Made by a program: the position numbers and the translations under genes
Assembly: GCA_009843735.1 (NCBI GenBank)
Contig: VYCW01000107.1
Coordinates: forward strand, 1 to 36,419
DNA from: Acidimicrobiaceae bacterium
GTDB lineage: Bacteria; Actinomycetota; Acidimicrobiia; Acidimicrobiales; Aldehydirespiratoraceae
Length of the DNA stretch: 36,419 nucleotides
Direction of reading: 5' to 3'
Notes under the pieces: generated by a model
The model's input: the letters and a program-made list of their open reading frames with translations, nothing else
Told to the model about the DNA's origin: nothing
Database searches by the model: none
Part shown: one piece after another, positions 1 to 36,419 of the stretch
Layout: each line of letters opens with the position of its first letter
Numbering within the stretch: the first letter of the stretch is position 1

Positions 1-2
1 AG

Positions 3-1925
3 GTCGCCAACCGCGTCGCCGTCAGCGCGCACCACAACAACTTCGACATCAACGGGCTGTGGAGCGAGCGCACGATCAAGTACCTCGAGGCCCGCGCCGC
101 CGGAGGCGCCGGGCTGATCATTGCCGGCGCCATCCGGGTGCATCCCCGCAACCCCGAATCGATCTGCTGGCCGCGCTCGGACTGGGCCTTCGCGCCCGGT
201 CAGTCCGACATGTTCCGGGCCGGCACATCCGCCGTCAAGGCCCACGGCACGACGATCTTCGCCCAGCTCGCCCACGGCGGGCGCCAGTACTGGGACAGCG
301 GCGAGGACATGGAGCCGCTGCTGGCGCCCTCGGCCATCGCCTGTCCGGCCATCGCCGAGACGCCCAAGGAGATGGAGCCCGAGGACCTCGCCGAGGTCGC
401 CGAGTCGTTCGCCGAGGCCGCCGCGATCTGCGCGCAGGCGGGCTTCGACGGCATCGAGGTGCACGCCGCCTACGGCTACCTGCTGTCGTCGTTCATCACG
501 CCCATCACCAACCGCCGCGACGACCGCTACGGGGGCGATCTCAAGGCTCGGATGCGCTATCCGCTGGAGGTGGTCGCCCGGGTGCGGGAGGTGATCGGCC
601 CCGGTATGGCTCTCGGCGTCCGGATGGTTGCCGACGAACGCCTGGAAGGCGGCCTTGCGGCCGCCGACGCTCCGCTGGTGGCTGCCGCGTTCGAGGCGTC
701 CGGGTTGGTCGACTATCTGAGCGTGGTCAGCGGCACCTACGCCAGCGAGGGAGTGCTGGACCCGACGCTGTACGTCGAGCCGGGATGCGACGTGCATCTC
801 GCCGAGAGCGTCAAAGGGGCGGTGCAGGTGCCGGTCCTGGTGGCTGGGCGGATCAAGGATCCCGCCATGGCCGAGAGCATCGTCGCCGAGGGCCGAGCCG
901 ACCTTGTGGCGATGACACGGGCCACGATCTGTGACCCCGACATGCCCCGCAAGGCCCGCGCCAACCGCATCGACGAGATCCGCTGGTGCATCGGCTGCAA
1001 CCAGCGCTGCATCGGCAACCTTGAGCACCACCTGCCGATCAGCTGCATCCAGAACCCGGTCTCCGGGCGCGAGTTCGATCCGTTCTGGGCGCGCCTGCAG
1101 CCTGCGCCGGCGCCCAAGGCGGTGATGGTGATCGGCGCGGGTCCGGCCGGTTGCGAGGCGGCTCGGGTGCTGGCCGAACGCGGCCATCGGGTGACGCTGC
1201 TCGACCGGGCCGAGGTGATCGGCGGGCAGATCCGCGTCATCGAACGCGGCAGCGGCCGGGGCGAGTGGGGCGACGTTCACCGCTACTACTCCAATCGCCT
1301 CGACGCGCTCGGAGTGGACCTGCGCCTCGGCGCCGCGGTGTCGGCGGCCGATGTGCAGGCGCAGCGTCCCGACGCGGTGGTGGTCGCCACGGGATCGGTG
1401 GCCCGCACCCTGCCGTTCGAGCACCTGCCGGCGCTTGAAGGCGTCGAGGCCTCTGTCGATGTGCGCTCAGTTCTCAGCTCCGAGGTGGAGCCGGGGCAAC
1501 GGGTCGTTGTGTATGCCGGGGACAACTACTTGCAGGGCTTGACCGCGGCCGACACGCTGCTGGACCGCGGCCACCGCGTCGACTTGGTGGTGCCCGCGGC
1601 GTCGCCGGGCGCTAAGGCCGAGGCTCAGACCGTGCACACGGTCGTATCGCGGATCGTCTCGAAGGGCGTGGCCTCCATGCGAGCGATGAGCGCCCTGACC
1701 CGCTTCTCGCCGGGCCGTGTTGAGGGTGTGGACATGCTCTGTGGCACGTCCTTCACGCTCGAGTGCGACACGCTGGTGAGCTGCTTCGGCGGCGTCGCCG
1801 ACGACAGCCTCTACCACCGGCTCAAGGGCTGCGTCCCAGAACTGCACCGCATCGGCGACTGCGTGGCGCCGCGCACCACCGACGCGGCCATCTTCGAGGG
1901 GGGCCGCATCGGCCGCCTCATCTGA
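3..1925 (+). CDS. NADH:flavin oxidoreductase of the Old Yellow Enzyme / 2,4-dienoyl-CoA reductase type, 5' partial
   Basis: The reading frame is open from the left edge, so the start lies outside the window; 640 residues are visible. The first about 320 residues form the FMN-binding TIM barrel (RAAGGAGLIIAG near the edge, then HAAYGYLLSSFI and NRRDDRYGG). Next comes a 4Fe-4S site with cysteine codons at 987, 995, 1008 and 1043 (C-x2-C-x3-C-x11-C). A dinucleotide-binding domain follows, opening with VIGAGPAG near 1131. This order matches 2,4-dienoyl-CoA reductase, trimethylamine dehydrogenase and related enone reductases. The family passes electrons from NAD(P)H through FAD, 4Fe-4S and FMN to an activated double bond, or the reverse for amine dehydrogenases; the substrate here is unknown. 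The SDR downstream on the same strand is probably co-transcribed. Confidence 0.9.
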   Translation, partial: VANRVAVSAHHNNFDINGLWSERTIKYLEARAAGGAGLIIAGAIRVHPRNPESICWPRSDWAFAPGQSDMFRAGTSAVKAHGTTIFAQLAHGGRQYWDSGEDMEPLLAPSAIACPAIAETPKEMEPEDLAEVAESFAEAAAICAQAGFDGIEVHAAYGYLLSSFITPITNRRDDRYGGDLKARMRYPLEVVARVREVIGPGMALGVRMVADERLEGGLAAADAPLVAAAFEASGLVDYLSVVSGTYASEGVLDPTLYVEPGCDVHLAESVKGAVQVPVLVAGRIKDPAMAESIVAEGRADLVAMTRATICDPDMPRKARANRIDEIRWCIGCNQRCIGNLEHHLPISCIQNPVSGREFDPFWARLQPAPAPKAVMVIGAGPAGCEAARVLAERGHRVTLLDRAEVIGGQIRVIERGSGRGEWGDVHRYYSNRLDALGVDLRLGAAVSAADVQAQRPDAVVVATGSVARTLPFEHLPALEGVEASVDVRSVLSSEVEPGQRVVVYAGDNYLQGLTAADTLLDRGHRVDLVVPAASPGAKAEAQTVHTVVSRIVSKGVASMRAMSALTRFSPGRVEGVDMLCGTSFTLECDTLVSCFGGVADDSLYHRLKGCVPELHRIGDCVAPRTTDAAIFEGGRIGRLI

Positions 1926-1968
1926 CGCTGGCGTGTGCCGGCCCGAGTGAGAGAGTCTGATCCCTGCC

Positions 1969-2835
1969 ATGAACATCGAGGAGTTGCGCAAGTCCCAATC
2001 GCTGGAGGGCCAGGTGGCCATCGTCACCGGGGCGTCCCGGCCCAACGGCCAGGGTCGGGCCATCTCCAAGGCGCTGGCGGTGCGGGGCGCCAAGCTGGTG
2101 ATGACGGACCTGGAGGGCGACGACCCCCGCTACAACTACGAGGGCTTGGGAGTCGGGTCCGGCGAGATGCTTGCTGAAGCCGTCGAGGAAGTCACAGCGC
2201 TTGGAACCGATGCCATCGGGGTCACCGCCGACATCACCGACAAGGCTGAGATCGACAGGGTCGTCGATGCCGCGCTGGAGGCCTTCGGCGGGATCGACAT
2301 CCTGGTGAACAACGCCGGATCGGTGCACGGCCACTTCATCGCCGAACTCACCGACGACATATGGGACGCCTCCTACCGGGTGAACCTCAAGGCGCCGGTT
2401 GACTTCGCCGCGGCCGTGCTGCCCCACATGCGAGAACGGGGTGGCGGGTCGATCGTGCAGAACACCTCAGTGGCTGGCCTCGTCGCCTTCGCCGGTGGAG
2501 GCTGCTACAGCGGCACCAAACACGGCGCGGTCGGGATGATGAAGGTGATGGCCGAGGAGTTCGGCCCGGACAACATCCGGGTGAACGCGGTCTGTCCGGG
2601 CAACGTATGGACTGACATCAGCCAGCGCGAGGCGGAACTATTCAGCGAGCGCGGTTTCGGCGACAGCGCTGCGCAGGTCATCCAGACGATGAAGGACATG
2701 GCCAGCCTTCCGGGCCGCTACGCCACCCCTCAAGACATCGCCGAGGCGGTCGCCTTCCTTTGCACCCCCGGCGCCAAGTTCATCACCGGCATCACGCTCA
2801 GAGTGGACGGCGGGATCAGCATCGTCGGGGCCTAG
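1969..2835 (+). CDS. SDR family NAD(P)-dependent oxidoreductase
   Basis: A 288-residue classical short-chain dehydrogenase/reductase. The Rossmann motif is a longer variant, TGASRPNGQG, near residue 25. NNAG follows, then Ser in NTSVAG and the catalytic Tyr and Lys in YSGTK. The C-terminus ends in the usual ITGITLRVDGG. Classical SDRs interconvert an alcohol and a ketone with NAD(P)H in the cytoplasm. It starts 43 bases after the flavin oxidoreductase and likely shares its transcript. The variant glycine motif also occurs in the SDR at 3595-4392 (TGASHPRGMG), so the two may be related paralogues. Its 3' end faces the AroM-family gene, with only 22 bases between the stop codons and no clear terminator. 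The substrate cannot be told. Confidence 0.93.
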   Translation: MNIEELRKSQSLEGQVAIVTGASRPNGQGRAISKALAVRGAKLVMTDLEGDDPRYNYEGLGVGSGEMLAEAVEEVTALGTDAIGVTADITDKAEIDRVVDAALEAFGGIDILVNNAGSVHGHFIAELTDDIWDASYRVNLKAPVDFAAAVLPHMRERGGGSIVQNTSVAGLVAFAGGGCYSGTKHGAVGMMKVMAEEFGPDNIRVNAVCPGNVWTDISQREAELFSERGFGDSAAQVIQTMKDMASLPGRYATPQDIAEAVAFLCTPGAKFITGITLRVDGGISIVGA

Positions 2836-2857
2836 AGGGTGCCCCGGGCGGAGACGG

Positions 2858-3559
2858 TCAACAGTAGGCGTGCTCGGTGACCATCCCGGTGAGCTGCATC
2901 GCCCGCAGGACCGGCTTGCCTGAAGCCCCGGCCACCACGGCCCGGTGGTGCTCGGTGTAGGCCATGCAGTCCATCACGATCACGTCGACATCCTGAACTG
3001 CCAGCGAGCGGGCCACCTCGGCGTACTGGTCGTCGCTGAAGACCACGTCCTCTCCGGGCACCTGCGGTGCGGCGTAGTGGGCGTGGATCTCCAGTCCGCG
3101 GCGTTCGCCCAAGGCCAGCCAGTGCTGGATCTCCTCCTCCATGGCCGCCTCGACCGGCTGCATCACCCCGATGGCACCGGATCCACCGGCGACGGTGGCC
3201 GCGGTGTCCTCGAGGATCGTGTAGGGAGTGACTACGCCCTCCATGGCGTCGAGCTCCTCCCAGGGGAGGGTGCAGCAGATCATCACCGCGTCGCATCCGT
3301 CGTGCAGCAGGCGCTGCGCCTGCCGCTGGAGCCCCTCCAGCACGACCTCGCGGGTGATGTTGACCGTCGATCCGTCCTCGAGGATCTCGGCGTACGAGTT
3401 GGGCTCCACCCCTTCGGACAGCGCCCGCAGTTCGTCGTCGCTCATGCCGTCCTGAGAGCCGCAGACCACCAGGTCCGCCTCGAGGTCGAGGTGCTCCTCG
3501 ACGAACGCGATCATCTCCGGGTCGGACCGGTAGGGGACCAGCACTCCGATTGTCGTCAT
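2858..3559 (-). CDS. AroM family protein (Asp/Glu racemase-like fold)
   Basis: A 233-residue protein resembling E. coli AroM along its length: an N-terminal IGVLVPY strand, ADLVVCGSQDGMSDDE, a central NITREVVLEGLQ helix and the C-terminal VDVIVMDCMAYTEHHR block. AroM has no established reaction, but it belongs structurally to the two-cysteine Asp/Glu racemase and maleate isomerase superfamily. Here Cys95-Cys96-Thr (ICCT) and Cys198 (MDCMAY) sit where that superfamily keeps its catalytic pair. From memory, E. coli AroM lacks the first cysteine, so this copy may be a working racemase or isomerase; that is inference. AAGGAGA lies 7 bases before the ATG. It is the last gene of the operon starting with the Rieske oxygenase at 6893. 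Confidence 0.8.
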   Translation of the reverse strand: MTTIGVLVPYRSDPEMIAFVEEHLDLEADLVVCGSQDGMSDDELRALSEGVEPNSYAEILEDGSTVNITREVVLEGLQRQAQRLLHDGCDAVMICCTLPWEELDAMEGVVTPYTILEDTAATVAGGSGAIGVMQPVEAAMEEEIQHWLALGERRGLEIHAHYAAPQVPGEDVVFSDDQYAEVARSLAVQDVDVIVMDCMAYTEHHRAVVAGASGKPVLRAMQLTGMVTEHAYC

Positions 3560-3594
3560 GGTCTTTCTCCTTGTTCAGCTCTGCTTGCGGGCGG

Positions 3595-4392
3595 TCACAG
3601 CCCTGGCGCCATACCGCCCGCGATCGGGATGCTCACCCCAGTCAGGTAGCGCCCCTCGGGACCGACCAGGAAGGCCACCACGCCGGCCACCTCTTCTGGC
3701 TCGCAGGAGTAACCGAGCGGGATGAAGCTGACCTCCAGCTCTTCTGCCTCCTCGTACGACAGCCCGTGCATGTCCATGTGCATCTCCATGACCCGGGCGT
3801 GCAGTTGGGTCCTGACCGAGCCCGGGCAGATGGCCACGCAGCGGATGTTGTCGGGGCCGAACTCCAGCGCGATGGCCTTGGTCAGCCCGATCACGGCGTG
3901 CTTGCTGGCGGTGTAGGGCGGCGGTATCCCGGCGATGGCGCCCAGCCCCGACATCGAGGAGTTGTTTACGATCACCCCGCCGCCGGCGGCCTGCATGTGG
4001 GGGATGACCGCGCAGCTGAACCGGTTGACCCCCATGAGGTTGACCGCCAGGGTCTGCGACCAGATCTCCTCGGAGTTCTCCAGCAGCTGGTGGCTGCCGA
4101 TCCCCACGCCCGCATTGTTGACCAGGATCTCCGGCGGTCCCAGCTGCTCGACAACTGTGGCCACGCAGGACTGCACCGAGTCACCGTCGGTGGCGTCAGC
4201 ATGCACGGCGCCGGCCCGTCCGCCCGAGGCCACGATGCCGGCCGCCCGCTCGGCCAGCTCGTCGGCCGTGCTCTCGAGGTCGACCAAGGCAACGGTCGCA
4301 CCGAGGCCGGCGAGCTTGGCGGCCACCGCCGCGCCCATGCCTCGCGGATGGGAGGCGCCCGTGACGATGGCGGTCTTGCCTTCAAGGCTCAT
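3595..4392 (-). CDS. SDR family NAD(P)-dependent oxidoreductase
   Basis: A 265-residue classical SDR. It has the glycine motif TGASHPRGMG, then NNAG, an asparagine in AVNLMG, a serine in NNSSMSG and the catalytic YTASK. It ends in LTGVSIPIAGG. The predicted role is NAD(P)-dependent alcohol/ketone interconversion on a pathway intermediate. GAGGAGG, which overlaps the stop of the upstream NTF2-like gene, lies 8 bases before the ATG and indicates coupled translation. It is fourth in the operon Rieske oxygenase, SDR, NTF2-like, SDR, AroM. Its long glycine motif resembles that of the SDR at 1969-2835 rather than that of its operon partner at 4821-5573. Confidence 0.93.
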   Translation of the reverse strand: MSLEGKTAIVTGASHPRGMGAAVAAKLAGLGATVALVDLESTADELAERAAGIVASGGRAGAVHADATDGDSVQSCVATVVEQLGPPEILVNNAGVGIGSHQLLENSEEIWSQTLAVNLMGVNRFSCAVIPHMQAAGGGVIVNNSSMSGLGAIAGIPPPYTASKHAVIGLTKAIALEFGPDNIRCVAICPGSVRTQLHARVMEMHMDMHGLSYEEAEELEVSFIPLGYSCEPEEVAGVVAFLVGPEGRYLTGVSIPIAGGMAPGL

Positions 4393-4405
4393 GTGAACGG
4401 CCTCC

Positions 4406-4792
4406 TCAAAGCTCGATGGCGTCGAACAGGTCGCCTCCGTCGAAGGTCAGCGCATCCCAATGCTCGATGAAGCGCCCGTCGGCGGCCTTCCGGAAGAAGT
4501 CGGCGGATCGGTAGGCGACGGTGTCGCCCGAGGACGGGTCGATGCCCTCGACCCGTTGCAGGATCACCTCCATGTCGCCGTCGACCATGGTCAGGATCGT
4601 TTCGCGCTTGAGGGACGTCATGGCCTGCTTGATCGCCTCAACCTCCTCGAACAGCGCGTCGGCGCTGGTCTCATACGGCTGGGTGTTGGAGTGATAGTCC
4701 GGGTGGAGAAAGGCCCGGGCCTCCTCGTAGCGGCCGTCGGTCAAGCACTCGTACAGCTGCTCGACGTTCGGCTTGGGCTTCTTGCCGGTCAT
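4406..4792 (-). CDS. NTF2-like / SnoaL-like small protein
   Basis: A 128-residue protein with the features of the NTF2-like cone fold: an N-terminal helix (NVEQLYECLTDGRYEEARAF), then HPDYHSNTQPYE, a long helix, and beta strands ending in FIEHWDALTFD. The family includes SnoaL-type cyclases, ketosteroid isomerase-like enzymes, hydratases and binding proteins, so the fold alone does not give the reaction. It lies between two SDRs in an oxygenase operon, which suggests a non-redox step such as isomerisation, dehydration or ring closure; that is inference. The ATG is preceded by GGAGAGGA, and the gap to the downstream SDR is 13 bases. Confidence 0.8.
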   Translation of the reverse strand: MTGKKPKPNVEQLYECLTDGRYEEARAFLHPDYHSNTQPYETSADALFEEVEAIKQAMTSLKRETILTMVDGDMEVILQRVEGIDPSSGDTVAYRSADFFRKAADGRFIEHWDALTFDGGDLFDAIEL

Positions 4793-4820
4793 CGCTGTAG
4801 TCCTCTCCGGGAGATTCCGG

Positions 4821-5573
4821 TCACCCGCTCTCTTCGCGGACGCGGACGCCGGCCATGATGCCGCCGTCGATCACGAAGTCGGCGCCGGTGGCGTAGCTCG
4901 ACTGGTCCGAGGCGAGGAACAGGACGGTGTTGGCGATCTCGTGGGGCCGGCCGACGCGTTCGAGGGTGGTGATCTTGTGGGTGTAGGACGCCTCCTCCTC
5001 GATCATCATCTCAGTGTCGATCATGCCGGGGCAGACGCTGTTGACGCGGATGCCGTGGCGGCCCCATTCGAAGGCCGCGCTCCGGGTGAGGCCCCGCACC
5101 GCGAACTTGCTGGTGACGTAGGCGCCGACCTCGTCGGACGCGACGAACCCGTTCGCTGACGAGATATTGACGATCGAACCGCCGCCGTTGCGCCTCATGG
5201 ACTCGAACACGGCCCGCATCCCGAGGAACACGCCGGTCGCGTTGACCGCCATCGTCTGCTCGTACAGCTCCACCGATGTGCTCTCGAGCGGCGAGAACCG
5301 CGCGATCCCGGCGTTGTTGACGAGGACGCCGGGAGGGCCGAGGGTGTCCTGGCAGAACTGGACTGCAGCGGCCCACTGATCCTCGTCCGTCACGTCCAGT
5401 TCGAAGGGCGCAGCCGCGGGCCCGATCTCGTCGGCCACCGCCCGGCATGTCTCGGCGTTGATGTCACACACCAGGACGCGGGCGCCGTGCCGGGCCAGGG
5501 TCCTGGCCGACTCGGCTCCCAGCCCCCGGCCGGCTCCGGTGACGATGGCGATCTTGCCCTCAAGCTGAGTCAT
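4821..5573 (-). CDS. SDR family NAD(P)-dependent oxidoreductase
   Basis: A 250-residue classical SDR with all standard marks: TGAGRGLG at residues 12-19, NNAG, the asparagine of AVNATG, the serine of NISSANG, YVTSK and the closing GADFVIDGG. Length and motifs are typical of FabG-like dehydrogenases. It follows the Rieske oxygenase by 51 bases and precedes the NTF2-like gene by 28, so it is second in that operon. In such operons an SDR often oxidises the alcohol made by the oxygenase to a ketone. The substrate is unknown, but the enzyme class is secure. Confidence 0.94.
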   Translation of the reverse strand: MTQLEGKIAIVTGAGRGLGAESARTLARHGARVLVCDINAETCRAVADEIGPAAAPFELDVTDEDQWAAAVQFCQDTLGPPGVLVNNAGIARFSPLESTSVELYEQTMAVNATGVFLGMRAVFESMRRNGGGSIVNISSANGFVASDEVGAYVTSKFAVRGLTRSAAFEWGRHGIRVNSVCPGMIDTEMMIEEEASYTHKITTLERVGRPHEIANTVLFLASDQSSYATGADFVIDGGIMAGVRVREESG

Positions 5574-5624
5574 TCGTCCCTCTTATGGGTGGGAGGCGCC
5601 GTCGGTGTGGCCGCACCGGCGCGG

Positions 5625-6893
5625 TCACGCCGAGACCGGCTCGGGCGTGCCAACCTGTTGGCGAAGCCGACGGACGTACCACCGCTGGAAGTCTCCGATG
5701 AAGCTCTCCTGGGGAGCTAGGCGACCGGGACGGTAGGCGCGCGACGTTGCACCCTGGTAGGTCCGCTCCCAGATCGGGAAGTCCTCGTCGTTGACCTCGG
5801 TGTAGAACTCGCACACCTCGTCGACGTCGTAGTCCCGCCCCTCCTCCGCGTCCTTGTCGACCAGCCACGTTGTCTGCCAGTAGACCTCGTTGTGAGCCGC
5901 CGGCCTGATGCTGAACATGGTGGCGTGGTCAGCCGACATGAACAGCGAGTCGAGCGGGTTGAAATTGGAGAACACCGAGGCGCCGTCGGACTCCGTGAAC
6001 CGGCCCATCAGCGGAGCCACCCGCTTACCGCCGATCGTCTCCGACTGGTAGCCGGGGGCCAGCGGGCCCCGCACAAGCCAGCGGAACTGCTCGGCTTCCT
6101 CGCCGTCCTGGACGACAACGCCGGTCACATCGGGGAGTTGGGTCAGAGCGGCCTCCCATTCCTTCATCTCCTGCTCTGCCTGGGCCTCAGCCGTGATCAC
6201 CTCCGCGGTTCGGGTGGCCGCGGCCGCTTGCCAGTAGGCCGGGGTGCGGGTCTTGGTGAAGTTGGGGTGCACGACAGGCACGTGATACGGGTCGATGGTG
6301 TTCTCCACGAGGGTCTTCCAGTTGGCGGTTGCCGGGAAGCCGTGGACCCGGATTACCTTGGCGTCGGCGATTCCGTAGTACTGAAAGAGCTCGTGGAAGG
6401 GCTGGTAGGCCGCGTCGAAGTCGGTAGGGGTGTCTGACACCGACAAGAAGATCAGGCCTTGGAACACACGCAGGTGGCACGGACGGAGGTTGTGGGCCTC
6501 CGGATCGAAGGTCTCGTCGAAGACCACTTCGAGACGGCGGGACTTGATCCGGCCCTCCAGGCTGTAGCTCCAGTTGTGGTAGGGGCAGGTGAGCTGGCGC
6601 AATCCCTTGGCGCTCTCGTCGCAGAGGCGGGCGGCCCGGTGGCTGCACACGTTGTAGAAGGCGCGCACGATGCCGTCGCTGCCCCGCACGACGATTATCG
6701 ACTCGCCCAGCAGCGACACGACCATGGTGTCTCCGGCGTCGGGAATCTGCGAGACGTGCCCCACGATGTACCAGAAGCGCTCCAGTAGCTCGATGTCCGC
6801 GGCCCACACGTCGGGATCGGTGTAGAACCCCGCCGGCAGCCCGTAGCCCGGCCGGTACTGCTCGAGGAGTGGACTGATCCGTTCTGACCTCAC
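5625..6893 (-). CDS. Rieske non-heme iron aromatic-ring-hydroxylating-type oxygenase, alpha subunit
   Basis: A 422-residue oxygenase alpha subunit. The Rieske 2Fe-2S ligands are C83, H85, C103 and H106 (CSH and CPYH). The mononuclear iron site is in ENTIDPYHVPVVH: bridging Asp201, ligands His204 and His209, with a late Asp (about 371, NDEDF) as the third. The family uses O2 and electrons to hydroxylate or demethylate substrates. The start chosen is GTG at 6893 because GGGAGGAG sits just before it; a TTG at 6962 would place the N-terminus over the -35 box. Promoter, operator and a second palindrome lie at 6913-6962. It leads a five-gene operon. No beta subunit, ferredoxin or reductase is nearby, so electrons must come from elsewhere. 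Confidence 0.93.
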   Translation of the reverse strand: MRSERISPLLEQYRPGYGLPAGFYTDPDVWAADIELLERFWYIVGHVSQIPDAGDTMVVSLLGESIIVVRGSDGIVRAFYNVCSHRAARLCDESAKGLRQLTCPYHNWSYSLEGRIKSRRLEVVFDETFDPEAHNLRPCHLRVFQGLIFLSVSDTPTDFDAAYQPFHELFQYYGIADAKVIRVHGFPATANWKTLVENTIDPYHVPVVHPNFTKTRTPAYWQAAAATRTAEVITAEAQAEQEMKEWEAALTQLPDVTGVVVQDGEEAEQFRWLVRGPLAPGYQSETIGGKRVAPLMGRFTESDGASVFSNFNPLDSLFMSADHATMFSIRPAAHNEVYWQTTWLVDKDAEEGRDYDVDEVCEFYTEVNDEDFPIWERTYQGATSRAYRPGRLAPQESFIGDFQRWYVRRLRQQVGTPEPVSA

Positions 6894-6895
6894 GT

Positions 6896-6903
6896 CTCCT
6901 CCC
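6896..6903 (-). promoter_or_regulatory. Ribosome binding site of the Rieske oxygenase gene
   Basis: On the minus strand GGGAGGAG is followed by AC and the GTG start at 6893. This strong Shine-Dalgarno sequence decides the start against the longer frame from TTG at 6962. Confidence 0.75.
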
Positions 6904-6912
6904 GGTCGTATG

Positions 6913-6938
6913 CTAATGTGGGTCTTGACCCATATTAG
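6913..6938. promoter_or_regulatory. Palindromic operator A, probable TetR site of the Rieske operon
   Basis: A 26-base inverted repeat with 12-base arms, CTAATGTGGGTC and GACCCATATTAG, around a 2-base centre and with one mismatched pair. It overlaps the predicted -10 region and start of transcription of the Rieske operon. Its half-site TAATRTGGGT and the 6 bases between GGG and CCC match the palindrome at 11014-11037 before the tetR gene. The binding protein is inferred from that match. Confidence 0.75.
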
Positions 6939-6962
6939 GCACGCGGAGTCTCCGCGTGTCAA
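6932..6962 (-). promoter_or_regulatory. Promoter of the Rieske operon
   Basis: Read on the minus strand, a perfect TTGACA -35 box lies at 6962-6957 and a TAATAT -10 candidate at 6937-6932 (spacer 19; CTAATA gives 18). The spacer is slightly long, as expected for a regulated promoter. Operator A covers the -10, and a second palindrome fills the spacer. Transcription would start near 6925, leaving a leader of about 30 bases that contains the ribosome binding site. Confidence 0.6.
6940..6958. promoter_or_regulatory. Perfect 19-base palindrome in the promoter spacer
   Basis: CACGCGGAG and CTCCGCGTG form perfect 9-base arms around a single base, lying between the -35 and -10 boxes of the Rieske operon and one base from operator A. 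No copy was seen before tetR or other genes, so it may bind a second regulator specific to this operon. Function is inferred only from position and symmetry. Confidence 0.55.
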
Positions 6963-7019
6963 GTGACGGGCTGCGGGATGACCGGCTGCTCGCCGACGTG
7001 CCCATCAGAAGCCGCCCCG

Positions 7020-8003
7020 TCATGCCAGCGTGCGATGGATCGCCGCGATGAGCTTGCCCGCGTCGGGGAGGTAGGCCTGCTCCAGCTGCGACGTGCTCGG
7101 CACGGGGATGTTGGGGGCCGCCACCCGCTCGATGGGGGCGTCCAGCAGGAAGAAGTTGTCGCCGGCTGCGGCCTGGGCTGCCAGCTCGGCGCCGAGGCCG
7201 CCGCGTATGCGGCTCTCCTCGATGATCACCAGCCGGTTGGTCTTGGCCACCGAGGCGAAGATCGTTTCAGCATCGAGCGGGACGATGGTGCGGGGGTCGA
7301 CGACCTCGACGGAGACCCCCTGCTCTGCCAGCGTCTCCGCGGCGATCAGGGCCTGGTTCACCATGGCGCCGAAGGCGACCACGGTGACGTCGCTGCCCTC
7401 CCGGCGGACGGCCGCCTCCCCGAACGGCACCAGATGGTCGCCGTCGGGTACATCCGATTCCGCGTTCTGGAGACACAGGAGCATGTGCTCAAGGAACAGG
7501 ACGGGGTCGTTCGAGCGGATCGCGGTCTTCAGGAGACCCTTGGCGTCGGCCGGGGTGGACGGCATGGCGATGGGCAGGCCGGGCGTCTGGAAGAAGTGGG
7601 TCTCGGTGGACTGAGAGTGGTGCAGGCCGTAGGCGAAGCCTCCGCCGGTGGGCATGCGGATCACCAGCGGCACCTCGTACTGGCCCTGGGTCATGTACCG
7701 CCACTGGGCCACCTGGTTCACGATCTGGTCGGCGGCCAGCAGCGCGAAGTCCGAGAACATGATCTCGACGACGGGCCTCATGCCCTCGAGCGCCGCACCC
7801 ATGGCCACACCGACTAGCGCGTTCTCGTGGATGGGGGTGTCGACAACCCGCTCGGTGCCGAACTCCTCGGCCAGGCCGGCGGTGATGCCGAGGTTGGAGA
7901 CCCTGATGTCCTCGCCGAGCAGGAAGACGCGGTCGTCGCGCTGCATCTCCTCGCGCAGCGCGTCCGTCAGGGCGTCCATGTACTTCACCACCGCCATGCT
8001 CAC
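7020..8003 (-). CDS. 2-oxoacid (acetoin/pyruvate-type) dehydrogenase E1 component, beta subunit
   Basis: A 327-residue ThDP-dependent E1-beta subunit. It begins with VVKYMDALTDALREEM and has LLGEDI, the essential Glu60 in DTPIHENALVG, which contacts the thiazolium-activating aminopyrimidine, and HHSQSTE at 128-134 where the family has HSQS. The C-terminal transketolase-like domain includes VVDPRTIVPLD and IIEESRIRGG. With an alpha subunit it oxidatively decarboxylates a 2-oxo acid, or cleaves acetoin, onto lipoyl. Its GTG start overlaps the upstream TGA (GTGA); an ATG six bases later is an alternative. It ends operon C. The beta-side active site looks normal, unlike that of its alpha partner. 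Confidence 0.93.
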   Translation of the reverse strand: MSMAVVKYMDALTDALREEMQRDDRVFLLGEDIRVSNLGITAGLAEEFGTERVVDTPIHENALVGVAMGAALEGMRPVVEIMFSDFALLAADQIVNQVAQWRYMTQGQYEVPLVIRMPTGGGFAYGLHHSQSTETHFFQTPGLPIAMPSTPADAKGLLKTAIRSNDPVLFLEHMLLCLQNAESDVPDGDHLVPFGEAAVRREGSDVTVVAFGAMVNQALIAAETLAEQGVSVEVVDPRTIVPLDAETIFASVAKTNRLVIIEESRIRGGLGAELAAQAAAGDNFFLLDAPIERVAAPNIPVPSTSQLEQAYLPDAGKLIAAIHRTLA

Positions 8004-9589
8004 AGCACCCCGGTCTCGGCCAGGTTCTCGAACACGTAGCCAGCGCTGGGCAGCTCGTCCTCCAGGGCCCGCTTGAAGGCGGTGTCGACCTCTTCACGGG
8101 CCGCGGCTCGGGCCGCCTCGACCGCGCCGGCGTCCATCGTTCCCCGCTGGATCAGGATCGCCTCGTAGCGGCTGATCGGATCCCTGCCCTTCCACTCCTC
8201 GACCAGGCCGTCGTCGATGTAGGTGAGGGGGTCGGCGTCGAAGTGGCCGGCGATGCGGCAGGTGACCAACTCCAGCAACACCGGTCCGTTGCCGCTGCGG
8301 GCCGCCTCGACGGCTTCGAGGGCCTCGCCGTAGACGAGCTCCACGTCGTTGCCGTCGACGCACTCGTTGGGGATCCCGTAGTAGCCGGCCCGGCTCCCGA
8401 CGCCCTCGGCGTCCGGGGGGAAGTGGACATCGTGGTAGCTGAACTCCACGACCTGGTTGTTGGCCACGATGATCACTAGCGGGAGGCCCCAGATGGCGGC
8501 CATGTTCATCGTGGCGTGGGAGTCCGGGGTGTTGAAGGCGCCCTCGCCCACATGGACCATTACCACCCGAGCCTGGCCGCGCATCTTGACCGCCTGGGCC
8601 GATCCGGCTGCCATCGTGAGGTTGGCGCCCAGGACGCCCGACACCCCGTGAGTGTTGTGCTCCCGGTCGCCGAGGTGTATGCCGCCGACGCCGCGGTTGA
8701 TGCCCGTCTGCCGCCCCATCAGTTCGGCCACGAGGGCGTTCATGTCGGTGCCCCGGCCGAGGTAGTCGCCGAACCCCCGGAATGTCGGGTAGAGGATGTC
8801 GTCTGGCTCGAGCGCGGCGGTGATGCCGGCCGAGATCGCCTCCTGGCCGGTGGCGGGGTGGGACATGCTCTCGCACCGGCCCCGCCTGATGAGCCTCATG
8901 TGCCCCTCGTCCAGGGCGCGGGCCCGCAGCATTTCGCGATGGAGGGTTCTCTGCAGGCCGGGGTCGTTGCTTGCGGGCAGGCGCTCTGGGCGTGGTCGGG
9001 ACTCCGGTCGGCTCATGGGCTCGGGCGCTTCGTCGACGGTTGGGAGCGAGTCCGGGGCTGGGGCGGGGCCTGCCGCCGCGCCGGCCAGGGCTTGCTCGAC
9101 GTCTGCCTTCGTGACCCGCCCCTTCGGGCCGGTCGCGTCCACATCCGACAGATCGATGCCGTGTTGCTCCGCAAGCCTCTGGGCCGCGGGGGTGGCGACA
9201 ACCCGCTGCGAGCCGTCGAGCATCACGACCCGCTCTTTGGACACGGCATCCGGCTCCGCGGCGACGGCGGTGCTCACGGTCGCAGGTACCCGCGCTGGCG
9301 CCGCCGAGCCGGCGGATCCGGGTGCAGTGCCGCGGGCGTCTCTGGCCGCCTCCGCGCTCTCGGCGATGACGGCGATCAGCTCGCCCGGTACTGCCTCGCC
9401 GCCCTCGTCGAGGCGGATGTCTATGAAGCCGTCGCAGACCGCCTCCACCTCGACCACGGTCTTCTCGCTCTCGACCATGGCGATGACCTGGTCCTCGACG
9501 ACCGCGTCCCCCGACGTCACCAGCCATTCCTGAAGGACCATCTCGCTGGTCGACATGCCCACCTTGGGCATGAGTACCTCTGCGCTCAT
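8000..9589 (-). CDS. Lipoyl domain - E3-binding domain - E1 alpha fusion (2-oxoacid dehydrogenase component)
   Basis: 529 residues with three modules. Residues 1-80 are a lipoyl domain (MPKVGMSTSEM; lipoyl lysine K43 in VESEKTV). Residues 131-168 are a peripheral subunit-binding domain (ATPAAQRLAEQHGIDLSDV, then TGPKGRVTKADV). Residues 212-529 are E1-alpha. Pro/Ala-rich linkers separate them. The E2 acyltransferase domain is absent, so this is not a normal E2. In E1-alpha the thiamine motif reads VGEGAFN (348-353) instead of GDG, though NN at 377-378 is in place; the family's YRxHG reads TFRGFG (269-274), so a His is missing. HTHG, GNDVELVYGEAL and AGHFDADPLTYID are recognisable. The protein probably carries its own lipoyl arm and docks E3. 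No E2 core or E3 is in the window. It starts 4 bases after the SDR stop. Confidence 0.9.
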   Translation of the reverse strand: MSAEVLMPKVGMSTSEMVLQEWLVTSGDAVVEDQVIAMVESEKTVVEVEAVCDGFIDIRLDEGGEAVPGELIAVIAESAEAARDARGTAPGSAGSAAPARVPATVSTAVAAEPDAVSKERVVMLDGSQRVVATPAAQRLAEQHGIDLSDVDATGPKGRVTKADVEQALAGAAAGPAPAPDSLPTVDEAPEPMSRPESRPRPERLPASNDPGLQRTLHREMLRARALDEGHMRLIRRGRCESMSHPATGQEAISAGITAALEPDDILYPTFRGFGDYLGRGTDMNALVAELMGRQTGINRGVGGIHLGDREHNTHGVSGVLGANLTMAAGSAQAVKMRGQARVVMVHVGEGAFNTPDSHATMNMAAIWGLPLVIIVANNQVVEFSYHDVHFPPDAEGVGSRAGYYGIPNECVDGNDVELVYGEALEAVEAARSGNGPVLLELVTCRIAGHFDADPLTYIDDGLVEEWKGRDPISRYEAILIQRGTMDAGAVEAARAAAREEVDTAFKRALEDELPSAGYVFENLAETGVL

Positions 9590-9593
9590 GGGG

Positions 9594-10364
9594 TCACTCG
9601 CCGGCCGACAACAGCATCTCGCACAGGCCGACCGACAGGCCCGCCAGCATTCCGCCGTCGAGCACCAGGGAGCTGCCGCTGATGTAGCGGCAGTCGTCGG
9701 AGGCCAGGAAGTGGATCGTGGCGGCCACTTCGTCCATCTCGCAGACCCGCCGCAGCGGGGTCAGGCTGTTGAAGGCGGCCACCTCCGCTTCAGAGTCGGT
9801 CTCGTCAGCGAGGGTCTCGGTGGCCACCGTGCCCGGCGCGACGGACACCACCCGGATGCCGCGGTCGCCGAGTTCGATGGCCGCGGTGCGGGTGACCGCG
9901 TCCACCGCCGCCTTGGATGCGCTGTAGGGGCCGTACTCGGGCACCGAGATGTGGGCCGCCAGGGAGGACACGTTGATGATCACGCCTCCGTCGTTCATGA
10001 CCGGCGCGCCGTGCTTGATGCAGTAGACCGTGCCCAACACGTTGACCTCGTGGTCACGGCGGAAGGCCTCGGTGTCGCCCGTCTCGATGGGGCAGTCGAA
10101 GTCCCAGACGCCTGCGTTGTTGACCAGGACGTCGAGGGGTCCTAGCCGGTCGCGTACCTGGCTCATAAGGGTCCGGACCTGCTCCTCGTCGCTGACATCG
10201 GCCCGGATGAATGTGGCTCCGAGCCGGCTGGCCAGTTCGGAGTGGTCCGAGCGGTTGCAGAAGGCGACGGCGGCCCCGGCGGCCAGCATGCGCTTGACGG
10301 TGGCGAGTCCGATCCCGCTGCCGCCGCCGGTGACCAGCACCACCTTGTCGTTGACTGAGAACAT
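9594..10364 (-). CDS. SDR family NAD(P)-dependent oxidoreductase
   Basis: A 256-residue classical SDR with TGGGSGIG, NNAG, the asparagine of HEVNVLG, INVSSLA, YSASK and SGSSLVLDGG. The start is the ATG at 10364 (MFSVNDKVVLVTGG), with AGGGA just before it. A longer in-frame extension would run into the tetR gene and has no SDR-like sequence. It lies between tetR (50-base gap) and the lipoyl-E1-alpha fusion (4-base gap), so it belongs to the TetR-led operon. A plausible role is making or consuming the 2-keto substrate of the E1 enzyme; that is inference. The N-terminus (MFS-) and glycine motif resemble the SDR at 15867-16661. Confidence 0.93.
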   Translation of the reverse strand: MFSVNDKVVLVTGGGSGIGLATVKRMLAAGAAVAFCNRSDHSELASRLGATFIRADVSDEEQVRTLMSQVRDRLGPLDVLVNNAGVWDFDCPIETGDTEAFRRDHEVNVLGTVYCIKHGAPVMNDGGVIINVSSLAAHISVPEYGPYSASKAAVDAVTRTAAIELGDRGIRVVSVAPGTVATETLADETDSEAEVAAFNSLTPLRRVCEMDEVAATIHFLASDDCRYISGSSLVLDGGMLAGLSVGLCEMLLSAGE

Positions 10365-10414
10365 TGCATCCCTGCTTTCTGAGCGATCAGGACCGGAACC
10401 CGAAGGCCGGCCAC

Positions 10415-11008
10415 CTAGGTCCCCACACCCTGCAAGAAGAGGTCGACGGCCAGTTCGGGAATGTCGTCCAGTTGGAGGGTGGACTCGGGCATCCAACGCT
10501 CGAAGATCAGGCCGCTGATCAGGCTGCGCAGGACGCGGGTCAACTCGGAGGCCGACCGGTCGGCGCGGATCTCTCCCGTCTCCTGACCTCTCCCGATGAC
10601 GACCTCGAGCGCTTGGTCGGAGGGGTCGACGGCCGGCAGGAGGGCCGCCACCTCGTCACGGTTCGGCCTGAGGGTCTCCCGGTACATGACTCGGGCGAAC
10701 TCCTCGATCTCGGCCGACACCTCGAGGTCCGTTCGCACTATCACCAGCAGTTGCTCGCGGATGGGCGCATTGGTAGGGAGCGGTTCGAGCGTCTCTACGA
10801 TGCCTGCGAACCAGGCCGCCACCGCCTCGCGGAAGACCTCGTGCTTCGATTCGAAGTAGTTGTAGATGGTGCCCTTGCCGAGGCCCGCGGCCAGGGAGAT
10901 GTCGTCGACCCGGGCTCCGTCGAAGCCCTTGGCTGCAAACTCGGCGGTGGCCGCTTCGAGCAGCCTGCGCCGATGCTCGGCTCTGGTCGCCTCAGTCACA
11001 CGGGGCAC
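10415..11008 (-). CDS. TetR/AcrR family transcriptional regulator
   Basis: A 197-residue regulator. The N-terminal helix-turn-helix covers about residues 10-55 (RRRLLEAATAEFAAKGFDGA, then DDISLAAGLGKGTIYNYFESK). The rest is the helical ligand-binding and dimerisation domain. Such proteins repress by binding palindromes as dimers and let go when a small molecule binds. The GTG start at 11008 lies only 6 bases after a CATAAT -10 box, so the mRNA is probably leaderless. A 24-base palindrome at 11014-11037 covers the promoter and is repeated at 6913-6938 before the Rieske operon. This indicates self-control plus control of that operon. It is the first gene of the operon tetR, SDR, lipoyl-E1-alpha, E1-beta. 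The inducer is unknown. Confidence 0.93.
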   Translation of the reverse strand: MPRVTEATRAEHRRRLLEAATAEFAAKGFDGARVDDISLAAGLGKGTIYNYFESKHEVFREAVAAWFAGIVETLEPLPTNAPIREQLLVIVRTDLEVSAEIEEFARVMYRETLRPNRDEVAALLPAVDPSDQALEVVIGRGQETGEIRADRSASELTRVLRSLISGLIFERWMPESTLQLDDIPELAVDLFLQGVGT

Positions 11009-11013
11009 GCCAG

Positions 11014-11037
11014 TATTATGGGTGACGGCCCACTATA
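11014..11037. promoter_or_regulatory. Palindromic operator B before tetR
   Basis: A 24-base imperfect inverted repeat: left half TATTATGGGT, and right half reading TATAGTGGGC on the other strand, with 6 bases between GGG and CCC. Combined with operator A at 6913-6938 the half-site is TAWWRTGGGY with identical spacing. It covers the spacer and most of the -10 box of the tetR promoter, the classic place for autorepression. Confidence 0.75.
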
Positions 11038-11043
11038 AGTCAA
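11015..11043 (-). promoter_or_regulatory. tetR promoter, probably leaderless
   Basis: On the minus strand TTGACT (11043-11038) and CATAAT (11020-11015) are separated by exactly 17 bases, close to the sigma-70-type consensus. The -10 box is 6 bases from the GTG start, so transcription would begin at or next to the start codon. No Shine-Dalgarno sequence is present. Confidence 0.7.
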
Positions 11044-11089
11044 TCGTATTCGGGCCGCGCTCGGCCGGTCTTGAGGCTTGCCGTCTTGC

Positions 11090-12049
11090 TCAGCCGGCGG
11101 CCCGGCTCTCAGCCAGCAGGCAGAGGATCTCGTACATGAGGGTGGCCCCCACCAGCGCCGTGTTGCCGGACGGGTCGAAGGGCGGGGCCACCTCCACCAC
11201 GTCGCCGCCGATCAGGTTCAGGTGCCGGAAGCAGCGCAGCAGCGACAGGGCCTCGCGGGTGGTGATGCCGCCCACCTCGGGGGTGCCGGTGCCGGGCGCG
11301 TAGACCGGGTCCAAGCCGTCCACGTCGAAGCTGATGTAGGTGGGGCCGTCCCCCACAATGCGTTTAGCCTCCTCGGCGACGGCCTGCACGCCCAGTTCCT
11401 CGAACTCCTCGATGAACATGACCCGCATGCCCACGTTCTGGGAGAACTCCCAGCCGTCGCCCCAGTTCTGGGCGCCCCGGATGCCGATCTGGATGCAGCG
11501 GGCCGGATCGACCAGACCGTCCTCGGTCGCCAGGCGGAACGGCGCGCCGTGGTGGAACTTCTCGCCCCGGAACGGCCCCCAGGTGTCGGTGTGGGCGTCG
11601 ATGTGGATCATCCCGATCGGGGCTTCGGGGCTGGCCAGGGCCCTGAAGATCGGGTAGGTGATCGAGTGGTCGCCGCCCGCGGCCAGCGGCAGCGCCCCGG
11701 CCTCCACGATGCGCCGGGTGAACGCTTCTATGTCGGCGGTGGCCGCCGCGTTGTCGAACACCCGGGAGAAGCGCACATCGCCCACGTCGGCCACCCGGGC
11801 CAGATCGAAGGGGTTGACCCCGGTGGCGTGGTTGATGGCCCGCATCAGCGACGACTGGTTGCGGATCTCCCGCGGCCCGTGGCGGGCGCCGGGCCGGTTG
11901 GTCACCCCGCCGTCGAAGGGCACCCCGAACATGGCGATGTCCACACCATCCAGGTCAGGCGTGTAGGGGGCCCGCATGAAAGTGGCGATCTCGGAGTAGC
12001 GGGGCTCGTAGAGAGGATCGTCCCCGACCTCGATGCCCCGCGTCGCCAT
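11090..12049 (-). CDS. Ureohydrolase of the guanidinopropionase/guanidinobutyrase (agmatinase) family
   Basis: A 319-residue enzyme of the arginase/agmatinase superfamily, which releases urea from a guanidino group. The two-manganese ligands are present: H128 (GGDHS), D151, H153 and D155 (DAHTD), D242 and D244 (SFDVDGLDP). The blocks DGGVTNRPGARHGPREIRN, THRDALS-like GITTREALSLL and the ending LVGATLMYEILCLLAES resemble Pseudomonas guanidinopropionase (GpuA) and guanidinobutyrase more than agmatinase. A 4-carbon or 3-carbon guanidino acid is thus a likelier substrate than agmatine, though this is not proven. It starts 10 bases after the C45-type gene and ends the operon that begins with the FMO at 15813. 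The chosen ATG has no strong Shine-Dalgarno sequence; coupling is likely. Confidence 0.92.
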   Translation of the reverse strand: MATRGIEVGDDPLYEPRYSEIATFMRAPYTPDLDGVDIAMFGVPFDGGVTNRPGARHGPREIRNQSSLMRAINHATGVNPFDLARVADVGDVRFSRVFDNAAATADIEAFTRRIVEAGALPLAAGGDHSITYPIFRALASPEAPIGMIHIDAHTDTWGPFRGEKFHHGAPFRLATEDGLVDPARCIQIGIRGAQNWGDGWEFSQNVGMRVMFIEEFEELGVQAVAEEAKRIVGDGPTYISFDVDGLDPVYAPGTGTPEVGGITTREALSLLRCFRHLNLIGGDVVEVAPPFDPSGNTALVGATLMYEILCLLAESRAAG

Positions 12050-12059
12050 GGTCTGAAGG

Positions 12060-13121
12060 CTAGGTCGCCGCCTCTACCTGGGTCTGCATCCGGTAGGTGA
12101 CAAGCTTGTCGGTGTCGAGGGGACCGGGGGCGTAGTGGCAGACTGGCTCGTCGCCCAGTTCGAAGATCATCGTGCCGACACTCATCTGGGACCCGCTGCC
12201 CGCCCTGCTCTGGCAGACCGGCCCGGCGGCGTACATGGCCGCCAGTTCTTGGAGGGTCGAGTCGGGTCGCACGCTCTGGTCGAGCTGGCGCAGCCGTGCT
12301 ACCGAGTGATCGAAGCGCACGTAGGGGTGAAGAGCGTCCTGTACCAGGGCGTGGTTGGTGTGCAGCGCCCGGTCGCCGTCAGCCGACACCGCCAGCGCCG
12401 TTGAGGAGACCTCCACCGCGACGGAACGGTCGCGGGAGCCGATCACGAAGCTGTTGCCGCTGGCTACGGGAACCCGTCCCAGCAGGGCCAGTGCCTCGTC
12501 CACCGTGGCGCAGCGCAGCAGGGCCGGGACTAGCAGTCCCGAACCGACCCCTGCGGGGCTGTGGGGAAGCTGGCTCAGCGTGGTGATGCCCACCGCCAGC
12601 CCGGCGCTGTTGACCCCGTTGAGCGCCAGCAGGCCCGCCAGAGACGGCACCAGGATCTCTAGCCGGGACGCGTCCAGGTAGCGCAGCATCACCTGGGTAC
12701 CGTCGCAGTGGCGGTCCAGGTCCTGGGTCTGGGCGACGATGCCCTGGCCCCGGTGGTTGACGGCCAGCGCGCTGCAGCGCTCGCGGCCGTCGGCGGCAGG
12801 ATCGGAGTCCCGGGCCTGAAGCTCGTCGAGATACCACCAGCACTCGTCGATGAGCTGCCACGCGAACATCGTCTGGAAGTCCTGGCCGGCCCCTTCGGCG
12901 ATGCCGGCCACCTCCGCCATGAGATCGGGGACATGGGCCTCACCAGCGGCCCGCAGCCCGGTTCGTTCCGATACCTCGCCCACGAACGTCATCGGATCGA
13001 CGCTTGGAGCCAGATGCTCGTACCAGGCGTCGATCGCGTCAGAGATCCGGGCGCGCAGCTCCTCGCCGTGCTGCCGGCCCCGGTCCTGCGGCGGACCGGT
13101 GAGGGTGAGTTCGGGAATCAT
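12060..13121 (-). CDS. C45 family (acyl-CoA:6-aminopenicillanate acyltransferase-like) Ntn hydrolase
   Basis: A 353-residue protein like the autocatalytic Ntn-hydrolases of family C45. The N-terminal segment PPQDRGRQHGEELRARI matches the start of the acyltransferase pro-domain. Cys116 in ERCSALAVN is the probable self-cleavage site and nucleophile (DGCT in the fungal enzyme). The following GQGIVAQTQDLD is the usual DxD-type block. The family hydrolyses or transfers amide-bound acyl groups. The ATG at 13121 overlaps the P450 stop as ATGA, which sets the start against a longer frame from upstream. It lies between the P450 and the ureohydrolase, so it may split an N-acyl or amide bond in a guanidino compound; that is inference. 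Confidence 0.85.
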   Translation of the reverse strand: MIPELTLTGPPQDRGRQHGEELRARISDAIDAWYEHLAPSVDPMTFVGEVSERTGLRAAGEAHVPDLMAEVAGIAEGAGQDFQTMFAWQLIDECWWYLDELQARDSDPAADGRERCSALAVNHRGQGIVAQTQDLDRHCDGTQVMLRYLDASRLEILVPSLAGLLALNGVNSAGLAVGITTLSQLPHSPAGVGSGLLVPALLRCATVDEALALLGRVPVASGNSFVIGSRDRSVAVEVSSTALAVSADGDRALHTNHALVQDALHPYVRFDHSVARLRQLDQSVRPDSTLQELAAMYAAGPVCQSRAGSGSQMSVGTMIFELGDEPVCHYAPGPLDTDKLVTYRMQTQVEAAT

Positions 13122-14353
13122 CGCAGGGCCAGCCGACACGGCAGGGGTCGGTCGGGAGCGAACGAAAGTGCGAACTCGCGGCCCCAAGGCGGCTCAGGGT
13201 CGAGCATCTCGTGTTGGAAGCGGTCCAGGAAGCGGCCTACCGCCTCGGTCGCCTCCAGCAGGGCGAAGTGGCTGCCCACACAGAACTTGGGCCCGGTGAG
13301 AAACGGGAAGTAGGCCCGGCGCTCGAGACGCAGCGGGCTGTGATCGGTCCAACGATGGGGCAGGAACTCCGAGGGCCGCTCGAAGTAGCGGCTGCTCCGC
13401 AGAAGCACGTACTCGGGGATCAGGATCTCCCACCCGGCCGGCACCACGACGGGGCCGAGGTCGAGATCGGCGACCACGGCCCTGTTGGTCACGTGCACGG
13501 GCGGGTAGAGCCTCAGCGTCTCGTCCACGATGTGGCGGGGTGGGGCGTCGCGGGTGTGCTGGTTCCGGCCCACCAGGTCCAGTGCGAACGAGACGGTGTT
13601 GGTGACGGTCTCGTGCCCGGCCAGGATCAGAGTGACGGCCTCGTCTCTTATCCCGGTGGCGTCCAGCGCCGAGTGGGGTTCCGACGACGCATCGATCAGG
13701 ACACCGATCATGTCGTCGCCGGGGTGTTCCGGGTCTCTGGCGTCCACCACGGCGGCTATCAGGCTGTGCAGGGCCGCAATGGCGGCCTGGAACGTCTCGG
13801 GCTCGTTGTCGAGGTCGGCGTTGGCCGGATCGGCCTCGGCCCAGGCGTGGATCTCCTCGACGGCGGTGTCGATGATCGCGGCGGCGTCGTCGTCGAGGTC
13901 GGTGCTGAATAGCAGATCGGCCACCACTCGCAGCGTCATCCGTCGCACCGCCGTGTGGAGGTCGAACTCGGAGCCCGTCGGCCAGGCGTCCAGCTCGGAG
14001 GTGATGATGGCGACCATGCGCTCATGGAACCGGCTCACGGCTCGGGCTCCCAAAGGCTTCACGATCCGCCGGCGACGGGGATGCCAGGTGGCCCAGTCGT
14101 AGTTGGTGAGGAGGCCCGAGCCGGTGGCGTGGCTCAGGCGCTGCAGCAATGCAGCCATTCCGATGTGCTGGAGCTTGTCGCCGAGGATGCGGTAGATGGC
14201 GTCGAGGTCGTAGACCACCGCCGTTCGGATCTCACCCAGATCGATGGCGACGAATTCGCCGTGTTGTTGGAGATTGACTAGGTACGGGTACATGCCAGCG
14301 GTGATGGCTTCCAACTGGTCGCCGTCCGGTCCCGGCGGCACTGGCTTCAGCAT
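13118..14353 (-). CDS. Cytochrome P450
   Basis: A 411-residue soluble bacterial P450. Seen in order: the C-helix WxxxR region (WATWHPRRRR), the I-helix oxygen-activation motif AGHET (245-249), ExxR in DETLR (E278, R281), the PERF-like ERPSEFLPHRW and the heme loop FLTGPKFCVG with axial Cys358. The stretch between I-helix and ExxR is short, about 6 residues less than in P450cam by eye. The reaction is O2-dependent hydroxylation or a related oxidation; a redox partner is not in the window. GGAGGA lies 4 bases before ATG 14353, which also overlaps the FMO stop by 7 bases. Together with the FMO it makes a two-oxygenase step in this operon. Confidence 0.93.
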   Translation of the reverse strand: MLKPVPPGPDGDQLEAITAGMYPYLVNLQQHGEFVAIDLGEIRTAVVYDLDAIYRILGDKLQHIGMAALLQRLSHATGSGLLTNYDWATWHPRRRRIVKPLGARAVSRFHERMVAIITSELDAWPTGSEFDLHTAVRRMTLRVVADLLFSTDLDDDAAAIIDTAVEEIHAWAEADPANADLDNEPETFQAAIAALHSLIAAVVDARDPEHPGDDMIGVLIDASSEPHSALDATGIRDEAVTLILAGHETVTNTVSFALDLVGRNQHTRDAPPRHIVDETLRLYPPVHVTNRAVVADLDLGPVVVPAGWEILIPEYVLLRSSRYFERPSEFLPHRWTDHSPLRLERRAYFPFLTGPKFCVGSHFALLEATEAVGRFLDRFQHEMLDPEPPWGREFALSFAPDRPLPCRLALR

Positions 14354-15813
14354 TGCTCCTCCGACTGTCTCGCGATGAGGTCCTGTGGCTGGTAGGGGAT
14401 CGGGGTCAGCGAGCCGTGCGAGGGCATCGACAGAGGACGCGGGTTGCCGAGCCATTCGTCGATGTCGATCTGTTCCGGCGGCTTGTAATCGGCGGGGTGG
14501 GCCAGCGGCTTGTACCCCAACTCGGTGGCCAGCGCGTCTGCGTATCGGTCGAGGGCGGCCGCGTTCACGTAGTTGAGATGACCGGGCTTCTGGTAGTAGC
14601 TGTACCCGCCGCTCAGGTCGGGCTCCGGCCCCTCGACGATGCTACGCATCCGCTGCCAGCGCTCCGGGTCCTGGTCCTGGTCGCGAATGTGGTTGGCGAT
14701 CAGGTCAGCCGTGGCTGCGAGCGCCCAGTAGCCGCCGGCAGCCAGGTTGGCCGGGCCCAGCACCATCATCTGCGGGTGGCGCCGGTGGAACGTCCAGATG
14801 AACAGGTCGTTGTCGGCATCGTTGCTGGAGATCCTGCAGTCCTCGTCGGCAACGAACGGCACCCGGTCGTAGTAACCGGTGGCCCAGATGATCAGATCGA
14901 GCTCCTCGGCAGCGCCGTCGACGAAGCGGACGGTGGTGTCGTCGAAGCGCTCGATCTCGGGCCGGGCCACCAGGTCGCCGTGGGACAGGTGGTGCAGTAT
15001 CTGGTCGTTGAGTATGGGATGGTGGGCCAGCGGTGGGTGGTCGGGGGTGCCGAAGCCGACACGGCCCACATCGCCCACGTGGATCTCCAGGAACCGGCGC
15101 AGCCGCTGCTGATTCGACACTGAGTTGATGGCGAAGCAGTCGAGGGGGATGCCCCCGATCAGCTTCGGGAAGAACCAGTAGGCCCGCCTGGTGGAGATCA
15201 CGGCCCGCTCGGCTGCGATCGCCGCGTCCACTGCGATGTCCACCGCGGAGTTGCCGGCGCCAACGACCATCACTCTCTTGCCTTGGAATTCCCGGGTCGA
15301 CTTGTAGGTCTGGCTGTGGCGGGCCTCGCCGCGGAACGTCCCCGGATAGGTCGGCACGTTCGGCACCCTCTGGAAGCCGGGACACGCCACCAGGCCCCGG
15401 TAGCGGCGAACCTCGCCGGTGGACAGCGTGACCTCCCAGCACTCCCCGTCGCCGGAATCGACCGGTACTGCCCCGGTTACCCGCGTGTCGAAGGTGTAGT
15501 GGCGGGCCAGGCCGTGATGGGCGGCCCAGCCGTGGATGTAGTCGCGGATCTCCCACCAGCGTGGGTACACGGGGTAGTGGTCAGGCATCGGCAGGTCGGC
15601 CCAACCCGATCGGGCCGCCGACGAGATGAAGTGGGCCGACTCGTACATGCCGCTGCCGGGGTTGTCCATGTTCCACATCCCGCCGACCGCGGACCCCGCC
15701 TCGACGCCCTCGAAGGCCACACCGGCCCGCCGCAGTGCAAGCGACACCGACAGGCCCGACGGCCCTGCCCCCACGACCAGCCACCGGTCGGTGCGGTCGT
15801 CGGGCTTCCTCAC
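14347..15813 (-). CDS. Flavin-containing monooxygenase (FMO-like, NAD(P)H and FAD dependent)
   Basis: A 488-residue class B flavoprotein monooxygenase. It has the FAD motif GAGPSG (15-20), the FMO fingerprint FRGEARHSQTYK (160-171), the NADPH motif GAGNSA (185-190) and the late LIIWATGY. The fingerprint ends in YK, as in FMOs that oxygenate soft N and S atoms, rather than the WP/WD of Baeyer-Villiger enzymes. The GTG at 15813 has no good Shine-Dalgarno sequence; a TACGGT -10-like box lies about 8 bases upstream, so the mRNA may be nearly leaderless. It is the first gene of the FMO, P450, C45, ureohydrolase operon and is divergent from the SDR at 15867. An imperfect palindrome lies between them. 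Confidence 0.92.
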   Translation of the reverse strand: MRKPDDRTDRWLVVGAGPSGLSVSLALRRAGVAFEGVEAGSAVGGMWNMDNPGSGMYESAHFISSAARSGWADLPMPDHYPVYPRWWEIRDYIHGWAAHHGLARHYTFDTRVTGAVPVDSGDGECWEVTLSTGEVRRYRGLVACPGFQRVPNVPTYPGTFRGEARHSQTYKSTREFQGKRVMVVGAGNSAVDIAVDAAIAAERAVISTRRAYWFFPKLIGGIPLDCFAINSVSNQQRLRRFLEIHVGDVGRVGFGTPDHPPLAHHPILNDQILHHLSHGDLVARPEIERFDDTTVRFVDGAAEELDLIIWATGYYDRVPFVADEDCRISSNDADNDLFIWTFHRRHPQMMVLGPANLAAGGYWALAATADLIANHIRDQDQDPERWQRMRSIVEGPEPDLSGGYSYYQKPGHLNYVNAAALDRYADALATELGYKPLAHPADYKPPEQIDIDEWLGNPRPLSMPSHGSLTPIPYQPQDLIARQSEEQC

Positions 15814-15820
15814 GGCGCCA

Positions 15821-15836
15821 CACCGTAGCTATGGTG
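15821..15836. promoter_or_regulatory. Imperfect palindrome in the divergent promoter region
   Basis: CACCGTAGCTATGGTG is a 16-base inverted repeat with 7 of 8 pairs matching, centred on TAGCTA, in the 53 bases between the divergent FMO and SDR starts. It could be a shared operator, or -10 elements facing both ways. No regulator gene adjoins it. Confidence 0.4.
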
Positions 15837-15866
15837 CCGTCTCGTGCCGCTACTGAGGGTTGCGCA

Positions 15867-16661
15867 GTGTTCTCGCTAACCGGCAAGGTAACCGTGGTCA
15901 CCGGCGCGGCTTCGGGAATCGGCCTGGCCACCGCGCGGCGTTTCGCCGAAGCAGGCGCCACGGTGGTGCTGAGCGACATCGTCGACAGTTCTGCGTTCGC
16001 GGCCGAGATCGACGCCGAGTTCGTGGCGGTCGACGTGTCCGAGGAGGACTCGGTCGCCGCACTGGTGGCCTCAGTGGTCGAGGCCCACGGCCGCCTCGAC
16101 GTGATGGTCAACAACGCAGGGGTCTTGCTCACGTCCAAGGGGATCGACGCAGATTCGACCGAGGACGTTCGGCGCATGATGGACGTGAACCTGTTCGGGG
16201 TCCTGTACGGCATGAGGCACGCGTCGCGGGCCATGGAACGGGGCGGCTCCATCGTCAACACCGCCTCCATGGCCGGGATCGTCGGCTTCCCCGGCCTCAG
16301 CACCTACGGCGCCTCCAAATGGGGCGTGGTCGGCCTCACCCGGTACGGGGCCATCGAGTTCGGCCCGCTCGGGATCAGGGTGAACTGCGTCTGCCCCACC
16401 GGGGTCGCCACTCCGCTGGCGGGCGACACCCAAGACCACTGGGCGGCGCGGTCGCAGGCGCTGGCCCACCAGCACACCAACCGGCTCGCCACCGCCGACG
16501 AGGTGGCTGCCGCCATCCACTACCTCGCCAGCGACGAAGCAGCCATGGTCAACGGCCACGCCCTCAACATCGACGGCGGGCTCGGTGCCGGGATGAGCAT
16601 CGAGATGATCGAGGCCGCGATCGGCGAGTCCATCCGCGACGGATCCTCCATCATCGAGTGA
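15867..16661 (+). CDS. SDR family NAD(P)-dependent oxidoreductase
   Basis: A 264-residue classical SDR: TGAASGIG, NNAG, asparagine in MDVNLFG, NTASMAG, YGASK and GHALNIDGG. The GTG at 15867 is chosen because TGAGGG lies about 7 bases upstream and the product then starts FSLTGKV, like the SDR at 9594-10364. An ATG at 15831 in the same frame lies inside the divergent promoter palindrome and is less likely. The stop overlaps the start of the SnoaL-like gene by one base (TGATG), so the two are coupled. The enzyme class is clear, the substrate not. Confidence 0.92.
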   Translation: MFSLTGKVTVVTGAASGIGLATARRFAEAGATVVLSDIVDSSAFAAEIDAEFVAVDVSEEDSVAALVASVVEAHGRLDVMVNNAGVLLTSKGIDADSTEDVRRMMDVNLFGVLYGMRHASRAMERGGSIVNTASMAGIVGFPGLSTYGASKWGVVGLTRYGAIEFGPLGIRVNCVCPTGVATPLAGDTQDHWAARSQALAHQHTNRLATADEVAAAIHYLASDEAAMVNGHALNIDGGLGAGMSIEMIEAAIGESIRDGSSIIE

Positions 16662-17158
16662 TGAGCGACTCGAAGGACACCGGCCACGTGACTCACCCCG
16701 AAGTGCAACGGCTGCTCGACATCGAGGCCATCAAGGCGCTCAAGGCTCGCTACTGCTGGTACTGCGACGACCCCGACCAGCACCACCGCTTCCCGGAGCT
16801 GTTCACCGACGACGCGGTGTTCATCGAGGAGCCCATCGACCATCTGGTAGGCCGCGACGCCATCATCGAGTGGAACGAGGAGTACTCCCGCACCTGCATC
16901 TGGTCGCGCCATTACGCGGTGACCCCGCTCATCGAAGTCGACGGTGACAGCGCCTCGGGACGCTGGCAGGTGCTGCTGCTGTCGATCCAGCGCATCGATG
17001 GCGACGAGCAGATGCTGTGGGCCGCGGGCACCTACACCGAGGAGTACCGCAGGGTCGACGGTGAGTGGCTGTTCTCGAGGGTCCACGCCGCCGGCCGCTG
17101 GATGACCAGCTTCGACGAGGGCCTGGTCGAGCACCTCACCCTCTTCGACCAGCTATAG
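16661..17158 (+). CDS. SnoaL-like / NTF2-like domain protein
   Basis: A 165-residue protein with the SnoaL_4-type pattern: an N-terminal helix DIEAIKALKARYCWYCDDPD, then FTDDAVFIEEP, GRDAIIEWNEE, SRHYAVTPLIEVDG, and final strands TYTEEYRRVDGEWLFSRV. The fold serves as cyclase, isomerase or dehydratase, and as beta subunit of ring-hydroxylating oxygenases. The motif set here matches the free-standing family found next to SDR and Rieske genes, not a full beta subunit. ATG 16661 shares a base with the SDR stop; GTG 16658 is an alternative. It is convergent with the Rieske oxygenase gene at 17209, 50 bases away. A role in a hydration or dehydration step is inferred. Confidence 0.82.
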   Translation: MSDSKDTGHVTHPEVQRLLDIEAIKALKARYCWYCDDPDQHHRFPELFTDDAVFIEEPIDHLVGRDAIIEWNEEYSRTCIWSRHYAVTPLIEVDGDSASGRWQVLLLSIQRIDGDEQMLWAAGTYTEEYRRVDGEWLFSRVHAAGRWMTSFDEGLVEHLTLFDQL

Positions 17159-17208
17159 GCGGTCCGGGCCCGGTCCTAACCCTGGAGGCTGCTAGCCCGG
17201 GCGCGTCA

Positions 17209-18336
17209 TCAGTCCAGGCCGAGGGCGTCAAGCAGCCAGTTCTGGGTCTGCCACACCGACAGCTCGAGATGCGACAGCCGGGCCGGTCGGGCCGACGCTG
17301 ACCTGAGGCCGGCATAGGACCGGCGGCACATCTCAGCGTCCTGCTCCCAAACCGATCGCCCCAGCTCGAGTTGAGCCTCCCGGATCTGCTCGATGTACTC
17401 GGACTCGGCCAACTCGCGCTCCACCAGCAGGAACAGCTCGATGTCGAGTTCGTCGACCCGCCGGGTCGGCCTCACGTGCAACCACGCGGCCATGTCGGGG
17501 AACGTGAAGAAGCACAGCAGCGGGAAGACCACGCCGGCTGCCGAGTATGTGGTCTGATCGGTGTCGAGCGTCGAGATGGGCCGGTCGATGGTGGCCTGGT
17601 ACTCCAGGGTGTTGCCGATGCGTGCGTAGCACCAGGGCTCGCCGCCATTGTCGAGGGGCTCGGTCAGTGACGCCGGCGTCATCTGCTCCAGCGAGTCGGG
17701 ATGCACGCTGGCGACGTGGTAGTTCTCGGCCCAGTTGTCGACCATCGCGTTCCAGCTCCAGTCGGCGGTCTCGGAGAGCGTGGCTGAGACGACGAGCTCG
17801 TCGAGGCGCCAGCTGGACACCATGGCATCGAGGCCTGCGATCTGGGGAGCGAGCGGCTCGATACCCGGGTCGAATGTCATGAACACGAACCCGTTCCAGA
17901 CCTCGTGGCGGTACTCCGGCAACCGGCAGCCGGACTTGTCGAAGTCGACCCTGTCCATGCGGGGCGCGCCCGACAGGCGCCCGTCGAGGCTGTAGGTCCA
18001 CAGGTGGTAGGGGCACTGCAGCGCCGGGGCGGACCCGCGGCCCTCCACGATGCTCGCCCACCGGTGCCGGCACACGTTCGACAGCACATGCATGTCGCCG
18101 TCGCGGTCGACCGTGGCGACGATCGGCTCGCCCGCCATCTCCAGAGCCACGTAGTCGCCAGGGTTGGCCAGCTGTGACACGTGGGCGACGGGCAGCCAGG
18201 AGTGCCGGAACACCCGGTCGACGATCTCGTCGTAGACGGCCTGGTCGGTGTAGAAGGACGGGGGCAGCGTGGTGGCGGTGGCGATCGGCTCCCGGGCGGC
18301 GGCCAGATCGGCAGGGCTGACGTCGATTGCGGTCAT
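17209..18336 (-). CDS. Second Rieske non-heme iron oxygenase, alpha subunit
   Basis: A 375-residue Rieske oxygenase. The 2Fe-2S ligands are C89, H91, C108 and H111. The catalytic iron site lies in DNWAENYHVASVH with His207 and His212; Asp in EQDAEMC is the probable third ligand. Where the family has a bridging Asp two residues before YH (DPYH in the first Rieske protein here), this one has Glu204 (ENYH), a conservative change in the electron path. It is about 50 residues shorter than the protein at 5625-6893 and not a close copy. AAGGAG lies about 11 bases before the ATG. It stands alone on the minus strand, divergent from SDR 18393. No reductase or ferredoxin is nearby. Confidence 0.92.
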   Translation of the reverse strand: MTAIDVSPADLAAAREPIATATTLPPSFYTDQAVYDEIVDRVFRHSWLPVAHVSQLANPGDYVALEMAGEPIVATVDRDGDMHVLSNVCRHRWASIVEGRGSAPALQCPYHLWTYSLDGRLSGAPRMDRVDFDKSGCRLPEYRHEVWNGFVFMTFDPGIEPLAPQIAGLDAMVSSWRLDELVVSATLSETADWSWNAMVDNWAENYHVASVHPDSLEQMTPASLTEPLDNGGEPWCYARIGNTLEYQATIDRPISTLDTDQTTYSAAGVVFPLLCFFTFPDMAAWLHVRPTRRVDELDIELFLLVERELAESEYIEQIREAQLELGRSVWEQDAEMCRRSYAGLRSASARPARLSHLELSVWQTQNWLLDALGLD

Positions 18337-18380
18337 CCGGGCAGCTGCTCCTTAGTTCGTGGTCGGTGGCAGCGAGTACC

Positions 18381-18386
18381 TAGATT
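18381..18386 (+). promoter_or_regulatory. -10 box of a probable leaderless promoter
   Basis: TAGATT ends 6 bases before the GTG start at 18393, the same arrangement as before tetR and the ABC operon. There is no Shine-Dalgarno sequence and no convincing -35 box. Confidence 0.45.
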
Positions 18387-18392
18387 GCGGGC

Positions 18393-19118
18393 GTGGGCGT
18401 AGCGAATGTAGTTGTCACGGGGGCTGCCCAGGGCATTGGACGGGCAGTGGCCGAGACGCTGGCCCGACGGCCCGGCACGTCACTCCTGCTGGCCGACATC
18501 CAGTCCGAGAAGGTTGCAGACGTGGCGGGCCACATCGGCGTCCAGTCGGTGGCCGTTGACATTGCCGATCCCGATTCCTGCCGGGCCATGGTCGCCGCCG
18601 CGGTGGAGAACCTCGGCGGCCTTGACGCGGTGGTTCAGGTGGCGGGGCTCGACGCTCCACCGGGCACGGCGCTGACCACCGGCGACGACCTGTGGCGGCG
18701 CGTGATCGATGTCGATCTGTCGGGGCCGTGGTGGGTAGCCAAGGCTGCCGCCGACCACATGGTGGGCCACGGGGGTGGCCGGATCGTGATCATCAGCTCA
18801 GCGTCCGCTTACGTGGCCTCCGACGGGACTACGCCGGCCTACCACGCGGCCAAGGCGGGACTGCATGGGCTGGTGGTGGCCCTGGCCCAGCAGTTGGAGG
18901 CTCGCGGCATTCTCGTCAATGCCATCGCCCCCGGTGCCATCGGAACGGGGCAGCCCATGACCAGGGAGGAGATCGACCAGATCGAGGCGATGTTCCCCCT
19001 CGGCATCGTCGGGCCGCAGCCGGTGGCCGACATGGTTGAATACCTGCTCGGCCCGGGCGGCGACTGGATCTCCGGTGCGGTTCTCAACGTGTCGGGCGGC
19101 ATGCACAAGGGGCGCTGA
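18393..19118 (+). CDS. SDR family oxidoreductase with altered NNAG motif
   Basis: A 241-residue SDR with TGAAQGIG near the N-terminus, serine in IISSASA, YHAAK and the ending SGAVLNVSGG. Two usual asparagines differ: NNAG is VQVAG, and the tetrad position VNLxG is VDLSG. All other SDRs in the window keep both. Asp at the second site is seen in some active SDRs, so the enzyme may still work. The GTG start has a -10 box 6 bases upstream and no Shine-Dalgarno sequence. One base separates its stop from the amidohydrolase GTG, so the two form an operon divergent from the second Rieske oxygenase. Confidence 0.88.
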   Translation: MGVANVVVTGAAQGIGRAVAETLARRPGTSLLLADIQSEKVADVAGHIGVQSVAVDIADPDSCRAMVAAAVENLGGLDAVVQVAGLDAPPGTALTTGDDLWRRVIDVDLSGPWWVAKAAADHMVGHGGGRIVIISSASAYVASDGTTPAYHAAKAGLHGLVVALAQQLEARGILVNAIAPGAIGTGQPMTREEIDQIEAMFPLGIVGPQPVADMVEYLLGPGGDWISGAVLNVSGGMHKGR

Positions 19119-19119
19119 C

Positions 19120-20028
19120 GTGGCCGGGCCCCTGGTCATCGACTCTCATGCCCATGCCTTCGATACCGCCGACGATGCTCGGACGCTGGTCGACGGCTAT
19201 GCCCCTGCAGAGTACGGGGCTCCGCCCGGCGTGATCGATCCACCGGCCCAGCCGGGAACGATCGACGGGCTGCTTGACGCGATGGGCTCCGCGGGGGTGT
19301 CCCGGGCGATCCTGTTGCACACCTGGCTCGGCGGCTTGGAGCGCATGGCTCATCCCGACGCCAGCGAGGAGCAGCACGCGGCCAAGCTCGCCGCCCAGAA
19401 CCGCCAGGTCTGCGCCACCGCCAGCGCGCGGCCGGAACTCATCGCGTTCGTGGGCGTGGACATGCACCGCACCGACCCGGTCGGGCTCCATGGCGAGTTG
19501 GAGGAACTCAAGGGCCTTGGCGCTTGCGGCGTGAAGATCCACCCCAGCATCGAGCGCATCGCGGTAGACGACCCCCGAGTGGCCCACATCTGGCAGGCCT
19601 GCGCCGATCTCGACCTGCCGGTCGTGGCCCACGGTGGCCGGACCCACGACAGCCGGGTCCATCACGGCGAGCCCCGCCGTTTCGCCGGAGTGCTCCAGAA
19701 CCATCCCACGCTGCGGACCGTGGTCGCTCATCTGGGCGGCGCCGAGTGGCGAACCGCCCCCGAGCTTGCCGAGACCTGCCCCAACGTTGCTTTCGACCTG
19801 TGCGAGATCATCCAGTACGCCGGCGCGCCCAACGCGCCCACCCTGGCCGACCTGGGTCGGCTCATTGCCAGCATCGGCAGCCACCGGGTGCTGTTCGGCA
19901 CCGACTTCCCCTGGTACGGGCTCGATGACACCATCGAGCGGGTCATGTCCATCCCCGGTCTCGCTGACGAGGAGAGGGCGGCAATCCTAGGTCGCAATGC
20001 CGAAGCGTTCCTGCGTCTAGCCGCCTAG
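19120..20028 (+). CDS. Amidohydrolase family (metal-dependent TIM-barrel hydrolase/decarboxylase)
   Basis: A 302-residue protein of the amidohydrolase_2 group. It has HxH metal ligands in IDSHAHAFD (His10, His12), VKIHPSIE, VVAHGG, VAHLGG and the late Asp of FGTDFPW. Members hydrolyse lactones and amides or decarboxylate aromatic and unsaturated acids (ACMSD type). Which of these applies cannot be told. AAGGGGC at the SDR stop serves as Shine-Dalgarno sequence for GTG 19120; the frame upstream of it overlaps the SDR and has no family sequence. With the SDR it forms a two-gene operon. Its stop faces the dimethylformamidase-like gene, 39 bases away. Confidence 0.88.
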   Translation: MAGPLVIDSHAHAFDTADDARTLVDGYAPAEYGAPPGVIDPPAQPGTIDGLLDAMGSAGVSRAILLHTWLGGLERMAHPDASEEQHAAKLAAQNRQVCATASARPELIAFVGVDMHRTDPVGLHGELEELKGLGACGVKIHPSIERIAVDDPRVAHIWQACADLDLPVVAHGGRTHDSRVHHGEPRRFAGVLQNHPTLRTVVAHLGGAEWRTAPELAETCPNVAFDLCEIIQYAGAPNAPTLADLGRLIASIGSHRVLFGTDFPWYGLDDTIERVMSIPGLADEERAAILGRNAEAFLRLAA

Positions 20029-20067
20029 ATGACAAGCTCCGAGACAGAGAGCTCGATGTGGGGGTAG

Positions 20068-21711
20068 CTATCCGGTCCTGCCGAGGAAGCGGTCGAGGAC
20101 GTTGCGGGTGATGGTCTCGATCTGAGCGTCGCCCTCAGCCAGGGCGTAGCACCACTCAGTGGTTCCTGCGCAGAAGACCTCGCCGTCACCCTTGGCCATG
20201 GCGGTGATCACTGCGCTGCCGTAGCGGATGCGGTCGCGGTGCTCCGGGGTGTCCTCGGCGAAGAGGGCCTCGGCCGCGAAGGCCAGATCGCCGTCGGCGA
20301 TCGAGATCAGGTTCCCGGCCTGGCCGTGGTCCTCCTCCTCCAACGTCACCGGGGTGAGAGCCAGGATCTCAAGGCTGTCAGGGGCGCCGTCGGAGCCCGT
20401 GGGGTAGGGGAGCCCCGAGCGGAACGTGTAGTCGACGCCGTCGGTCTCGTAGCCGACGACGGGCACATCGCCGCCCAGGATGTCGCCGTAATAGACGTCG
20501 GCTCCGGCGAAGGCCCAGTGGCCCGGCCGGTACACGATGAACCCGCCAGCGCCTCTTGGCGACAGGCCGCCGATCCGGGAGTACACGCCCCGGAAGCCGT
20601 TGGCTCCGAAGGTGGTGACCGGAGGCCGGTCGATGTAGTGAGCCTCGAACGCGCCGGTGCGGCGGTCGAAGTCGTCGCTGTGGCGCTCGGGGTCGGCGTG
20701 GGCCGCGTACTTGTGGCACACCTGGGTGCGCAGGTCGTCCTCCATGCGCACCTGCCACACGATGTTGCCGCCAAGGCGGGCGTAGCGGCCACCCCGCTCG
20801 ATGAACCGATCCAGCACACCGCGGCCCGCGGCCGTCCAGTACTCGTCGTGGCCGGTGGTGACCACCGCCTCGTACCCATCGAGCACGCCAGGATCACGGT
20901 CCAGGTCCCACTGCGAGAGCAGTTCGGGCTCGTATCCATTGGCCTCCAGCCAGCGGAACGTCAGCGCGTCGTAGCGGGCCCAGCCGGCAGCCACCGTCCA
21001 CACCGAGTAGCCGTTGCTGATGGCCCAATCCGCAGCCGGGATCCCGACCGCCGCACCCACCGGCAACGGCGGCTGGGCCAGCCGGGGCGCGCCCACCGGT
21101 GTGCGGATCAGGCCCCGCGACCACGGCCGGTGGAAGCTCAGACGGGACTTGAAGCTCTTCTCGCGTACCTCCAGCGGGTCGGCGGTGTGGTCGACATGCT
21201 CGTCGGAGAAGTACCCGCAGCCCCCGCCCCAGTCGTTGTACTCCTGCCAGGTGTAGGTGGCCGCCACCATGGCCAGCTTCGAACGTTGGCCAGGCACCGA
21301 GGGTCGCAGCACGAAGAAGGCGTCCTGAGTGACCTCCCGACCGTCCCGCTCACCCCGCAGAACCACGATGTAGCCACCCGAGGCCCAATCGGCCGGAGTC
21401 TCGAACGAGACGCCCTGGGGCCAGCCGCAGCCGGAGGCAACCACGTCACCAGGGATCGGATGGCGCGCGCCCGCGAGTCCGTCTTGCTCGTGGACCCTCT
21501 CGAAAGCGTGCCCGTCGCGCCATACCTCGAAGCCCCAGCTCGGCGCGGTGGTGGACACGTGCAGGCTGACCGTCTCGCCGGGGGCGTAGCTCGGCCGATC
21601 GGTGTAGCCCCAGATCTCGAGCGCCTCCGGGTCTGCGCTGGGGCCCTCGGCGGTGATCCGCTCGAGCCAGGTGAGCCATTGGCCCTCGGAGGAGCCTCGC
21701 TCTGCCGTCAT
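20068..21711 (-). CDS. N,N-dimethylformamidase large-subunit-like protein
   Basis: 547 residues matching the dimethylformamidase beta-subunit-like family. The N-terminal beta-sandwich begins IWGYTDRPSYAPGETVSLHVS. The catalytic region has YTWQEYNDWGGGCGYFSD and VTTGHDEYW (His288, Asp289, Glu290), then GGN with Asn316. From memory, Paracoccus DmfA2 has a mononuclear iron held by two Tyr and Glu521, with His519 and Asn547 nearby. The H-x-E spacing and the 28-residue distance from His to Asn are the same here. The known enzyme splits DMF to dimethylamine and formate; the small subunit was not seen here. It is the last gene of the operon Ldh, VOC, alcohol dehydrogenase, this gene. The Shine-Dalgarno sequence is weak. 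Confidence 0.82.
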   Translation of the reverse strand: MTAERGSSEGQWLTWLERITAEGPSADPEALEIWGYTDRPSYAPGETVSLHVSTTAPSWGFEVWRDGHAFERVHEQDGLAGARHPIPGDVVASGCGWPQGVSFETPADWASGGYIVVLRGERDGREVTQDAFFVLRPSVPGQRSKLAMVAATYTWQEYNDWGGGCGYFSDEHVDHTADPLEVREKSFKSRLSFHRPWSRGLIRTPVGAPRLAQPPLPVGAAVGIPAADWAISNGYSVWTVAAGWARYDALTFRWLEANGYEPELLSQWDLDRDPGVLDGYEAVVTTGHDEYWTAAGRGVLDRFIERGGRYARLGGNIVWQVRMEDDLRTQVCHKYAAHADPERHSDDFDRRTGAFEAHYIDRPPVTTFGANGFRGVYSRIGGLSPRGAGGFIVYRPGHWAFAGADVYYGDILGGDVPVVGYETDGVDYTFRSGLPYPTGSDGAPDSLEILALTPVTLEEEDHGQAGNLISIADGDLAFAAEALFAEDTPEHRDRIRYGSAVITAMAKGDGEVFCAGTTEWCYALAEGDAQIETITRNVLDRFLGRTG

Positions 21712-21748
21712 GGCTGGCGAGCCTCGTTCGGCAGGACAAGGTGGTCCA

Positions 21749-22783
21749 CTACGGCATCACCATCACCTTGCACTGGTCGGTGGGTCGGCGCAGTGCCTCG
21801 AAGGCGGCGGGCAGTGCATCCAGCCCGATGCGATGCGAGATCATCGGCGTGGGATCAATGCGGCCAGTCTCGATCATCTCCAGGATGAACTCGTTGTCGG
21901 CCTTGGTGTAGACCCGGGCCGTGCGGACCTGTGGCTCCTTGAAGTAGGCGAGCAGGTGGTCGAAGGAGTCCGGCTCCATGCACACGCCGCCGGTTACCAC
22001 CGTCCCTTGGGGCCGGACCGCGGCGATGGCCGCGTTGAGCATCCCTGGCCGCCCCACCGCCTCGATCACCACGTCGGGCTCACCCCCGGTCAACTCCGCG
22101 AAGCGGGCGGCCACGTCGGTGTCGCCGCTGGCGTCGATGGTGTCGGTTGCCCCTAGGCGCAGGGCCAGCTCCCGGCGGTGCTCGACGCGCTCGGACACCA
22201 CCACCCGGCGAGCGCCGAAGAACCGGGCCCAGACGGTGATGGCCTGACCGATGGGGCCTCCTCCCAGGATCAGCACCCGGTCACCGATTTCCAACGAGGC
22301 CTGCCGCACGCACACCAGCCCGGTGGCCAGCGGCTCGCACAGCGCGGCCACGTCCATCGAGATGCCGCCGGGAACGGCCAGCAGGTCCGACAGCGACACC
22401 GTCAGGTACTCGGCGTAGGCGCCGTCGGGCTCGTCGGGACCCAGCGCTCCGAACGTGAGCTGATCCGGGCATTCCTCGGGACGGTCGAGCAGGCAGTAGG
22501 GACAGCGACCGCACGACCCGATCGGTATCGCGTACACCCGGTCGCCCACCGTCCAGTCGCCGACCGGTTCAGGGCCGATCTCGACGATCTCGCCGGTCAC
22601 CTCGTGGCCCAGCACCGCGCCCCGGCGGGCCAGGTCGCCCTCGGGGGTGGTGGCGTGCAGGTCCGAGCCGCACACTCCGCACGCCGACACCCTGATCACC
22701 GCCTGACCCGGCCCGGGTCGGGGATCGGGGATGTCGGCAATGCGCAGCGGCTGGCCGGGTGCGTCGTAGATGGCTGCTTTCAT
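21749..22783 (-). CDS. Zinc-dependent alcohol dehydrogenase (MDR family)
   Basis: 344 residues of the medium-chain dehydrogenase family. The catalytic zinc ligands are C38 with H60-E61 (GHE), and the structural zinc cysteines are C91, C94, C97 and C105. The nucleotide motif is ILGGGPIG near residue 172. Such enzymes oxidise secondary alcohols or polyols with NAD(P); the threonine/sorbitol dehydrogenase branch is nearest by motif, but the substrate is open. AAGGAGA lies 10 bases before the ATG. It is third in its operon, 40 bases after the VOC gene and 37 before the dimethylformamidase-like gene. Confidence 0.93.
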   Translation of the reverse strand: MKAAIYDAPGQPLRIADIPDPRPGPGQAVIRVSACGVCGSDLHATTPEGDLARRGAVLGHEVTGEIVEIGPEPVGDWTVGDRVYAIPIGSCGRCPYCLLDRPEECPDQLTFGALGPDEPDGAYAEYLTVSLSDLLAVPGGISMDVAALCEPLATGLVCVRQASLEIGDRVLILGGGPIGQAITVWARFFGARRVVVSERVEHRRELALRLGATDTIDASGDTDVAARFAELTGGEPDVVIEAVGRPGMLNAAIAAVRPQGTVVTGGVCMEPDSFDHLLAYFKEPQVRTARVYTKADNEFILEMIETGRIDPTPMISHRIGLDALPAAFEALRRPTDQCKVMVMP

Positions 22784-22823
22784 GTGGAGCAGTCTCCTTG
22801 TGGTCGTGAGATCCGGGCGTGCA

Positions 22824-23813
22824 TCAACGGTCCCCGTGGCGGCGCACCTGCAAGGCGGTGTCGCCCCGTCGGGGGAGCACCACCGGCTCGCGGTTCCAGT
22901 CGTCCACCCAACCGTTGGCGCAGCGTCCGCTGCGGTGCGCGTCCACCATCAGATCAGCCGGTACGGGGTCCATCAGCTCGATGTGGGTGCCGTCGGCGTC
23001 GTAGAGCCAGGCGATGGTGGTGTCGTGCTCGGGGTAGTAGGCCGGCTCGCTCAGAGGCTCCACGCCCCGGTCCACGGCCCGCTGCCAGGTGCCGGCCACG
23101 TCGCCGGTGGTGAAGCAGACGTGGTCGTAGCAGCTTCCCCGCCGTTCGAACACCGGACCGTCGATCGTGTCGAAGGCGCCGCTGATGATCTCCAGACTGA
23201 ACTCGTGGCCGGCCGCGTCGAAGAACGGGTCGCTCAGCATCACCAACCCCTGGGTGCCGCCCCCCTCCAGCGGAGCGGTGAAGTCGTAGGTCTTGACCAG
23301 ACCGAACTGCTCGACCCAGAAGGCCTCGGCCCGGACGAGGTCCGAGGTCACGAAGCACACGTGATGCAGGGCGAGATCCTCCCGGGGGCCGCGGGCCGGT
23401 CGGGGCACGGCCACATCGCGGTGCTCGACCAAGTCGATCATGAGCCCCTCGGGCGACCACACCCCGGCGGCGATCGCCAGGGTCACCCCGTCGATCACGA
23501 AGGGTTCCGGGGCCCAGGCCGACGCGACGCCCGCCTCCATGAGCCGGGCGTGGGCCGCCTCGACGTCGTCGCACACCAGCGCCACCCGCTCAATGCTCCA
23601 GGGCTGCCGGGCCAGGTACTCCTCGGACTCGGGCAGCAGCGGCGGTCCCTGGAACTCGAGCAGCACGTCGGTTCCGGCTCCTCCGTAGGCCACGTCGTGG
23701 CTGCCCCGGCGGTAGGTCCGCTCGGTCAGCCGGCAGCCAAGCGCCCGGTACACGCCGAAGCTGTAGTCCACGTCGGGGGTCAGGAAGCCGACATGGTCGA
23801 AGCGGAACTCCAT
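22824..23813 (-). CDS. Two-domain VOC protein (extradiol dioxygenase/HPPD-like)
   Basis: 329 residues with two vicinal-oxygen-chelate domains (about 1-135 and 145-290). The second has a complete 2-His-1-carboxylate set: His in LHHVCF, His in YDHVCF and Glu in GTHIELMD. The first keeps only FDHVGF, while the second His and the Glu positions are changed (IERVAL, MIDLVE). A metal-free first and catalytic second barrel is the layout of extradiol ring-cleaving dioxygenases and 4-hydroxyphenylpyruvate dioxygenase. Ring cleavage is therefore possible but unproven. AGGAAG lies 7 bases before the ATG. It is second in the operon that begins with the Ldh-family gene. Confidence 0.85.
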   Translation of the reverse strand: MEFRFDHVGFLTPDVDYSFGVYRALGCRLTERTYRRGSHDVAYGGAGTDVLLEFQGPPLLPESEEYLARQPWSIERVALVCDDVEAAHARLMEAGVASAWAPEPFVIDGVTLAIAAGVWSPEGLMIDLVEHRDVAVPRPARGPREDLALHHVCFVTSDLVRAEAFWVEQFGLVKTYDFTAPLEGGGTQGLVMLSDPFFDAAGHEFSLEIISGAFDTIDGPVFERRGSCYDHVCFTTGDVAGTWQRAVDRGVEPLSEPAYYPEHDTTIAWLYDADGTHIELMDPVPADLMVDAHRSGRCANGWVDDWNREPVVLPRRGDTALQVRRHGDR

Positions 23814-23839
23814 CCCGGCACTTCCTAGTGGCTGCAGCT

Positions 23840-24982
23840 CTAGTCCGCGAACTCGGCTCGCAGGCTGTCGACGTCGAGGCCCACGCTCTCGACGATCTGC
23901 GCGAATGACTCCCAGTGGGCCGGAAGGGTCTCCACCGGGCCGTCCGAGTCCATGGCTCGCCAGCCCCGCTCGCCGGGCAGGAGGATCTCGTCGACTCCGG
24001 GGCGCCGCCTGGCCCCCTTCACCGCCTCCACCAGCCGGTCCGACTTGCGGCCGGCCTCATCGCCGGGCATCCAGTGGGACGGGTCGACAACGATCACGCA
24101 GGCGCCGCCGGTCAGCGCCTCGTCACGGGGCTCCAGCCAGTAGGACGGGGGTCCCGCGATCTCGGGGCTGAGGCGGGCGCCGGGGTTGATGATCCCGGCC
24201 AGCATCTCGGTGAACAGGTTGAAGGCGTACAGGCGGGGCGAGCCAAATACCGATGGTGCCTCGCAGTCCGATATCCGGCCGTAGTCCTCCATCTGCTTGA
24301 AGTAGGGGGCTGGGTCGTCGGTGAGTTCGCCTGTGTCCGGATCGACCAGGAACGGTCCCGGCAGCCTCTTGCCCTGGAAGTACGCCTCGCTCAAGTCGCC
24401 GTCATGTACCTCGATGGCCTGGATGTCGCTGACGATGGGCGGGTGCTCGCCGCCAGGTGAGGCCGCCGCGAAGGGCGCCCCTGACAGCACGTTCTCCATC
24501 CCTCCCCACGGTGAGACCAGCGGCAGACTGTTGTTGGTGGCCATGGCCATCATGCCCTCCCGGGCCGCCATCCGGACGTAGGTGCCGAAGGCGCCTGCGT
24601 CGTTGAAGTCCCGCACGAAGGCGATGGCGATGGCGTTCTCCCGGGCCTTGACGATGGCCGCCTCGGTAGCCATGGTGATGGCCCACTGGCCGGAGGACCG
24701 GCGGGCGTCGATCACCAGCCAGGCCGGTCCTTCGTCCACCACTTCGGGGACCGCGGTCACGTCCATGGTGCCGGTTCGGGCCAGCAGCACCGGGATCTCG
24801 AACACCCCCATGCCCTGGGTGAGCTTGCCGTTGCGGTCCCCGTCGGACACGCAACTCGCCACCACAGCGGCATGCTCGGCCGAGAACCCCAGCTCGCCCA
24901 GAACCCGGCGGTAGCAGTGCTCCAGGAAGTCCGGGTCCTCGAGCAGCATCGCCCCGCCCCGGGTGGGATCGGGCTCGTTCAT
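23840..24982 (-). CDS. Ldh family (malate/L-lactate dehydrogenase type 2) protein lacking the usual histidines
   Basis: 380 residues aligning with the Ldh_2 family (malate, ureidoglycolate, piperideine-carboxylate reductases). Recognisable are the first helix region FLEHCYRRVLGELGFSAEHA, IDARRSSGQWAI, ATNNSLPLVSPWGG, YFQGKRLPGPFL and FTEMLAGIINPGA. The family's SHG histidine reads TQG (KLTQGMG) and the NSNHFGA histidine reads FNDAGAFG, so both active-site histidines are gone; the TNP nucleotide segment reads SGAP. It may have a changed reaction or none. GGGAG before ATG 24982 sets the start; the frame upstream crosses the divergent promoter. It heads a four-gene operon and is divergent from the luciferase-like gene. 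Confidence 0.83.
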   Translation of the reverse strand: MNEPDPTRGGAMLLEDPDFLEHCYRRVLGELGFSAEHAAVVASCVSDGDRNGKLTQGMGVFEIPVLLARTGTMDVTAVPEVVDEGPAWLVIDARRSSGQWAITMATEAAIVKARENAIAIAFVRDFNDAGAFGTYVRMAAREGMMAMATNNSLPLVSPWGGMENVLSGAPFAAASPGGEHPPIVSDIQAIEVHDGDLSEAYFQGKRLPGPFLVDPDTGELTDDPAPYFKQMEDYGRISDCEAPSVFGSPRLYAFNLFTEMLAGIINPGARLSPEIAGPPSYWLEPRDEALTGGACVIVVDPSHWMPGDEAGRKSDRLVEAVKGARRRPGVDEILLPGERGWRAMDSDGPVETLPAHWESFAQIVESVGLDVDSLRAEFAD

Positions 24983-25010
24983 GGAGGCTCCCTTCGTCGC
25001 GGCCCGTCTC

Positions 25011-25021
25011 TCTACTGTAGA
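25011..25021. promoter_or_regulatory. Small palindrome between divergent genes
   Basis: TCTACTGTAGA is a perfect 11-base palindrome in the 49 bases between the divergent starts at 24982 and 25032. It may be a short operator; no second copy was noticed. Confidence 0.3.
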
Positions 25022-25031
25022 AACCGGCTCC

Positions 25032-26102
25032 ATGACGAGTTGCTCGCTGTACCTGTCGACCGCAGGCGGCGACTGGGATCAGACCCGGTCGCTGGCCGTG
25101 GCGGCCGAGCGCCTGGGGTACCGGGCGGTGTGGCTGATGGACAACACCGCCGGGTGGGCCGGCGCTCCCCACGAGACGCCGCTACTGGAGCCATGGGCGG
25201 CCATCCCGGCCCTGGCCGAGGCGACCGACCGCATCGCCCTCGGCACTCTGGCCACGCCGCCGGGACGGCGCCATCCGGCCATCCTGGCGCGCCAGATCGC
25301 CACCGCCGACCGCATAAGCGGCGGTCGGGTGGAACTGACGATGGGAGCGGGTGACGAGCCCCAGATGTACGAGCTGATGGGCCAGCCGTTGCTGGAGCCC
25401 GGGCGGCGCATCGACCAGATGGTCGAGGAGATGACGATCATGCGCGGCCTGTGGACCCAGCCTCGCACCACGTATCACGGTTCCTTCTACGACATCACTG
25501 ACGGTGTCTGCGAGCCGAAGCCGGAGGCGCCCATCCCCCTGTGGATCCCGCTGGCGTGGGGTAGGAGGCGGATGCCGTCGGTGATCGCGAAATGGGCCGA
25601 CGGCTTCTCCGTCGCCCCGCATCTGGCGCCGGCAGCCATGGTCAGATCGCAGATCGAGCGGGTACAGCGGGCCTGCGAGGACATCGGCCGCGATCCGGCG
25701 TCGCTGCTCAGTAACCGGCTGGTGGGCGTGACACTCACTGACACCGCGGTCGAGCCGACGGAGGCCAAGCGCCGGCTGCTGGCGACTGCCGACGCCCGCA
25801 CCCGGCAGGTGATGGACGCTGTCGGTCAGTACTGGCGCGACATCCTGCACCCGCAGTGGCCCGACGATGTGCCCGCGGTCTACACGTTCGAGGACTTCTA
25901 CGACGTCACCGAGTTCCACTGCGTGGGAACTCCCGAGCAGGTCGCCGAGCAGATCCTGGCCGGAGTGTCGGAGCTAGGCATCGCGGAGGTGGTCGTGTGG
26001 CCGCACGGAATGCTCCGCTCCTGGGAGCCTGCATGTGTGGCCGCGCAGGCCGACCTGGTGGAACGCTTCGCGCTCGAAGTGATGCCCCTCCTGGAAGGGT
26101 GA
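25032..26102 (+). CDS. LLM class flavin-dependent (luciferase-like) oxidoreductase
   Basis: A 356-residue bacterial-luciferase-fold enzyme. Typical blocks are RSLAVAAERLGYRAVWLMD near the N-terminus, TDRIALGTLATPP, HPAILARQIATADRISGGRVEL, GAGDEP, GSFYDITDGVCEPKP, IPLWIPLAWG and WADGFSV. Actinobacterial members use F420 or reduced FMN for oxidation, reduction or monooxygenation; the cofactor cannot be decided here. The ATG at 25032 starts right before family-like sequence; an upstream in-frame start would cross the divergent promoter. Only a weak Shine-Dalgarno sequence is seen. It is convergent with the VOC gene at 26115, with 12 bases between. Confidence 0.9.
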   Translation: MTSCSLYLSTAGGDWDQTRSLAVAAERLGYRAVWLMDNTAGWAGAPHETPLLEPWAAIPALAEATDRIALGTLATPPGRRHPAILARQIATADRISGGRVELTMGAGDEPQMYELMGQPLLEPGRRIDQMVEEMTIMRGLWTQPRTTYHGSFYDITDGVCEPKPEAPIPLWIPLAWGRRRMPSVIAKWADGFSVAPHLAPAAMVRSQIERVQRACEDIGRDPASLLSNRLVGVTLTDTAVEPTEAKRRLLATADARTRQVMDAVGQYWRDILHPQWPDDVPAVYTFEDFYDVTEFHCVGTPEQVAEQILAGVSELGIAEVVVWPHGMLRSWEPACVAAQADLVERFALEVMPLLEG

Positions 26103-26114
26103 CAGCGTCCGGGG

Positions 26115-26582
26115 TTACAGGTGGTCGAGGGAGTCCTGGGTACCCACGACTGACATGAACTCGATGATGGTGCCGAAAGGGTCGCGGCAGTAGACGGCGT
26201 CGCCGCCGTGGTCGAAGCGGAGCGGGTCGCCCATGCGGGTACCGCCCAACTCGACGAGCCGGTCGAGGGCGGCGTGTACGTCGTCGACCTCGATGGCGAG
26301 ATGGCGCAGCCCCAGCTCGTGGGCGCCCCGCTCGGCGGGGTCGTCGCCGACCCGGGTCGGGGCGTGGTACTGCCACAGCTCGATGTAGCTGTTGGAGCCC
26401 CGCATCATCACGCCGTCGGCCGAGGACCCGACCAGCCCCACCGCGCTGTCAGCGCCGGGGTCGGGGGCTCGCCACCGGTCCCGCCCGATGATCTCCATGT
26501 CAAGCAGCGCCCCGTAGAAGGCGACCGCCGCGTCGAGGTCGCGGACCACCAGCCCGGCGTGGTGGATCCCCCTGATTCGCAA
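26115..26582 (-). CDS. Single-domain VOC / glyoxalase-like protein
   Basis: A 155-residue VOC domain with all four metal positions: His in IHHAGLVV, Glu in SYIELWQY, His in LRHLAIEV and Glu in TIIEFMS. The pattern is that of glyoxalase I and methylmalonyl-CoA epimerase relatives, which catalyse isomerisation or epimerisation through a metal-bound enolate. The start is TTG at 26582 (or CTG at 26588, overlapping the upstream TGA); sequence further upstream is another gene's frame. It follows the two-domain VOC gene by 2 bases and is surely co-translated with it. The exact substrate is unknown. Confidence 0.85.
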   Translation of the reverse strand: MRIRGIHHAGLVVRDLDAAVAFYGALLDMEIIGRDRWRAPDPGADSAVGLVGSSADGVMMRGSNSYIELWQYHAPTRVGDDPAERGAHELGLRHLAIEVDDVHAALDRLVELGGTRMGDPLRFDHGGDAVYCRDPFGTIIEFMSVVGTQDSLDHL

Positions 26583-26584
26583 GG

Positions 26585-27457
26585 TCAGGCAGCCAGTCGC
26601 TCGCGCACCTGGACGAGGTTGCCGCTGGGCTCGCGCAGGTACCCGGTGCGGGCCCCGATGCGGTCGTCGTGCGCAGGGGCGGCCACCTCTCCGAAGCCGG
26701 CGGCCAGCGCGTCGCTCCAGGCCGCGTCCACGTCGCCGGCCTGGTACAGGATGGTGGAGATCACCGGTCCGTGGCGCTCCATCAGGGCGTGCTCGGCTTC
26801 GGTGCTGGGAGTGGCCAGCACGTTCACGCACTGGCGGCCCTCGTAGGTGTGGTCGGCGAGGTACACGAGGCCGTCGTTGTCGCTGCGGGCGTCGAGGATG
26901 ATCCGCTGGGCCAGCACGCCGGTGTACCACTCGACCTGACTGTCGAGATCCCGGCAGAGCTGCACCACGCCCAGGGTCTGCAGGCCGGGATGCCCCACCG
27001 GGCGGAACTCCACGTCGGGAGTCTTGAAGTCGCTCGGGTAGGACATGATCTCCACCCAGCGGCCCTCGGGGTCGATGGCCACGAAGCCGTGGTAGGTGTC
27101 GCCGAACTCCTCGAACGGCATGGCCACGGTGGCTCCGTTGGACTGCAGGTGGTCGACGGTGTCGAATGCGCTGGGCACGATCCAGCAGATGTGGTTGATG
27201 CCCGAGTCATGCTCGGCGAACCAGTTGCGCTCGTACTCGAACTGGTAGGGCGGCGACTCCAGCTGCATCTGGAACGGAGCGCCGCAGGCCAGGAAGGTGT
27301 AGTCCACGCCCCCCTCGCCGGTGTGGTGCAGGTCGGGGATCCCCTCCCAGTAGTAGGCCGGGATGGCGTGGTACCAGCGCAGCCAGTTCCACATGGCGTC
27401 GCGGGGCTGCTTCTCGAAGATGCAGAGGTGGTGCAACTGGTAGGTCGGCACGGTCAT
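26585..27457 (-). CDS. Two-domain VOC protein with the metal site in the N-terminal barrel
   Basis: 290 residues with two VOC domains. The first carries His in LHHLCIFE, His in INHICWIV and Glu in RWVEIMSYP, a full metal set. The second (GLQTLGVVQLCRDL, then ISTILYQAGDV and NLVQVRE) lacks the second His and has Gln for the carboxylate position. This is the reverse of the protein at 22824-23813. The ATG at 27457 has GGAG 7 bases upstream; the longer frame runs into the divergent promoter and gene. It is translated with the small VOC gene downstream. Function is limited to metal-dependent VOC chemistry. Confidence 0.85.
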   Translation of the reverse strand: MTVPTYQLHHLCIFEKQPRDAMWNWLRWYHAIPAYYWEGIPDLHHTGEGGVDYTFLACGAPFQMQLESPPYQFEYERNWFAEHDSGINHICWIVPSAFDTVDHLQSNGATVAMPFEEFGDTYHGFVAIDPEGRWVEIMSYPSDFKTPDVEFRPVGHPGLQTLGVVQLCRDLDSQVEWYTGVLAQRIILDARSDNDGLVYLADHTYEGRQCVNVLATPSTEAEHALMERHGPVISTILYQAGDVDAAWSDALAAGFGEVAAPAHDDRIGARTGYLREPSGNLVQVRERLAA

Positions 27458-27577
27458 GGGGCACTCCGGGGTGATCGGGTTGCGGTGTCTCGCATCGCAG
27501 GGCGCAGCCACCATAGAAGCAACTCGGCGGTCGCGCGAAAGCAGGACCGGGTCCGAGTGAAACAATGGCACCCCGAT

Positions 27578-27597
27578 GGCCAATGTAGGTTTTGGCC
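27578..27597. promoter_or_regulatory. Inverted repeat before the Rieske-ThDP gene
   Basis: GGCCAA and TTGGCC are 6-base perfect arms 8 bases apart, 30 bases before the start of the Rieske-ThDP gene in the 169-base divergent gap. It might be an operator. The rest of that gap shows no clear -35/-10 pair and no gene. Confidence 0.3.
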
Positions 27598-27626
27598 CTC
27601 CCCCAGCCCATTGAGGAGTGACCGCG

Positions 27627-29645
27627 TTGGCTCCTGCCGCAGACCCGAGCCCGAGCGTCGCCGAGCCGGCGCTAACCGATGGCGAGTACGCCTGGCACAA
27701 GCTGGTCGACCTGGACGAGCTGGGCGACGGCCGGGTCATGACCGTGACCGTGGGCCACGAGAGCTTGTGCGTCACCCGTACCGCCGAGGGTGGCTACGGC
27801 TGCCTCGACAATGCCTGCCCGCACCAGGGCGGCCCGCTGGGGGAGGGTTCAATCGAGGGCGGGTGGCTGCGCTGCCCGTGGCACGGCTACGACTACTCGC
27901 CCAAGAACGGCAAGCCCCCGCCACCCTTCGACGACGCCCCGGCCGCCTACCGCACCGAGGTGCGGGCCGACGGCGTGTACGCGGCCCTGCCGGTGGAACG
28001 GCCCCGCGACCGCACCGTGTCCGACGTGCTGGTGGAGACCATGGTGGCCTGGGGCGTGACCCACGTCTTCGGCATGGTCGGGCACTCCAACCTGGGCTTC
28101 GCCGACGCGGTGCGGGTCGCTGAGGCCCGGGGCGACCTGACCTTCGTCGGCATCCGCCATGAGGGGGCGGCCTCCTTCGCGGCCTGCGCCTACGGCAAGC
28201 TCACCGGCGGGCTGGCCGCCTGCTTCGCCATAGCCGGTCCCGGCTCCACCAACCTGCTCACCGGGCTGTACGACGCCAAGATGGACCGAGCGCCGGTGCT
28301 GGCCCTGTCGGGCCAGGTGCCGTCGGCGGTGCGGGGCCGGGGCGCCTTCCAGGACACCGACCTGTCGGCCGCCTTCGCCGATGTGGCCCGCTACTCGGCC
28401 ACGGTGCAGTCCGGGTCCAACTACGCCGAGCTGATGACCCTGGCCTGCAAGACAGCGGTCGTCGAGCGGGACGTGGGCCACCTGGTGCTGCCCGACGAGG
28501 TGCAGGTGCTGCCCGCGCCCTCCGGCGCCCGGGGCGAACCGGGGTCCCCCCAGGGGCGCACCGGCTCCAGGGCCGTGCAGCCGCCGGCCGCGGTGCTGGA
28601 CGCCGCGGTCTCAGCGGTGGCTGGCGCACGGCGGCCGCTGATCATCGTGGGCCACGGCGCCCGCTCGGCCATGGCCGACATCGTCCCCCTGGCCGAGCTG
28701 ATCGGTGCGCCGGTGGCCACCACGTTCAAGGGCAAGGGTCTGATCGGGGACCGGCATCCGCTGGCCTGCGGGGTGCTGGGCCGCTCGGGCACGCCCATCG
28801 CCAGCTGGTTCATGAACGAGGCCGACCTGCTGTTGACCTTCGGCGTGTCGTTCGCCAACCACACCGGCATCTCCGACTACAAGCCCATCGTTCAGGTGGA
28901 TTTCGACCCGATGGCGCTGGGCCGGTTCCACTCGGTGGACGTGCCTGTGCTGGCCGAGGTCGGCGTGGCCGCCAGAGCCCTCGCGGAGGCGATGCCTGCC
29001 GACCGGCAGTGCCAGGACCTACGGCCCGAGGTGGCCGAGCGGTGGGCCATCTGGCGCGACGAGAAGGCCCGCCGCCGGGCCGACGACCGGGGCGAGGGCC
29101 TCAACGCAGCGTCCGTGTTCGACGCCCTCAGCCGGCTCGTGCCCGCTGACGCCATCGTGCCGGTCGACGTGGGCAACCACGCCTACTCCTTCGGGCGCTA
29201 CTTCGAGACTAAGGGCCAGACCGTGCTCATGTCGGGCTATCTCGGCTCCATCGGTTTCGCGCTGCCGGCGGCCATGGGCTGCTGGGCCGCCACCCAGAGC
29301 GGCGGTGAGCACGCCGGCCGGGCGGTGGTGTCGGTGTCGGGCGACGGCGGGTTCGGCCAGTACGCCATGGAGCTCACCACCGCGGCCAAGCACAGCATGG
29401 ACATCACCCACGTGCTGCTGAACAACAACGAGCTGGGCAAGATCTCAAAGGAACAGCGGGCCGCCGAACTCGACGTGTGGCAGACCTCGCTTCACAATCC
29501 CGATTTCGCAGCCTTCGCCGAACTGTGCGGCGCCCGCGGCTTCCGAGTCACCTCCGCCGACCAGCTCGACGACGCCGTCGAGGCAGCCCTCGACCACCAG
29601 GGCCCCGCCCTGGTCGAGATCCTCACCGACCCCTTGCTCGTCTAG
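27627..29645 (+). CDS. Rieske ferredoxin domain fused to a thiamine-diphosphate enzyme (acetolactate synthase/pyruvate oxidase superfamily)
   Basis: 672 residues from TTG 27627, chosen because GAGGAG lies 8 bases upstream; GTG 27618 overlaps that ribosome site. Residues about 20-120 are a Rieske domain with ligands C64, H66, C83 and H86 (ACPHQGG, RCPWHGY). A complete ThDP enzyme follows: an N-terminal domain with catalytic Glu179 (RHEGAASFAACAYGKLTG), a central domain (FKGKGLIGDRHPL), and a C-terminal domain with GDG (572-574) and NNN (599-601). Enzymes of this superfamily decarboxylate 2-oxo acids or cleave C-C bonds, some with FAD and an electron acceptor. The fused 2Fe-2S domain suggests a redox role, perhaps taking electrons from the thiamine intermediate; that is inference. 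It is divergent from the VOC pair. Confidence 0.92.
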   Translation: MAPAADPSPSVAEPALTDGEYAWHKLVDLDELGDGRVMTVTVGHESLCVTRTAEGGYGCLDNACPHQGGPLGEGSIEGGWLRCPWHGYDYSPKNGKPPPPFDDAPAAYRTEVRADGVYAALPVERPRDRTVSDVLVETMVAWGVTHVFGMVGHSNLGFADAVRVAEARGDLTFVGIRHEGAASFAACAYGKLTGGLAACFAIAGPGSTNLLTGLYDAKMDRAPVLALSGQVPSAVRGRGAFQDTDLSAAFADVARYSATVQSGSNYAELMTLACKTAVVERDVGHLVLPDEVQVLPAPSGARGEPGSPQGRTGSRAVQPPAAVLDAAVSAVAGARRPLIIVGHGARSAMADIVPLAELIGAPVATTFKGKGLIGDRHPLACGVLGRSGTPIASWFMNEADLLLTFGVSFANHTGISDYKPIVQVDFDPMALGRFHSVDVPVLAEVGVAARALAEAMPADRQCQDLRPEVAERWAIWRDEKARRRADDRGEGLNAASVFDALSRLVPADAIVPVDVGNHAYSFGRYFETKGQTVLMSGYLGSIGFALPAAMGCWAATQSGGEHAGRAVVSVSGDGGFGQYAMELTTAAKHSMDITHVLLNNNELGKISKEQRAAELDVWQTSLHNPDFAAFAELCGARGFRVTSADQLDDAVEAALDHQGPALVEILTDPLLV

Positions 29646-29814
29646 TCGACTGGGCTGTAGCCGCCCCGATGATTGTCGGGCGCTCGGGGGAAGATCAGGG
29701 ACATCCCCCATTTGGTGAGGCGGCGGCTGGGCTCACGATGGGATTGTGAATCCGACGGCGACCGGTCAGCGGTCAACTAGCGGTGTCGCGCCCGGCGGCT
29801 CCTATGCTGCCGCG
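29646..29814. other. Intergenic region before the ABC operon
   Basis: It holds no gene. A weak stem, CCCGA/TCGGG near 29667-29683 with a 6-base loop, could slow transcription after the Rieske-ThDP gene but has no T run. At the 3' end is the -10 box TATGCT (29803-29808). No clear -35 box was found. Confidence 0.4.
29803..29808 (+). promoter_or_regulatory. -10 box of the ABC operon
   Basis: TATGCT ends 6 bases before GTG 29815, the start of the first copy of the 32-base duplication. This matches the leaderless arrangement seen before tetR, so transcription probably starts at copy 1 rather than at the main gene start in copy 2. Confidence 0.45.
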
Positions 29815-29856
29815 GTGTCAATAGTCGGAGCGCAGGGGCTGACGCAGTGTCAATAG
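29815..29856 (+). CDS. Possible 13-residue leader ORF created by the duplication
   Basis: GTG 29815 opens a frame of 13 codons (product starting MSIVGAQGLT) that ends with TAG at 29854-29856, inside the ATPase gene. It lies 6 bases after a -10 box and could be translated as a leaderless start. Its stop is 10 bases past the ATPase start, so re-initiation or competition could set ATPase expression. Whether it is translated is unknown; it may be no more than a by-product of the duplication. Confidence 0.4.
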   Translation: MSIVGAQGLTQCQ

Positions 29857-29878
29857 TCGAAGCGCAGGGGCTGACGCA
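29815..29878 (+). repeat. 32-base tandem duplication over the start of the first ABC ATPase gene
   Basis: Two adjoining 32-base copies (29815-29846 and 29847-29878) differ at one base (GTCGGAGC against GTCGAAGC). Each begins GTGTCAATAGTC and ends GGGGCTGACGCA. The second is the first part of the ATPase coding sequence. As 32 is not a multiple of 3, the first copy is out of frame with the gene. Confidence 0.95.
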
Positions 29879-30770
29879 GCGTTTCGGCCCCACTGTCGCT
29901 CTCGACGCCCTGGACCTGCAGATGCAGCCCGGTGTGACCGGGCTCGTGGGGGCCAACGGCGCCGGCAAGACCACCCTGCTCAACGCCATGCTCGGTCTGC
30001 GCATCCCCACCTCGGGGTCGGTGACGGTGATGGGATTCGACCCGCAGAAGGCGGGCCACCGGCTCAGGGCCATGGTGGGGTTCGCACCCGAGCGCAACGT
30101 GCTGCCCGACGAGATGAGAGCCGTCGACTTCGTCCGCCACCTCGCCGAAGTGCGTGGATTGCCCCGCGGCGAGGCCCGCAACCGGGCCTCCGACACGCTA
30201 TGGCTCGTCGGCCTCGGGGAGGAGCGCCTCCGGACTCTGGGCACCATGTCGACCGGCCAGCGCCAGAGGGTGAAGCTGGCCCAGGCCATCGCCTCGGATC
30301 CCAAACTGGTGCTGCTCGACGAGCCCACCGACGGTCTCGACCCCGTGCAGCGCAGCGAAATGCTGACCCTGATCGGCCAGATCAGCAAGGACTTCTCCAT
30401 CAACGTCGTGCTGTCGTCACATCAGCTCGAGGAGGTCGAGAGAGTCTGCGACAACGTGGTGGCCCTCGACGGGGGGCGTCTCGTGGCCTGCGGGCCCATG
30501 AGCGAACTCGTCGGAGCGGGCGACGGGATCACCCTTGAGTTGGTGGACGTGGCCGAACCGGCTGGATCGGTCGACGCAGTCGAGGCTGCACTGCGAGCCG
30601 GCGGTCTCGATGTGCGCCGCCACCAAGCCACGCTGGCTCTGCAGGGCGCGGAATTCGAGGAGCTCTGTGACCGGTCCCGCGATGCGGTTGCCGCCGCCGG
30701 CGCCCGCATCCGCCGGCTCGATACCCGGCGCCGGACGCTTGAGGACCTGTTCGAGGACGCCCCCCGATGA
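29847..30770 (+). CDS. ABC transporter ATP-binding protein (ABC-2 type)
   Basis: A 307-residue ATPase with Walker A GANGAGKTT (35-43), Q-loop region FAPERNVLP, signature MSTGQRQR (134-141), Walker B VLLDEP (155-160) followed by TDGLDP, and H-loop SSHQLEEV. The C-terminal about 80 residues are the extra domain common in drug and NatA-type exporters. It powers the permease encoded next, whose start overlaps its stop as ATGA. The start is GTG 29847 in copy 2 of the duplication; AGGGG from copy 1 lies about 9 bases upstream and may act as Shine-Dalgarno sequence. The cargo is unknown. Confidence 0.93.
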   Translation: MSIVEAQGLTQRFGPTVALDALDLQMQPGVTGLVGANGAGKTTLLNAMLGLRIPTSGSVTVMGFDPQKAGHRLRAMVGFAPERNVLPDEMRAVDFVRHLAEVRGLPRGEARNRASDTLWLVGLGEERLRTLGTMSTGQRQRVKLAQAIASDPKLVLLDEPTDGLDPVQRSEMLTLIGQISKDFSINVVLSSHQLEEVERVCDNVVALDGGRLVACGPMSELVGAGDGITLELVDVAEPAGSVDAVEAALRAGGLDVRRHQATLALQGAEFEELCDRSRDAVAAAGARIRRLDTRRRTLEDLFEDAPR

Positions 30771-31732
30771 GCGACCCCGTGGCTCCCGAGGCATCCGCCG
30801 GCGACACCGCCGACACCGCTCGCATCATCGACCAGGGCTACCGGTCATACGACGGCCCGCGCACTGGGCTGCCGGGCTCTGTTCGCTCGGTGGTCCGCTA
30901 CTCGGTGCGCCACACCCTGGGCCTGGGCCGCCCGGCCCGGCACAAGATCCTGCCCTGGCTGGCCGTGGTCATCGCTCTGGTGCCCGCGGTGGTCTTTGTC
31001 GGGCTGGCGGTGGTGCTCAACGTCGACATGATCGAAGACGAGATCCTGCCCGACTACCACGAGTATTACGGCTTCATCACCACGGCATTGTTCTTCTACT
31101 GCGGCATCGTCGTGCCCGACATCCTGGTGTCGGATCGCCGCAACGGGATGCTGTCGCTGTACCTGTCGACCCCGCTGGAGCGCTGGAGCTACCTGAGTTC
31201 CAAGGCGCTCTCGGTGGCGTTGACATTGGCCGTCCTCACCATCGGCCCGGTGCTGTTCCTGCTGGTGGCCTACACCATTGAGGGCTCCGGACCCGACGGG
31301 CTGGTGGAGTGGCTAAAGATTCTGGTCCGGATCATTGCGTCGGGCGCAGCCATTTCGGCGGCGTTCACGGCGGCCAGCCTGGCCGCGGCCAGCCTCACCG
31401 ACCGCAGAGCATTCGCCTCGGTGGGCGTGATCCTGCTGCTCTGGGGCAGCCAGTTCATCACGGCTGCGCTGGTGGAGGTCGCCGAGCTGAGCGAGCAGAT
31501 CTACGCCTTCGATCTCGGCGGCATCGCCGACGAGTTCAAGAACCGCATCTACGGCATTGAGGGGTTGGATCCCCTCGGAGATCCGGACCTCTCTGAAGAA
31601 GGCGAGTTCTTGCCTGGCGCCAGCCGGGGCCTGCTGTCCACCCGGTTCGTGGTGGCGGCCAACCTCGCGTGGGTCGCACTCGGGACGAGTGTGGTGTGGT
31701 GGCGCTACCGGCGATTGGCGCTGAGCCGATGA
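30767..31732 (+). CDS. ABC-2 type transporter permease
   Basis: A 321-residue membrane protein. An N-terminal cytoplasmic part (1-60) is followed by about six hydrophobic segments, roughly 63-85, 104-120, 148-170, 187-207, 214-235 and 295-313. The block DILVSDRRNGMLSLYLSTPLERW between the second and third segments is the coupling-helix motif of ABC-2 permeases. The ATG overlaps the stop of ATPase 1 (ATGA), and its own stop overlaps ATPase 2 in the same way. It pairs with ATPase 1 or forms a mixed transporter with the second permease. Export is likelier than import, since no binding protein is present. Confidence 0.9.
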   Translation: MSDPVAPEASAGDTADTARIIDQGYRSYDGPRTGLPGSVRSVVRYSVRHTLGLGRPARHKILPWLAVVIALVPAVVFVGLAVVLNVDMIEDEILPDYHEYYGFITTALFFYCGIVVPDILVSDRRNGMLSLYLSTPLERWSYLSSKALSVALTLAVLTIGPVLFLLVAYTIEGSGPDGLVEWLKILVRIIASGAAISAAFTAASLAAASLTDRRAFASVGVILLLWGSQFITAALVEVAELSEQIYAFDLGGIADEFKNRIYGIEGLDPLGDPDLSEEGEFLPGASRGLLSTRFVVAANLAWVALGTSVVWWRYRRLALSR

Positions 31733-32685
31733 GCGCCATCCCGCCCCCTCCCGCGCCGCCTACCAATGGTTCGGCCATGGTCGAGGTGAACGGCGTGTCG
31801 AAGGTGTTCGGCGACGTGGTGGCGGTGTCCGACGTGAGCTTCTCGGTGCGGGCCGGAGTCACCGCCTTGCTCGGTCCCAACGGAGCGGGCAAGTCCACCC
31901 TGTTCAGGGTGATGTGCGGGCTCACCCCGCCCACCAAGGGCACCGTCCGGGTGCTGGGCGCCGATGCCCGTCGCGACCGCAGTGTGCGGGGTCGCATCGG
32001 TCTCGTCCCCCAGCAGGACGGCCTGTTCGACCGGCTCAGCGCCCTGCAGTTCGTTTCCTTCGCCGCGGCCACCGAGGCTGTCCCCGATCCCGCGAGCGCG
32101 GCCCGGCGGGCCTTGGGCCTGGTGGACCTTGATGCCGACGACTCCAGGCCGGTGTCGGGGTTCTCCAAGGGCATGCGCCAGCGGGTGAAGCTGGCCGCTG
32201 CCCTGGTGCACGACCCTGAAGTCCTGATCCTCGACGAGCCCCTGACCGGCCTTGATCCCGTGCAGCGGCGTCGGATGATCGAGCTGTTCCACGGGTTGGG
32301 CGACGAGGGCCGCTGCGTGCTGGTGTCGAGCCACGTCCTCGAAGAGGTCGCCCGCCTCGGATCACGGATCCTGATGATCGCCCAGGGACGTCTGGCCGCC
32401 ACCGGTGACTACCGGGAGCTGCGCGAGCTCATGGACGACCGACCCCACCGCATCCGCATCGGGGTGGACCGTCCCCGCCAGTTTGCAGCCGCTCTGGTGG
32501 AGTCGGGTACCGCCGTGGGCGTGAGCGTCGGTGCGGGCTCCATCGTTGTCGACACCCGCGACGTCGACCGTCTCGGCCGGGAGGTCGCACCGCTGGCGCA
32601 GCGGCTTGAGGCTCGCCTGTCACGGGTGTCCCCCCTCGACGAGGATCTCGAGTCGGTGTTCCGTTATCTGCTGGAGAAGCGATGA
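31729..32685 (+). CDS. ABC transporter ATP-binding protein (second)
   Basis: A 318-residue ATPase. After a Pro-rich leader (IPPPPAPPTNG) come Walker A GPNGAGKST (49-57), VPQQDGLFDRL, the signature FSKGMRQR, Walker B LILDEP followed by LTGLDP, and the H-loop SSHVLEEV. The ATG at 31729 overlaps the upstream permease stop (ATGA); if translation began at ATG 31777 the leader would be absent. It is similar in plan to ATPase 1 but not a near copy. It should drive the second permease, which overlaps its stop by 4 bases. Confidence 0.93.
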   Translation: MSAIPPPPAPPTNGSAMVEVNGVSKVFGDVVAVSDVSFSVRAGVTALLGPNGAGKSTLFRVMCGLTPPTKGTVRVLGADARRDRSVRGRIGLVPQQDGLFDRLSALQFVSFAAATEAVPDPASAARRALGLVDLDADDSRPVSGFSKGMRQRVKLAAALVHDPEVLILDEPLTGLDPVQRRRMIELFHGLGDEGRCVLVSSHVLEEVARLGSRILMIAQGRLAATGDYRELRELMDDRPHRIRIGVDRPRQFAAALVESGTAVGVSVGAGSIVVDTRDVDRLGREVAPLAQRLEARLSRVSPLDEDLESVFRYLLEKR

Positions 32686-33467
32686 CCGCGCCGCAGTCGA
32701 TCGGGGCCCGACGCAATGTGCCCGGTATCCGTGCCGCGGTTCTGACGTACCGGGTACTGGTCCGCCAGGTAATCACCCCCGGCAAACTCGCCGCGCTGGG
32801 CGCCTTGGGCGCTCTGATGATGCTGGTGGGCTGGCTGGTCGGCTTCACCGCTGAAGCTGAACGAAGCGCGGCCGGGTTGTTGAGGGACGGTGCCGGCTAC
32901 GCCGACGGCTTCGGGCTGATCATCATCGTGCCCATCGTGGCCCTGGTGTTCGGCTCGTCGGTGCTGGGCGAGACCCGCGAGGACGGCACCCTCGTCTACC
33001 TGTGGCTGCGCCCCATGGGCCGCACCCCCATCGTGGCCGGGGCTGCAGCTGCGGCTGCCACCGCCGCGCTGCCTCTCACGGTGATCCCGACCGCGGTGGG
33101 CGGGTGGCTGGCCGCCAACGGCGTCGACGGATCCGCAGATTTGGCGCTCGCGGCTGCAGCCGCGGCCGCCCTGGGCACGGCTGCCTACTCGTCACTGTTC
33201 GTGCTCCTGGGGCTGCTGGTGCGCAAGCCGATCATGTGGGGCCTCGGCTACGTGCTGTTGTGGGAGGGCCTCGCCGTCGGGCTCGGGGACTTCGCCGCCC
33301 GGCTGTCGCTGAGGGGCTACACCCGGTCCGTGCTCAGCAGAGTCGCCGATGTCGACTACGGCTTCGAACCCCACACGACCACCACCTCGCTGGTGGTACT
33401 GGCCGCGGTGTCGGTCGTGGGCCTGGCTCTGGCCGCGATGAGGCTCAACCGCCTCGAAGTCGACTGA
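32682..33467 (+). CDS. ABC-2 type transporter permease (second)
   Basis: A 261-residue membrane protein with about six hydrophobic segments (35-57, 76-97, 116-144, 150-180, 185-205, 236-255), several very rich in alanine. GSSVLGETREDGTLVYLWLRPMGR between segments two and three is the coupling motif shared with the first permease. It starts in the ATGA overlap with ATPase 2 and is the last gene of the four-gene operon. Two pairs in the order ATPase, permease, ATPase, permease suggest a heteromeric exporter or two related ones. Confidence 0.9.
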   Translation: MTAPQSIGARRNVPGIRAAVLTYRVLVRQVITPGKLAALGALGALMMLVGWLVGFTAEAERSAAGLLRDGAGYADGFGLIIIVPIVALVFGSSVLGETREDGTLVYLWLRPMGRTPIVAGAAAAAATAALPLTVIPTAVGGWLAANGVDGSADLALAAAAAAALGTAAYSSLFVLLGLLVRKPIMWGLGYVLLWEGLAVGLGDFAARLSLRGYTRSVLSRVADVDYGFEPHTTTTSLVVLAAVSVVGLALAAMRLNRLEVD

Positions 33468-33491
33468 GCGGCCGCCGCAGTTCGGATCTGC

Positions 33492-34268
33492 TCAGCGGCC
33501 GGTGAAGGTGGCCTTGCCCGGGCCCTTCTCCAGGAAGCTGGCCACGCCGATGGAGGCGTCTTCGGTGTCGAAGCAGGCGCCGAACTGCTCGGTCTCGCAG
33601 GCCACCGCGTCGGCCAGTGACAGGGCCAAGCCGTCCATCACTGCCTGCTTGGCCATGCGCAGCGCGGCCGGGCCCGCGGCGTAGCCCGCGGCCATCTCCA
33701 CCGCCGCGTCGTAGGTCTCCTCGGGCGCATGCACCGCCGAGACGAGGCCGATGGCGAGGGCCTCCTCGGGATGCACGTTGCGGCCGGTGTAGATGATCTC
33801 CTTGGCTCTGGTGACGCCCACCAGGCGGGGTAGCCGCTGGGTGCCCCCGCCGCCGGGGATGATTCCCAGCAGGATCTCGGGCTGCCCGAAGGTGGCGTCG
33901 TCTGCCGCTACCCGGAAGTCGGTGGCCATGGCCAGCTCCATGCCTCCGCCGAGCGCATAGCCGTTCACGGCCGACACCGTGATCTGGGGCATGTTTTCCA
34001 CCGCGAGGAAAGCGTCGTTGAAGACACGCGACAGTGCCTGGGCCTCCGCCGCGTCGAGGCCGGTGAAGCCGCCGATGTCGGCGCCGGCCGCGAAGATTCG
34101 CGGGCCGCCCCACACCACCGCGGCCCTCACGTCGCCGTCGGCCGCGATCGTGTTCGCGGCCTCGGTCAACTCGGCCAGCATCTGCGGGTTGATGGCGTTC
34201 ATCTTGGGCCGGTCGACGCGGATGGTGGCCACGCCCCCGCCGGTTTCGACTCGAACGAACTCGCCCAC
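33492..34268 (-). CDS. Enoyl-CoA hydratase/isomerase family protein
   Basis: A 258-residue crotonase. The oxyanion-hole segments are [10 protein letters not shown] (about 59-68) and [11 protein letters not shown] (104-114). Both acid/base residues of true hydratases are there: Glu111 in GGGMEL and Glu131 in [20 protein letters not shown] follows. It should add water to a trans-2-enoyl-CoA in fatty-acid-type or aromatic-acid degradation. The GTG at 34268 is used because GGGAGGAG lies 6 bases before it; the upstream codons overlap that site. It is divergent from the SDR at 34351 and convergent with the ABC permease, 24 bases away. Confidence 0.95.
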
Positions 34269-34350
34269 GGCTGTCTCCTCCCGTCGCCGGCCGGCCACCC
34301 TAGTTGTGCAGACGCGGCAGTATCGTCACGCGCCACCGAAGGGAAGATCC

Positions 34351-35154
34351 GTGGACCTAGCCCCCGACAGCATCCTGCTTACGGACCGCGTGGCGGTGGT
34401 GACCGGCGCGGGCCGCGGGATCGGGGCGGCCACCGCGGTGGCCCTGGCCCGATTCGGTGCCGATGTGGCCGTGTTCGACATGGACCCCACCCTCCTGCCC
34501 GACACCGTCAATGAGGTGGAAGGGGCCGGGCGCCGGTGCCTCTCGGATGTGCTCGACGCCCGCGACGACGACGCGGTCGCCGCGTTTCTGCAGCGGGTCC
34601 ACGGCGAGCTCGGCCCCATCGATGTCCTCGTCAACAACGCCGGCGGCACTTTCAGGGCCCGCTTCGCCGACGTGTCGCCCAAGGGTGAGCACACCCTGAT
34701 CAGGGAGAACTTCGCCACGGTCACCAACTGCGTGCGCCACGGGGTCCCGCTGATGTCCGACGGCGGAGCTGTCATCAACGTCACCTCGGTGGAGGCGTAC
34801 CACTCCGCCCCCGGCTTCGGTGTCTATGCGGCCATGAAGGCTGCAGTGGAGCAGTTCACCAAGACCCTGGCCGTCGAGTACGGGCACCGGGGCATCCGGG
34901 TCAACTGCGTGGCCCCCGACATGATGCCCACCCCCGGCGACGCGGCCCTAGCCGAGAGCGGCACCCACCTCATCGAGGGCACCCAGCCCACCCCGCTGCG
35001 GCGAATGGGCGCGGCGGAGGAGTGCGCGGCCGTCATCGTGTTCCTCGCATCGGGCATGGCCAGCTTCGTCAACGGGACGTCGATCCCGGTGGACGGCGGG
35101 ACCATCGCATCGGGCAACTGGAAGACCCGCCTCGACGGCTCCTTCGGCCTCTAA
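34351..35154 (+). CDS. SDR family NAD(P)-dependent oxidoreductase
   Basis: A 267-residue classical SDR with TGAGRGIG, NNAG, an asparagine in RENFAT, serine in INVTSVEA, YAAMK and the closing NGTSIPVDGG. GTG 34351 is preceded by AGGGAAG at a good distance; there is no SDR-like sequence upstream and the frame enters the divergent crotonase gene. It stands alone on the plus strand. Its 3' end faces the cupin gene, with 20 bases between. The short VTSVEAYHS segment differs from the other SDRs here and may mark a different subgroup. The substrate is unknown. Confidence 0.92.
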   Translation: MDLAPDSILLTDRVAVVTGAGRGIGAATAVALARFGADVAVFDMDPTLLPDTVNEVEGAGRRCLSDVLDARDDDAVAAFLQRVHGELGPIDVLVNNAGGTFRARFADVSPKGEHTLIRENFATVTNCVRHGVPLMSDGGAVINVTSVEAYHSAPGFGVYAAMKAAVEQFTKTLAVEYGHRGIRVNCVAPDMMPTPGDAALAESGTHLIEGTQPTPLRRMGAAEECAAVIVFLASGMASFVNGTSIPVDGGTIASGNWKTRLDGSFGL

Positions 35155-35174
35155 CGGTTCGGTGGGCGGCCGCG

Positions 35175-35645
35175 TCAGGTGACGACGTTGGGGCGGGGCA
35201 GCCCCTGGGCCTCGCACATGGCGTAGTAGGCGGCCAGCACGCCGGGTCCGTCGGTGATCGACTCGACGTTGCCGTCGGCGTCGAGGTTGAGGTTCACGCC
35301 GTGGATCTGGAACCACACGTCGGTCGGCTCGGTGTTGTCGGCCGGGGTGGTGAGGGTATGGACGCTCCCGGCCGGCTCGAACAGGAACGACCCGGCCCGG
35401 TTCACCTCCGGATACTCGAGGTACTTCCATGCGCCGCTCAGAGTGTGGGCGTAGACCGGACCGGTGTGGCGGTGGGTCTGGATGACCACGCCCGGAGCGA
35501 ACCGGTTGCGCAGGATCCACAGCCCCTCGTCCTCGCGCACCATCATCACCTTGAGCTCGATGCCGCCCCCGGCGTCCGCCCAAGGCAGTTCCTCGTCGCC
35601 ACGGTGAATGGCGGCGGCGGGTGCGGTTGTGGCGGTTGCAGTCAT
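35175..35645 (-). CDS. Cupin domain protein of the 2,4'-dihydroxyacetophenone dioxygenase type
   Basis: A 156-residue single cupin. Motif 1 is THRHTGPVYAHTLSGAWKYLEYPE (58-81 region), with His58, His60 and Glu78. Motif 2 has AGSFLFEPAGSVHTL with His96. The pairing of HRHTGPV, the W-K-Y-L-E-Y block and EPAGSVHTL resembles 2,4'-dihydroxyacetophenone dioxygenase and acetylacetone-cleaving enzymes, iron enzymes that split a C-C bond next to a ketone. Activity is not proven. AAGGAGA lies 7 bases before ATG 35645. It follows the PAC2 gene by 17 bases and is probably on the same transcript. Confidence 0.85.
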   Translation of the reverse strand: MTATATTAPAAAIHRGDEELPWADAGGGIELKVMMVREDEGLWILRNRFAPGVVIQTHRHTGPVYAHTLSGAWKYLEYPEVNRAGSFLFEPAGSVHTLTTPADNTEPTDVWFQIHGVNLNLDADGNVESITDGPGVLAAYYAMCEAQGLPRPNVVT

Positions 35646-35662
35646 CGGCCTCTCCTTCGATC

Positions 35663-36419
35663 TCAGTCGGAGTTGTCCTGCTGGCGCAGGAAGCGCTCGA
35701 ACTCGGCGCCCAGGTCGTCGGGGCTGGGGACGCTGCGCTTGGCCCGGGCGTCGGCGCGGGCCTCGAGGCGCCGCACGTAGGCCACCACGTCGTCGTCTGA
35801 GTTCATGGCGTCGTTGACCCGCTGCTCCCACTCCTCGGCGGCCTCGTCGAGTTCCGACCAGCCGGTGGGGATGCCCGTCACCCGCTCGAAACGCTCCAGC
35901 AGCGCCCGGGCCCCCTTCGGGTTGGGAGCACCGGAGACGTAGTGGGGCACGGCCACCCGCAGCGACACCGCCGGAACATCGAGCCTGTCGAATCGTTCGT
36001 GGAGCACGCCCACTATCCCGGTCGGCCCCTCGTAGCTGGGCCGGTCCAGTCCCCATGCCTTGGCCAGGCCGGCGTCGGTGGTGGAGCCGGTGACCAGGAA
36101 GGGCCGGGTGTGGGGGATGTCGGCGATGTGGGCGCCCACGGTCACCAGCGTGGACGCCTCGGTGCGCGACGCCAGCTCGACCACGATGTCCGCGTAGGTT
36201 CGCCAGCTCAGCTGAGGCTCCGCCCCCACCACCAGCACAAGGTCGTGCTGCCCGTCCGGCGGGCGCAGGACATGAATGTCGTTGGAGGGCCACACGATCT
36301 CGCGGCGCTCGTCCTGCAGCCTGACGGTGGGCCGCTGCTCGGCGAAGTTGAAGAACTCCTCGGGGTCGATGTGCGCCACCCGGATCGAGTCGCTGCGCTC
36401 GCTCAACCACTCGAGGGCG
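35663..36419 (-). CDS. PAC2 family protein (proteasome-assembly-chaperone-like), 5' partial
   Basis: 251 residues are visible and the frame stays open to the right edge, so the N-terminus is missing. The visible part starts ALEWLSERSD and continues with IDPEEFFNFAEQRPTVRL, IVWPSNDIHVL, DLVLVVGAEPQLSWRTY, TLVTVGAHIADIPHTRP and GPTGIVGVLH, which is the PAC2 pattern. Actinobacteria commonly carry such proteins; their role is not firmly known, and the link to proteasome assembly comes from eukaryotic and archaeal relatives. The C-terminal part is charged and helical. It sits upstream of the cupin gene and supports an actinobacterial origin of the window. Confidence 0.88.
   Translation of the reverse strand, partial: ALEWLSERSDSIRVAHIDPEEFFNFAEQRPTVRLQDERREIVWPSNDIHVLRPPDGQHDLVLVVGAEPQLSWRTYADIVVELASRTEASTLVTVGAHIADIPHTRPFLVTGSTTDAGLAKAWGLDRPSYEGPTGIVGVLHERFDRLDVPAVSLRVAVPHYVSGAPNPKGARALLERFERVTGIPTGWSELDEAAEEWEQRVNDAMNSDDDVVAYVRRLEARADARAKRSVPSPDDLGAEFERFLRQQDNSD

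Follow-up and report, generated by a model that had tools for sequence, protein, structure and literature searches.

The window, by which we mean the whole 36,419-nucleotide stretch of DNA analyzed here, contains a gene that joins the lipoyl and peripheral subunit-binding (PSBD) domains of a 2-oxoacid dehydrogenase to the E1-alpha subunit. The fused gene and its neighbors are arranged as follows.

8000-9589, minus strand: fused gene, lipoyl domain - linker - PSBD - linker - E1-alpha, 529 aa (frame and Pfam)
9350-9589, minus strand: lipoyl domain, residues 1-80 (Pfam PF00364)
9461-9463, minus strand: codon of K43 (ESEK), the expected lipoylation site
9215-9349, minus strand: linker 1, Ala/Pro-rich
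9095-9202, minus strand: PSBD (E3-binding; Pfam PF02817)
9179-9181, minus strand: codon of Q137 in the PSBD
8969-9073, minus strand: linker 2, at the position of the acyltransferase domain in unfused relatives
8003-8968, minus strand: catalytic part of E1-alpha, residues 208-529 (Pfam PF00676)
7020-8003, minus strand: E1-beta, 327 aa (NF006667, 330.3 bits, cut-off 321; Transket_pyr and Transketolase_C)
9594-10394, minus strand: SDR1, a short-chain dehydrogenase directly upstream of the fused gene; coding start probably near 10364
10415-11008, minus strand: TetR-family regulator, at the same place in the fused relatives and the unfused pair
5625-6962, minus strand: Rieske oxygenase, weakly GbcA-like (profile match)
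4821-5573, minus strand: SDR2 (profile match)
4406-4792, minus strand: SnoaL-like protein, with a comparable frame after E1-beta in the unfused relatives
3595-4392, minus strand: SDR3 (profile match)

The fused gene is a single uninterrupted frame from ATG to stop. Three Pfam matches, all above the Pfam cut-offs, cover its product: Biotin_lipoyl at residues 4-75 (8.3e-10), E3_binding at 130-165 (2e-16, 60 bits), and E1_dh at 220-512 (2.1e-53, 181.7 bits against a cut-off of 22). The acyltransferase domain (2-oxoacid_dh, PF00198; CAT) is absent from the 529-residue protein in the Pfam scan, and the frame and the Pfam matches thus confirm the architecture read in the initial annotation, an E1-alpha with lipoyl and PSBD modules and no E2 core. 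The E1-beta gene lies downstream of the fused gene and overlaps it by 4 bases. The operon was also said to encode E1-beta and neither E2 nor E3, and this held: no CAT domain or E3 was found in a Pfam scan of 20 window proteins.

No PDB sequence among the 60 shown of 62 matched joins the lipoyl/PSBD half to the E1 half; the best stretches of these 60 stop by residue 222 or start at residue 201 or later. In the AlphaFold model of the fused protein, built from a 12-row alignment, most of the E1-alpha core is predicted well, the PSBD has a pLDDT of about 55-75, and the lipoyl part stays below 50. Six of the seven known fused genes have an internal in-frame ATG or GTG in the second linker or just past the PSBD (in the window, the ATG at residue 192 inside linker 2). 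The remaining one, L019, has no in-frame start between linker 2 and an ATG within the E1 domain. An E1-alpha without the arm may therefore also be produced from an internal start.

Full-length relatives of the fused protein occur in six other metagenome-assembled genomes (MAGs), with 80-91% identity in the best segment, so the same domain order exists in other genomes. Fourteen loci encoding a relative emerged when the species-genome collection was scanned by pattern: six full-length fused proteins in Acidimicrobiia MAGs, seven unfused E1-alpha proteins, and one E2. A separate survey of the family found the fused gene in 7 of 51 genomes, the window counted, all of them in the genus of the window; matching contig positions identify the six fused congeners as the same six MAGs. 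The genus has 16 genomes, of which seven carry the fused form, two (G759 and G760) an unfused form, and seven neither. The three class- or phylum-wide searches generally scored no more than three candidates in each genome, and weakly similar fusions would escape them. Among the matches listed, they placed the full-length fusion in the window's own genome and G388 for 395 Acidimicrobiia (<1e-20), in its own genome only for 396 Actinomycetota (<1e-45), and in none of the 385 genomes from the class of a Rhodospirillaceae MAG (<1e-50). Four loci whose matches started early were considered as further fusions (G792:C133, G192:C407, G757:C24, and G765:C1) and were rejected, since in none of them does E1-alpha share its frame with a lipoyl domain or PSBD. 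In plasmids, all 60 records examined of 684 match in two pieces over about 2.4-2.6 kb, which are, where annotated, E1-alpha and lipoyl-PSBD as separate operon genes. In the open-licence PMC literature, we found no described E1-alpha bearing both a lipoyl domain and a PSBD; the many described proteins of this architecture that would have spoken against the initial annotation did not turn up there.

In favor of a sequencing or assembly error that joined two genes, the relatives come from metagenome assemblies and the genome of the window is not complete. Seven genomes with intact frames contradict it. The linkers vary in length and always stay in frame: the first has four lengths (19-47 aa) and the second has three (7-35 aa). 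The dN/dS values of the seven fused genes are also those of a working protein, the lipoyl domain having 0.14, the PSBD (residues 126-172) 0.19, and E1-alpha 0.20; linker 1 has 0.72 and linker 2 has 0.59 (from 10 of 21 pairs). We consider such an error extremely unlikely. K43 and the surrounding ESEK turn are identical in all seven fused proteins. Constrained lipoyl and PSBD domains with an invariant K43 are what a working swinging arm predicts. The initial proposal that the protein carries its own arm is supported, and K43 is predicted to be lipoylated.

The two unfused congeners, G759 and G760, show how the fusion may have arisen. They have the same locus in the order TetR-SDR1-E2(lipoyl-PSBD-CAT)-E1alpha-E1beta, with an E2 of 423 aa and a separate E1-alpha of 324 aa. 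Pfam recognizes lipoyl, PSBD, and CAT domains in both E2s (PF00198 at 2.9e-56 and 6.7e-55). The shared parts of the locus are 79-93% identical to the window except for the PSBD: TetR 87%, SDR1 80%, the lipoyl domain 80-81%, E1-alpha 80-81%, and E1-beta 92-93%, but the PSBD just 54%. In the six fused relatives, E1-beta is 94-99% identical to that of the window. E1-alpha is at most 43% identical to matches outside the fused or unfused locus, among the matches listed for the 395 Acidimicrobiia. The unfused E1-alpha begins with MTTDQDLQ or MTIDQDLQ, and the fused L019, L020, and L021 have DQDLQ or DRDLQ straight after the linker, placing the joint near the former E1-alpha start. The CAT domain of G760 as the query found its orthologue in G759 (98%), while its best matches in the seven fused genomes were other E2s at 38% identity at most. 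Thus, none of the seven fused genomes yielded a relocated CAT orthologue; with MAG completeness at 84-95%, this absence is not absolute. The unfused E2s carry DHRLVNG as their CAT motif, whereas 15 of the other motifs compared have DHR..DG. Because the same locus is split in congeners and the CAT orthologue is missing in the fused genomes, the fusion most likely came from loss of CAT and joining of the E2 remainder to E1-alpha near its start. CAT loss together with the joining of both genes appears to be the simplest account of the sequences.

The trees do not prove the direction from unfused to fused. The protein tree with distant outgroups places the unfused pair inside the fused group, with support of 95-100 at the deeper forks, as expected if the fused form were ancestral and the unfused genomes had gained CAT and split the gene. 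The root of that tree, however, rests on a branch of length 1.34, and the AU test does not reject a single clade of the seven fused sequences (p 0.115). The unfused E2 also has the canonical order lipoyl-PSBD-CAT, and we regard a fused ancestor as very unlikely. Rooted at the midpoint, the DNA tree built on the E1 genes and the one built on all five parts both make the unfused pair sister to the fused group. L020 is outermost in the TetR and SDR1 tree. In the rpoB tree, drawn from 20 genomes without G758 and G781 (rpoB in two pieces), fused and unfused alleles are interleaved and fused G755 is sister to unfused G759. Judging by this interleaving, the locus has probably moved between species.

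The PSBD of the fused proteins differs from the others at one position of helix I, where all seven have Gln (Q137 in the window's protein). The 20 other PSBD rows aligned, namely the two unfused E2s and 18 more (one domain appears twice), have Arg there without exception. We take this Arg to correspond to Arg135 in the Geobacillus domain, which is a main contact to E3 and E1. Direct recruitment of E3 by the fused protein, as first suggested, is doubtful given the change from Arg to Gln, at least through the usual contact. Net charge does not separate the fused from the other PSBDs, which range from -2 to +3, several of these other rows being out of register.

The E1 sequences have GEG..NN, PIHE, and HHSQ, candidate ThDP/Mg and catalytic motifs, with unusual adjoining residues. 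The ThDP/Mg motif of E1-alpha is presumably GDG..NN, and the catalytic Glu and His presumably lie in E1-beta. The fused E1-alpha has GEG where GDG is usual, as also do L029 and L106. We compared the motifs with 38 of the 68 unfused rows. All seven fused proteins have RGFGD, and His replaces that Phe in 33 of the 38 unfused rows; the His of PIHE in the fused system is found at that place in none of the 38. These unusual motifs suggest that the chemistry of the fused E1 may differ. The pyruvate dehydrogenase E1-alpha equivalogs score below their cut-offs (TIGR03181, 205.2 against 411.35 bits; TIGR03182, 214.5 against 393.85 bits), and the RGHGH motif of an acetoin (AcoAB) type is absent, all seven proteins having RGFGD, with the motif as a type marker being an assumption. 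RGHGH is seen in L121, next to an E2 with an acetoin dehydrogenase annotation. The neighboring genes of the window, which include the Rieske oxygenase, the SDRs, and P450, FMO, agmatinase-like, C45, and DMFA2_C-like proteins, suggest a catabolic region. The Rieske gene comes after E1-beta in five of the six fused relatives (L020 ends before that point). The Rieske and SDR2 genes do not adjoin the unfused genes of G759 and G760 and therefore give little information on the E1 substrate. A search of the open-licence PMC literature for sponge Acidimicrobiia with Rieske enzymes found nothing.

The unusual active-site motifs, and a PSBD that is still recognized at 60 bits, would fit a protein whose arm is no acyl carrier for its own E1. 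The lipoyl domain and PSBD would then dock E1 or add arms to another complex, in the manner of an E3-binding protein. We consider this improbable. The lipoyl domain is constrained like the catalytic part with K43 invariant, and Pfam recognized no core-binding domain in the fused protein.

Possible acceptors for an acylated arm are encoded elsewhere in the genome. In the 3.43-Mb assembly (84.6% complete), we found four PF00198 matches, all on other contigs (C121, C92, C18, and C14). One of them is a 1597-aa frame with CAT and E1 domains resembling OdhA/Kgd, and the E2 on C92 lies beside E3-like and lipB-like frames, named by reading the frames. E2 cores are thus present elsewhere in the genome, in line with the hand-over first suggested, but a relocated CAT orthologue was not found among them. 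The other fused genomes have 3, 3, 3, 4, 3, and 3 PF00198 matches besides the four of the window's own, and the unfused pair has five and four.

We hypothesize that the protein is an E1-alpha fused to the remainder of an E2 that lost its CAT, and that its own arm is acylated and passes the acyl group in trans to another E2 core. We judge this reading somewhat more probable than the others taken together. A lipoyl-PSBD-CAT protein and an E1-alpha would have become lipoyl-PSBD-E1-alpha, which with E1-beta would form a ThDP-dependent decarboxylase or an acyloin-cleaving enzyme. E1alpha/E1beta would reductively acylate the lipoyl group at K43, tethered by the flexible linker. With the neighboring E2 core lost, the arm would have to deliver its cargo elsewhere, and it would visit the acyltransferase core of another E2 (the C92 E2 or a branched-chain-type E2) before a common E3 reoxidizes it. 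Hand-over to an E2 elsewhere, one of the two fates initially suggested for the acyl group, is the best-supported route, with a mirror-image actinobacterial precedent in OdhA.

An alternative is CoA-free oxidation, in which E1 and its own arm would yield a free acid, with the acyl-lipoyl group hydrolyzed or passed on and the electrons alone going to E3. The missing CAT beside lipoyl and PSBD domains that remain constrained is consistent with it, as are other E1alpha/E1beta operons that have a free lipoyl protein and no same-strand E2 gene. Among 75 E1alpha/E1beta rows, compared for same-strand genes within 4.5 kb, 38 have no E2 or lipoyl gene (some of these near contig ends), 18 have an E2 (five being plasmid operons labelled by hand), 12 have a lipoyl gene without an E2 (one, L026, is truncated where its contig ends and could be an ordinary E2), and seven are fused. 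The 75-row tree omits L060, whose contig is that of L019 (each 114,417 bases). Of the 12 rows with a lipoyl gene but no E2, eight group in a single clade whose gene order is lipoyl-SDR-E1alpha-E1beta, one of them in the window's own genome (C115, L066). A further operon of E1alpha/E1beta and a lone lipoyl gene, lacking a same-strand E2, lies in the congener G757, and another, with an 80-aa lipoyl protein, on a Thermus thermophilus plasmid. However, a full E2 adjoins on the opposite strand in four of the eight free-lipoyl loci, other E2 cores are kept in all seven fused genomes, and no thioesterase was recognized among the operon proteins scanned. CoA-free oxidation thus seems possible but unlikely to us. 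Descent of the fusion from the lipoyl-SDR-E1alpha-E1beta operons of the same class was rejected despite their similar parts, as the fused clade stands alone on a long branch of uncertain position and not beside them. Since the free-lipoyl clade is not sister to the fused clade, their likeness looks parallel. It is a tentative and rather unlikely extension that a 2-oxoacid or acyloin dehydrogenase works here without any E2 core, releasing the acyl group otherwise than by E2-catalyzed transfer to CoA, with the free-lipoyl operons as independent cases.

Several known systems share parts of this design. The acetoin and 2-oxoacid dehydrogenase operons (E1alpha, E1beta, E2, and often E3) have homologous parts, some with an SDR nearby, but there a separate gene encodes an E2 with CAT. 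The model NF008854/PRK11892 (464 positions) also describes a lipoyl domain at the N-terminal end of an E1 subunit. There E1-beta bears the lipoyl domain, whereas in the window it is E1-alpha, with a PSBD in addition. The lipoyl part of the window matches positions 1-109 of NF008854 and the window E1-beta matches positions 142-460, both below the cut-off. The E3-binding protein (protein X), which sits in the E2 core of mitochondrial pyruvate dehydrogenase, likewise has a lipoyl domain and a PSBD (matches 1zy8_K and 6h60_A), but the C-terminal end of the fused protein is E1-alpha. The E2 core, as scaffold and acyltransferase, is usually held to be indispensable in 2-oxoacid dehydrogenase complexes. 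That lipoyl arms can serve in trans is established for actinobacteria. The closest analogy to our proposal of acyl transfer in trans is OdhA of C. glutamicum (OdhA/Kgd, CAT fused to E1o), which is reported to have CAT and E1 but to lack a lipoyl domain and to draw on the lipoyl groups of AceF (PMC10581250, PMC7568260). In both cases E1 is fused to a part of E2, and the remaining E2 parts come, or in the fused system would come, from another complex. OdhA as described there keeps CAT and no lipoyl domain, whereas the fused protein keeps the lipoyl domain and PSBD without CAT, and its E1 is of the alpha/beta type. By this analogy, the fused protein is the mirror image of the corynebacterial OdhA. 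The split and coreless forms at the same locus in congeners make a natural pair for probing what the core does, and the mirror image of OdhA suggests that E2 parts may be shared between complexes in either direction in Actinomycetota.

In the genomes with the fused lipoyl-PSBD-E1-alpha gene, the Rieske oxygenase gene and SDR2 come as a pair after E1-beta; L020, one of the six fused relatives of the window gene, breaks off ahead of this point. Two of the loci with fused relatives have an extra opposite-strand frame that separates E1-beta from the pair, of 490 aa in L016 (10600-12072) and 437 aa in L018 (10572-11885). In the unfused genomes, which have a separate E2, the Rieske-SDR2 pair does not adjoin E1-beta. 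A relative of SDR2 (89%) is located at the edge of locus L145, about 6.5 kb away.

Window 5625-6962, minus strand: Rieske oxygenase gene

Eight loci (L066, L075, L079, L082, L088, L092, L095, and L098) share the gene order free lipoyl protein, SDR, E1alpha, and E1beta. Their free lipoyl proteins are 91-144 aa long, measured stop-to-stop, and the Lys turn is intact. No E2 was found on the operon's own strand in these eight loci, and a full E2 adjoins the operon on the opposite strand in four of them (L075, L082, L092, and L095). On plasmid 4 of Thermus thermophilus TTHNAR1, E1alpha and E1beta are followed by an 80-aa lipoyl protein, with TRAP transporter genes adjoining; no E2 is annotated in a 15-kb stretch of the plasmid that includes this locus.

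L066 (contig C115, window's own genome) 7893-10905: lipoyl-SDR-E1alpha-E1beta operon
L136 (Thermus plasmid) 6036-8217: E1alpha, E1beta, and lipoyl protein

The congener G757 has an 81-aa free lipoyl frame, followed closely by a single frame with both E1alpha and E1beta. At the end of contig C78 in the window's own genome (L065), a single 704-aa frame also holds E1alpha and E1beta, with E2 next. This E2 seems to span the end of C78 into the start of contig C18 (L063).

L191 (G757) 2175-4508: free lipoyl frame and E1alpha/E1beta frame

An E2 of the window's own genome has two tandem PSBD matches (58.4 and 27.3 bits), flanked by the lipoyl domain and the acyltransferase domain. A Tritonibacter mobilis plasmid encodes, in order, E1alpha, E1beta, a 330-aa lipoyl-containing protein, an aldehyde dehydrogenase, and a separate 291-aa E2. 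In this plasmid locus, E2 may be naturally divided into an arm and a core.

L061 (contig C121, window's own genome) 193-1698: E2 gene containing the tandem PSBD matches
L120 (Tritonibacter mobilis plasmid) 4533-9850: five-gene stretch from E1alpha to separate E2
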